Source: Branchiostoma floridae (Eukaryota; Chordata; Leptocardii; Amphioxiformes; Branchiostomatidae). From it: DNA of 64,000 bases. The stretch is taken from positions 12,813,436-12,877,435 of the forward strand of contig NC_049995.1 in NCBI RefSeq assembly GCF_000003815.2, read 5' to 3'. Every line of letters begins with the position of its first letter. Position 1 is the first letter of the stretch. Of the stretch, positions 1-64,000 are shown in pieces. The position numbers were made by a program, and so were the translations under genes. The notes beneath the pieces are model-generated. The model was not told the origin of the DNA. It ran no database searches and was given only the letters and a program-made list of their open reading frames with translations.

Positions 1-1839
1 CGTTTCTGTATTGTCAGCATGTTCTTTTTAACCCTCGTCCACGTCCCTTCTTGTTAATCGGTTGGTACGGTCCAGCGCTAGCGGTTGACTGTGGTTCCAG
101 AGAGGCACGTTTGCGACGGAACCTGGGCATCAAACCTGCGAGCCTGGCGTGTCTGTATCGCCAGCATGAACTTTTTGTCCATCATAGGGCCCTATATCGG
201 ACAGACAACCTCGTCACACGTGGATTTACTCCCGACTTACTGCAATGGTTGGGTGGAATCTCTGGACAGCCTGTCAGAGTTGGTGTCACAGGTAACGTTA
301 CAGCTTAAGCTTGTACGTGTGTTGACGTGAAGTGGCGCTTCCGTCTGTTGCGTTTGTGTGTCTGCCGACGAGATCTTAAATACTAGTAGGCTGCACGTAG
401 ATGTAGTTCTTGGTCATGTTTCTCAATGAATTCGATCAACATTTAGCCGTTTCTTCCAATTATATTGCCCCTTTTCACTATTTAATAGAAAAAGAATGGA
501 ATATGTTTAATGAATAGCAATCTCAGCAGTACATTGCCTGATGTTTGATATCTGATATTCTAGACAGTTCTGTAGAATTTGTCGCTGAGATAGTCTTCTT
601 TCCACACACTAAGGCACACAGAATTTTGTGAATGTAGTTCTTGGTGTTATTTGTCAACGAAGTGGTCCGACATTTAGCCGTTTATTCCAGTTACTTAGTG
701 CATTGCCTTTTTGCCCAATGAAGAAGGATGGAAGATGCTTTGGGAAAGTGTATCTTGACCAAACATTGCTTGATGTTTGACATCCAATATTTTAGATAGT
801 TACATAAAATGTGTTGCTCAGATCTTACTCTTTCAATACCTAAAGATCACAGAATTTCGCGCGGTTAGAAAGATTTCAGAAGCTTTTTCTGGGAATCAAT
901 GAGTGCAATGTTGATTAACCAAGCAAACGTTCTTACTAAGTATGCCCTTGTCAGTAACGTTTCCAGTACGTTTTAAGTATGTTTCCAGTGACATGTATTT
1001 GTAGATAGGCTTAACTGTGGGTTGTTTATTTGCTTGCTTGTTTGTTTGTTTGTTTGCTTGTTTTCGGAAAGCGTAATTTGAGAATCTTCGAGCGAATTTC
1101 TATGCTATTTGATACATAAGTAGGTGTCATCATGAAGAAGGGAAGGGTAAGGTGGATTGTAGACCCCTAGCGACGGTCTATGGTATTGCAACAGAACTTA
1201 CAGTTTTGTTGATTTTTTTGGACCAACTAGGGAGCTCGACCAAAGTAAAGTAAAGTAATTAAGTAGGTATTAGTAAGCATTGAGAAAAATGCACGATTTT
1301 CGATGCATTTAAATACATTTTGTCCGCGTTAAGTTTGTAACGGCAATGTGAGTACTAAAGCAATTGAGAGCCAAATTTTCGAGCTAATCCGTAATTTTTT
1401 TAAGCACCGAATGAACCATTATCATATTACTATCATTATCAACTTGTTGCGCAATATTAAAATCATGAAATGAAGGCTTATACAAAATAAACAATAAACA
1501 AATCAAGGGTTGCGCAATCCCAGTTTTGATCATTTCTATGCTTGCACAGCGTTCGCCATGTAGAGAAGATGGTTCTTAACGGCCATGACAAATGTGTATT
1601 GCCATAGGAGGGAGCTCGGATATCTGAATGTAATTTCGCATCCAGAGTTTTTCGGAATGGCTGCAGGACTCTTCCCACGCTGATGTGTTCAGCTGTCGGC
1701 GGTAAAACCTCCCAGTACCGCCGTTTGTCTTCCTGGTAGGAGCCATGCGCGCTAATGCCAATATAACGTCCTTGGTGATACTAACCGCTTAACAACCAAC
1801 CATAAGCACTTAACGACATATTCTCACAATAGTAATAAT
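1..1839. other. Upstream flank, no gene recognised
   Basis: Open frames are short, lack splice signals in phase and resemble no family I know. Near 1150-1230 there is a degenerate match to a dispersed repeat marked by 'gcccctag...actgcagcagaactt', better preserved at 43430-43560 and 57400-57500. Confidence 0.5.
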
Positions 1840-1934
1840 AACAATAATGATAATAATGATGCTGTTGATAATAATGATGATGATGATGATGACGATAATA
1901 ATGATAATATCAATGATGGTGATGATGATGTATT
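1830..1934. repeat. Imperfect TAA/GAT microsatellite
   Basis: An AT-rich trinucleotide tract of interspersed AAT/AAC units passes into GAT units. It is interrupted at several points and not coding. Confidence 0.85.
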
Positions 1935-1989
1935 AAAGGGTTGATGTCTACAAAAATTATTGCTTTCCCAGAACTATCGTAAAGTGGAC

Positions 1990-2190
1990 TTTGTTATCAC
2001 CAAGCACAAAAGGAGCATCTATACCTGCTATATAGATACAGAGTGGACGTCACTTGAAGACAGAAGGAAAATGTCCAGACTCTCCATGATGTACAAAATG
2101 ACCAATAAACTGGTGGACGTACAGACTGACAAGTATCTGATACCAGCTCAGAAAATCTACATTTTTCGATCATCAAAACCTGTCAATGGC
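1990..2190 (+). mobile_element. LINE reverse-transcriptase C-terminal relic
   Basis: One frame reads EWTSLEDRRKMSRLSMMYKM followed by NKLVDV and YLIPA. This 'W.SLE.RR...RL.MMYK...LVD' pattern is typical of the region after the RT domain in CR1/L2/jockey-type non-LTR retrotransposons. Only about 60 residues survive, with no catalytic YxDD motif nearby, so this is a 5'-truncated decayed insertion. The sequence is read directly; the family assignment is from memory of such elements. Confidence 0.55.
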
Positions 2191-2429
2191 ACACCGAATC
2201 AATGCGTGTCCTCATCAGGGACTGATATGGCTACAACCCTGAAATACAGGAAATGAAGTTTCAGATGGTCAAGATTTCAAATTCTTCTGGACGCCCCTTT
2301 CGCTTCCGGCGCCCACGACGCTCCGGCGCTCGTCGCCATCAACATTTTTTTCTCTCACGGAAATGCCATGACATTTAGCACAGTCTGTCAGCAAAGTTTG
2401 TCGGTTAATGTCCTTTAACGTTCTTAAAA

Positions 2430-2724
2430 CGTAATGTATCTCCTGATGTTCCAGACCAAGATGGGTGAGAAACAATTAGGTCCTGGTTCAGGTCCGGACA
2501 TGAATTTGATCCTCTGTACCTGTACCGTACCTGTACCTGAATTTTATATACCGGTACTCACCCCTAAACGTAATGTATCTCCTGGTGTTCCAGACCCAGA
2601 TGGATGAGAAACAATTAGGTCCTGATTCAGATCCGCACCTGGACCTGATCCTCTGTACCTGTACCGTACCCGTACCTGTAATCCTAATGTATCTCCTGGC
2701 GTTGCAGACTCAGATGGGTGAGAA
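2430..2724 (+). repeat. Triplicated splice-acceptor/exon-start unit
   Basis: The unit 'gtaatgtatctcctg..gtt.cag' plus 'a.c.agatgg.tgagaa' occurs three times, near 2430, 2570 and 2684. Each copy has a polypyrimidine stretch and CAG followed by an ATG. Copies one and two run into a 'caggtccgga'-rich dispersed repeat; only copy three runs into the long coding exon. Acceptors of copies two and three (after 2593 and 2707) are 114 nt apart with no stop between, so use of the upstream one would add 38 in-frame codons. Confidence 0.7.
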
Positions 2725-3380
2725 GCTGAACAAAGACATCAATGCGAACGGGGACCTCAGTACCACGCCGCCGGTGGCCGCGGAGCCGGAGGAAATCTTC
2801 GTCCTGCCGGGTACAGTCACCACAGACGATCGGGGCGGGCTGTCACCCTCCACCGAGAGACTAGACGATGCCAGATCGGTAAGTTCATCTCTCCTCGTAT
2901 GTTCTTGTTCTTGTTTTGATACTGTGTAACACCCCTTAGTGTTGGGACAATCCACCCAGGGCGCAGTACTACTGTTTTATTGGCCGTTCCTCAGGTGTTG
3001 TAACACCTCTTCCTTGAACTTACCGGGATTAACTTGGAGGGTGGTTGAATATGGTAGATTATTCCAGTCGATAGTGATTCTTGGGAATTATGAGTATTTG
3101 AGACAATCTTTATTGGTCTTGGGGTACCGGAACGGTGTAACGGAAAACAACGGATTTTCTTTTTGGACCGGTCCAAAAAAAAAAACGGACCTGAAAAAAA
3201 ATCAGTAGACCGAATGTTGGGCCGATTCTAAAATGAAGAGATTATATTGGCAGGCGTCCACGTGTTTGGGGGCTTACAGATCCAAGAAAAGTACACGAGC
3301 GAAGAAGAGTTGAGTCATTTTTACCAAGCTTCTACGGCAAAACTTGGTCTAAAACAGAGGCAGTTAGTGCTGTTTACATG
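2480..3380. mobile_element. Fragments of a 'GGTACCGGTAC' dispersed repeat
   Basis: Pieces at 2480-2560, 2613-2680 and 2960-3375 match parts of the fuller copy at 26344-26777 in the same motifs: 'ttggaccggtcc', 'aaaacggacctgaaaaaa' and 'caggtccgga'. They surround and interrupt the first exon region. Non-coding. Confidence 0.55.
2708..2878 (+). CDS. Coding exon of unrecognised tail-anchored membrane protein
   Basis: From the ATG at 2714 the exon encodes 55 residues (MGEKLNKD...ERLDDARS), a hydrophilic segment rich in E, D, T and P, and ends at a good donor, TCG|gtaagt, in phase 0. The acceptor is gttgcag at 2701-2707. GC content and codon choice (GCC, GCG, CTG, GTC) are well above the AT-rich surroundings, supporting real coding sequence. 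The next exon I can match is at 14187 in phase 0, giving a protein of at least 164 residues; small exons in the 11.3 kb between cannot be excluded, nor can coding exons upstream. I do not recognise the family. Confidence 0.6.
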
Positions 3381-3399
3381 ACATGAGGATAGAATTTCC

Positions 3400-6235
3400 A
3401 AACGTCTATGAACGTACTCTATCAAACAGAATCGATCTAGACCTATCTATCTATCTGTAGAGATAGGCAGGAAGAAAGAGAGAAAAAAGATACAGACAAA
3501 TAAAAATATTACAACTCCAGTGAATAATATGTCTGTGAAATCGACCTCATGAACTTCTAAAGACAACCTGTAATAAAGTATAAAACCGCTTTTGACTCAA
3601 CAACCTGTGCGTACTAGATTTCAGCTTCAAAATAGAATTTGACAAGCATTACGATTGAAGAAAAAAAAAGAAAAGAAAAAACACCGAAAAGCACTACGAG
3701 CACAATGTCCTCAACTAAAAAGAACAGAAAACTCCAGAAAGCTCAAATAAATTGCATAACGTCCTCAGCAAAAAGAAAAGAAAAGAAAACTCCATAAATC
3801 ACTGCAATCACAAAACGTCCCGTCTACAAAAGATAAAAATACATGAGAAAAACACAGCAGAAAGCACCACGGTTGCACAACGTCCTTGAGATATCACGAA
3901 GTTGTGAAGAGCGCGATATTTACTGTGGCCTATTGTACAGGACAACTCATCACTGCTAAATATGTCAAGGATCTTGCAATGACTATTTTCAGTCAAGCCC
4001 CGGATCAAAATCCACGTGACGTCGTGATGTGCCGCTTACGTGTGTCGTTGCTATGTGCAGGCGAACCCTGCGAGTTTTTCTCCGAATAGAAGTTATTAGA
4101 TAACATTCATACATGTACATCTACAGTTAAGATAACAGTTGCTCCAGGAGCTTCCATATACAGGTCTCTCGTAGAAATTGTAATAAACGATTTTGGTAGT
4201 TCTATAGATTTGAGTGACGTCACAAAATCACATGATAATTCCTGATAAAAGCTGGGCATCTGGGTTATCATACAAAATAATGAAGTAGAGGAATCAACCT
4301 TTTCAAAAAAAGTAAGTCACCATTGACCCTCCGTTTGGTACCAAATGGCCATTTTGGGGGACCTGGCCCATGGACTAAAATTATTTAGAAGCGTATTTCG
4401 CACAGGTGTACGCTTAGAACCAAGCAGTTGTTGCTTGCTTGGCTTGTGTTTCTGGTCCTGTAGTTATCTCTGTTCCCTGGATATCAGTGACTGCAAATCA
4501 TAGCATTTTTACCTTTATTTAACCTTGATACATCTTCGTCCTAAGTCGTTTTTCATTTCATTTTTGGCAACTACAAGGAAGGTTATATTTCCACGTAATA
4601 AGATCCACAAGATAACAGTAACTCAAACACAAGCAATTCGAAATGATCAGAAGGTTCAAACAGCAAACCACTAGCTTTCGTTATGGACTGAGAAAGATTT
4701 ACATTTCAACAGGTATTGAGCCAAACATAATGAAATTGTATATGATATATGATATTCATATGAAGTGAATCCAAATTCTACTGAGTTTAAAACAAAATTA
4801 AGACAAGTTAAAGGCAAGGTTGATGCTATTGAGTCGTTATTTTTTGCCAATGGTTTTATTTTGAAATATCTGTTCACATGAACAACAGATCTCTCTCAGT
4901 CAATGACGAAAAGGAGCAAATGCTATCTGAAACGTCTGACCGTTTCCAAAATCATACTCAGTTGGCTTGAGTTACTGCTATCGTGTATATGTTATTACCT
5001 GGATGTCTAACCTTCATCGACGGAGCTATTCATATGGCGGTCGGAATTCTAAATCGCCTTCCCTTTATAATACAGCCGTATATTTTTCAGTCTTCTTTGC
5101 AAAACATTTAGGTGCGGCCGGTGGCCATTTTCGGATGGAGCGCTGATTTGCGATGTTCATCATGAGGCAGGTTTTCAAATGTCGGGGAGCTCAATACCGC
5201 AGCCCTTCTATGTTGAAAATCGCAAATCATCGCTCCCTGAAAAAATAAATGCCGAACGAACCAAGATAGTCTGCGATAGAGGGTCAGATTTTTTTACCAA
5301 ACAAGAGAAAAATGCGTAGTTGTACAAACGATTTTAAGGTGAAGGAGGCTTATATCTTTGTTAGCAAACAAGTGAAAGATACGTCATTGTACAAACGATT
5401 TTTTTTTCTGCAAACGGCCGCCATTATGATTTCCTGCGGGAAACGCTCCATCTACCGCTGTGCATTCCCAGCCTGGGGGATAGCTAACAATCTGCGTAAT
5501 GTATATGTCTTTGATATGAGTAAATCAAAGGGCAAAACGACGCATTCTGTATGATTAAAAAAAAATGTTGCTCAGTCGGGCCGAAAAAGAAAACATCTGA
5601 ATACGACGCAAGAAAATTCCCTACAGGCGTAAACATGTCTTAAGGTTATTTCACAGAAACTTCAAAAGGAAGGAGCCTCCTGAGTCCCTTATATCAAACA
5701 ATGCATTGATATTAGTAAGGAAGAGAAAAGACATGTTTAACATATTACATGTATCAGATTTTCATCATGTGCCACTAAGCTTCTTAACATTTTTCTTAAT
5801 ATTTTTCTACTACTACCACTACTAAGTGTCATACAAAACTAGCTCATACAATTATAAGCTTAATTAAGACATTCTCATGCCTTAAAGTACCAAAGTTTTC
5901 AACCAAAGATTGTGGTCCAAATACTAGTTCTCTCCTAGAATTATCACGGAGTGGAATTCGTTGCCATAAAGTACAGTAGGCGTATCCTCACTGGATAGCT
6001 TCAAATAACATTTGCAGTAAGAATTGCAAAAGAAAAACATTTGCAGTCAGAATTGCAAAAGAACAACAATTTGCAGTCAGATGTGCAAAGGTTAGGTGTG
6101 ACAAGTCGTTCAGTGTAAATGTAACCAGCTTGCCTGCGGAGGCTAGCGTGTTACACCGAAAGACGAGTAACGTTATACTGGCTATAATGATACGGAAATT
6201 ATCGCCCGGTCCGAAACAACCGTATCGAACGTTAC
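3400..6235. other. Intronic stretch without recognised feature
   Basis: AT-rich, with only short unsupported open frames. 'tgcacaacgtcc'-like words at 3690-3880 repeat loosely. I see no exon with matching splice phases. Confidence 0.5.
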
Positions 6236-6634
6236 CGCGCCCATAAAGATACAGATACACCCGTTGAAGGTAGATCTATTTCGCATAGGCGATTATCACA
6301 TAACGATAGCCTGGAAGTAAAAATAAAACAGAAACGACCCAGTCTTGATAAGGGTTAGGTTTTGCGTAATGGTCAGGTCGAGGCACTAGGCCTTAGAAGG
6401 GTTTTACGTAATCGGCGTTATACATGCTTATTAGGCATCTCAGCACTGTCAATTTGTTTTCTAGTTTGCCCTGAGTGCATCAAAGAGCCAATTAATTTGT
6501 ATCATAGCTTGCCCTGTATGCATCAAAGAGCAATGTGCAGTGACATGCAGAAAATCTTGAAGAGCCAGAAAAAAACAACAGGAAATTGTAAAGAGGCCAT
6601 TGGCATCAAAGTATCTTTTTTGTATAATCAATTA

Positions 6635-7110
6635 CACCACGCACCAGTACCTAAACATCTGGAGATAAAGCTCCTTTTGCTGTGTAGTCAACTGAATGTA
6701 GTTCTAAGGATTTACCAAACCGGTGAAACTGAGAAACTTCGTGCAAGTTACGTTGACATGGTTAAACATGGAAAAACGAGAAAGAAAGAAAGAAAAAAAC
6801 AAATCATTAATTACGCCACGGACTAGTACCTAAACATCTAGAGATAAAGTCCCTTTTGCTGTGTAGCCAACTGAGTGTAGTTCTAAGGATTTACCAAACC
6901 GGTGAAACGTCGTGCAGGTTACGTTGACATGGTTAAACATGGAAAAACAAGAAAGAAAGAAAAAACAAATCATCAATTACGCCACGGACTAGTACCTAAA
7001 CATATGGAGATAGTGCCTATTTGGTGTGTAGCCAACTGAGTACACTATGATTTACAAAACCGGTGAAACTTTGTGCAGCTTACGTTGACATGATTAAACC
7101 AAGGACGTTA
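6635..7110. repeat. ~165-bp tandem repeat, three copies
   Basis: The unit starts 'attacgccacg.actagtacctaaacat' and ends with 'gaaagaaagaaaa'. Copies start near 6638, 6811 and 6976. Two more copies occur in block B, near 8936 and 9105. The 154-codon open frame at 6362-6826 spans one copy and is probably spurious. Confidence 0.75.
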
Positions 7111-7310
7111 CATAACGTCCTTGATTTAACATGGAGAAAGAAGACTGAAAAATACAAGACGAAAGATTAATCTTAATGTTGGAAAATGAATTAGCCAAAT
7201 CGAGTGAATAATACGCCAGAAGAGTTGATGACGAGCGTTGGTATCAATATTGATTTGCCGTCTGGTCGGCCAAACTTCTCTGTCACACCTGTCCAATGCC
7301 TACCATTTCT

Positions 7311-7475
7311 TAGTCTCCAAGCAGACCCTACGGTGCCTTGGAAACAATATCAAAGCTGGCAAAGGAGTATAGCCGGCCAAAGGGGGATAGCCGGCTAAGG
7401 GAGTCAAACGGGCACCTGGTGCCTTGCAAGCTTTGATACTATTTCTAAGGCACCGTAGGGTCTGCTTGGAGACTA
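7311..7475. mobile_element. Foldback MITE, family 1 (TAGTCTCCAAGCAGA ends)
   Basis: The inverted ends TAGTCTCCAAGCAGAC and GTCTGCTTGGAGACTA extend inward into long imperfect arms ('ctacggtgcctt', 'tatcaaagctgg'). The element is flanked by a 9-bp direct repeat, ACCATTTCT, at 7302-7310 and 7476-7484. The duplicated DNA at 9425-9455 lacks the element and has a single target-like sequence. A 9-bp duplication fits a Mutator-like mobilising transposase, by inference. Confidence 0.85.
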
Positions 7476-8531
7476 ACCATTTCTCTCATGTAATGGATCG
7501 GCAACAGTCGTCGTTGGTCGACGTACGACTTTATTGCTTTGCAATATCCAAACAAGCCAGCTGAATTTTGTTACCAATGAGAGTGCTTTTAGTTGTGCGT
7601 TGATCGTAGACCCTAATTTACGGGTTTCAGCGGAGACTGGGGTTAATTTTGTAATCTTTCTGTTCTACATAAACGATGTAATTAGTGCATTTACGTCAGG
7701 CATTTAAAATAAGCGCCAGCTTTTGTATTGAAGCTATTATACAGCCGAATAAAATTAATCAAATCAACATCTACTTTGATTGAAATTGAAACTCTTTTTT
7801 GATTGAATACCATCTCAATACCATCTCATTGTAAATTGATTGACCTGCATTCTTCAAAGAGCTATCTCTGTGTCGTGACGTCATGATTGACACTTTGAAA
7901 AGGAACCGAGCGGATGTCAAAAAGGTCAATGACCCACTGCGTCAACCGGAAATATAAGATTTCTCATCACCAACAAAGCCACCGAGAAAAAAAAATCACA
8001 CTATAAAAACAGGCATAGAGGTTTAATTTTAAAATTGCTTGGTTCATAAAAACACATGACATGAATGATAATAACGTTAACGTTCGATTACAAACTTTTG
8101 CCAATTGAAAACTAGAAGTCAAAATAGATTCGCCGTATGGAAACAACGACAATATGGGACATATGTCTATACTCTAATTACCATTGCTCAGAACCATTTT
8201 CCTAAAACTGTGTTTATGAGACCCTTAATTTTATAACTGGAATATGGTCTGCATAGAACCAACACGACAGTGTGTATGTGTGGAAGAAGGAATTTTGTGC
8301 GATTTCCCAGGAAGAGTTATACTCTGGATCGTTTGGGATTTTGCGGTAACGCTAGTTCACCTTTATCCGCGGGGTATCCTATATCCGTTGTGTACAAAAA
8401 CAGTATATTTAGGGATAGCCAGTGGACGAACGGTCCAATATTTTGAAAACATAAAAAATTGAAACCACCGTCCATCGACTTTATATCCCCAAATACCCTG
8501 TTGTTTAAAACAACGGATATAGGTTATCAAA

Positions 8532-11500
8532 CGTTACCGCGGCCCATAAAGATACAGATACGTTGAAGGTAGATCTCTTTCACGTAGGTGATCATCACAT
8601 AACGATAGCCTGGAAGTAAAAATGAAACAGAAGCGACCCAGTCTTGATAAGGGTTAGGTTTTGCGTAATGGTCAGGTCGAGGAACTAGGCATTAGATAGG
8701 TTTTACGTAAACAGCGTAATACATACTTATTAGGCATCTCAGCACTGTCAACTTGTTTTCTAGTTTGCCCTGAGTGCATCAAAGAGCCACGTTAATTTGT
8801 ATCATAGCTTGCCCTGTATGCATCAAAGAGCAATGTGCAGTGACATGCAGAAAATCTTGAAGAGCCAAAAAAAAAAGAAAAACAGGAAATTGTAAAGAGG
8901 CCATTGACACCAAAGTAATTTTTTTCTATAATCAATTACGCCACGCACTAGTACCTAAACATCTGGAGATAACGCTCCTTTTACTGTGTAGCCAACTGCG
9001 TGTAGTTCTAAGGATTTACCAAACCGGTGAAACTTCGTGCAGGTTACGTTGACATGGGTAAACCTGGGAAAACAAGAAAGAAAGAAAGAAAAAGCAAATC
9101 ATCAATTACGCCACGGACTAGTACCTAAACATATGGAGATAGTGCCCCTTTGTAGCCAACTGAGTACACTATGATTTACCAAACCGGTGAAACTTTGTGC
9201 AGCTTACTTTGACATGATTAAACTAAGGACGTTGATTAAACATAGAAAAACAAGAGAGAAAAACAAAGGACGAGAGATAAATCTTTTGGTGGAAAATTAG
9301 TAAAAAAGTAAAACTGAAGTTGCCCAATCGATCGCGATCGGGCGAATAATACGCCAGCAGAAGAGTTGATGACGAGCGTTGGTATCAATTTGACGTCTGG
9401 TCGGCCAAACTCCTCTGTCACACCTGTCCAATGCCTACCATTTTTTTCATGTAATGGCGCGGTAACACTCGTCGTTGGCTGACGTACGATTTTATTGGCT
9501 TGCAAACCAGGTATGACTGAACCAAGCGCCGTCAAGGAACCAAGATAGTTTTCTCGGTACCGAGACGGCTGAATTTTTTCGTGATCCAAGAATGCTCTTA
9601 TGTCATGACTATACGTCGATCGTACGACGATGTAACCAGACCCTAACCTAAGGGTTTCGTTCGAAACTGGGGATGAGTTTGGATTCCTTTGGAATCTTTC
9701 TGTTCTGATTCTACATAAAAGTCGTAATCAGTACATTTACGTCAAATATTCAAAACAAGCGTCAGCTTTTAAATCGAAGCTATATCTCTTTTAATATACA
9801 GCCGAATAAAATGAATCAAATCAACAGCTATTCTGATTGAAATTGAAAATCTATTTTGATTGAATACCATCTTAATACCATCTCATTGTAAATTGATTGG
9901 CCTGCATTCTTCAAAGAGCTATCTCTGTGTCGGGACGTCATGACTGAAACTTGAAGAAGAAGCCGAGCGGATGTAAAAAAGGTCAATGACCTATTGCCTC
10001 AACCGGAAATATAAGACGCTGATGACTTAGCGTCAACAAAATGTCCGAGAAAACAAAAATGACACTATTGGCCTTTGTAATTTGGTAGGCTGAACCCCTC
10101 TGTCACACTATCCAATGCCCTCCATATTTCTCTCATATAGTTGAGCGGTAACACTCGTCGTTGGTAGACGCACGATTTAGTTGCTTTGCACTTTTCAAAC
10201 AAGCCAACCGTCGTTAAGGATCTTAGGCAACCAAAACAGCCGAATTTTGTTGCAAATGACACAAGAGTGGTCTTCAGAGTTGTGCGTCGATCGTACGACA
10301 ACGTAACCAGGCCCTAACCTAAGGGTTTCAGTGGAGACTTGAGTTGAATCTGGAATCTTTCTATTCTACATAAACGACGTAATTCAGTGCACTTTAGTCA
10401 GATATATATATACTCTAAATAAATGGTTTCATTGGAGACTGTGGCTGAGTCTGGAATCTTTCTATAACTGCTCTACGTATACATAAACGACGTGATCAGT
10501 GAATTTACGTCACACATTTAAAGCAAGGGTCGGCTTTTAGCTTGGAACTACATCTCCTTATACAACCGAATAAATTAAACGAAATCAAAATCTATTTTGA
10601 TTATATATAAAATACCATCCCATTGTAAATCGATTTGCCTGCATTCAATGCTTCAAAGAGTTATCTCTGTTTCCTAACTGACAGAACCACTTCAAGATGC
10701 AGCCGGCTAGCCGAGGGCTTTAGTAGAGATTGTGGTTGAATCTGGAATCTTTCTAGAGGGTCTGCATGCTCTTTTCCGTAAGGCGTAGGCAGTCTGTCTT
10801 TATTTCCCGTAACTCGTAGGGAAAACCATCTTATCTACGTAGTTCGTAGCGAGGCTATCAAATTTATCAAATTTTTCAAATTTATCAAATTGCCTTCCTT
10901 GATTTAGCGTAATACGTAGGGGGTTCTTCTGAATTCCGCGTAAATCGTTGTCGGGACCCCACATGCAGACCCTCTTTCTATATTTGTTCTACATAAACGT
11001 CGTAACCAGTGCATTTACGTCACACATTTAAAGCAAGGGTTTTATATTGAAGATATATCTCTTTATACAGCCGAATAAAATGAATCAAGTCAACATCTAC
11101 TTTGATTGAAATGAAAAATCTATTTTGATTGAATACGATCTCAATACCATCTCATTGTAGATTGATTTGCCTGTATTCTTCAAAGGGCTATCTCTGTGTC
11201 GTGACGTCATGATTGACACTTTAAGAAGGAACCGAGCGGATGTCAAAAAGGTCAATGACCTATTGCGTCAACCGGAAATATAAGATTTCTCATCATCAAC
11301 AAAACGACCGAGAAAAAAAATCACACTATAAAAACAGGCATAGAGGTTCAATTTTAAAATTACTTGGTTCATAAAAACACATGACATGAGTGATAATAAC
11401 GTTAACGTTCGATTACAAACTTTTGCCAATTGAAAACTAGAAGTCAAAATGGATTCGCCGTATGGAAACAACGACAATATGGGACATGTGTCTATACTCT

Positions 11501-11869
11501 AATTTCCATTGCTCAGAACCATTTTCCTAAAACTGTGTTTATGAGACCCTTAGTTTTATAACTGGAATATGGTCTGCGTAGAATCAACACGACAGTGTGT
11601 GTGTGGAAGAAGGAGTTTTGTGCGATTTCCTGGGAAGAGTTATATTCTTGATCGTTTGGGATTTTGCGGTAACGCTAGTTCACCTTTATCCGCGGGGTAT
11701 CCTATATCCGTTGTGTACAAAAACAGTATATTTAGGGATAGTAAGTGGACGAACGGTCCAATATTTTGAAAAATACTGTAATATTTTGAAAATATTAAAA
11801 TTTGAGACCACCGTCCATCGACTTTATATCCCCAAATACCCTGTTGTTTAAAACAACGGATATAGGTTA
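8532..11869. repeat. Segmental tandem duplication, block B (expanded)
   Basis: This is the second copy of the 6236-8526 segment. It is about 1 kb longer because the part around 'ggaatctttctattctacataaacg' is itself repeated at about 9660-9720, 10320-10380, 10440-10500 and 10735-11000, and because a MITE is inserted at 10756-10974. The right part, 11060-11869, closely matches 7740-8518. Confidence 0.8.
10756..10974. mobile_element. MITE, GAGGGTCTGCATG ends, TTTCTA target duplication
   Basis: The ends GAGGGTCTGCATG and CATGCAGACCCTC are inverted and flanked by TTTCTA at 10750-10755 and 10975-10980. Local paralogous copies near 10345 and 10460 carry uninterrupted 'ggaatctttcta', i.e. empty sites. 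Inside are several 'cgtaa.tcgtag' words and a short 'atcaaatttatcaaattt' run. Non-coding. Confidence 0.8.
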
Positions 11870-11897
11870 CCCCGGGAGATAAAGGTGAGCTAGCGTT
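11670..11897. mobile_element. Foldback element, TAACGCTAGYTCACC ends
   Basis: The left arm (TAACGCTAGTTCACCTTTAT, then 'tatatccgttgt', then 'tatatttaggg') is repeated inverted on the right ('ccccaaata', 'acaacggatata', 'gataaaggtgagctagcgtta'). A second copy starts at 8348 but is cut at 8526 by the block A/B junction. Confidence 0.75.
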
Positions 11898-12184
11898 AGA
11901 TCTAGATGGTTATTCTTTTTCAAACCGTGAGCAAAGAACAGAAGCGCCGTGGAACACTCTACATGATTAGTGTCACTGTGTCTTGATAGTGCGCATCGCT
12001 GTGTTAATGTTAGGCTTTCAATTAGCTACGTTCAGGCTGTCCATGTCTTCTCGTCCATGTGGCTGAGATTCTGGGTCATCTGGGTTCGAGAAAAAAAACC
12101 GTTTGTCACGTAAAATATAAAATCGTCCCAACTGAATACGATGGCAGCTTGTTAAATTGCGCAGCTGAGAAACTGACCTCAATC

Positions 12185-12345
12185 CACAAAAACGATTTGA
12201 CTCTTGGCAAAAAAACACATCAAAATGACACATAGCCAAGTGACAAGTAGCAAAAAGGCACTTAGCAAAAGGGAACTTAGCAAAAAGATACATAACTAAA
12301 AGAAGACATTTAGGAAAACGACACATAGCCAAAAGGCATTATAAA
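12185..12345. repeat. Degenerate minisatellite, ~15-bp unit
   Basis: Units resemble 'acttagcaaaaggga' ('catagccaa', 'caagtagcaaaaagg', 'acatagccaaaagg'). The minus-strand frame with repeated FAKC/FATCH words is a by-product. Confidence 0.7.
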
Positions 12346-13134
12346 TATAAGATTTAGGTAAGCAAAACTTACATAATATGGAAATGTCAGGTAGTTCTTA
12401 AGATATATAAATGTGACGTTTGTATCGTACTTTCGTTAATTACTTTAAACCCTGTAAATTTTGGGTTAACAGACTCTGTAGATGTTAATGGAATATAGCA
12501 AAACATTTTACTTAAGCTATTAACATCAATCTACCTAGCTTGAGTTAGGCTTTAATATGGAATTAGGATCATTGTCATTTCACTATCAGGAACCTATGAT
12601 TTCACAAAGTATTTCTAATGTCTGGCAAATCATGAGTCCAATATATGAAGAGTTTATTTTTTATCATAGATTTGAGAATCTTGTAAATGTGCCGGCCCAA
12701 GCTACGAATACTCTAGAAAGACCGCTATGTACAAAACCAAAACATACATGTACCAATTTTCTATCACCATTAACCACCTACCCAATATTCACTATCCAAA
12801 CGAAAAACGACAGTCGGACTGATTTTCATTGGGTACTTTTTGCCAAATCAACACACCATAGTCAAAGGACCTCTTGAACACAAGTACCTGCATGTTATAC
12901 CGTTAACGACCAATTTGCAGTCAGTACGACAGTAGGTTGACAGACATTGCTTCTGTGTGTCCCACATGACAAATCTCGTGTTTGACCTCGTTTTTCACAG
13001 TCGCCTTTCAAATGTGAGAAACGATCTGATATAGTAAGATTCTTCAAATGACCGAAATAGTACTCACTCCAAACGTTTCGATGTCTGTCAGACACCATCA
13101 TCAGGGTTAGAATGACTGGTTCTGCTTCTCTGAT

Positions 13135-13381
13135 GTACCCTGGGTGCCAGCAAGGACCGGGTAGCTAGCGAGTTTTGTTCGGGGAGCCAAAGCAGTCATC
13201 CCGCCGATCTCACATAAGCGCTCCGGGGAGTTTAAGCCTGAAGGAGTTTAAGATAAGGGCAGGTGGACTTCATCGAGATTAAACTCCCCGGGGCGCTAAT
13301 AGGAGATCGGGCGGGCCTGACTGTCTTTGGCCACCGAATAAACTGTCCTAGCTGTCCGATCCTGGCTGGCTCTCAGGGTAC
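13135..13381. mobile_element. Foldback element, GTACCCTG ends
   Basis: The two halves are imperfect reverse complements along almost their whole length: GTACCCTGGGTGCCAG against CTGGCTCTCAGGGTAC, and 'cgatctcac.taagcgctcc' against 'ggcgctaataggagatcg'. About 247 bp, able to form one long hairpin. No coding content. Confidence 0.8.
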
Positions 13382-14186
13382 TCTGTTGCTACTTATAGCC
13401 GATTTAGGTGGCGCTGACAGACACCAAAATGATGGAAACAAGTACTATGTCGGTTGCGTTTGTGTTTGTATTTTACTAACCTGATGAAACTATTAACGAA
13501 GAAACGATCTGGTTCTCCATACACAGAAAAGCACAAAGGCACAAACCGTAATAAAATATCTCGTATGTTTGCCTTTTTTCTAATACGAAAGAAAATACTA
13601 TGTCACTGTACATAAAAAAGTATCAAATATATAATTATAGAATCTTGAAACACTTCTGAAAGCTATGAGTCTGGTTGACATCATTTAGGGGTGGTCCAAA
13701 TGTTATGCCATTTTTATGGTCAGCAAATTTGTTTCTGATGAGATGAGAGTGGAGATTTATTGCTTCAAAATTGTAGCCCAAAGGCCGAATTGCAGAGAAT
13801 CATACAATACGTACTAAGATAATACGAAATAATATAATTGCACGTCAGTGTACAACTAAAAGCATATAATTGGAGAATCTTAAACCCTAGCTCTGAGAGC
13901 TATGACACCAATCCTTCAAACAAACAAACATCAAAGCAAAACAGGCTATTTTTCAGATATCTGTATCCGGCATATCTTTTATTTTCTACCAAATCTATTT
14001 AAGGCTTCTAACATCATATTTCCTTTATCCGTTTTTTTCTCTAATCCATCAACTAAATTAAAACATACAATTGGAGAATCTTAAAAACCCTAGTCTATTT
14101 TTCAGATCTTGAAGCATATTTTTATTTTCAACAAAATTTGATTAAAGCTTCTAACATCATATTTCCTTCATCCTGTTTTTCTCCAG

Positions 14187-14516
14187 TCCACCTCCAGACC
14201 ATCTTCCGTGGCCAGCGGCATGTTGCCCGGATACAGGACGATATCTGCGTCAATCGGCATGGGAAACGTTGCCATAGAAACGCTGTCAGTCAGGGACCCT
14301 GTTTTCGACGACACCATCGACTATGAGGACGAGTGCAACGACAGAGTTTTCACCCAGATCAACACCTACACGCACCAGCAGATATTCCAGGAGCAGGAGA
14401 AATACGACGGCAACGAGTGCAGCCTGGACATGATCGCGAGGTACGTCGGGATCGTGCTCTTGGTAGGATTCATCATCGGCGTCATCGTTGCCATCGTGCT
14501 TGCCGTCGGCAAATAA
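14187..14516 (+). CDS. Terminal exon: C-terminal membrane anchor of unrecognised protein
   Basis: The acceptor 'tttttctccag|TCC' (intron ends at 14186) opens in phase 0, matching the donor at 2878. The exon encodes 109 residues. The acidic stretch includes DDTIDYEDECNDR, then QINTYTHQQIFQEQEKYDG, then the hydrophobic end IARYVGIVLLVGFIIGVIVA followed by IVLAVGK and TAA. One roughly 25-residue helix at the extreme C terminus suggests a tail-anchored or single-pass protein with the hydrophilic part on one side. The codons are GC-rich against an AT-rich background, which supports coding. The AATAAA hexamer formed by the stop codon (aAATAAAg, 14512-14517) is unusual. I cannot name the family. Confidence 0.75.
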   Translation, partial: STSRPSSVASGMLPGYRTISASIGMGNVAIETLSVRDPVFDDTIDYEDECNDRVFTQINTYTHQQIFQEQEKYDGNECSLDMIARYVGIVLLVGFIIGVIVAIVLAVGK

Positions 14517-15940
14517 AGCCGTTAAAATTTGAACCCAGCTGTGCATGCGTTGATTGGATCGTCTTGAACTTTGACCTGATGAGAGCGCACGCTTGCACCA
14601 ATGGGATCACTGGAAACTGCAAACTTGGACCATGAACTGTCATGGGGATGGAACTGTTGCCATGGTAATGGAACTGATGTCATGGCGACGGAATAGTAGT
14701 CATGGTGATGGAACTGATGTCATGGTGATAGAACTGTTGCTATGGTAATGGAAGTAATGACGTGGTAATGGAACTGTACGTCATGACGCAGAAAACAGAA
14801 CTTCTCATGGTGTGTGGAAGGGAAAATGTAGGATAAGATAATTTATCTTCAATGATATTTGAAGATAAGAAACCACTGAAGTGACCTTTTCTTGCTAAGG
14901 AATACTACACCATCTTTGCTTCTCTTCACTTTCTTGGTACTTTGCATCCATGCTCATTAAAGTCCTTGTAAAAGCAAGATTTAATTAGTGCCTCCTTGCT
15001 CGAATGGGGTCATGGATTTCGACATATGTGCTGCAATTTGTAAAGTACATGATGATGATGTAAAGTACAGCAGGAGCTCTATTTTCTAACGGAGATTTAT
15101 AAAATTCGTTTGTGCAGCGAAGGTTATGTACGGACGACATCTTACACCTTTTGTATATAGGATAGAGTTGCTAATAATCAGAGGAATGTTTATATCTGAT
15201 ATCTTTATCATGTCTGAAGTATGGCGTAAATAATCGTGGCCCTCTCATGGAATATAGAGCATCAATGTTAATGAAAAATTGTGATGCTGAAATCTTATTA
15301 ATATTAAATTTATATTTTAATGGCAATTTGACTTTGCCCTAGCATGGCCTCCCATGTCAAGTTTGGGACACTGTCAACATACAGTTTTTGGCCTCATGCA
15401 CAACACAGATTCAAAACATTTTGAATTATTTCCGTATCATCAAGCTTTTTTAGAATTCTGTGTGGTTACTTAATTTTGGTTGAAAATATGCTGACAATTC
15501 TGAAACTAAGTACTAGTAATCTATTTCTACCAAAATTGAACTTAACAAAATCGATATGGCTTCCGAACAGATCCTTGGGAATAACCTATTAATAGATTAG
15601 TATGTCCAGAATCGTTTTACCTTATTTGGTAAAATTTGAAGATTGTTTCTTCTTTGCAATTCTAAAAAAAAACACATCACACTTGAGGCCCGACTGTTTT
15701 GCATTTTGCTGGAGGTTCTTTTGTCCTTTACTATAAATATGTACATTATGTATATCGGTAAATATGTTTCTTTGAGTTGTTTATGATGATGTATTCATAA
15801 GAAAGAATAATCATAGAAATGCTGTCGTTATTGTTAAAGATGCTATTCCTACATCCTGACACGCTCGAACAAAGCTATGTATAATTTTGTACTTTGTAAA
15901 TATCTATCAGTGGAGAAATAAACCTTGCCTTGACAAATAG
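14517..15940 (+). other. Probable 3' UTR with polyadenylation signal
   Basis: This follows the stop codon and stays AT-rich without open frames. AATAAA at 15917-15922 ('gagaaataaacc') is the most plausible processing signal, with the transcript ending around 15940. Confidence 0.5.
14640..14790 (+). repeat. ~24-bp minisatellite in the 3' UTR
   Basis: Units of the type 'catggtgatggaactgatgt' recur about six times with substitutions. The run lies just after the stop codon, so it would be transcribed. Confidence 0.75.
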
Positions 15941-16624
15941 AAGAGTTTTGATTCGATTGTTTCAGAAATAAGCCAAATCGCAGTACTGAGTGCGCATGCG
16001 CAATGAGATGCATCGTGGTTTAAGGTCAAAGGTCAATGCCTCTAACTTGTTAACAGTTCTATAGAGGTTGGTTCCATGACAGTTTGTCTAGATTTACTGG
16101 TCACGTGGATTTTGTTTTTGTCTCAGTGGCATTGACCTCTGATCTTACCCACAATCCTCTACACCTAAGGATCAAATACGTAACGTTGCAGGGTTAAGAA
16201 GAATCTACTACGTAGAGCTGACAGCTGCCACAGTATTGGTAGCTCTGATAGTGTCATAGCCAACCATGAAGGGTCGTTTGAACTACTCAGATGCAAAATA
16301 ATGTCCGCCTCAAGCTGTCTTACTTCCGATTATTTGAAGGACATAGCTCGAGAATGATATCGCATTTATGCTGACGAGGTGAGAAGGAAATATTAATATC
16401 AAAGGTGGAAATTTATTCAAATTCTCAGTATTCAGCCTCCCTTGCTTATTCACGCTGTGAACCAGAGTCAAAAAGGCGGCACAAGTGACGAAACGAGTCA
16501 AAATCCTAAGCCGGGTCCCAGGTGTCTCCATCGATAGCGGGCAGGATCGCCGTTTAATGGAAGCTTCTCGCCGAGCAGGTAATATTGAGCGCGCCAGACA
16601 GGCGATCAGCACACTGCAGGAGGG

Positions 16625-18195
16625 CAGCCAAGGTCGTCTGTCTTACTTTTATCGTCATCAGGAGTCTCATGGGCAGGATAGATGAGGGTCTGTATGGGGG
16701 GGGGGGGGGTGTTTAACGTTACATTTATCAATACTGTAACGCAAAGGACGAAAGCCAAGGACGTAATAATAAATAGACGCGCATTTAATAACACTGCACT
16801 GAAACTAGACTGTACACAGAGGAACAACTGGACATCTGTCTTACTTTTATCGTCAGTAGGACTCTCACAGGGGCAGGATAGATGAGGGTCTGTATGGGGG
16901 GGCATTTATCAAGACTAACGCATAATAAATAGACGCGCACTCATAACACTGCTCTGAAACAGCCTGCTCTGAAACTAGGCTGTACACAGAGAATCTGGTC
17001 TTACTTTTATCATCAGTAGGAGTCTCCGACTCGTTGGGGCAGGATGGATGCGGGTCTGTATGGGGGGGGGGAGATGGGGGGGGGGGGGGCTGGCAATGCT
17101 TAAGGTGCACTCTGACTGCACTTGCGTCAAGCTTTCGTCAAGCTTTCGCTTTCGAAAGATACCCAATGAATTTCAAAGATAAAGAAGGCATTTTCTTGCT
17201 TTTTGTGTATTTTGTCGTCTTCTAAGTGATAATTTTACGTATTATGCAACATCTAAATTACAAAAACAAATCGGAGAAAATAACAAAACAGTGACACAGT
17301 GAACGAACCATGCAGTGACGCAAGCTGGACGCAAGTGCAGTGAGAGTGCACCTATCAAGACTGTTGCGCATAATAAATAGACGCGCATTTAATAATACTG
17401 CAATGAAACTACAGAGGAACAACTGGACATCTGTCTTATATACTTTTATCGTCAGCTGGACTATCACGGGGGTAGGATAGATGAGGGTCTGTATGGGGGG
17501 GGGGGGCATTTATCAAGACTGTAACGCATAATAAATAGGCGCGCATTTAATAATACTGTAATGAAACTAGGCTGTACTCAGAGGAACAACCGGACATCTG
17601 TTTTACTTTTGGCGCCAGCTGGAGTCTCACGGGGGCAGGGTAGATGAGGCTCTGTATGGGGGGTGCTGGTAGTGCTTAAAGGTTCATTTATCAAGACTGT
17701 AACGCATAATAAATGGACGCGCGTAGATGAGGCTCTGTATGGGGGGTGTTGGTAGTGCTTAAAGGTTCATTTATCAAGACTGTAACGCATGATAAATGGC
17801 CGCACGTTCATAACACTGCAACGAAACTAGGTTGTATATAGGGAAACAACTGGACATCTGTCTTAAGTTTTGTCGTCAACTGGAGTCTCACGGGGGCAGG
17901 ATAGATGAGGCTCTGTATGGGGGGGGGGGTGCTGGTAGTGCTCAAAGGTTTATTTATCAACACTGTAACGCATGATAAATGGCCGCACGTTCATAACACT
18001 GCAACGAAACTAGGTTGTATATAGGGAAACAACTGGACATCTGTCTTAAGTTTTGTCGTCAACTGGAGTCTCACGGGGGCAGGGTAGATGAGGGTCTTTA
18101 TGGGGGGGGGGGGGGCTTAATGGCACATTCATCAAGACTTTAACGCATAATGAATGGATGCGCGTTTATAACACTGCAATGAAACTAGGTTGGGG
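16625..18195. repeat. Poly-G-bearing satellite array
   Basis: Units of roughly 80-260 bp share the order 'ggacatctgtctta', 'cagtaggagtctca', 'gggcaggatagatgagg.tctgtat', a G run of 6-14, 'catttatcaagactgtaacgcataataaat', 'gacgcgcatttaataacactg', 'gaaactaggctgta'. The G-run anchor appears near 16695, 16896, 17059, 17496, 17658, 17740, 17918 and 18100. The G-runs can form quadruplexes, and their length is error-prone in assemblies. Confidence 0.85.
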
Positions 18196-18199
18196 AAAC

Positions 18200-19425
18200 A
18201 ATGTTAACTGGACGCCTGGACGTTCCCACCACAAATTTGGGGCAATCCTGGGTTTGACTACTTAATATATATATAATGAGATCTATTATTTGTCGATAAC
18301 GATTAACGATGCATTTTGGACATAGGGCTCTATGTAGAATAAAAGCGACCAATCAACTCTGAATTATAGCAGGCCACCTATGATTATGAGTAAACTTAAT
18401 GGTTCGCTACACTCTCAAACAACTTGATGACTTTCAAATCCGAACGCCCGAGGGTATTCCGGTAACGGATATTGTGACATTAGCGGCTCGAATTGAATAC
18501 ATTGATAATTGACCCCATGTCAGGGCCCATATAGCATAACGTTATGTTATATTCTTAGTGTAGACTGGAATCCCCGAGGGCCAACAAGGCATCAGCTTAA
18601 AATTTGAAATGGTGCACGTTTCGACTCCTAGTAGATTTCTTGGAACTGCAGAAGCCGATTTTGCTTGGACCGGAGCCGGAATACTCTCTTTAACTTTGAC
18701 TTTCAGGCTACAACAAATACAATACATTATGGACACTAGGCAGCAGGCTGGTATTGTGATCACAAACATATACATATACATATACATTACAACATGAACA
18801 TATATTAAGTAGAATAAAATAGTTGAACATTTAAAACAGGTAAAGCTAGAACTTGTGCATGGCAAGCTAAGAGTTTGCAGCTAGACAGTGACACAGCTGA
18901 AAGTGAATCTTTTCGTGGATGTCACGAACAACACTCTCTCGGACGTCCGGATAAACAGATAAATACATGTAGGACTTTATTGGATATGAGTAATGCAATC
19001 CTACATATCTCGGGAATTTTGAGTAAAAATGAATTTAAGACACGCAGGGTGCAGACATAGACATTTACTAATTTTCTATTAGCAACTTTTACCAACGTTG
19101 TCCCTTTTACAACATCTAAGATGCAAGTGTGTGTTCATACGTACATCAAATAGATGTTACTTAGAGGGTCAGAAGACCTCTATATGGCCGTACATGCTTC
19201 AAACAAAACTACGATGCACTGTTCAAATAGAAATACATCGGGTCAATGCGCAAGTTCACATGACGTCATTTGAGAACGCTCTCTACGTCACAAATGAGTG
19301 GAAAATGATCGTCAACACAGCCGGGAGACTGTGATTCTATGTGAATGTCGTATAGAGATAAAGCTACATCACTTCGGTTTCTTTGTGGGAGGATTTTGCC
19401 GGTGGTGAGTAGGTGGGTTAGTTGG
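18200..19425. other. Intergenic, no gene recognised
   Basis: AT-rich with a short 'tatacatatacat' run near 18770. No exon-like segment with paired splice sites seen. Confidence 0.5.
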
Positions 19426-19429
19426 TGGC

Positions 19430-19712
19430 TTAAGTATCGGTTTAAGTCCTTCCCACGACAGATGACGCATAGAGTGGCGCCCATCTCCGTTTCTGTAGCC
19501 CTGGGTCACACAACTTTTGCGCAATCACTCCAGCAAGGGGCTAGTCCGCTCGGTAGTGGTGTGTGTGTTCAACGATCATCCTCTTTCCCAAATACTAAGT
19601 AGAGAAAGCAGCATGGACTATTTTAAGGTCTTTAGTATGACTCGGCCGGGGATCGAATTGACGACTTACCAAATGCAAGACGAACACTCTACCCACTCGG
19701 CCATTGCGGCAG
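19430..19712 (-). mobile_element. tRNA-derived SINE, full-length copy
   Basis: Read on the minus strand, the head is 'caatggccgagtgggtagag' (A-box type TGGCCGAGTGGG) and 'gtcaattcgatcccc' (B-box type). The body has 'aagcagcatgg', 'agtggactagcccc' and 'tgtgtgacccagggctac', ending near 'cgtgggaaggacttaa'. Matching copies lie at 61311-61580 and 49594-49800. It does not encode protein; transcription by RNA polymerase III is inferred from the boxes. Confidence 0.8.
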
Positions 19713-20341
19713 TAACAATCCGGGAGAGTTGGTGGGTTTACGTAGGGGGTCGCAATTTAACGAATCATGTATCTCCGTGATAGACCCTAATAATTACGTA
19801 TTAGATAATGTCATTGGATCCACGAAGCCAACGGTTTCTTAGCCATGTATTTTCGCCATTTAAAAATGAAAAATATGAAAACTAGATAGACAGCTGTTGG
19901 TACAAAATGAATAAATGAAAAGATAGTTGTTTTAGCTGTTCTAAGTGTGGAAGTCTTTTATCTTTGCAAAGGAGTAGAATTTCCACATTTGCGCAATATT
20001 GATATCTAACGTTAGTAATGTTCCTATTTCAGCTACAAATCTCACATGTTTGAAAGTCCTAGTATGAAATTGAGCGAATTCATGAAATCAAATCAACTCA
20101 GACGCTTACAAAATCAGTATCTGATCAATATGTTACCCACCACTAATGAAGCAAGTTAAATCATCCCTTTCTTGTTTTTTCCCCACAGCTTCAAAGAAAG
20201 TCAGCTTTTGCAGTTCAAAGAAGCAACTAGAGGTCAAAGCTACTAGAGGTCCCAAAGCACACCACTTCTCAAGTTTAATCTTCAGTTTAAACCCCCGACG
20301 ATCATGTATAAACCATTGTGCCATAATAAAGACTACATTCT

Positions 20342-20495
20342 TAATCTTCAAGCAGATCCTACGGTGCCATAACTTAGTATCAAAGCTGGTAAAGGAGTGT
20401 AGCTGGTCAAAGGCAGCCAGACGGGTAGCATACACACTCCTCTGCCAGCTTTTGATACAATCTTAAATGCTAACATAGGATCTGATTGGAGATTA
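20342..20495. mobile_element. Family 1 MITE with 9-bp target duplication
   Basis: The ends TAATCTTCAAGCAGATCC and 'ggatctgattggagatta' belong to the same family as 7311-7475, with the same inner words 'tatcaaagctgg' and 'ccagcttttgata'. It is flanked by CTACATTCT at 20333-20341 and 20496-20504. Confidence 0.85.
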
Positions 20496-20898
20496 CTACA
20501 TTCTACCGATGCCTTGTTGGCCCTCAAAGATTCCACTTACACCCACAGTCGCCATCCATTCATATAGGCGGTCGTTCACACGTTTATATAACGTCTTAAC
20601 AATAATTAGCTCAGTGACAAAGGTATGTCGAGTTCTGAGGTCTATCTATTCGAGCACCTAATGTCACAACATCCGTTTAATACTAATTAACTGTGACCAG
20701 AGCCGGAACGCTCTAGGGGGTCCGGATATTAACTACTCTATCTTCCACCCACAAGGAATTTTGAATGGATCTTGATGTCATTAAGAATAATTTGGATTTC
20801 ATCGCCGGATGGGTACGATTGTCTTTCAATAGGAAATCACCCTGACCCTTCTCATGTAATGTAGAATGCTGAACTTACACATTCATGACATCAGTACA

Positions 20899-21074
20899 TA
20901 TCTTCGCAGATCCTTCGGTAGAACAAGATATTATCAAAGCTGGCAGAGGAGTGAAGCCGGCCTAGAAGTGTGTATGCTATGGAGTTCGGTGCCCGTTTGA
21001 CTCCCTTTGGCCGGCTACCTCCTTGGCCAGCTTTGATACTATCTTTTAGCACCGTATGATCTGCTTGGAGATTA
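20899..21074. mobile_element. Family 1 MITE, older copy
   Basis: The right end 'atctgcttggagatta' and inner arms 'tatcaaagctggc' / 'gccagctttgata' are intact, while the left end is diverged ('tatcttcgcagatcc'). The flanks ATCAGTACA and ATCTCCACA agree at six of nine positions, consistent with an aged 9-bp duplication. Confidence 0.75.
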
Positions 21075-21384
21075 ATCTCCACATGTCATGTGCATAATTC
21101 TCATCTCCATGATGTGCCATAAGATGTAGCTGAGTGTATTCCCATGTCTCTTTTCAGTTTTCCCTTGTACATGTACCGAAGTGGAGTGAGGTGTCAACGC
21201 CATTTGAACCCGCCTCATGTTTTAAGAAGCGAAAAGAAGTTGAACTGCATACTATGTATAGGTGATAAGATACCTTTTTTTCTTATACATGTATCAAAAA
21301 TGTCCCTTATCGCTAGCGCTAGCACTAAGCTTGTTTGAGCACAAATTTACAATAAAGGCCATTCGCTCATTCAAATTAGTGCTT

Positions 21385-21480
21385 GAGGCGCACCCTCCCA
21401 CACAGGGTTGACTCTTGCGGCAATGCCTTGATATCGTATTAGACATTGCCGCGAAAGTCAACGCTGTGTGGGAGGGGGTC
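21385..21480. repeat. Inverted repeat hairpin
   Basis: 'cctcccacacagggttgac' pairs with 'gtcaacgctgtgtgggagg', and 'ttgcggcaatg' pairs with 'cattgccgcgaa', around a short central loop. Arms are about 38 bp with few mismatches. Origin unknown; probably a small foldback element. Confidence 0.75.
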
Positions 21481-22357
21481 GAGGCGTGGCTCTCCTAAAA
21501 ATCTAAAAAAAAAACAAAAACTGGGGCTTTCATTGAACGTTCTGTCCAAGGAACGGCCCTAACCGAAGCTAGTTACTCATTTACACTAGAGTCGGTGAGG
21601 ATATTGCGGTAAGTGTGTTTCCCAAGCGCACAATATCAGGACCTCGGTACATATAGTTTCCTTCGCGGCCTTCTACGAGTGCTGGCGTTTACTTTTTTTT
21701 CTGGAGGAGCACTAATCCGCGCTTTATAACATATGGGCCAGGTTCTTCTTATTGACAAGATCAAAAGTAACCGCTAGGGGTAGGTTCCGGCACAGAAACT
21801 TCAGGTACAAGTACGGACAAGGTCCAGGTCCGGACCTGAACCTGGAACTATCTATCTGTGAAAACTTGATGAATGGGCGATACCCGAAACCATGGTCAAT
21901 TTCGCTACAGAGGATTCTGTTTGGTGCAGTATCCCATCTTCATGTAAACAACACTAACTGCTTCTGTTTTAGAGCAAGTTTGACCGTACCGGTACGCTCC
22001 CCTACTAAACACCAACGCTTGTAGAATGCCGCGTGGGAGGAGGTATTGACTGTTACAGTAACTACATGTCCCCCGTGCCACAAGTTCTGAAGTGGTGTGT
22101 TTATTACATTTATTAGCACGCATATCAGGCACTTGAAAACTGATAAGTGACATGCGTCTCTCCGTTGATTGCCAATTAGCCTACATAACCTTTTATGAAC
22201 ATACGTCAGTATACACCACGGCTTCAGGGCACTTATGGCCGCTCAGAATGATATATATCTATATATATATATATAGACGATATTGTGCGATTCTAGTCTC
22301 CCAACAAAAGCACAGTGCGGTTTAGCTTGGTCACCGTTTTCCTGTGGTGGGTTAGGG

Positions 22358-22770
22358 CTAGCCAGGCTCTACCAGGCTCCACAGGTCGCTGGAGAAAATA
22401 CTGTTAATGCGTTTAAGTTCGTGGGGATTCAATTTCGTGGTAGCGGGAAAAAGGACTTTTCGCGGTGGTTTTAAGTTCGCGGTAGCACCATTCACTGTAG
22501 TCTCTTACTGCCATGGAAAAATGTTAGCGGTGGTTTTAAGTTCGCGGTGAAGCGGCCACCGCGAAAAACCACCTTAACGTTAAACCACCGCGAAAGTTTC
22601 TACATCTACAGTAGTAGACATTTGGCCAAATAAGACAGAAAATGGTCGAAGATGTCCGAGGAGTACAGTTTGCTAGCTAACGTCCTCTAGCTCTGGCGTA
22701 TTTTCTGTTTTATTTGGCCAATTCTACTATTTATCCAGCGACCTGTGGAGCCTTGTGTAGCCTAGGCCAG
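22358..22770. mobile_element. Foldback element, CCAGGCTCCACAGGTCGCTGG ends, with internal insertion
   Basis: The outer arms 'ggctccacaggtcgctgg' and 'ccagcgacctgtggagcc' and the inner arms 'ttggccaaataagacagaaa' / 'ttttctgttttatttggcca' are inverted. Between them lies a separate palindromic repeat with 'gcggtggttttaagttcgcgg' words, seen also in decayed form near 53520-53670 and 60240-60420. A smaller relative lies at 28894-29073. Confidence 0.7.
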
Positions 22771-22844
22771 GGCTGTTTAACCGTGCCCAGTCTGCGCATG
22801 CTAAGCGCAGGCCTATTTCTGTGACCTTCTCTGTCTAGTCCAGA

Positions 22845-23160
22845 TTGAAAACAATAAGCTCTTTCACGGAGTGCACTACGCATGTGCGAGCGACAGAAAT
22901 CCTGGGTTATATTTCAAAGGTGAAGGCCTCATGGCGTAAATGCCGTAAATGTTCCGCCATTTTGTAGGTGCTATTACGTTCCGGCCAGAAATTGTCGTGC
23001 AAGTCGAAACAAGGACGTTATACAACGTCCTTGATCGAAAAAATGGACGAGACTGTTAAATTCTGATGGGCCTTCACCTTTGACATATTACCCGGGATTC
23101 CTGTCGCCCGCACAGTCGTACTGAACTCTGTGAAATAGCTTATTCATATAAAAATTCTGG
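22845..23160. mobile_element. Foldback element with ~85-bp arms
   Basis: The left arm ('aataagctctttcacggagt', 'gcgacagaaatcctgggtta', 'tttcaaaggtgaaggcc') is repeated inverted on the right ('ggccttcacctttgacatat', 'acccgggattcctgtcgc', 'ctctgtgaaatagcttatt'). The interior holds a perfect 10-bp-stem hairpin, CAAGGACGTT / AACGTCCTTG, at 23010-23033. The same hairpin occurs at 7100-7123. Confidence 0.75.
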
Positions 23161-23276
23161 CTCGTGTATCGTGTTTCACTTTACTTGAGGATGACTGATT
23201 TACGTTTATACCTAATTTTGTAATTACCTTTTCAATGTGTATATTCTACCAATTTGGGGGACGTACCATCAATAAC

Positions 23277-23282
23277 TTTATT
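23277..23282 (-). promoter_or_regulatory. Candidate polyadenylation signal of the IL-1-like gene
   Basis: AATAAA on the minus strand, about 1 kb after the stop codon at 24279. No better hexamer was noticed in between. If used, the 3' UTR would include the dinucleotide tract and the family 1 MITE. Confidence 0.35.
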
Positions 23283-23810
23283 CAGAACCATTGCATAAAT
23301 GTACTCTGTCATACAAAAGCTTTTGTTGGCAGGGCCTCTCTGACAGAAAATGTTAGGTCTTCCATCCGAATATCTGCTTGTAGATATAGGTGAACGTCAT
23401 ACTGCATCCGGGACCTGTTAAAATTTGCCCAATTCAGCAGCACCATCCAGCGGTAATGTCAGTTACTGCAATTTATATTGCTGTAATAGACAGGGCATCT
23501 GTAAATATGTATTGCTGATAATTCACATATATCTGTTTACATGTACTATAATTAATAAGTAGTTGTTTTGTTGTGTCAATACAGATTTATGCATAAAATA
23601 GGCAAGTTCTAATCTCATCCGGGAACGCTGGACCTCATTAAAAGAATACCCCAACAGTAGCCCGGTCTGTCAAGAGTCCAAAAAAGTCCATTTTCAACAA
23701 TTCCATGCATTCTACATAATGCCGCCCTGTTTGAATAACGTAACACGTAGCCACGTATTATGTGTCATTATTACTTTTCTTTCTTCTAGACACCATATAT
23801 ATATATATAT

Positions 23811-24101
<291 letters not shown>

Positions 24102-24103
24102 TC

Positions 24104-24271
24104 TAGTCTCCAAGCAGACCATATACTAGCATACGGTGCCTTAGAGATAGTATCAAAGCTGGCAAAGGAATAAAGCCGGCAAAAGGTAGTCAAACGGGCA
24201 AGGGAATCAAACGGACACTTTGTCAGCTTTGATACTATCTCTAAGGCACCGTAGGGTCTGCTTGGAGACTA
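24104..24271. mobile_element. Family 1 MITE inserted at the stop codon of the IL-1-like gene
   Basis: The ends TAGTCTCCAAGCAGACC and 'ggtctgcttggagacta' have flanks ACATGATTC (24095-24103) and ACATGATTT (24272-24280), a 9-bp duplication with one change. The right flank overlaps the minus-strand stop codon of the gene (24279-24281), so the element sits eight bases after its coding sequence and would be in its 3' UTR. Confidence 0.85.
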
Positions 24272-24278
24272 ACATGAT

Positions 24279-24457
24279 TTAGCCTTGACGCTGCTCTTCC
24301 TGGGCCTGGCATCCATCAGACCGTTCGTCAGCACCCCCTAGCGGCAGGTACGGGGACGACACAGCTTCCAGATAATCGCCTGTCACATCGTCAGTGGCAG
24401 GTTTGAGAATCGGTTTAAAGATTTTAAACTTCTGTGCCTCCTCTGCATGTCCTTCTC
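24279..24457 (-). CDS. IL-1-like gene, exon 5 (stop codon)
   Basis: 179 nt after 'ttttccacacag'. It encodes the split Gly179, then EGHAEEAQKFKIFKPIL, then a polar tail ending EEQRQG and TAA. The QKFKIF strand would close the trefoil. Confidence 0.75.
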
Positions 24458-27147
24458 CTGTGTGGAAAATAGCACATCATATAATAATATGTATCTAATT
24501 CTGATTATTGTTCATTTCTTACGTTTCCCTTTTAGGAAGTCATCATCAAAATCTTCAATAAATTCTACCTTGATTTTACATGTAATGCATACGTTTTAAG
24601 TTAACCTTGTCTTGCTGAGTCCGTTTATATACGGGATGGACATATTTAATCCTTAGCTGTATTATTATGAGTTTGGAGTATTTTTCGTGTAAAAGTTGCA
24701 TACCACTGCAAAGCATCGAACGTGGGAGTAAATCTGCAACAGCAGCACAGAACAGGTCAAGTTTTACTTATCTGATGAAGCCATCAGCTCTGGTAGGTTA
24801 AATTGGCTAAAATATAGCCAGCAGGACAAGGGTTGAAGCTTGAAAAGAAATGTGAGGCAAGCTTATTCATTCTCCACTTACACACTTCCCATAATTAAGT
24901 GCGAGAGGGTTCCGGATATGGATGTTACTTGGATGCTACCACAGTTGCTCAGGGTGCGAAACTAGGGTGGAACCAGCTAAAACCTTCAGTACGAGGGCGG
25001 AAAAGCATATAAACTAATAAGTTGTCTGGCGAATATAGTACAGTTATCATTTGGGCCGAGAATCTTACAAGTTTTGTGGTCAGAAGTAACTACCTAACAC
25101 GTGCACCACTGTGGCTGTTAGTTGGTTTCTTCCGATGACCTCAAGGGCCACACCTTGGCGTTTCGTCTGCAGCCTTTGTTTTTTTCCTGTCGGAAAGTGA
25201 TTAAACCATTGTCCTGTGATCGGTTCCACACCAAACTATCATCTCCTTGATGTTTTCTGTGTTCGGAATTGGTTAGAACCAATTTTCTGTGCCCTTGGAG
25301 TCAGTTCCGGAGTTCGGAGCAGCCATATCCGGAACCCTCTCGCACTTAATTATGGGAAGTGTGTAAGTGGAGACATAAAAAGCCATACCTAGGTCTGCTA
25401 GAATAGCAGGCTTATTCCTGCGATCCTTAGCCAGTGTGATGACTCCAGTCACACCGCCCGAAGCCGCTCGGAAAATAAGATCCGACGAGAATGGCGGACT
25501 CCGCTTTGCCAGAAACACCCGCCGGTCGGCAGTTGTCGTGATGTCTTCGGCATATTCCGGATCCCAGCCGTTTTTCTGTCGGTATCGGTAGAAAAATTGA
25601 GTCAAGTCCGTTCCTAAATTTTCTATTTTTTTAAAATCCTATTCAGACTTTTTTTGGTCATCCCTGGACCGGGCTTTTTGAGGCCCGCCCCTTCTGATTG
25701 CTGTAACTCTTAAATGAGTTATTGTATGGTCACCAACTTTTAGAGAATGATGTAGATATAATAATATCTAAAGATTTTACTTAAGAAATCTGACGCTATT
25801 ATGACGTAATATGATGTACTTATGACGTAAGCAATTTGACTATATTGGCTGGAACCATGAAAAAAGGGTATTCCCAGAAACTTCAAGGTATCTACAAAAA
25901 TGTAACAGAAAGTGCAGAATTATGATGTTTGTTACGACTTGTGCTGCCAATAGCACAACCCTCCCTCATCTGAATAGGGTTAAATATCGATAGCTTCACA
26001 TTTTCTCCTATTTTCATAGCTTACCGTCAGAATAAGCTTGCTGGGTTTATTTTTGTGGACAGCGAAGAACTTCTGGGACTGCATGAACTGCAATACAACA
26101 TAGGTACCGTCTGCAGCTCCAGGGTTGCTGGGCATGCTGTATGAGTAGATTGTCACAATCGCTAAAAGGAACAAAATAAAAAACACAGTATGTTGTTTAA
26201 AATGTAGTGAACCACAGTATAGCTCATTGAACTTGTCATTGGAGTGTACCAAAAAATAAGAATCCCAGGCTCTGTCTGCAACCTCATTAACTGCACAGAC
26301 ATGCACATGCACATGCAAAGTTTCAACAGTTTACACTAACAATTAGGGCTGGGTATCGGTACAGCGTACCGGTACAAAACCGGTTTTTCTTATTGGACCG
26401 GTCCAGAAAAAACGGACCTGAAAAAATTAGGTGGACCGGATGTTGGACCGGTTAGAAAATTAACATATTATTTGATCAGGCATTCACACGTTTTTGGCGC
26501 TTGCAGGTGGAAGAAAATAACAAGAGTGAAGTAGAGTAGAGTTTATAGTCATTTCTACCAAGTTTTACAGTCAATCGTACAGGTGCAGTTAGTGTTGTAG
26601 GATTTTAAGACGCCAATGTAAGTCTTATACTCCACCAAACAGATTTCTTTGTAGTGAAATGGACCATTGGTATGAGTCATACTGAATCAGGTCCAGGTTC
26701 AGGTCCGGACCTGGACCTAATCCTTTGGACCTGGACCGGACCTGGACCTGAATTTTCTGTACCGGTACCCAGCCCTACTAACAATTATATATCATAATGT
26801 AGTATTGGGGGCCCTAAATTTCTTCGAGAGGAATTATAAACTTATAAACTTATATATCAATTTTACCTTCGTGCTTGTTTTGCTTATTCATGCGGTCGGT
26901 CCGGAAAACCTTGCCCCTTGGTCCATTTCGCCCTCGGGCCTCAATAAGGTACCCTGTGTACCCTTCAAACGGGTTCTTTATCAGATGGTCTTCTATATTG
27001 GAGCATTGAATCCTCTGTGAAATAGAAAATACGTCAAGTGTTACTAATAAACGATGCAAAGGAGCAGAAAACACCGTTCAGAGTAATGGCCCTCATTATA
27101 CACACACGTACACGGCCGTCATACACATACACAACACTTGCACGTAC

Positions 27148-27206
<59 letters not shown>

Positions 27207-27469
27207 ACACACACAAACACACACACACACACAAACACAAACAGAAGCAAACAAACAAATAAACAAACACAAAATCACTGACATCTACACAAACACACAT
27301 CGATTACCTTTTATCAACACAAACACACTCTTACGCACACAAACACACACACAAAATAAATAAATGATCAGACAAATCAGCGGCCATGTCAGAACTGCAA
27401 ACTTACTTGTGGCGTCGTTTCCTCGCTCCCTCCCTCCGTACTGATGTTGTGAGAAAGTTTGTTTCCCAT
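24279..27469 (-). CDS. IL-1 family-like beta-trefoil protein, complete five-exon gene
   Basis: Exons on the minus strand are 27469-27407, 27014-26867, 26161-26025, 25575-25389 and 24457-24279. Codon phases at the four junctions are 0, 1, 0 and 1, all compatible, giving 237 residues. Every intron is GT-AG. Residue pattern along the chain: RIQCSN..DHLIKN....GYL (22-44), then YVVLQF.QSQKFFAV.....KLILT (91-116), then RVFLAKRS, DLIFRAASGG and VITLAKD....PAIL (136-176), then QKFKIF (188-193). This follows the order of beta strands in IL-1Ra, IL-36 and IL-18, including the F-x-[SA]-[AV]...G segment and a P-x-x-L segment. Introns after KHEA and after LILT fall where introns interrupt the trefoil of vertebrate IL-1 genes, as I recall them; the intron after ADLG is extra. 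No signal peptide. MGNKLS at the start fits N-myristoylation. A 45-residue polar tail follows the domain. FGF or another trefoil is the main alternative. Confidence 0.72.
24871..25373. mobile_element. Foldback element with ~51-bp terminal inverted repeats in IL-1-like intron 4
   Basis: TCTCCACTTACACACTTCCC through 'gagggttccggatatgg' on the left is repeated almost exactly inverted at 25323-25373. The interior of about 400 bp shows no transposase. It occupies half of the intron and ends ten bases from the exon 4 donor. Confidence 0.85.
25389..25575 (-). CDS. IL-1-like gene, exon 4
   Basis: 187 nt between 'taccgacag' and cctag|gtatgg, residues 117-178, phase 0 in and 1 out. GC-rich against its introns. 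It contains the F-R-A-A-S-G-G segment aligned with the IL-1 family signature region. A foldback element ends ten bases beyond its donor. Confidence 0.8.
26025..26161 (-). CDS. IL-1-like gene, exon 3
   Basis: 137 nt between 'gttccttttag' and ctgacg|gtaagc. It encodes the split codon for Ala71 and residues 72-116 (IVTIYSYS...SKLILT). It ends in phase 0 after the central strand pair. Confidence 0.8.
26344..26777. mobile_element. MITE-like element, TAGGGCTGGGTATCGG ends, in IL-1-like intron 2
   Basis: The ends TAGGGCTGGGTATCGGTAC and GTACCGGTACCCAGCCCTA are inverted. Inside are 'ttggaccggtcc', 'aaaaacggacctg' and 'ggtccaggttcaggtccgg' runs. Fragments of the same family occur at 2480-3380, 21775-21860 and 52355-52415. 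Confidence 0.75.
26867..27014 (-). CDS. IL-1-like gene, exon 2
   Basis: 148 nt between 'ctatttcacag' and gaag|gtaaaa. It encodes residues 22-70 (RIQCSNIEDH...NKQNKHE) and leaves phase 1. It has the first predicted strands of the trefoil. Confidence 0.75.
27150..27232. repeat. (CA)n microsatellite in IL-1-like intron 1
   Basis: An almost uninterrupted CA run of about 80 bp, with further CA-rich sequence to 27350. The minus-strand VCVCVC frames come from it. Confidence 0.95.
27407..27469 (-). CDS. IL-1-like gene, exon 1 (start codon)
   Basis: 21 codons, MGNKLSHNISTEGGSEETTP plus Q, with a donor caa|gtaagt in phase 0. The start context is gtcATGG with a purine at -3. Gly2 and Ser6 fit the N-myristoyltransferase consensus. 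This is the least certain exon because it is short, but its phase fits the next one exactly. Confidence 0.65.
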
Positions 27470-27479
27470 GACACAACTC

Positions 27480-29600
27480 TGTACTACACGTTCTTCCTCA
27501 GTGTAAAATTAGACAATATTAAAGACTTCACCGAAAAGTGAGATCAAGACGTTACATCCTTTTCATCCGACGAGTGAAATGTCTGAATGCCTGTACTGTA
27601 CCAGTACTTCCAGTGGCTAGGTAGCCTCCATAGCAGGCTCTCGGAGGCCATTTTCCCGTCTTTTTTGGCTCATAATACACTTTTTGTACTGGGTCGTTCG
27701 ATCATTGGCCGCCAAGTTGTCCGTACCCCCAGTAGTGTCCCATTATCCCAGTAGTGTCCGTGCTCCAAGTAGTGTCTTCTAAGTTCTATGGGTCCAATGG
27801 TCAAGCGACCCAGTGCAAAAAGAAATGGCCAGCAAAAAGTGTATGATGAGCCAAAAAAATACGAAAAAGGGACACAAAGAGTCTGATATGGAGGCTACAC
27901 CTGTGCATAGACCTTGTCCTCAACTGTCTACCTGATCGTACCATGAATACTGCTATTGTTCCACATAAACCGCCTTTAGGTGTGACACACCAGTGACCAA
28001 CAAATCCGACTATCATTCCGTTCACGCCGTTCTGAGTCTTTTGATACTGCTATGGCAAAACTCTTAAAGACAAGTGCCTGACCGAATAGTAATAGGGGAC
28101 TCTTGCCAAATTAGGAATAAAAGCTTACTTAGTATGAGTTGATTGGCCTAAGAGTGAACTGACCAGTCAGCCGGTACGTAGACTGCAAAGCTGACTGAGA
28201 TTCCATGGCAACTTATTTGACCCTATTTGGTCAAATTATTGTATTTTTTTCATCCAGCTGTACACGTTTGCCTGGAGACTACTTTGGTTTGGAACGAGTG
28301 CTCCACTGAGTCTGCCGCAATGGCAAAGTGCAAATTAAATACAGTTATTGATGATGAGTTAATATCTGCCACAAATCAAGTAAAATGAACAAATAATTTG
28401 AATTGAAGATAAAGTCTGGTTTAGAGTTATAAGACTGCGTATGAGCAAGTTGTCAACCTATATGGGCAATGTATTATTTTTGAGTGACAAAGGCATTTAA
28501 AAAATAGTTTGTTAACCACACTTATATCAGCTTAATCATATATTCCAAACCGTTACATTAACGCAAAAGGTACAACATGTGTTTCATGCACATGACATGT
28601 TTCTAAGTGAATCCTACCAAAGTTTTTGCTGTGTCAATTATACAAATAATACTAATAATAATAATAATATAACTGATTTTACGATGAGCATAATCAGAGT
28701 CTAATTCACCGGAAAGCTTAAATGTAAAGTAGAACACATCCTCACTACATGCTACCTAAAGCAAAACTGGTGAATCAAGCTTCCTCAGCCTCTGTCGTGA
28801 CTTTGAATTCGGCACATACGCCCGGTTGATACCTGCGTATATATTCAAGTCCGTATGAGGTCCGTATGGTCTGCGTATGGAGTTCTTAGCCACTACCAGG
28901 CTCCAACAGGTCGCTGAAAAAAAAAGAAATTGTACAAATACAGCCTGGATAACAGGCCAGTGGAGTTAGTTGGTTGCAAACCATACTCCTCTGACAGCTA
29001 ACTTCATGGACATGTTATCTGTCTATATTTTGCCAACCTCTACTATTTTTCCAGCGACCTGTGGAGCCTGGTAGACGGCTAAGGATTACCTACGGACCTC
29101 ATACGGGCCTGAATCTATGTACCCACATGTGAACCCACCTTTAATTGGTTCTGGTTCTTCTCTAGCCTCTGTCGTGAGTCGTGAATCTAGATCTTTGAAT
29201 TTGGCATACACGCCCAAGGTGGTATCTCACTGCATTTGAGGTACTGGTGTGGCACTGGCGGGGTTCGTTCACTGCGGCACTGTTGTGTTATTTTCGCCGA
29301 TTTTTTCTTTATAATTCAGATATTACTTAATACTTAAAAGTATGACTTAGAAGACAACAAAATGCACAAAACGTAAGAAAAATGGTTCTGTATCTCTGAA
29401 ATTCGTTTAGTAATCTTTCGAACCCCACAGTGCCGCGCCGGTGCCCCAGGTGTAGTGTGAGTAACCTTTACGCAGAAAACACCCCCCGAACCTTATGTTA
29501 GTCATACGCGCCGGAATAGTTCCAAGGTGACGTGATGGGGGAAGTTTACGCATCTATGACGTAATCCAGGTAAACAGAGCGGAAGTACTAAACATTTCAC
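27480..29600. other. Intergenic DNA between the divergent IL-1-like and EXT1 genes
   Basis: Non-coding as far as I can see. It includes the foldback at 28894-29073 (taccaggctcc / gagcctggta ends), itself inside a wider inverted arrangement ('tccgtatgaggtccgtatgg' against 'acctacggacctcatacgg') and direct repeats of 'gcctctgtcgtga' at 28790 and 29166. 'gtgtcc.agtagtgtcc' repeats occur at 27733-27777. Confidence 0.5.
28894..29073. mobile_element. Foldback element related to 22358-22770
   Basis: The ends 'taccaggctccaacaggtcg' and 'cgacctgtggagcctggta' are inverted, and the inner words 'ccagtggagttag' / 'ctaacttcatgg' also pair. About 180 bp. No target duplication was recognised. Confidence 0.7.
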
Positions 29601-30149
29601 CTGTACCGTATTCTAAAGTGGACAGTTCAGGACCAAGACGTTAGAAACGGTGTTGTTTCCAGTGGAAATTTCGCAGTTGGGTAAGTACATGTGAAGTGAA
29701 ATGTTGATACCTTAGATTAGTACTTTGTGATCATGATTTTTGACGATACTGTATGGTAAAATCGCATAAAAAAGCAAGTCCCAAATCCGGTTTCACACTT
29801 CCGGTTTCAAGTCAAAGGCAAATCAATGAAAGGTGATGTAAAGAGTACTTTAAAACCATGTACGTTGGTCTTAACTTCGCTAAACTTGTAATTTGAACTA
29901 CAATCCTGTTGATATACAAGATTCAGTGACTTGATTAACAATAACAACCACTTTTACTAGTATATTGTCGTAAACACAACTGTATTCCCAACTTTGAAAG
30001 AGACAGGTAAGAAATGAGATAGTCCCACGACGAGAGAGAGAAAAATCACTTTCTCTGGTACATTTATTTCTTATTTTGCGTCCTATTTACTAGTAGTACG
30101 TTAAATTTGTTGGTGAAACAGCATTTTTGTGTAGTTGTACTTTAGTTGC

Positions 30150-30363
30150 AATATCTATTTAGTCCGCCAGGTAGCGCCCCTGGGATTCCCCGAAGGAAGT
30201 TTTCCGTCTCGTTGCGTCATCATCCCCCGCGGTGCACCTTGGGAAAATTGGGAGTCAGAGAAAGCAAGATGGCGGCCGGCAGCGGAACACGGCTCCAAGC
30301 ACGGGGCCGTCCTCGGTAAAACCGTGCTCCGCAAGCCGCCTCAGAATAAAAGGACTACTTTCG
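30150..30363 (+). promoter_or_regulatory. EXT1 core promoter / 5' leader
   Basis: GC-rich, CpG-containing and TATA-less, directly before the EXT1 start codon. AAGATGGCGGC at 30267-30277 is the motif bound by YY1 in many animal promoters, normally just downstream of the transcription start. 'tgcgtcatca' near 30213 is CRE/AP-1-like. The exact transcription start is not visible. A possible upstream non-coding exon ends at 'cagttgg|gtaagt' near 29682. Confidence 0.55.
30269..30319 (+). CDS. uORF in the EXT1 leader, 16 codons
   Basis: ATG in a strong context (caagATGG) opens MAAGSGTRLQARGRPR and stops at TAA, 44 nt before the EXT1 start codon and in another frame. The main start has a weaker context (ttcgATGc), so scanning ribosomes would meet the uORF first. 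This suggests translational control of EXT1 by leaky scanning or reinitiation. It exists in the mRNA only if transcription starts upstream of 30269. Confidence 0.55.
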   Translation: MAAGSGTRLQARGRPR

Positions 30364-31358
30364 ATGCACGCCAAGAAACGATACGCTCTTGTGCTCTTCT
30401 CGGGCCTGTTATTGTTGTTGTTTTACTACGGAGGAGTGCGCTTACTGGCTGCGACATCGGCCGCGGCGCACCACTCGAGGGGCGCCTGGGCCCCTGCTCC
30501 GCATGGAGGGGGTCGCAGGCCGGACAAGTTGGGAGCTGCTCGCTCCTACCTGCGGACTTTCGCCGACTCGGACGATCAGGAGGCGGCTGATCTGCACGCC
30601 GAGTCGCCCAAGCGGCGGCGCATGGCCCGCTCGGCTCTGTACCGCAACGCCAAGTGCCGTATGGATACCTGTTGGGACTTCTCTCGGTGCCCGCCGCACA
30701 AACCCTTCCGAGTTTACATCCATCCCAACGCCGAGCACACAGATACCACCTTGGGGCCCGGGCCTCAGTCTGCCGCATACACCAAGATCTTAGAAGCTCT
30801 CAGACGCTCGGGCTACCTCGCAGAGCGTCCTGAAGACGCATGTGTTCTTGTCCTAGCCGTGGACACCTTGGATAGAGACCGTCTTAGCCCCGACTATGTC
30901 TCGGGCGCTGCGCAACGCATCCAGGCTTTGCCTCTATGGAGCGGCGACGGCACTAACCACCTCGTCTTCAACATCTACTCGGGCACGTGGCCCGACTATG
31001 CCGAGGAGCTCGGCTTCGACACCGGGAGAGCTGTTTTAGCGAAAGCTTCCTTCAGCATGGACAAGTTTCGCCCCGGCTTCGATATCTCAATCCCGCTGTT
31101 TGCGAAGGATCACCCACAGCGCGGCGGGAGGCCTGGCGATCTCACCGCCAACACCTTCCCCGCCGCCACGGCCAACAAGTACCTGCTCGTCTTCAAGGGG
31201 AAGCGGTACCTGACGGGGATCGGGTCCGAGACCAGGAACGCGCTGTATCACCTGCACAACGGCGACGATATCATCCTCACCACCACATGTAAGCACGGCA
31301 AGAGCTGGAAGTCTCACGACGACGGCAGATGTCAGCAGGACCAGCAAGAATTCGACAA
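30364..31358 (+). CDS. EXT1: Exostosin-1, first coding exon (5' part of gene)
   Basis: EXT1 with EXT2 forms the Golgi/ER heparan sulfate co-polymerase that adds alternating GlcA and GlcNAc. The 331 complete codons begin MHAKKRY, close to the vertebrate EXT1 start. Next comes a signal-anchor helix at about residues 7-28 (type II topology), a basic low-complexity stem (35-95) and the start of the exostosin domain: KCRMDTCWDFSRC (98-109), FRVYIHP (115-121), AVDTLDRDRLSPDYV (165-179), HLVFNIYSGTWPDYAEELGFD (199-219), RPGFDISIPLF (236-246) and LLVFKGKRYLTGIGS (274-288). It ends GAA TTC GAC AA|gtgagt, inside a codon after two bases, the same phase as vertebrate exon 1 as I recall it. I chose the ATG at 30364 by homology although the frame is open from 30232. 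The later exons, including the GT64 domain, are outside the window. Confidence 0.95.
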
Positions 31359-34300
31359 GTGAGTTCCCCTTTTTGTCTTTCAACACTTCTTAATACCCCT
31401 CTACAAAACAGAATGGGAAGAAAATAGCAACTAAAACAATGAGGGATTCCACAAATATTGAATTTCCCTTTGTTTTCATGCATAACCGTTTTATTATCAT
31501 TTTATTGCAGTTTAGAAATAAACAATGGGAAAAAGACAACAAGAGTAAACCCAAGATCTAAGTATTATGGGAAGTTAGTGGTAAGAAAATACTACAATAA
31601 AAAGAAACAACAACAATATAGTTTGGAAACTCGAAAAAATAGGAACATTTCGATATCTAAAGAAAGTTGGGAGAAAATAAACCTTGATAAAATGGACAGG
31701 TAGGAATAGAAGGAAAAATTCCGCCTAAAAAAACAATCGTTCACCCAACTTCCATTTAGAGAAGCACCACATGTTTGTTTAGTCTTTCCTTAAGTACTGT
31801 GAAAAGGAGGGTTGGATTCCTTAAAGATGTTAGAAATTCCTTACATCTCCAAGACGTTGTAAGTGTGTCCACTTTAGAGTGACCCTAGCTGTCCCCCTAA
31901 GGTCCAGGTGTCCGCACATGTCGCCGGGCTGACCACAGCAAATATAAACCTTTCTACGGTAAATTCCATTCATTGTGTAGTCTGGGTTCAGTTCACCCCT
32001 CGCCCCCCTCCCCAACCTATGTGTTACTAGTTTATCAGAACAACACAGAAATGTGCCTGGATATCTATATATATGCTTAGTTAGGACTTTGCTCATGACA
32101 TAAGATTTCTAGGTTTGACAAATTTTAAAAACTATAGTTTTAGGCTTTTAGCATTGGAAACATCTTGAAGTTTAAGTAACTGAGTGAAGTTAACCAGCAA
32201 CTTTTAGAACAACATTAGTCAACTTTTCATACCTTTCTTTTACAAACAACACAACTGCGCTATTAAAGGTCACTTAATTTCAGGTGGTAACTACAAATAC
32301 AAACTGATAAACAACAACTAAAGAAACGTCTTTCCTACACAATTGTACCTTGTTGCGTCATATGTTTATTTTCTTAATATTCTTATGCAGTGCCATATGA
32401 TGTACTCAACCTGCTACTGGCAAAGAAATTGCCTAAAAATCATATTAGAAAATCCTCCAAATCTTGCATCCTGAGCCTTTAAAGTCTGCAAAGTGACCAA
32501 ATATGACGTCCTATTTAGAAGAGCCACTTTGAAATCCAATTGGCATGTACGTGCCAGACAAGGGTATAATGAGCCTAAATACCATCCGGCCATTTAGGAA
32601 TCATTAGTTACTGCTTAGTTGTTTGATTTCCACTTATTTGCTATTTGTGCTGCGGTATAAATGAACTGAAGTCACTTTTGGATGAAAAGAAAAGTTCTTA
32701 GAGAATCTGAAGGTATTTCGCAAGAGAAAAATGCAAAAAATCGTTACTTTGGAATGCAGAATGTTTGAATATTTATGTTTTCAACACCTGCCACCTAAGT
32801 GTAGAAATAGTGATCGGATTTGGACAGACTTAGCACCTAATAGTTTATATTGTAAACAGGGCTTTCTTCAGCTTGAAATTTTTTTACCGTCCCACTCATT
32901 GTTTGGTAGCTTATTTTGACATTTTCACCAACTTCATGTCAGTATGTTCAGTTTATTGAACAGACTGGGTGAAATTTTTGTTGTTCCGTGAAGCAAATCT
33001 CTGTCTCAGGACAGACAGACGGGTCCTGGAGACATCTCCGATCATAAACATAAGTATCTGTGAGTGCGAAGGACAGGAATAAAATGTTTTGCTACACTGT
33101 GTGAATTGTTGACACGAATAAGAAACCGGCTTTAGATCAGTTTGAATGATTGAATCACACGCTAGACTGAAGACGCGAATGTCCTGCTAGTTTCTGTCAC
33201 ATTGCCTTGACCCGTTGGTGTCTACATGTGAATTTGTTTTAGCCAGAAGGCAGATATTCGGACATGTCTGACTGCAGACACTGTCGGCAAAGATGACACG
33301 GGGACAGAAAATAGACGCTGGGACGCAACAGAGCTAAATATAACCTCCTGTGCCATTAATAGTAACTTCTCCTAGCAATGTAAATGGACTCTGTCCTGTG
33401 GACGTTATGGTTGGTAACAGTAGCCGATTGATTGGGTGCAATTTTAATGACTGTTTACATTAATGTGTACCATCTAAATGTAGATGTTAAACATCTGTAG
33501 CAATTTCTTGGTGCTTTCCTTCAAAAGACTTCATTACAAATTAATTTGCAGCTAGATTTCAGCTAGAAATAGTGATAAATTCCGGTTTTGGAAGCCTAAA
33601 ATATTTGTTATGGAACACGATTTAGGCAAGTAACAGTCTTGGTTTCCAGTTACGTATGAAGTTTTATGATTCACAATCATGGCTGTTCTTTTCCACATTG
33701 ACATATTTCATTGATTCAAATTATTTCAAAGCAGATTCTAGACTTTAATTATGTAAGCTTTATAGAAAGTTTAGTAACTAAGCATTGGAAAGTAGCTCAA
33801 ATATTTGCAGAAAACCTTTATAGAATACAGATAATTTTGTGACACTTAAGCAGGTAACAGAAAAAAAATACTTTGAACCCGAAATAGGAATTGTTAAAAG
33901 GTAGGACACAAATACTATAAATAGTATAATGAAGTCGTCCATAGCTCTACTGACAGGCATTGCATTACAGTGAGTTGACAGATAATCAATATGCAAGGCA
34001 TATCACGAGTGGAGAGTTTGTCGTGCATAAGGACAGGTCGCAGTGGCCGGTAGGGCGTACAGATGACATGGCTCGAAATACCACCTGCATATGCAGGTTT
34101 AACTTAATAGTGCAGTTAAAAGTTTGGCTTTGCAGGTATTTCTGATGTCTACATGTACCTGGTTATGCACTGTGTATTATTTTTCTTTGCTGTACTGGTT
34201 GTAACTTTTTATTTATTTTCTATGTAGTTTTCCTTTACCTACTTTGTTAGTAAACATGTGTATAATAAAAGTATATTCAAAGGTTGTTTTATCCTCTTTG

Positions 34301-34689
34301 GCAGTACATTTCAATGGTGAAGGTAACATTTCTCTGGTGTAGATAGTTGCAAAAGTTCCCTGCACCAGTGCAGGTAGACAGAAAAAAAAGTATTTGAAGC
34401 CGTGGATGTATAAAGCATGTTTAAAAGGTTGTTTTATCCACTTAAGTATAGTTGAATGGTGCAGGTAACATTTCTCTGGTGCAGGTAATTTTAAAAGTTC
34501 CGTACACCAGTGCAGGTAGATGGATCAAAAGTATTTGAATCCCTGGATGTCCTGTTGACACATAGGCTGATAAGACTGTTGTCTGGGCTGGTCGACATGA
34601 GTACATAACAACTTACCTGCTGCCTGATGCCCACTTAATGACTCCTTATCACACCTGGACTCACCTGGGCAGGCTTTAAGGGCCAGTCA

Positions 34690-34925
34690 GAGGACAGCCG
34701 AACACACAACTCCAAGCAGATGTTTGGTACACAATCTTATCACACCTGGACTCACCTGGGTAGGAGTTAAGGGCCAGCCAAAGGACACAGGTACACTGCT
34801 CCAAGCAGATGTTGGGTAGACAATCGTGAAGTCTAGTGGTCACAGGAACACACAACTCCAAGCAGATGTTAGGTTTTCTGATCTACCTTTATGCCTACAC
34901 CATACCTCTGCTTGGAGATTTTAAG
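34690..34925. repeat. Repeats with CTCCAAGCAGATGTT ends
   Basis: 'aactccaagcagatgtt.ggta' occurs near 34711, 34797 and 34853 as direct repeats, and the inverse 'cctctgcttggaga' at 34905-34918. Outer halves 'cacacctggactcacctgggyagg' repeat near 34650 and 34738. Related to family 1 by its end motif only. Confidence 0.55.
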
Positions 34926-35545
34926 AGATATGTCTTGAAAATAAGAATTTTATCAGAATGTTTTAAGATGAGGTTGCCAATGAGTGAATCAGAATGTTTT
35001 AAGATGAGTTTGCCAATGAGTGAATTCTGCATGAACTAAATTTTATATTTTGACTTAATACAATCTCAGGTTGTAATCATTTTGCTGTTACTTGAAACAG
35101 CTTTTGTATTTGATAAGTTGCAGGGAGAAAGTTAAACCAAAGGAGAAAGTATACAACTGAAACTAAAATAAACAGGACTCCAATGTTAGGAAATATTTAG
35201 GAAGTCGTTAGGCATTGTTGGAAACCAGACCCTTCCCTTCCTGAAGTGCCTGAGGGAACATGGTTTGAAGGAACTCCTGCCTGATACCATGATCTTCTGT
35301 ATAACTTATTAATTGACCAGGGTATCACATATAAGGCTGTCTAATCTGTAGTTAGTGATGGAGAAGGGAAAATTCTTACGTTTGTAAGAACACCTGTTTG
35401 ATACCATCTGTGGTATAACTTGTTTATTGACCAGGGTCTCACTTATAAGTATGTCTAATCTGTAGTCAGTTATGGAGAATTTTAGGGAAACTTTCTTTCT
35501 TATAACAAGCATGATTCAGTATCAATGACACAAAGTTTTCAATTT

Positions 35546-35568
35546 GTGTGTGTGTGTGTGTGTGTGTT
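35546..35568. repeat. (TG)n microsatellite
   Basis: Eleven TG units, followed by TG-rich sequence to 35612. Confidence 0.9.
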
Positions 35569-37224
35569 TGCGTGCGTGCGAGCATGGGCGTTTGGGCGTA
35601 TGTGTGTGTTTGTATTATTCTAGAGATAGGATATGCCTTGTATGCTCACTTGTGCCCCAATGCCTGGGGCAGTTACCAGTATCTCTATCTGACTCATTCT
35701 GAGTGGACCAAATACCAGGATGGCACTTTGGCCAGCTTACAGTATCAGGGAAAACTTCTCCACAGTTTGAGTAATCCCACCTGTTACACATGTGTGTGAG
35801 CCAGTCTGGGCACCAAAGGAGGGAAGCCCTCTTGAAAATAAATATCTTTTTGAGCACTCTCTAATCTAGATTTTGACTATGAGTTAGTAAGAGTTTTTTC
35901 TAAAAAGAAAGGACATTTTAGTTTGGTAGTTTAGAAGGAAAGGATTTAAAGAACTCAGGGTGGGTATATGAGTGGGTGTATGAGTATGAGAATGTGGTCA
36001 ATGTGGGTGGGTTGGTGGGTTGGTTGGTGGGTGGGGGGCAGAATGTGTGGCCTTTTTCTATCAATACAAGTAGGTCATCTGTGATTAGCAGTGATTCACT
36101 CCCTAAGCTGGTCTATATTGAGACTATTTACTTGGAATCCTAGTTGTGCATTAAGTTCTGGTTCAAGTTTAGCTCGCACACTTCTTTTTGCCACTGTCAG
36201 GGTGGCATAGAGACACAGGCTATATGTGCGTTTATAACAACTGAGACAAGTCACTCAGGACTTGAAATATCTAGCTTCGATTTGTAAATTTATATGGAAT
36301 ATGAAGATGCTGGTGATATATACAGAACTTATAATTAATTGATTAAACAATCCCTTGTGGCTTGTTTAGCATCAAGAATCACAAATAAGAAACATAGCAG
36401 ATTATGGGTCATATTTCTGTTGTTGATAAAATTTTAATCAAATATAAATAGACAAAAGATACAAGTGAGTTTAAGTCTCCAATTCACACCATATAGAATG
36501 CATTTATGAGTCACAGAGGTTGCAGTATTGCAAGAAGGAAAGGAATTGCAAGAACACCAGCCTGGGTATTTTCAGATCTCTAGTTTTCCCGAGTCGTTCT
36601 TTGTTGGTGAAATATGTAAACATCTGTACTGTAGTCTTCCAAAACTAATTTCATCAGGTTGGTAGTATATAGGATATAGGAGAACTTTGCTTACGTGAGT
36701 ATAACTATAACGTTCTTAGCAAAAGTGAGTATAAACTGGTTGTGCAAAAGAATTCTCTTATGTCCCATCTGTTATGTTATTGATGCCCCCCTCCTCAAAA
36801 AGCCCTCCAGACTGTATCCCGACATACACAGACAGTAAGAGTTGTTTGTAACATCGGAGCCTGTGTGTACACCCCCCACTGACGGTGTGTGCGTCTCCCA
36901 CCCAGGAAGTGCCGGGTCACCTCTGTAACATTACCTGCTCAGGTGTAGCGCTTACCTGTCAGCCACACCCGCGCACACAGGTACAACCAGGTCACCTGAA
37001 TACCTGTACCGTAAAACCTCACATTGACACAGCACTAGTAGAGTCGAGTCCACATTACCAGATGGGTGTCACCTGAATAAAATACCTGTACCGTAAAACC
37101 TCACATTGTCACAGCACTAGTACTAGTAGTAGAGTGAAGTACACATTACTGTGTCACGTGTGGCTGTTTATAACTTTTGTTCTAACATTTCCAAAACTTT
37201 ATTAGTAGTAGTTGACTGGGAACG

Positions 37225-37835
37225 GGTTTTCTGCGCGTGGAGAATTTGCGCGTGCGCGTGAAAAAATTGCGCGTGAAAAATAAAGTTCCTGAAATATGTC
37301 AGAAAAGGTGTAGCAAGGAACTTTAAGACAGAAAAATTTGAACCTATGATATAATTTTCCATCTGTTACCTGAATTTTTGGTTTGAAAAAACCTTGATTT
37401 TTAGATCCCTTGGGAATAGGTTAATTTGCATATCTTGAACATTTCTAAATCACGTAAATTTGACCAAAATACATGGAAAAATTACTCATATAAGGTTTTA
37501 TATTGTAAAATGTAACAATTTGAGGCTTTTCTCCATTCTAGAAGCTTCATTTCATCTTTTTTGAAGCAGATTGTTTCACGCGCAGATTTCGACCTTTTTT
37601 GCGCGTGACAACTTAACATTAAAAAATCACTTGAAAATCACTTGGATCAAGATTTTGTACTCTAGAATGCAACAATATGATATTTAATTCCTTTTTGTGC
37701 CGTCTCGTTTGAGCTTTTAAGTATAAAACTGCAAAAACTTTTTTAATCCCTTGGGAATCAGCTAATTTGCATATTGTCACGCGCAGATTTTCACGCGCAA
37801 GTTTTCACGCGCAAATTTTTCACGCGCACAAAACC
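37225..37835. mobile_element. Element with ends made of inverted GCGCGTGAAAA sub-repeats
   Basis: The left end has 'gcgcgtg' four to five times (37231-37281), and the right end has 'cacgcgca' four times at 37779-37826 in inverse orientation. The interior is AT-rich, with 'cccttgggaat' plus 'taatttgcatat' in direct orientation near both ends. No open frame. Origin not recognised. Confidence 0.6.
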
Positions 37836-38121
37836 CCAACCCTAGTTGACTGTAGTTCCTAAATTCCTCCAACATACATTCATCATACAACTTGTCTTTT
37901 TGATAGAAATGTGGTTTATATAGAATCGTTATAGATTGTGTCTGATGTTTTTTTACATGATGTTGTATTTTGCCCCTTACTGTTTTTTCTGTGTTTTTTT
38001 TCAAAGCATGACTCCAACACTTTTTACTGTAAATCCATTTACTTTCGTGGTCATTTTATTTTGTGGTAGAACTGGGAAAAGAATTTTTTTTGTAGCATAT
38101 AATATCTGCAGTGATCACACA

Positions 38122-38221
38122 NNNNNNNNNNNNNNNNNNNNNNNNNNNNNNNNNNNNNNNNNNNNNNNNNNNNNNNNNNNNNNNNNNNNNNNNNNNNNNN
38201 NNNNNNNNNNNNNNNNNNNNN
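38122..38221. other. Assembly gap of 100 N
   Basis: Exactly 100 N, the usual placeholder for a gap of unknown length. 'cctcccccctgt.gtgttgaatgaac.gttcctcacct' just after it (38255) recurs at 38468, so the gap borders a local duplication. Confidence 0.98.
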
Positions 38222-39195
38222 ACCGAAAGCCTGCTATGGAGGCTATGCCCCCCCCTCCTCCCTGTAGTGTTGAATGAACTGTTCCTCACCTAACATCATG
38301 GAGGTGTCACAATTAAAGTTTTGTGACTTATAACTAAACACTTTGGTTTTGGAGCTGAAATTGTTGATTGAATTGTCATAATGTTTGACAATGTACATGT
38401 ATTGCTAAAGCCATTTCACCCATGGCTATTTGGATCAGGAGTTTTCGAAATTCTTAAAAGAGTTTTGCCCCCTCCCCCCTGTTGTGTTGAATGAACCGTT
38501 CCTCACCTCACCTTACGTACATCCTGTGTTCGCACCTTTACTAACCCAAGGGCAGGTGTGCTCAGGTAACCAGACACAGACAGGAAACCAGGTGATTACA
38601 CCTGTCTCACCTGTATCAGGTGGTCTCTTTGTTTCTGGAAAAGGCTTGTTTGTCTGAGTATATTCCCTCTTACTACCTACACATGACTTGTGAATGACTA
38701 ACTGTAAGGGATTCAAATCAAAGTGTGAAACTCTGGCTCGACATATCTCTTTGAAACCAATTAAATTATTTAAAAACAACTTGGACAAAATGAAACTTCT
38801 TTGTTTCTGGAAAAGGCTTGTTTGTCTGAGTATGTTCCCCTTTATTTATTGTAAGGGGTCAATTTAAGTGTGAAAACTGTCTTCAAAACTAATTATATAC
38901 AACTTGGACCAGTTAAAACTGCTATAAGATTCAGGCTTGTCTCACTGGTATAATATTACTAGTATATGAATGAATGAACTTTGTTGCTCCACAATTTTAC
39001 AGGATACAACATATGGCAACAACTACTAAACTACTTACAGATACAGAACAACAAAATATCATAACATTTTAATTTATAAGGTTTACAGTACAGTCATGTG
39101 TGAATGATCTGGTCTTGTATATGGAATAATGTACAGATATATTGACCTTGTTATGCAGATGTTTGAGCAAGTCCACGGTCTTTTCTGAGTTTAAG

Positions 39196-39404
39196 CAATG
39201 ACGGAGGTTTACAAATTTGTTAACGGCTGGAGTTTATACGTCAGTGAGAGTTATTTTTCTTTTGAGAACGCCGAACTGCTTGTGTCACTGGTATATTATA
39301 ACGTTGACCTAGTCTACAGTCAAGCAATGAGAGGTTTGGAAATTTGTGCACGGCAGGAGTTTATACGTCAGCGAGAGTTATTTTTCTTTTGAGAACGCCG
39401 GCCT
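39196..39404. repeat. Direct duplication, ~130-bp spacing
   Basis: 'gcaatga..gaggttt..aaatttgt.aacggc.ggagtttatacgtcag.gagagttatttttcttttgagaacgccg' occurs at 39196-39271 and 39323-39399. Confidence 0.75.
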
Positions 39405-39624
39405 GCCAAACGCAATCAGTTCTGCTGGACGTGAAACCTGCAAAGGCCCAGGACAGGAAGGGTGCCGCGCCATTCCTTCTATTGTCCTCAGGTATTTCTA
39501 GGCACTAAATGGGCAACAAAGAACGGGAGTGTCCAGCCATTCACATGGTCTGATGCATCACTATGGCAACAGGGGCTCCGGCCGTGTGGCTACCTCAGGA
39601 CAGCTGTCCACTTCTAGTGGCCAG

Positions 39625-40065
39625 TCTGTCGTTTTTACTGGAAATATTCCCCAAAAAAGAAAGGAAAGGATTTTTTTTGTTACCCACAGAGCTGTGGATA
39701 GAAGTTGGTAAGGGTTCTTCATAATAGGAATTAGGATGTTGTTTTGACTTTGTTACCTTTGACAAGAAGGCTATGTTTTAGGCACTGTTGTGTTTTTTTT
39801 TTGCTGTCACCTTTTCCGGAAATATCCCAGAAAAAGAAATAAAAGGATTTTTTTGTTGTTATTCATAGAGCTGTGTGTATAGAAGTTGGTAAGGGGTCTT
39901 CATAATACATGTAGGATGTTGTTTTGACTTTATTGCCTTCAACAAGAAGGTCATGTTTTAGGCACTGTTATAACTTATATCTGTGTTTTTTTTGTCTGTC
40001 ACCTTTTCTGGAAATATCCCCCCAAAAAGAAATGAAATGATTATTTTTGTTACCCACAGAGCAGC
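39625..40065 (+). repeat. ~190-bp tandem repeat, three copies, with acceptor/donor-like words
   Basis: 'ctggaaatat.cccc.aaaaagaaa' followed by 'gttacccacagagc' recurs near 39637, 39817 and 40009. In two copies a 24-26 bp stretch lies between a CAG or TAG and 'gttggtaagg', looking like a tiny exon, but no frame supports this. Confidence 0.6.
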
Positions 40066-41594
40066 TTGGGTAAAAATTAATACAACTTACTACAACTACA
40101 AGGGTTGGGGAGGAGGGTCACGGTATAGGATGTTATGCATTTATTATCTTCGACAAGAAGGTTATGTATTAGGCGCCGATGTGTCTGTGTGTCTTCATGA
40201 TGCTTGGTGCATGTTTAGTTGGTTAGGAGAATGGAGGTCAAGTTCAATAATGGGCCTTCTAGAATTGCTTGTCATTGTACATTTGTTGTATAATTTTTTA
40301 AACTACATATTGCTGCAGTTAGTGGATTATGTCAATTTCAGTACACTAGGGGCTGCAGGGGAGTTTGAAATCAATCAATGATATTATTGGTTCAATAAGG
40401 TTCTGAAATTTGTATTTCTGTTTTCTTCGATATTTGATTTCTAGGTTCAGCATATATAATTTTTACTGCTCACTGAGTTACTTTGCGGGTATATTATATA
40501 TGTTTTTCTGCAACTGAAAACAAATAATTTCTTTAAATTGTAGTGTATGGGCAGACATTTTCTATGTCTGGGGTACATCAAAGTATATTTTATTAGTGAA
40601 TTGATACCAGTTTGTTTGTATTACACCAGTGTTTTGTCACCAGTTTACCAATCTCAGCATGCCCTGAGTTGAAACTCTTACAGCTACTCCATCAAGAATT
40701 CCAGCTATTTGGTGATTTGTTTTGGAATCTAAGTAGCTTTATTCCCCGGAGGAGAAACTATGTCGAATATTTGAGTATAATGGGGAGCTCTTAATAACCA
40801 AGGGGTCAGGTGGGATCGTTTACGTACGTTTTGTTCCGACGTCAACAAACAAAAGATCGTTTCCTGACCTGGCGGGAAGGTGTCCCGAGTATTAGGTCGT
40901 GATATTGTCATTGTCAAATGCTCCTGAGTCACAAAAACAACATGGCTGTTTACTTGTAGTTCTGTGTGTTGTAAGTACAATGTTAGATATGTGTAAAGCA
41001 TCGCTATTTTTATTATTCAGTTTGTTTTGACTTAAGATTAGAAAGGAAAAAGCACCTGAATTGTAATTTTATGATATCTATAAATCTGCATTATCCAAAG
41101 GTATATGTAATACAGTATTCTAGTTGCTGATGCAATAAAAAACAACAACAACAAATTTTTATAAAAATGCTTTAATATTTTGGCAATAAAAGAATATGGC
41201 TAACTAGAACCACGGTTAGACAAGTTTAATAGTCTGATTGTCCCAGGGAAGTTAAAGTGCTGATCGGGCAAGGCATGTCCTACAAAATTTTTCCATGAGT
41301 GTGATTTTGATATACTTGTCATTCACAGTCATGACATCAAGCATTGATCAGCACAGAAAAATAGAGCCAATAATAGAAGGATTCCATTGATGGCAGTGAA
41401 AATACGTAGCTAAAATGTCACATAAATTTAAAGTAAAGTAAAAAGTTTGTTCGGGCAAGCAAGCCTTTTATTGTTCTTGCCCGATAGGACAAGCGAAGTT
41501 TAGAAAACTTGTCCAACCCTGGAGTCTACAAGCAAAACATTCAGGCTGGCTAGAGTAGAACACTGCAAGTACCCACATATCTGTCCCCTCTCAC

Positions 41595-41699
41595 CGGAAC
41601 TCCTATGGACACAACACCGCGTACAAACTCACGCCCCGAAACGGAGAAGAAAGGATCAGCCAGGATATCCATGTCGTGTTGTGAAAGGCGACACCCAAA
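41595..41699 (-). CDS. Candidate coding exon, 35 codons, unknown product
   Basis: On the minus strand a strong pyrimidine-rich acceptor ('cctcctctccacccaacccatgacacag') is followed by 35 in-phase codons beginning FGCRLSQHDMDILADPFFSV and ending VVSIGVP, then CCG|gtgaga. Phase 0 at both ends. Composition is protein-like and more GC-rich than its surroundings. It would belong to a gene nested in EXT1 intron 1 on the opposite strand. I do not recognise it and cannot join it to another exon in phase. Confidence 0.35.
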
Positions 41700-42107
41700 C
41701 TGTGTCATGGGTTGGGTGGAGAGGAGGGAGACATGTTCGGCACAGACATGTGGGGAGGGGGGCACTGACAAGCTTTAGCCAGATCAGGGTTCTTGCTAGA
41801 GCATTTTTAGTGTAACGGGCTACTTCACTACAATTTGTGATCTCCACGCTAAAACACTACGCTAATTTTCAACATTTACTTGTTGAACAATGTCAATCAA
41901 ATATGAAATATGATGATATGCTACTCCAAACTGACCAAAATATCCTTCAAATCACATGTGATGTTAACAGAGTTAAGTCACCTCATGGGTACTCCAAAAT
42001 ATGCTTGTTGGGATGGAGAAATCTGAATTTTATGATATAAAACTGTATATTTCTAAGCTTAAAATGACAGAATTAGCAGTGTGATACAGACTCCCAAACA
42101 ATGAGGG

Positions 42108-42246
42108 GAGACAGCCTTGGTGGGGAGGGGGGTGACAGTTTGGTGGGGAGGGGTGTGACGGTTAAGTGTGGAGGGGGGCAACAGTTAGGTACGTAGGGGC
42201 AAAAGTTAGGTGGGGAGGGGGGCAACGTTTTGATAGGGAGGGGACA
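42108..42246. repeat. G-rich minisatellite, ~27-bp unit
   Basis: Units of the type 'ggtggggaggggggtgacagtt' recur five to six times. The runs of four or more G can form quadruplexes on the plus strand. Confidence 0.8.
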
Positions 42247-42354
42247 AGGGTGTTTGTCATACACGTTATACGAGCATTCTCCAGTACAAAAAAAGGCAAT
42301 TGAAAACCCATTCCTGGCAATTTTGCATTCAAAAAGAGTTTTTTTACGACTGAC

Positions 42355-42555
42355 CTTGACCCCTGGGAGTCCCAGTACCTGGTGAGTAACAAGACCAGTG
42401 GGACTCCCGCTTCTGCCAGGGCTCCAGACAGTCCCATTATAAACCCATTAACACGGCTGAGAAGTTGATTTACGCTCCTGAGTTTACTGACAAACCTACC
42501 CCAGAGGATAGAGTAGACAATCCCACCTGAATTGCAGCCATGTAAATTGTCCAAC
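42355..42555 (-). CDS. Candidate coding exon, ~66 codons, hydrophobic product
   Basis: The minus-strand frame reads LDNLHGCNSGGIVYSILWGR, then KLRSVNQLLSRVNGFIMGLS, then GALAEAGVPLVLLLTRYWDS, between acceptor 'cttttcacccag' and donor tcaag|gtcagt (alternative donor accag|gtactg at 42379, same frame). The frame is open for 145 codons in total. The alternating hydrophobic segments suggest a membrane protein. Phase 2 at both ends, so it does not connect directly to 41699-41595. Not recognised; could be chance. Confidence 0.3.
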
Positions 42556-42627
42556 CTGGGTGAAAAGCCACCATGTGTATTGGTGGTTATGTGAAACACT
42601 AGAGGCGAGTAGAACAGTTTTTACCCC

Positions 42628-42694
42628 AAGCTCGCTCCCGGGATTCGAACCCGCGACCTATCGCGTCAAACCGGGCAGCCAATTGCACACACCC
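42628..42694 (-). repeat. tRNA-like sequence (B box), probable SINE head
   Basis: Reverse complement contains 'gcgggttcgaatcccggg', a perfect B-box type T arm, preceded by 'ggtttgacgcgataggtcg' and a weak A-box region. No complete acceptor stem or clean D arm, so I treat it as a tRNA-derived relic, not a tRNA gene. Confidence 0.5.
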
Positions 42695-44554
42695 AGACAT
42701 GCATTTATTGTTTGGTTGTCGTCTTCAGTTTAGCAGTCCTAGAACCCCACTGTTACAGTGTAGTGGGTACTAGCTCATTATTTGAGTATTCTGCTGCTGG
42801 GATCCCTGATACAGTGGTAGGCAGCAGTCGGTAAAGTAAGTAAATTCCATACCTTAGTCAGACTCATAGATAAATGACTATTATATTAATCAGTAGCACT
42901 GAAAAATTTATAAAATTCATATGCTTTGAGAAACCAACAGATTTCATTGTCACCAAGAAGGGAAAACAACTTCAAGAAGCAGACTCTAATTGCTTGACTA
43001 TGATATTCCAAGAAAACCTCCTTGGATATTCTTACCAACATTTGTATGTTTGTAAACATGTCTTATGGCAAAAGGGCAAAAGTTTACAATGAAGGTATAT
43101 TCATTCATTCATTATCACTCTAATCTTATACACATTCAAATAGCTGCTAGACGTGGTAGACAATACAACAGACATAATGACATGACACATATGAAAAGGC
43201 TTTTCTGAACAACAGGCTTCTTCTGAATAGAGTTTGGTGTCTGTTTCTTTTGCATATGAAGTTAACAAGGTTTGTCTTGCTCCTCTGGGTACAGACACTA
43301 TTGTTATGGAACAATTTTATTATCAGAACAAAATGGCTACTACTAGGTGAAAGGTCAGAGAAGTTTGTATCAATGGTGCTTAACCTTGTAAGGGTGGTTT
43401 TGCAAAAGTAAATTTGTACATTTATGCTAACGGATGCCTAGATGGATTGTCTTGATATTTGCTATGTGGGTAAGTCTTGATGAGACCTGGAAACGATTAG
43501 ATTTTGGGCCCCTAGTGGCTTGTTACGGTACTGCAGCAGAACTTCCGGGTTTGAAGTTGATATCTTGAGTTTTGAACATGCTACAGTCGTGATGTAATCG
43601 TGCTAGATAGCTCCTGAGGCTGTGAGTGAGTGGTGTAGGTTTGGGCCCTCTAGCGGCTTGTTTTAGAACTGCAGGGACCTGTTTTAAGTGTTTAGGGTCA
43701 GACTTTGAAAGCAATAACTCAAGAGGAGATTGACAGATCATCATGATTTTTGGTATGCTTTCACCTTGATTTTGGAATTTCTAGAAAACGATGCCATTTG
43801 TTGCAATTCATGAAGACATGGAAATATTACTTCCACCTGTGATTTCTAGATACTTGGAAATATGATAAATGTTTTAGCCGATCCCCTGTCACCCTGACCC
43901 CAGGGAAGTAACCTTTCAATTAGCTGTCTGCCTTTGCCAGCCCCTCTGGTATTAATATAAAAACCCCATTGGGATGATTATGGGTTCATCCATGCTTTAT
44001 AAGGTGGAAAAGTGACAGTCTATACAGTAAGTGGGACACTTTTGTCAATTAAAGTGGGAATGTCACTTTGGTCACACAATAGCATGATGTTAGTGCCATT
44101 GTTCGGCACTCAAAACTTCGAGGTTCTGTGTTCGAGTAGACAGTGCAGGTGTTAGGTTGTTGTTATAGCCACTATGGGCTGTTTCATTGATGGGTCCATG
44201 AAGAGTTCATTGTCAAAGCCAGAATTCTGTTGTTTTTTGTGAGCCTTCAAGTTCAAGGGGGGTGGGGCCATGCTCCCCTGGAGGAAATTTGAAAAATGTA
44301 ATCCTCTGAAATAGTATTTCCTGTATTTCTGACAGGATGATTCAGAAACAGCACTGTTTTTTTGGGTATTTCTTCCGACTCCCTTCCCTCATGCTTACAG
44401 AGGTGTCAGATGTTTCAAAATTGTTACTGGTACGAGGGCTACATTTACATTATGTATGCTATAAATCACGATTCAGGCAAATTGGCAACAATTTTCTGAC
44501 TTTTCAGCTATTGTTGACCTCCGGATGCCTCAAGAAATTGTTGATGGCATCTGA

Positions 44555-45215
44555 AAATGCTGAGACAAAACCCTGGACGAAAATATGGTGCAAAGTCCTC
44601 ATCTGTCTGTAAAGATAAGTGTTGTGATTACAGGAATGATTGCGACATGTGCGGGGTGGCCTGCAGCAATTCTGCAACACCAGTTATCATCTGCACACTC
44701 ATTCCAACAGAGGTAGATTGGAAATGTCATTTTCTGTATTTTAAGAAGCAAGATTTAACTCAAAACCACTGCAAATGTGCAAAATATATTGTTTTCAGGC
44801 AAATTGGCAACAATTTGAGTTTTAAGCTAATGTTGACCTCCAGATGCCTGAAGAACTTGATGAAGGCATCTACCAGCATCTGAAGATGTTGAGAAGCCTT
44901 TCTGACTAAACCCTTGACGAAAATATGGTGCAAAGTCCTCATCTCTCTGTGAAGATAAGTGTTGTGATTACAGGAATGTTGCCACATGTCTTGAGATATT
45001 GTGGAAGGCATTCACTGCAAGAGAGTGACATCTAAAGATGCTGTCTGACGAAACCCTGGACGAAAATATGGTGCAAAGTCCTCATCTTTCTGTAAAGATA
45101 AGTGTTGTGATTACAGGAATGATTGCCACATGTGCGGGATGGCCTGCAGCAATTCTGCAACACCAGTTATCATCTGCGCACTCATTCCAACAGAGTGCTT
45201 CAATTACTGCATCTG
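44555..45215 (+). repeat. Repeated unit with a cysteine-rich open frame
   Basis: 'gacgaaaatatggtgcaaagtcctcatct.tctgtaaagataagtg' recurs at 44576, 44918 and 45058, and the first and third copies continue through 'ctgcagcaattctgcaacacc'. In both of those copies one frame reads CKDKCCDYRNDC, then CG.ACSNSATPVIIC; the third copy stays open to 45348. Tandem duplication is clear; coding status is doubtful. Confidence 0.5.
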
Positions 45216-45794
45216 TAGTCTGTCCAACGCTGGCTACAGTTCCAATCAAACCGGCATGTCTACATTAATACATGACATCTGTGACCCAATACTTACAGTA
45301 CAGCAAGGCTGGGAGGAAGGCCCAGATAAGGTGATATGGTTTGCGTAGTGTAGAGTAAAAAAAGATTGCCCCCAAGAGTTTGTGAAGACTTTGACTTTGA
45401 ATGTAGCATTTGTGAAGAAGGTCTGCATAAGTCCCCCTGAAATCACATAAGTGTAAATGAAGCTCTCTTGGAAGGAAGGAAGGCCCAGATAAGGTGATAA
45501 GGTTTTGAGAAGAGTAGAGTAGAAGTTTGCCTCCAAGAGTTTGTCAAGGGGTTCACATACTTGACATAGGTTATTCCCCCTGAAATCACATTGGTGTTGA
45601 AAAGATAGAATGCCACTTTTTTGGGTGTAGATGTTAAAAAAAAGTACAATGATAACGGGGCTGGTTAAAGTATGGTTCAATGTAGAAACTGTTGAAGAGA
45701 TGCCATAGTGTATTTTTTTTAGCATTTCAAAAGTTGTACATACATGCACAATACAGCTAGCAGTACAGTAGGCAGTACAATATCAGTTATACTA

Positions 45795-47059
45795 CACTCG
45801 GCACAAAAAGTTTGGAATATCAACTTTGGTATACCATATTTCTGTTATTTATGCATCAATTTCAATGTATTACATATCAATAGAAAGCTTGTGTGATTTT
45901 CTTTCCTATGGTATCAAACTTATTATTATTGTAAACACTTGAAACGAGCACAAGGTCTGCTTACGTGCGTGGGTCACGAAAAAAAAGTGCCCAAATTCCC
46001 TTACTTATGTTCAACACTACATCGTCCTGTTGATATTGGCGCGTGTGTCACTGGTTCAATCAATCCTCTTTTCACCTCACATTTTGTATACGGAACATAC
46101 AAGGGTTTAGTACACTTGAGTAGAGTTCATCGGCCCTTTCGATAGTTGGATGGCAGAATCAAAGCGTGGATGCGGCAAGGAGAACCGCACGCTGACAAGG
46201 CAAGAGTAACTTTCGGCATTTGGTGGTGGAGGCAGCGTCATGGTGTGGGGCGGTATAACCACCATAGGGTAAACAAGACTCGTTATCATTCCAGGCACCT
46301 TCAATGTGGTGAGATATAGGGACACCATCCTCCACCCAGTAGCAACATTCTACCTCTTCAATATTGGGCCAAATGCAGTTCTGCAAGAGTACAACACCAG
46401 TCCACACAGAGCAAGGAACATTGGATGCTGGAGTACAGTCTTAGGGTGGAATAGCCTTCCTACGGCTTATGGCTAGCACTCGATTGATCACCTCTTGCCA
46501 TGGTTCAGATTTTTGCTTGAATAAAGAGTAATAGTAGCTTTGATTGACATGTCCTGTTTATTCAACTTGCCTTCATTCACAAGTCAATACTGACGGAAGA
46601 AAATGAGCAGAATGGAGTGATTGATTTTAGTAGGGTAATTTTGGCACTTTATCTTTAGGACCCCCTGTACGTAAGCGGGCCTAGTCCTCGTTCCATGAAT
46701 TTACACTCATAAAATACTCTACTCAGATATGCTAAAAAGAAACTTGGATGTTCTGTATACCAAACGTTAGGTGATAAAAGGATTGATTGAATCATTGTCA
46801 CCTGCGGCCATAACAACGGTTGAACCGGACGATACAGTTTTGAACAGAAACGGGGAAATTTGGGCACTTTTTTTTCGTGACCCACTCACGTTAGCAGGCC
46901 TAGTGTATGTTCCATGAGTTAACAATGACAATTAGTTTGATACCATTGGAAAGGAAATCACACAAGCTTTCTATTGATATGTAATACATTGAAATTGATG
47001 CATAAATAACGGAAATATGATATACCGAAGTTGATATTCCAAACTTTTTGTGCTGAGTG
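45795..47059 (+). mobile_element. Decayed Tc1/mariner element with long inverted arms
   Basis: The ends CACTCRGCACAAAAAGTTTGG are inverted and flanked by TA at 45793 and 47060, the Tc1/mariner target. The arms remain similar for about 330 bp: both carry the word that reads GHEKKVPKFP outward-in. Between them, 46147-46480 holds a transposase relic: DGRIKAWMRQGEPH in one frame and, after a frameshift, GGGSVMVWGGI, then LVIIPGTFN..RYRDTIL after an in-frame stop. GGGSVMVWGGI is a hallmark of Tc1 transposases. The DD34E catalytic core is incomplete, so it is not autonomous. Confidence 0.85.
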
Positions 47060-47449
47060 TATATAACTTATACTAAGTTATAGGCAGTAATAAGTAACAC
47101 CAGCTACAGTATATTGATTATAAAGGTGGTATTTTGAGCCTTGTATACTAAATGATCTATATGATAAGTCTATACCAGCATTTGTCCTTGTATTGTAGTA
47201 GAGATGACATATATCAACTGGCAATTATGAACAAAATCTTCAATAACGATTTTAATATCTGTGATGTGCCAATATGGAGTGTTAGAGGGAACAGTAAATA
47301 ACGAACCTCACTAAATTCAAATGGAGGCAAGTTTGACATTGAATTACTCTTGGCACAACTGCTCTCCGTTCTGAGCAGAAGGGTCGCCTAGCTCGTGAAG
47401 TGTAATTTGGCAGAAGCAAACGGCTGTCAGAACATATTCACGTCACATA

Positions 47450-48118
47450 GCAGACGAAGCAAGCAAGCCATTCATAGCAATATATAGGACAGGGGGAGGG
47501 GGGCAGTAGAGTTTATCGGAAGCACCCATGACTATAAAGGTCGTGTTCTATTTAACTAGAGTCAAGGGCAATTTGGAGAGGTTGGATAGGGAATTTGTAG
47601 TTAACTACATTTGTAAAAAGCAAGCAAACCTTTCATATCATAGCAGTATATAGGACTGGGGGAGGGGGGCGTAAAGAGTTTATCGGAAGCACCCATGACT
47701 ATGAAGGTCGTGTTCTATTTAACTAGAGTCAAGGGCAATTTGGAGAGGTTGGGAAGGGAATTTGTAGTTAACTACATTTGTAAAAAGCAAGCAAACCATT
47801 CATATCATAGCAATATATAGGACTGGGGGAGGGGGGCAGTAAAGAGTTTATCGGAAGCACCCATGACTATAAAGGTCGTGTTCTATTTAACTAGAGTCAA
47901 GGGCAATTTTGAGAGGTTGGGAAGGGAATTTGTAGTTAACAACATTTGTAAGAAGCAAGCAAACCTTTCATAGCAATAAATAGGACTGAGGGAGGGGGGC
48001 GGTAAAGAGTTTATCGGAAGCACCCATGACTGTAGGGGTCGTGTTCTATTTAACTAGAGTCAAGGGTAATTTGGAGAGGTTGGGGAGGGAATTTGTAGTT
48101 AACTACATTTGTAAGAAG
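47450..48118. repeat. ~165-bp tandem repeat, four copies
   Basis: The unit runs 'aagcaagcaaacc.ttcat', 'tataggactgggggaggggg', 'gtttatcggaagcacccatg', 'gtcgtgttctatttaactag', 'gaatttgtagttaactacat'. The 'ataggac' anchor is at 47484, 47650, 47817 and 47980. Copies are more than 90% alike by eye, so the array is recent. Confidence 0.9.
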
Positions 48119-49593
48119 TGAGGCAAGGAGACGGAAGGTCATACATTAAGGAATCAACAAGATTATGGCTTATTCGGTCACGGCTCTGTAGTCTAGAGTC
48201 AAGTTTGATTTTCGTGAGTTTGCGGGATACGATTATACAGGAGATATTCTGCATGGGGAAACTACTGTACTGAACAGGGAGGAAATGGTAATGGCGGCTT
48301 CCAAATACTGTTGTTTTAATATCTATCTTTTTGGTGGTTTTGTTGATCATACATGTAGCTATAATCAGCTTAATTACACAGGAGGTAATGGCTATAATTT
48401 AAGGAAAAAAGAAGCCATTAGTTACTTGATTATACTTCTTTCTTTCTTTGTAGAAGGGTATGTATACTATACAAACTGGCTTGGCAACACATAGCTATGT
48501 ACATTTACATTTTTGTGGTTGGCCCACACCAATTTTGACTTTTTGTTGTTTTTTTGACATTTTGATGTATAATTTTTACAAGAAAACATCTTGAAAACAG
48601 GAAGCGGGCATGAAAGCTGTCAGTTCACTCTCCTAAATTATGCACCAAATTATAGGCTTTCTTAAATTTTTTTAAAATCTGAGAACGAAGAATTTAAATT
48701 GGTGTGTCATTAGCAAAGTACATGCAGGCCTAGATAAAGCTGAGGTTGAACTTTTGAAGGATAACATGACTGAAGTTTGTCTCTTTATAAGAGACTTGAG
48801 TCCATACATGTACTATGATGTAGGTAACAATTGTAGGTAACAATTGATTCCACCTTTCTCGGTGGCCCTCCTTCCCTTCTTGCTTTCTACCCTCTGCTCC
48901 TCCTACTTTTTGTATCCTTCCCAGCACAATAGCGGTATGATACCCTATCTGTTGTCACCCTGGTATGATACCAGATATGTTTAGCTGGGAGCGGGTTTCA
49001 TAACAGCAAGGCTGGCATCGTGGCCCCTGTCACAACAAACACAAACATAAAAACCTTTGTCTGACACGTCAGGTCCCCTCCCAGACCCCTACCCCCACCA
49101 CACACCCCCAGATGAGAACAAAGGCCGCTAAAGTGCCAGAGCGGGCGCTCGCTTCTCTCCTCTTTGTCTACATAACAAGGGAGGGGGGAAGGGGCCATTT
49201 TTCTTGGCAGTGTCCCAACGCAGGGGTGTCGGCCCACCCAGAGGCGGGCCCTCCCCTACCTGGTCGTTGTGTCGGCCATTATCGACTGCGGTGCTTTTGG
49301 ACAGGTGCCAGGTCACCTGGTACCACCTGGAGTACGGAATGACACAGCACATGATACAGGTGTGGCGAGCGATTCGGGTGTTGCGTATGGCACCTGGTTA
49401 TATATAGCATTGTATACAGGTAGTGTTTTACTGTTATTGATTTGTATGTGCTACAAACAATTTCTATATGGTGGAAAAGTACAAGAAGAGTCCAATTTTC
49501 AAAGCTTTATAATGATGCTGCCATTTTGAATCAGATGATGTTAGGGTAGGGGATGGAATGATTCTTTTGGTCTCATAAGGTTCGACTTATACT

Positions 49594-49800
49594 GAGTCAT
49601 ACCAAAGACAAAAATGGTACATTCTGCTTTCTTTGCTTTGCAATTGAGAATTTGGGAAATAGTATGTGGGTAAACACACATCGCTACCAGTGGACTAGCC
49701 CCCTGCTGTAGTGATTGCACAAAGTTGTGTGGCCCAGGGCTACTGAAATGGAGTTGGGCGCCGCCCTATGCACCATTTCGCATGGGAAGGACTTCGACTG
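49594..49800 (+). mobile_element. tRNA-derived SINE, 5'-truncated copy
   Basis: Matches the body of 61311-61580 from 'gagtcataccaaagac' through 'ccagtggactagccccctgc', 'gttgtgtggcccagggctac' and 'catgggaaggactt'. The tRNA-like head is missing. Confidence 0.75.
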
Positions 49801-50032
49801 ACTTGACAAATGATTTCTACTTGGCAAAAAAGTAAGACCCCATGTTTCAAAACTATACCGCCATTTTGAATCAGATGACCCCATGGTGTAGATGGAGCGA
49901 TGCTTATTCATTGCTGTGATCCCAGCTGCTGTAGTGTAATCCCTCCTGTCACCAGGAGCTCACGTGCGGACCAGTCCTGCACTTGAACCCTGACCCGGCA
50001 TGTTGATGAGTGGGAACCCCTGCAAACATGTT

Positions 50033-50652
50033 GCAGCGTAACCTGGTAACTCATATTGATTCCTGTCCTGATGACTCTATCGGAACAATCAGTGTGTTAT
50101 CCCAGGTTGTCAGGCCACTTGTACTGGTACTACTGCTCATTATGGTAAACCCATACACATGATACAGTCCTACATTTTCACCGTTACAGAGAAGCGAGAA
50201 GAACAAGAAGCTTAACTTCTTAGTCTGTGTAACACAAACTCCGCTGTCTAGGGCTAGGGGGCCCGGCGGATGTTGGGCGGGCTGCTATAAGCGAGATTTA
50301 ATCAGGCTACTTAACTTCTGTGTTAGATAGACTAGATCTGTGATACTTTTATATATGTGTTGGTAACTCTTGTTATTGATTTCTGTGGTGATGAGTGATG
50401 ACTCTATCGGAACAATCACTGTGTTATCCCAGGTTGTCAGGCCACTTGTACTGGTACTACTGCTCATTATGGTAAACCCATACACATGATACAGTCCTAC
50501 ATTTTCACCGTTACAGAGAAGCGAGAAGAAGCTTAACTTCTGTGTTAGATTGCAGTGTAACCTGGTAACTCTTGTTATTGATTCCTGTGGTGATGACTCT
50601 ATCGGAACAATCAATGTGTTATCCCAGGTTGTCAGGCCACTTGTGATGGTAC
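50033..50652. repeat. Tandem direct repeat, three copies
   Basis: 'gtaac..ggtaactc' through 'gatgactctatcggaacaat', 'ttatcccaggttgtcaggcc' and 'ggtactactgctcattatgg' occurs from 50040, 50367 and 50559. The third copy is interrupted at 50655 by a MITE and resumes at 51260. Confidence 0.85.
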
Positions 50653-50654
50653 TA

Positions 50655-51259
50655 CCGTATATTCTCGAATAAAGTACGCACCCCAATTAAAGTACGCACC
50701 CCTGATTTTGGACAAGTCTTAGACAGATCTTTGGGACTGAAAGGTAAAATGGAAAAACTCAAATAAAGTACGCACCCCTTCTCCACCAGTTTTGAACAGA
50801 CCTTTAACTAAATAAATTCGAATTTATGTTGTTTTCCCCAGGTCATTTTGCATAAAATAACCTGGGTTTACACTGTCATTGTCTCTATAAACTTGTGAAT
50901 TGCCTGCTGCAAATTATAAAAATCACTGAGAACTGGTAGAAGAAATCAGGCAAAACCAATTGTACAAGTCAAAGTCACTAACTCAAAAGGATTGTATGCA
51001 AATGCCACTGTTAATATGTAAATCATGTTAAGACAATTTCTTTGTTTCATGTTTAGACAACTTCAAGACAACAACAATGTGTATGTTTTGAAACATTACT
51101 AGAAGTGTAGCTCCACCTTGCTTTATTTTAGGCTTTTCTTACCATTTATCTGTGCAGTAACCTCAAATAAAGTACGCACCCCAACTTTGGCAACAACTTG
51201 TAGCACCTTTTCAATTTTGAAAAGTTAAAAAAGTGCGTACTTTATTCGAGAATATACGG
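50655..51259. mobile_element. 605-bp TA-inserting MITE
   Basis: The ends CCGTATATTCTCGAATAAAG and its reverse complement form 27-bp terminal inverted repeats, flanked by TA on each side. Sub-terminal 'aataaagtacgcacccc' words occur at 50676-50700, 50762 and 51165. Two local repeat copies (50132-50160 and 50453-50480) keep the uninterrupted 'ggtactactgctc' target. No transposase frame. A Tc1/mariner-type source is likely. Confidence 0.9.
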
Positions 51260-51303
51260 TACTGCTCATTATGGTAAACCCAGTACTACAGTAGCATAGA
51301 CAA

Positions 51304-51363
51304 TACTACCACTACTGCTTTTGCTACTACTTCTTCTACTACTACTACTGCTACTACTACTAC
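51304..51363. repeat. (TAC)n microsatellite
   Basis: Imperfect TAC/CTA repeats with CTT and GCT interruptions. Confidence 0.85.
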
Positions 51364-51484
51364 CATATTACTTGTCAGGAAAAATATTCCTCTCAAATTG
51401 TCAGGAAATGATCAATGTCAGCGACCAGCCTCCATAATATCAGGAATTTCCTAGCGCTTTCACCGCTTGCTGCTCTGGCTCTAT

Positions 51485-52185
51485 CCAAGTCTCTTGGGGG
51501 ATGCTGTGTTCTACCCTCCAGTCGCAATTCCCAGAATCGAGCGTTCTTTACCTACAGAATTCCGAGAACGCGGGTGAGGTTATTGCGTTCCTGGGGCCAG
51601 GTTTTCTAAAATTCACTTGTCCTATCACGACCGTGTCTCTTGGGGGTGCTGTGCTCAACCTACAGGCCTCAATTCCCAGAATCGAGCGTGTTTCACCCTC
51701 AGAGTTTGAGAACGTGGGTGAGGTTATTGCGTTCCTGGGGCCAGGTTTTCTAAAATTCACTTGTCCTATCACGACCGTGTCTCTTGGGGGTGCCATGCTC
51801 TACCTTCAGGCCGCAATTCCCAGAATCGAGCGTGTTTCACCCCCAGAGTTCCGAGAACGTGGGTGAGGTTATTGTGTTCCTGGGGCCAGGTTTTCTAAAA
51901 TTCACTTGTCCCATCACGACCGTGTCTCTTGGGGGTGCCATGCTCTACCTTCAGGCCGCAATTCCCAGAATCGAGCGTGTTTCACCCCCAGAGTTCCGAG
52001 AACGTGGGTGAGGTTATTGTGTTCCTGGGGCCAGGTTTTTTAAAATTCACTTGTCCTATCACATCTGTGTCTCTCGGGGGTGCCGTGCTCTACCTTCAGG
52101 CCGCAATTCCCAGAATCGAGCGTGTTCCACCTACAGTATTCCGAGAACGCGGATGAGGTTATTGCGTTCCCGAGGCCAAGAGGTG
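51485..52185. repeat. 145-bp tandem repeat, five copies
   Basis: The unit reads 'tctcttgggggtgc', 'caattcccagaatcgagcgt', 'gaacgygggtgaggttattg', 'cctggggccaggttttctaa', 'aattcacttgtcctatcac'. Copy starts are near 51490, 51636, 51780, 51925 and 52070. A period not divisible by three and staggered frames show that the overlapping open frames are not a gene. Confidence 0.9.
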
Positions 52186-52834
52186 CTGATGGTAATGATT
52201 CACGTTTTAATCTGAGCGGAATGTTGGAAATGCTCACCTTATCTGGGGAAGGTATCTGTATTTCTTACCTGGGGACATGAACATTCCAGCGTCTGGACTT
52301 GGAGGACCGAGACATATGCTTTCGATACTGTACAAAGGGTTATGTTCACGGGTAGGGGTGGGTACTGGTACAAAAAATTCAGGTACAGGTACAGTCCAGG
52401 TCCGGACCTGAATGTGGTTATCCTAGTAGCCACTTCACCCCGAAGTCAAAACCACTGCGAACTCAAATTGAGTCAGAGCCACTGCAAACATTTTTCTATT
52501 GCAGTTTGTGACTACTGTATATATATATGTGGCGCTACCTCCAGGAGGATAGCTGCCGACAGAGCTTCTTGGGCCAACTTGACTGCCTCATGTGTCGGAT
52601 GACACGGGAGCCCCTAAGTCTGAGTAAGTACCTCAAATTCAAAACCACCGTGAACACCACATTTTGTCACTATTGCGAAATTAAAGCCCCTGCTAACTGA
52701 AATGCATTTACAGTACTGTTTTATTGAAGCAAGTTGGCACGGCTAGGAGGAATGTTAGGTCTGTATCTGGGTCAATGTCAGGAGGAGGGGGGGACAGGTA
52801 ATGAACATTCTTGGGGTAAGAATAGAAGGGAATG

Positions 52835-53245
52835 CTCAGGGATGTCACCAGGGACTGTTCATTAACACATGCACCTAAATATAAATAGGGACTGTTCATT
52901 AACATCGGGAGCTTACCAGGGATTGCTCATTAACCTACAGATCTGACAAGGGACTGTTCATTAACACATATATTTCACTAGGGACTGCTCATTGATAGAT
53001 GGACTTTATCAGGGACATGGATTTTACTAGGGACTGCCCATTAACACTCAAACACTGTAAGGGACTGCTCACCGACACATGGACTTAATCAGGGACTGTT
53101 CATTCACATATTGATCTGATTAAGGACTAGTCATTAAACCAGAGGTCTTACCAGAGACTGCACAGACATCAGTAGGGACCGTCATTAACTTATAGGCTTT
53201 ACCAGGAGCTTGTCAGTAACTCATAAAAATATCTTGCACTGGACA
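52835..53245. repeat. Degenerate ~38-bp minisatellite
   Basis: 'agggactgttcattaacaca' and variants recur about ten times with decaying spacing. Confidence 0.8.
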
Positions 53246-53699
53246 TAAACAGGGCTGGTCATAAGAAAATAGGCTTATGGCCTATGCAAGTACTGGTCAT
53301 ATTAATGCATAACTTTATAAGTCTTAGATTTTAACACATGATTAATAATGCCTAAACTTTTCACACATGGATGTGTATTCAGGACTATAAACATACAGGC
53401 AGTATTTGTCAAAAACACCTGGATAGTTAATGCTTGAATGACTGCACATTGTGGATAATAGATTAAGTCCCAACTATTTATAACAGTGTACTTTAAAGTG
53501 ACTAATGTTTGCAGGAATTTGATTTTGTGGTTGGGAAAAAGGGGAGTGTTCGCAGTGGTTCAAAATTCTTGCCATGCAGGGTTTTACTGTAAAATGGGAA
53601 ATATTTGCAGTGGTTTCAAGTTTGTGATACAAAGGTCACGTTGAAAAATGCAAACGTAAAACTTTTTACAGTATGTGCAGTTCAGAAATGGGTTGGCAG

Positions 53700-53985
53700 C
53701 AATCTCCAAGCAGATTTTAGGAGGAAGATAGTAACATTTTCTCACTGTCTGGCTTCTCTCCTAGTAAGTAGCTAGCAGAAAATGTTACAACCATCCACAC
53801 AACCTCTGCTTCGAGATACACTCGATGAAGAAGAAGATGTCAGTTTTGTTGTCATCTCCAAGCAGATGTTTGAAGGAAGATATTAACGTTTTCTCACTGC
53901 CTGGCTTCTCTGCTAGAGAATACAGTAGCCAGTAGAGAATGTTACAACCATCCACCCAACATCTGCTTGGAAACGAATGTGAAGA
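53700..53985. mobile_element. Two adjacent foldback units with ATCTCCAAGCAGAT ends
   Basis: Unit one (53711-53816) and unit two (53855-53975) each run from 'atctccaagcagat' to 'tctgcttsgaga/aac'. Between these are 'gaggaagata', 'ttttctcactg.ctggcttctct', 'gaaaatgttacaaccatcca'. They share the end motif with family 1. Confidence 0.7.
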
Positions 53986-54904
53986 TGCCAGTTTTTTTGT
54001 CACTGTCTATTTGCCTTGAGGGAGGTACTGTTGTTGTCTACAGTCCAATAGTTCCAGTGAATGCCAAGTGGAGGCAAACTTATAATTAGTTCTGTCATGT
54101 TAACAGTGTTCTCGAACAGGTTAACATCATTCAGTTCAACTAAACAGGGGTTGATTCACTATAGGGGAAAGCATGGATAGCGTTAAACAAAAATGGCCCT
54201 GCAGTTCCAAGAATGTTGCTAGGGGCCCAAAACCTGTACCACTTGTTTCTGAGACCAAGATCTACCATTAAAGAATTACAACCATAGATTGTTCAGAACA
54301 TAAAGAATGAAAACTTGTTCTGCTGCAGTGCCAGAGAAAGCTGGTAGGGGGCCCATAGGGAAACTTGTCCGTGATTTTGCAGACATCTACTCAACTATCA
54401 ATTATCAATAAGATCCTTCCACAGTCTCTATACCCACACAGAGAAAGTTGACCAGGTATAAAATAAGTTGGTACTGGTAGGATTTTAGTTGTTGTTTTAC
54501 CCATAAGCTGTTTGAAAGTGCCATAGACCAGGTGGCATGAGGGTCACAAAGGGTTTGTGAAAGTATTTTATTCGCACAGGGCCTGGTGGGCCCTACTAAA
54601 AGCATCATGCCTCTCTTTCACCTGACCTTGGGATAACAGAGTAGTCGCCGCCTGTTGTTATGTTTGAACTTCTGACAAGGGGTGGAGAAGTCACTAAGTA
54701 AAGACATTTTTGTTACACTGCACATGGTATATCAAAGGCCAGTGCTAAGGAAAGGGGTCAGGATCAGGTTTTAAAGGGGGTTAACGGATTGTCATGATTT
54801 TTGGTATGCTTAAACATTGCCTGAAAGTGCAAGGTAAGCATCATACGGTGATACACCATTCATTGTAGGATCGGCAAAAATAGTATCAGTAGGAACAATG
54901 TAGG

Positions 54905-56415
54905 AATATGTTAGGAAATATGTTAGGATTTTGTAGATATTGCTATCAAACACTTGGCGTGTATTTTCCTTTCTCAGTTCTAAGTCCTTTTAATATGTCT
55001 GGGTCATATCTAGAAGAGCTGTTAAAACAAACTGATTCTTTCTACTGTAGTATTGGCAAAAAGACTGGACTTCCAAAGAGAAGAGAAGATTGGCAAAAAT
55101 AGTATTACCAACATGTTAGGAACAATTTTTGCCGATATTGCCATCAAACACTTTGCATGTATTTTTGTTTCCCAGTTGTAAGTCCTCCATAATATGTCTT
55201 GGTCAGATTATGGCTGTGTAGTATTGGAAAAAATAGCATTAGTAGATATGTCAGTAACAATTTTTGTTGATATTGCTATCCAACACTTGGCATGTATTTT
55301 CCTTTCTCAGTTCTAAGTCCTTTAATATGTCTTGGTCAGGTTATGGCTGTGGAAACAAACCACTTTTTCTACTGTAGTATTGGCAACAATAGTATTACCA
55401 ATACATGTTAGGAGCAATTTTTGCTGATATAGCAGTTTGCATGTATTTTTGTTTCACAGTTCTAAGTCCTTTAATATGTCCGGGTCAGATTATGGCTGTG
55501 AAAACAAACCATTTTTTTTCTACTGTAGTATTGGCAAAAATAGTATTACCAACATGTTAGGAACATTTTTTGCCGATATTGCTATCAAACACTTGGCATG
55601 TATTTTCCTTTCACAGTTCTAAGTCCTTTAATATGTCTTGGTCTGATTATGGCTGTGAAAACAAACCATTTTTTTTCTACTGTAGTATTAGCAAAAATAG
55701 TATTGCCAATGCATGTTGGGAACAATTTTGGCCAATATTGCTATCAAACACTTGGCGTGTATTTTCCTTTCATAGTTCTAAGTCCTTTAATATGCCTGGT
55801 TCAGAAGAGCTATTAAAACAAACTGATTCTTTCTACTGTAGTATTGGCAAAATAGTATTAGTAGATATGTCAGTAACAATTTTTGTTGATATTCAGATAT
55901 TGCTATCAAACACTTTGCATGTCTTTTGTTTCACAGTTCTAAGTCCTCCATAATATGTCTAAACTGAACTGAAAAGTATTACCAATGCATGTCAGTAACA
56001 ATTTTCTTTAAATTGCTATCAAACACTTTGTATGTATTTTCGTTTTCCAGTTCTAAGTCCTTTGATATGTCTGGGTCATCAGAAGAGCTGTAAAAACAAA
56101 CTGATTCTTTCTACTGTAGTATTGGCAAAAATAGTATTACCAATACATGTTAGGAACAATTTTTGCCGATATAGCAGTTTGTATGTATTTTTGTTTCACA
56201 GTTCTAAGTCCTTTAATATGTCTGGGTCAGATGATGGCTGTGAAAACAAACCATTTTTTTCTACTGTAGTATTACTATTAGCAAAAATAGTATTACCAAT
56301 ACATGTTAGGAACAAATTTTGCCGATATAGCAGTTTGCATGTATTTTTTTTTCACAGTTCTAAGTCCTATAATATGTCTGGGTCAGATGATGGCTGTGAA
56401 AACAAACTGGTTCTT
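54905..56415 (+). repeat. ~140-bp tandem array, about nine copies, with acceptor-like words
   Basis: The unit runs 'catgttaggaacaatttttg', 'gatattgctatcaaacactt', 'gtattttcctttcacag', 'ttctaagtcctttaatatgt', 'gaaaacaaaccattttt', 'tctactgtagtattggcaaa'. Each copy contains a pyrimidine tract ending in CAG, a cryptic splice acceptor. The open frames (up to 183 codons) reflect absence of stops in the repeat. Confidence 0.85.
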
Positions 56416-56639
56416 TCCACGGGAACCATAGGTCACAGCGCTACCCTTGTGAGATGTGCCAGCCATGGGCTATCAACACAGCATACTTTCTTTATCCCAA
56501 CTCTCCATCACCAAGCCACATGCGTTGACAGAGATAACAAGTGCTGGGAAATGCATATCAGTTATACAATCGCATACATTTAGATGTTAACGTCTACACA
56601 TTTCACTTAAGTATAAACAAAAGACTCATTTTTTTTGTC

Positions 56640-57125
56640 ACTTTCTTGTTTTAAAATCATGTTGGTTAATGAAATAGACTGATTTGTTGTGGTCTTGTTT
56701 GATGGATTTTTTCTTGTTTCTGGCATGATGTCAGGATGTGGGGATGTGCTGAGAAATGTATTTCAGTCATACATGCATACATTTAACATCTTAACGTCTA
56801 CATATTTCAGTATAAATTTTTTGCCGCTTTTTTTTTTTTAAATGTTGGTTAATGAAATAGAGTGAAGGAAACTTGGTTGTGGTCTTGTTTGATGGATTTT
56901 TTTCTTGTCCCGGCACAAGTTCAGCAAGTTCTGAGAAATACATTAGACTCATACACACATGCATAAATTTAGATGTCAACATCAACACATTTCACTACAA
57001 AGAAATAAATACTGATTTTTCCCGGTTCCTTATTCTTAAATTTGTAGGTTAATGAAATAGACTGATGGAAACTTGGTTGTGGTCTTGTTTGATGGATTTT
57101 TTCTTGTTTCTGGCACGAGGTCAGC
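56640..57125. repeat. ~190-bp tandem repeat, three copies
   Basis: 'ggttaatgaaatag..tga' then 'ttggttgtggtcttgtttga' and 'tggattttttcttgt' recur from 56664, 56846 and 57048. Confidence 0.8.
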
Positions 57126-57289
57126 ATGTGTTTTCAAGAGAAACATTGCTGATAAGAATCTAGGTATAAGACCTGCCAGGCTGGAGGCCACATACTTGAG
57201 CGTCTTCCAAACCGTCTTGATGGGTTCTTGCTGGTGCCAAAATTGGCACTTTATCAAGGTCAAGGGTTTATGAATTATATACCTTTCTT

Positions 57290-57500
57290 TACCTCCATGA
57301 AAGATGGAGGTATTGTTTTGGGTGAACAATGTTTCATTGTGTGTGTTTGCAGATATTTTTGGTCAGCACCATGTAACTTGTAAACCTCTGGTCTGGATGG
57401 ATTGTAATGATATTTGGTATGTTGATAGGGGTATGGAAGATGGAAGCTCGATTTTGGGCCCCCTGGTATGTGACCTTGGTACTGCAGCAGAGCCTGGGGT
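57290..57500 (+). repeat. Dispersed repeat copy ('ctccatgaa...actgcagcag')
   Basis: 'ggatggattgtaatgatatt', 'attttgggccccctggt' and 'ggtactgcagcagagc' match 43440-43550, and more weakly 1160-1215 and 54210-54370. Function unknown. Confidence 0.5.
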
Positions 57501-58082
57501 TAATGTATTTTATGCCCTAGTCAGGTTCAGCCCTCCCAACACCGGCCTGTAGGAGATCTGACCCAATTAATTTTCTTCTTTTTTTCACTGACTATTTCGG
57601 TCATACATATATATAAAACCAAGGATAAAGCACACCATGTGATAGTCAGTTGCAGTTGCTATTTTCCCCAAGATTTTGGATGCTTAGAATCAAAATTCCT
57701 ATGGCACAGGGTGAAGAAAAGCTCCCAGTTTCAGCCTGCTGGATATCTGACCTACTGTTGAGCTTATAATATATCTAGGGTTTATGCAAAACACACCGCA
57801 TTACAGCAGCTGCTACTGTAATTCCTGATTTTTTCAATGTACTTTTCATGTACTTTGGGATTTGGAGCGGCAAGATATGATGATGATGTACTTTTATGTT
57901 CAAAGTTTTCACGGTGACGACTGTAATGTAAACTTATCATTATCAATAACAAATAAATCACTGACTTCTTTTTACATACACCTACCACTGTGAACATTTA
58001 GTTCCAAGAATAAGTTTAATTTTCTCAGACTGTGAAAGTTTGGTACCGAGAAGACATAGTGAATTACAGTATTTGCTTTTGC

Positions 58083-58277
58083 AAGATTTTGGACGCCCAG
58101 CATCAAAATTCTCGCGGCACAGGGCGTAGAAAAGCTGACAAATTACAGCAATTACCTGGAGGAAGTGAGGACATGGTTGACGAGATAGGAGCAGCCCTGC
58201 AGAATTTATTTCAGCACCTGGGGTGTGCTGGAAACTGTTGTAGAGCAGGTAGTGGGAGTGATTGTGACATGCCATAA
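58083..58277 (+). CDS. Weak candidate terminal exon, 64 codons
   Basis: After 'tttgcttttgcaag' the plus frame reads ILDAQHQNSRGTGRRKADKL, then GGSEDMVDEIGAALQNLFQH, then a Cys-rich tail ending DCDMP and a stop. The first part has a degenerate relative at 57672-57722 and the last part a copy at 58408-58480, so it is at least partly repeat-derived. Not recognised. Confidence 0.2.
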   Translation, partial: KILDAQHQNSRGTGRRKADKLQQLPGGSEDMVDEIGAALQNLFQHLGCAGNCCRAGSGSDCDMP

Positions 58278-58925
58278 TATCTAACACGCCATTCACCATC
58301 TGATGCCATCTTGTGCTATAGCTTAGGCCACAGCAAGGTAGTTTATTGGATGATGTCCTTTGGAGAAACCAAATCTAATGTTAGAACACGAAATTTTCGC
58401 TCTTGTAGTGTAGAATTTATTTCAGCACCTGGGATGTGCTGGAAACTGTTGTAGAGCAGGTAGTGGGAGTGATTGTGACATGCCATAATATCTAACACGC
58501 CATTCACCATCTGATGCCATCTTGTGCTATAGCTTAGGCCTATGAAAAGAAATGTTGTGTTTCCTGTTTCCTGACCTACCCAGAAAAACATGCCAACCCT
58601 AGACTTTTTCTGGGTGAGCAGTGGAGTCACGTAGTTTCCAGTTAGAATTTTTATTCAGCCTGCTCTGCTTCCTACTCAAGTAAAAAATTGTGTGTCGTAT
58701 CTAATTTTGTAGAAATTGTATCTGTAGATTTGTAAGCAGGATGCACAAAATTAAAGTTAAACATTGAAAATATAAGTCAAAGTGTCTTCGTGTAATTCAA
58801 TTTTACCTTCTTAAACTGTATTGTATCACCAAAGTCTAAAAAAGATAAGTTATTTTAACATGCCATAATATCTAACACGTCATTCACCATCTGATGCCAT
58901 CTAGTGCTATAGCTTAGGCTGCAGC
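58195..58925. repeat. Direct duplication of a ~135-bp segment
   Basis: 'gaatttatttcagcacctgg' through 'gttgtagagcaggtagtggg', 'tgtgacatgccataatatct' and 'tgctatagcttaggc' occurs at 58201-58326 and 58412-58539. The last half appears again at 58859-58919. Confidence 0.85.
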
Positions 58926-60239
58926 AAGGCAGTTTTGTGGATGACATCATTTGTAGAATCTAAATCTTATGTGAGAGCACGGAAAAATATGAGTGGGTCC
59001 ACAAAGGACAGGTTGCCTAGATTTTGAAGATAGCATAAACATTTAGTAACGAGAAGCAACAGAACATTGCATCACAACCAAAACATGTTTTATTCAAGTA
59101 TTTAGGAAGGGTAGACACTAGCGTGGTAGCCTAGTAAAGTAATATCACTACAAGTTACTAACAACACTTAAGGCTACCACACTGGTATCACTTCTTCGAC
59201 TTTAAAAGTCCAAGTACACTTAATGATGCCACATCTAACATATTTTCTTTTCTGCCATTGATAATGTTGTCTGTAAATAATTTTTTTTCCATCTTTTTAT
59301 TTCAATAGCCTGGTATCCAGCCATATTATAGCTCCCCAGTCTCTTCTGTCCTTCCACAAATACAGAAATCTATGTGTGTGCATGCTGATGGCTGTCTTCC
59401 ATGAAGTTTCCTTACTATGGCCTTCCTGAATGGGCCAGGGGCAGTTTTACGTTTAAGTGCTTTTGCTGTCGATTGGTCGGTTTATTTTATTATCCATCAA
59501 GCTCTGTAGGGTACTGTTAGTTATTACACAGAAGAAATAGGAGATAGTTTGGGAGCAAATGCACTAATTTTTTAAACATATGCAGTGGTTTTATTTTTAA
59601 TTACAAGTTTCTATTGTATAATTATGTATTGTATTAGTACTACTATACAGTACTGAACTGTTTCAGAGTACTGTGGAAAAGTGTTACGAATAAATAAATG
59701 AATAAACTGCGAAGCAGCGTCTAAACAGCCTTGTTCCTCCTCCCACAAAACTAGTTCCCCACAGAAATGAATGAATTTACAGTAACTTGCCTTTTCTCAT
59801 GTAATATTCTTAAAGTTCTCATTTAAGTTAATTCCCAAGAGGAAAGAGCCAATGACGACTATCCATGGTAGCGTATGCATCTACTCTGTAAGTAATTTGG
59901 TTGCGATATTCTGGTGGATTTTCTTGAGGTGGAGTCGTTGTGTTGGGGACTTGCAGATGAATCCTTGAATCTTTGGACATACTTTTTTTAAAGTACAAGT
60001 TGTTTCTTTTGTACGTAGGAATGAAAGTTTCCACAGCACTTTGAAATAAAGTAAATCCCCGCTAACTTAAATGCATTTACAGTAACTTGACAACTATTCA
60101 CGGTAGGGTTGGGTGTGCATCTCTGCTGTAATTTGGTTGTGATGTTCCGGTGGATTTGGTGTTTGTGTTGGGGACTTGATGATTCGTGCATAACATCAGG
60201 TACTATTGTCTTACATTTATTGTCAAGCTAATACTGTAA

Positions 60240-60425
60240 ATGCAGAAATGTAGTTTTATGTTTGCGGTTTTCGCGGTGACCACTTCACTGCAAACTTTAA
60301 ACCTCCGCGACCATTTTTCCATTATAGTATGTGACAACAGTCTATGGCGCTACTGCGAATACTCCATTTTCCAGCTACTGCGAAAGTAAATCCCTGCTAA
60401 AAGTAAATCCCCACTAACTTAAATG
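60240..60425. mobile_element. 'cgcggt' dispersed repeat copy
   Basis: 'gtttgcggttttcgcggtga', 'cactgcaaactttaaacctc' and 'ccccactaacttaaatgcat' match degenerate copies at 52430-52710 and 53510-53670 and the GC-rich palindromic core at 22440-22600. Confidence 0.5.
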
Positions 60426-60528
60426 CATTAACAGTAACTTGACAACTATTCACAGTAGGGTATGCATCTCCGCTGTAATTTGGTTGCGATATTCTGGTGG
60501 ATTTGGTGTTTGTGTTGGGGACTTGCAG

Positions 60529-61131
60529 ATGAATCCCCGCCATCAGTATCAGCCTTATCTGCTGGGAACAGACGTCTTCGGTCATCCCTCCGACCACCTG
60601 TCAAATCCAGGTGATCACACACAGGGCTCCAAATACTGGGTGCATGTGTGCACCTTTGATTTTTGACTGGGTGCACCAGTGCACCTACATATTTTTGTAG
60701 CTTATATACAAAGTAAAGTGACATTGGTGTGGCGTAACTGGTAGAGTGTCCACCTGTCAAATCCAGGTGATCACAGACAGGGCTCCAAATACTGCGTGCA
60801 TCAGGGAAGTTATAAACTTCCTGGCGCATTTGACCAATTGCTGACGACAGAAAGTACTGTCTAGTTATTGGGTTTTTCTGACATTCTACTTTTTTGTATA
60901 CAGTGCACCCAAAAATTTTTGGTGCTCCCAATTTTCTAGGTTGGTTGCACCAGTGCACCTATTCCAAAGAATGAATTTCGAGCCCTGCCAGACCATGTGA
61001 TCGAGGTGGATCATAGGGATGAAGTGACGAACAGGCATGGATCAGTTATCGGCACTGTCAGGCCTCCGGATGGGGCTGCTAGAATGTATATAGATAATAG
61101 AGCTCGTAAATATGGCAGGACGAAGTTTTAG
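60529..61131 (+). CDS. Weak candidate two-exon C-terminal gene fragment, 73 codons
   Basis: Exon 60529-60610 (acceptor 'gggacttgcag', donor ccag|gtgatc) reads MNPRHQYQPYLLGTDVFGHP then SDHLSNP. Exon 60992-61131 reads HVIEVDHRDEVTNRHGSVIG then TVRPPDGAARMYIDNRARKY, GRTKF and a stop. The joining codon works (phase 1). Against it: the second acceptor is pyrimidine-poor, the end of the first exon recurs inside the repeat at 60752-60776, and the second exon has a broken duplicate at 61207-61310. Not recognised. Confidence 0.25.
60620..60988. mobile_element. Repeat with CAGGGCTCSAAAT ends and tRNA-like part
   Basis: 'cagggctccaaatactgggt' at the left mirrors 'aatgaatttcgagccctg' at the right; 'tgcaccagtgcacct' occurs near both ends. 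Inside, 'ggcgtaactggtagagtg' followed by the stem 'cacctgtcaaatccaggtg' resembles a tRNA D and anticodon arm. Confidence 0.6.
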
Positions 61132-61310
61132 TAGATTGGTGTGAGTGTGTATGTGTGTGGGTGGGGAGGGTTCCCCTCAGAAGTCAATGTTTGAATAGAG
61201 ATGTGGGGACGAACACACATGAATCAGTTATAGGCACTGTTAGGCCTCAGGATGGGGCTACTAGAAATGTGTATAGATGATAGAGCTCATAAATATGGCA
61301 GGACGAAGTT

Positions 61311-61580
61311 TCACTGCAATGGCCGAGTGGGTGGAGTGTTTGCCTTGCATTCGGTAGGTCGTGAGTTCAATCCCCGGCAGAGTCATATCAAAGACTGGGA
61401 GCTGCTTTCTCTGCTTAGCACTCAGCATTTGGGAAAGAGTATGGAATTTGAGCACACACCACTACTAGTGGACTAGCCCCCTGCTGTAGTGGTTACACAA
61501 AGTTGTGTGGCCCAAGGGCTACTGAAACGGAGATGGGCACTGCCCTGTGTGCCATCAGGCGTGGGAAGGACTTTAACTTT
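61311..61580 (+). mobile_element. tRNA-derived SINE, full-length copy
   Basis: The head 'caatggccgagtgggtggag' with A box and 'gtgagttcaatccccgg' with B box precede the body 'agctgctttctctgcttagc', 'agtggactagccccctgctg' and 'gttgtgtggcccaagggcta'. It ends near 'gtgggaaggactttaac'. Same family as 19430-19712 (minus) and 49594-49800. Confidence 0.85.
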
Positions 61581-62565
61581 TGACTTAGTTTCAATGGATG
61601 GGTGGGTTGGGGGTGATTGCCCTCATAAGTCAATGTTTGAATAGATAAAGCTTGGCATATTTCCCAGCAATCCATTTCAATGATAATCTTTATTGCATGT
61701 TCATTCCCAAGGGGGATAAATGCATAGCAGATGCAACTTACATGGTACATTAAATCTAACATACTACTAAACGTTCTTCCGCACGTTTAAGTTCTAGTAG
61801 CTTCTTCCCTTTTTTAAAACACATGGCGACATAGAGCTCAAACTACAGTGTTTTTTTCTAACGTTATTGATTGATGATAATTGATATGACACTGCTTGTC
61901 CATCTGAAATGATTGATAAGTAATTAGATTGATATTATTGGGGAAATTATGCTGATGTCATCACAATATATGCTGTGTCATGATTGGCTAGAAGTGATTT
62001 TTGTTCTGCATCCTGATTGGTTGATATCACCCTAACCAGTTGTTCTTTTCTTTCATATCTTCCCTGAACTGATGATGTCATCGCTTTACGTCATGCTATC
62101 ACCAAACTCCATTACATCATCATCTGTTACATCTGCGGAAAATGTGTACCTTTCTCTCTACACCAGGTGAGTCATGTTTTTGTTTAATAATTTATCTAGT
62201 TTTGTTCACACCTATCATTAAAATGTTCAAACAAGGTAGCTTTAGAGAATATCCAAAACAAAAAGACATCAACAGAAGGATGACGTGGATGTTTTCTGAA
62301 ACTATCTAGGAACCTTTCCAGCTGCTTGAGAGTCTTCAGGAGAACCTACAGTGTACATGTATCACAGTAGCTTAAGTTTGGCTGATGGGCTGAGAGTTTC
62401 AAGTCAGCTTTGTACATAGAGATTATGGTTATTCAATGTTCTCAATCCTTTGAATCTTGTGAAGATATACACATCAACACTTCCTCTTTATTTGGGTAAC
62501 ACTAACAAACTTCTTGGTTGATAAAAAGGTCTTCTTTTTAAAGATGTCTGAAAATAGCTGCATAG

Positions 62566-62775
62566 CATGGGTAGTCCAGTGGTTAGCGAGGCTGCCTCTA
62601 GACTAATATATTGAGAGTTTGACTCCTTAGCTGTATTTTGCTCGCCCAATATGCACACTATTGGAAAGGGTTGCAGTCCTTAGGACAGGATGTTAAGCCC
62701 CGATACATTACACTTCTGGTGGAATTTCTCCGGTACAAGGAACCTGTAAATACTGTACATAGCATCTGTCCTCTC
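62566..62775 (+). mobile_element. Second tRNA-derived SINE type, single copy
   Basis: 'gggtagtccagtggttagcg' resembles an A box and 'gagagtttgactcctta' a degenerate B box, 43 bp apart, as in tRNA-headed SINEs. The downstream body 'ttgcagtccttaggacagga' has no partner elsewhere in the window. Confidence 0.5.
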
Positions 62776-63505
62776 TCCACTGGAAGATTATCTCTTAGGT
62801 AAGCTATACTCGTTTGAGTCTGTGCTGAGTCTATACTGTCCTCTATATAGAGAAGATTAGCTCTTCAGCAAGCTATAAGTACTCGTTTGAGATCACTTTC
62901 GTTTTCTGGTGTGATCGTTGTGTGTTTAGTTTACGCGAGTATCGGGTCACGAGGGATGGAAAGCGGTCGCGCTAACGCGAGGTGATAGATGTCCGATGTA
63001 AGAGGTTGGCCACAACTCTGGTGTCTTTTTTTCCAGTACAACGAACCTGTAAATACTGTACATAGCGTCTGTCCTCTCTCCACTAGAAGATTATCTCTTC
63101 AGTAAGCTCTACTCGTTTGAGACCACTTTCGGTTTCTGGTGTGATCATTGTGTGTTTACGTGTCAGTATTGGGTCAGGGCGGTTGGAAAATTGTCTTCTT
63201 TTCACTAGAAGTTTATCTCCTCAGTAAGCTCTACTCGTTTGACACCACTTTCGGTTTCTGGTGTGATCATTGTGTGTTTACGTGTCAGTATTGGGTCAGG
63301 GCGGTTGGAAAATTGTCTTCTTTTCACTAGAAGTTTATCTCCTCAGTAAGCTCTACTAGTTTGACACCACTTTCGTTTTCTGGTGTGATCGTTGTGTGTT
63401 TATGTTTATGCGAGTATCGGGTCAGAAGGGATTGAAAACGGTCGCGCTAACGCGAGGTGATAGATGTCCGATGTAAGAGGTTGGCCACAACTCTGGTGTC
63501 CAGGT
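62735..63505. repeat. Complex ~122-bp tandem repeat array
   Basis: The core 'agtttatctcctcagtaagc', 'tctactcgtttgacaccact', 'ttctggtgtgatcattgtgt' repeats near 62785, 62860, 63085, 63208 and 63330. A longer tail, 'cggtcgcgctaacgcgaggt' through 'aagaggttggccacaactct', is present at 62965-63022 and 63440-63500, giving a higher-order unit of about 475 bp. Confidence 0.85.
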
Positions 63506-64000
63506 CCTCATTATCCCACATCTATACAAACTGCCTGCCCATCTATATTTGTCCCACTTTCTCTATAACTACATGGGCCTGGCCCTATTAATGGTCTCAT
63601 GGGGCCATAGTAAGGTGGTAACTACTTTGTGAGAAGTGGCCCAGGTTTTTCTAGTCTTACTCCATGTATTTAAGACATAACAACATACGTGACGTAACGA
63701 TGGAAATTTTGTTGCGAAAACGTCTTTCTTGTGGATTGACTAAAAGTAGAACCAAACACAACAGACAGTGTACATCTTGAATTATACAGTCATAGTTCTA
63801 CCTTGAACCCTTGAAAGCTTGATTTAAGGCAGAGGGGATATACTGGTGTGTAGTCAAGGCTAGATAAAGGTGGGAAAAAAAAGTCAGGACAACCCAAGTA
63901 TGTACTGTTGTGGTTCTGTATTGTTTTGACTGCTCTCTTAGAAGTTATAGAACACAAAGAAAAACCTTCTTTCCTCTCTTGCCGTGAAATTAAGCCCTTG

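Follow-up and report, generated by a model that had tools for sequence, protein, structure and literature searches.

The locus analysed here lies in a 64,000-nt stretch of the Branchiostoma floridae genome (the window) and raises the question of whether a lancelet carries a relative of the interleukin-1 (IL-1) cytokines, which an earlier note on this DNA had described as generally known from vertebrates. That description agrees with passages in papers of 2022–2025, which either place the origin of the IL-1 ligand in early vertebrates or describe invertebrates as being without it (PMC9020223, PMC9382457, PMC11508797, PMC12108812); a passage in one of them mentions IL-1-like activities in invertebrates, with no molecule characterised (PMC9020223). 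Among the matches listed by a literature search, no title or abstract opening reported an IL-1 ligand in a lancelet. The comparisons below point to shared ancestry of the window gene with the vertebrate IL-1, IL-18 and IL-33 cytokines, at a rough probability of 85%, and the likeliest reading of the gene is as a leaderless and divergent member of an IL-1 superfamily that predates the vertebrates. In a jawed vertebrate such a gene would be ordinary, and it is the lancelet host, recognisable from its lancelet-type GFP genes and called invertebrate-type in the earlier note, that makes the finding notable, since IL-1 kin in this animal most likely contradicts statements in print up to 2025.

The gene is found on contig C17, where it spans positions 27469–24279 of the window on the minus strand, and its five exons specify a product of 237 residues. 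All four introns are GT-AG, with phases 0, 1, 0 and 1, and the earlier model of this gene proved correct in its start, end, exon count, consensus splice sites, four matching phases and product length. Exon 1 (27407..27469) encodes MGNKLSHNISTEGGSEETTPQ, which has an N-myristoylation-like start, and ends in a phase-0 donor. Exon 2 (26867..27014) runs from phase 0 to phase 1, encodes RIQCSNIEDHLIKNPF...NKHE and is expected to carry the early beta strands. It is followed by exon 3 (26025..26161; 137 nt; phase 1 to phase 0), with the segments YVVLQF...QKFFAV...KLILT, and exon 4 (25389..25575; 187 nt; phase 0 to phase 1), with RRVFLAKR...SDLIFRAAS...VITLAKD...PAIL. Beyond the phase-1 intron 4 (24458..25388), exon 5 (24279..24457) supplies the stretch EEAQKFKIF, which is expected to be the last beta strand, a C-terminal tail and the stop. 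Paralogous exons occur elsewhere in the genome with splice sites at the expected place and phase, which takes the gene model beyond chance, and on this comparative evidence the five-exon gene is intact and real.

Exon-wise tblastn searches of the lancelet's own assembly (513 Mb in 431 contigs) gave 27 places at E<=1, of which five belong to the window gene itself, and an array on C19 comprises at least 14 paralogs. Profile searches of fetched DNA resolved 14 gene models (many of them partial) in the interval 16.635–17.042 Mb of C19, together with one exon on C352, and additional family exons on C19 lie beyond these models (e.g., at 17000450, 17024878, 16963429 and 16929847). Exon 2 of the window gene is matched by exon 2 of the paralogs. 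In the fetched DNA a counterpart of exon 1 was found in a single paralog, N, whose first exon reads MGSKLSHG...TPQ compared with MGNKLSHN...TPQ in the window protein, both ending in a phase-0 donor, and exon 5 of the same paralog is the counterpart of window exon 5. With the window gene included, exon 3 has a phase-1 acceptor and a phase-0 donor in 14/14 cases, and exon 4 (leaving out that of gene C, which has a stop) a phase-0 acceptor in 13/13 and a phase-1 donor in 12/13; as exon ends were set by eye at consensus sites, these counts show the presence of the sites but do not exclude every alternative. Synonymous differences per site exceed nonsynonymous ones in 81 of the 91 pairs for exon 3 and 70 of the 78 pairs for exon 4, the pairs being non-independent through shared ancestry. 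At least two C19 models are damaged: B carries a stop in its second exon and C in its fourth, and in model M exon 2 is split across two frames. Damaged copies within a tandem array suggest birth-and-death evolution of the kind seen in immune genes.

The intron layout can be set against that of IL-1beta, for which one paper gives coding intron phases of II, 0, I, I and 0 and assigns the 12 strands to the three final exons (PMC4880838). In the lancelet family, exon 3 is flanked by introns of phases 1 and 0, the same as the last two introns of IL-1beta, and in the profile alignment they correspond to position 40 and to the point after position 83. The exons of human IL1B measure 47, 52, 202, 171, 131 and 207 nt. 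These lengths reproduce the IL-1beta phases and put the final intron after codon 85 of the mature protein and the one before it within codon 42, about two residues from the lancelet positions. The earlier proposal that introns follow the first and second conserved blocks as in IL-1 genes is thus upheld, with an offset of about two residues per boundary when these human lengths are used. By alignment, window exon 3 is the equivalent of the penultimate IL-1beta coding exon, which it also resembles in length. The family departs from IL-1beta in the phase of the preceding intron (0, compared with 1 in IL-1beta), in having one additional intron, of phase 1, ahead of the last strand, and, in the window protein, in its MGxKLS start, its C-terminal tail and the absence of the IL-1 signature.

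The strict form of that signature begins [FC]-x-S-[ASLV]-x2-P-x2-. It was found in 0/16 family rows, 14 of which hold exon 4, nor is it present in a more distant paralog on C7 that is described below; since it occurs in only 4 of 11 accepted human and mouse members and is missing from the other seven, it does not define the IL-1 family. Searches with single proteins gave little: at E<=10 Pfam returned nothing for the window protein, neither sequence nor profile searches of the PDB turned up an IL-1 match for it, and when 13 family members were run against Pfam, six families each matched one member (best E=0.0009), none of them IL-1. Profiles of 13 or 16 family members were compared with 11 human and mouse IL-1 family domains. 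Without the C7 paralog, the window family reached IL-1 at P=0.014 (0.035 and 0.0095 by direction) over 98–108 collinear columns. Column shuffles attained this score in 2/300 cases for the IL-1 profile and 0/300 for the family profile, the aligned length was reached by none, and reversed profiles scored 14.2 and 14.0 against true scores of 19.0 and 22.5. Among single members tried, IL-18 was the best (P=0.023), followed by IL-33 (0.059), and the collinear profile alignment is a likeness to these two, whereas single-sequence search gives no match to them; IL-1alpha (0.32) lay further off and IL-1beta alone was not matched (0.62). The vertebrate kin are specified at the level of the superfamily, not as orthologues of any one member.

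How such values should be read is indicated by comparing accepted members with the rest of their own family: IL-1beta reaches the other members at P=4.5e-18, IL-1alpha at 2.7e-7 and IL-18 at 1.2e-5, whereas IL-33 does so only at 0.029, so a true IL-1 family member can be as faint as the lancelet family. On the other hand, FGF matches IL-1 across 27 columns at P=0.0021 (hhalign score 25.2), which means that the 0.01–0.035 of the window family cannot by itself separate kinship from likeness of fold. It is here that a convergent or very remote beta-trefoil has to be considered, i.e., a protein sharing the IL-1 fold in the way FGF does, with no special common descent with IL-1. The weak direct similarity of the window protein and the performance of FGF itself speak for such a relationship, and the agreement of intron phases and positions with IL-1beta speaks against it.

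The signal within the family is unevenly spread over the exons. When the 11,729 six-frame peptides of the region were ranked with the IL-1 profile, three of the 14 family exon 3 peptides took places 3, 4 and 6, and all 14 together gave a mean AUC of 0.946, compared with 0.791 for an FGF profile. This AUC was reached by 0/70 column shuffles and 0/70 block shuffles of the IL-1 profile, none of the 140 shuffled profiles placed the peptides as high by mean rank, and exon 3 alone matched IL-18 at P=0.02. Exon 4 peptides rose no higher than shuffles (AUC 0.70, equalled by 2/70 column and 12/70 block shuffles; P=0.23 for exon 4 alone against IL-1), a result that suits a convergent trefoil. A lineage-specific lancelet family of unrelated fold, resembling IL-1 by chance, is a very improbable reading. 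The AlphaFold model of the exon 4 fragment is of low confidence (pLDDT 53.8), and for that of exon 3 Foldseek gave nothing at E<=0.001, with IL-1 absent from the best 50 of 128 rows, as such a family might show; set against this, the exon 3 fragment is predicted as three beta strands with a pLDDT of 79, and the shuffled and reversed profile controls speak against chance.

The clearest evidence comes from the C7 paralog. With paralog A as the query, the genome search turned up a faint match on C7 at 3704631 (E=0.54), and the 3-kb locus around it holds family exon 3 (E=6.9e-10 within the locus) and then exon 4 (E=3.9e-4), in order. A second weak place on this contig, at 1848712, had no family exon on inspection by eye. 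The C7 exon 3 (122 nt) begins in phase 1 and ends in phase 0; the last exon, 207 nt up to the stop, is as long as that of human IL1B. It encodes GGSPVDNITSNVTNDGRVFFMTAVGSDLKFESAKFPGKFLTINNSSSKLELKSNGSTIESQYFRLHSI-stop and includes LKFESAKFPGKFL, an IL-1 hallmark; C7 carries the stretch FESAKFPGKFL. Window exon 4 aligns with this FES-containing exon, and window exon 5 with its end, ESQYFRLHSI; intron 4 of the window gene is absent from C7, where the last exon continues to the stop. For the 109-residue C7 product, the sole match among 24,736 Pfam models was IL1 (E=0.016, in register), its 15.3 bits lying below the PF00340 cut-off of 25, which is a curated threshold rather than a biological feature and was not taken as defining IL-1 membership; adding the upstream exons gave E=0.07. 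Sequence search of the PDB and a search of NCBIfam returned nothing useful for C7.

With the human and mouse IL-1 profile, the C7 exon 4 peptide ranked first of 12,036 six-frame peptides (E=3.4e-5), compared with rank 402 for the same peptide with an FGF profile and 1338 with the reversed IL-1 profile; the C7 exon 3 peptide ranked only 6573 with the IL-1 profile. In hhalign comparisons, C7 reached IL-1 at P=7.9e-5 with a score of 31.0, the maximum of 200 column shuffles being 20.0, and its match to the window family covered 108 columns at P=4.1e-14. Run against the whole genome, C7 reached the C19 array only at E>=0.047. A candidate C7 exon 2 fits the phases, and the family alignment that includes it beats 99/100 shuffles; on its own it is at noise level, 36/100 shuffles reaching its score, and its assignment to the C7 gene is tentative. 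Since profiles tie the window family to C7, and C7 in turn to IL-1, the window gene would be kin to IL-1 as well. When C7 was joined to the family, the combined profile reached IL-1 at P=6.4e-4 and 6.9e-5. Three blocks in the window protein had previously been said to follow the strand order of IL-1 cytokines: the blocks exist, and their likeness to IL-1 is faint though collinear within the window family and becomes clear only through C7.

The choice between an IL-1-type relationship and a convergent trefoil, which the earlier note had left standing, now leans towards the former through this C7 bridge and the intron phases. FGF beta-trefoils would be expected to share the fold class of the window family, and the comparison of IL-1 and FGF profiles that had been suggested as a check falls on the side of IL-1. 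FGF sequences compared with the window family at P=0.45 (two FGF sequences), 0.16 and, in the other direction, 0.35, all near noise, and with C7 included the family stays in the range of 0.16–0.45, the combined profile giving 0.16; C7 alone compared with FGF at 0.044 over 14 columns. The C7 hallmark, and C7 scores above those of FGF, run in the same direction, leaving convergence an unlikely explanation.

As an IL-1 relative, the window protein would adopt a beta-trefoil fold. Most IL-1 superfamily members lack a classical signal peptide. A hydropathy scan of the window protein's first 60 residues found no hydrophobic stretch (highest 19-residue mean −0.34), a property shared with IL-1beta, and with no hydrophobic leader it would be synthesised in the cytosol, as are IL-1 precursors. 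The start MG(N/S)KLSH, common to the window protein and one paralog, looks like an N-myristoylation signal, the pattern of which it fits; glycine 2 would probably be myristoylated and the protein thereby held at membranes. Cell damage, lytic death or proteolysis could then release or expose it, and as a membrane-held or cytosolic alarmin it may signal to neighbouring cells through Ig-TIR (IL-1R-like) receptors. The TIR family has 85 matches in the genome, counted on the TIR domain. The case for regarding the product as a putative ligand of an IL-1-type receptor is slightly the stronger one, although the same features would also suit an IL-1 homologue that is no ligand at all, namely an intracellular, membrane-tethered beta-trefoil adaptor or scaffold whose extracellular role arose later, in vertebrates. 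The myristoylation-like start in the window gene and a paralog, the absence of a signal peptide and the PDZ exons beside the C7 paralog all agree with a scaffold, whereas vertebrate IL-1 family precursors are leaderless too, a birth-and-death array suits immune ligands, and 85 matches amount to a rich TIR gene set, even with Ig-TIR proteins not singled out. A purely intracellular role is possible on this evidence but rather doubtful.

The PDZ exons bear on how the family might have arisen. Two exons of one PDZ domain (Pfam E=2.4e-10 when joined) lie upstream of the C7 IL-1-like exons on the same strand, and we infer that they form one gene with them, the exon between being tentative. The arrangement is like that of nIL-1F of fish (lumpfish), which holds PDZ and IL-1 domains and is called a likely ancestral gene (PMC7144542). 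It is unlike the fish gene in that the union of PDZ and IL-1 in one C7 transcript is a matter of inference, and Pfam found no PDZ domain in the window protein, i.e., in the window gene's own exons. It could be speculated, as a tentative scenario, that IL-1-type signals predate vertebrates and that a chordate ancestor had a PDZ-IL-1 gene like nIL-1F, which was kept on lancelet C7, and that from it grew the tandem family that includes the window gene, whose members lost the PDZ portion and acquired a start that is N-myristoylated, giving a membrane-tethered IL-1 that is shown or shed on damage.

If the window gene is indeed IL-1 kin, the origin of the IL-1 ligand would move to before the vertebrates, on the strength of a lancelet family that has the hallmark, the exon layout and perhaps a PDZ partner as well. 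Such a family would also ease the puzzle of receptors that lack ligands, and an animal without adaptive immunity would become available for asking what IL-1 first did. Searches of the whole genome with the Pfam IL1 and Ig_6 models gave no match, and the controls were silent as well; the GFP model also came back empty though GFP genes are present, so this genome-wide route is insensitive on intron-rich genes. A lancelet-derived fluorescent protein used as a query gave 68 matches in the genome, up to 88% identical and mostly in clusters on C4 and C17.

The stronger IL-1 candidate in this lancelet assembly is not the five-exon, 237-residue IL-1-like gene of the window (27469–24279, minus strand) but its paralog on contig C7 (C7:3704632–3705641), which carries the IL-1 hallmark FESAKFPGKFL and has PDZ exons upstream of it, near 3699.9 and 3702.8 kb. 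Further paralogs of the window gene are found on contig C19, where at least 14 are arranged in tandem on both strands between 16.635 and 17.042 Mb; additional exons were detected beyond those that were modelled, and some of the paralogs contain stops or frame breaks.

Intron 1 of the window gene includes a long GT/CA run (27113–27361), and a stretch of intron 2 (26340–26780), read by eye as having the ends GGGCTGGGTACCGGTAC and GTACCGATACCCAGCCC, is MITE-like. An inverted repeat in intron 4 (24861–24924 and 25320–25383), with arms of 64 nt that are 92% complementary, looks like a small hairpin element. Another, with 66 nt arms that are 80% complementary, lies immediately upstream of exon 1 (27621–27686 and 27833–27898); directly downstream of the gene a TC run is followed by a TA run (23842–24050).

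A gene on the plus strand, divergently oriented relative to the IL-1-like gene, encodes an exostosin that is presumably EXT1-like. Its first coding exon (about 30364–31359) gave a Pfam match to Exostosin_GT47 (E = 1.3e-24), and is contained in the only 2-kb step of the window with a GC fraction above 0.46 (30–32 kb, 0.508).

Elsewhere in the assembly, lancelet-type fluorescent protein genes, by which the organism was recognised as a lancelet, are clustered on contig C4, near 24.57–24.65 Mb, and also on C17, the contig of the window, near 14.83–14.93 Mb.
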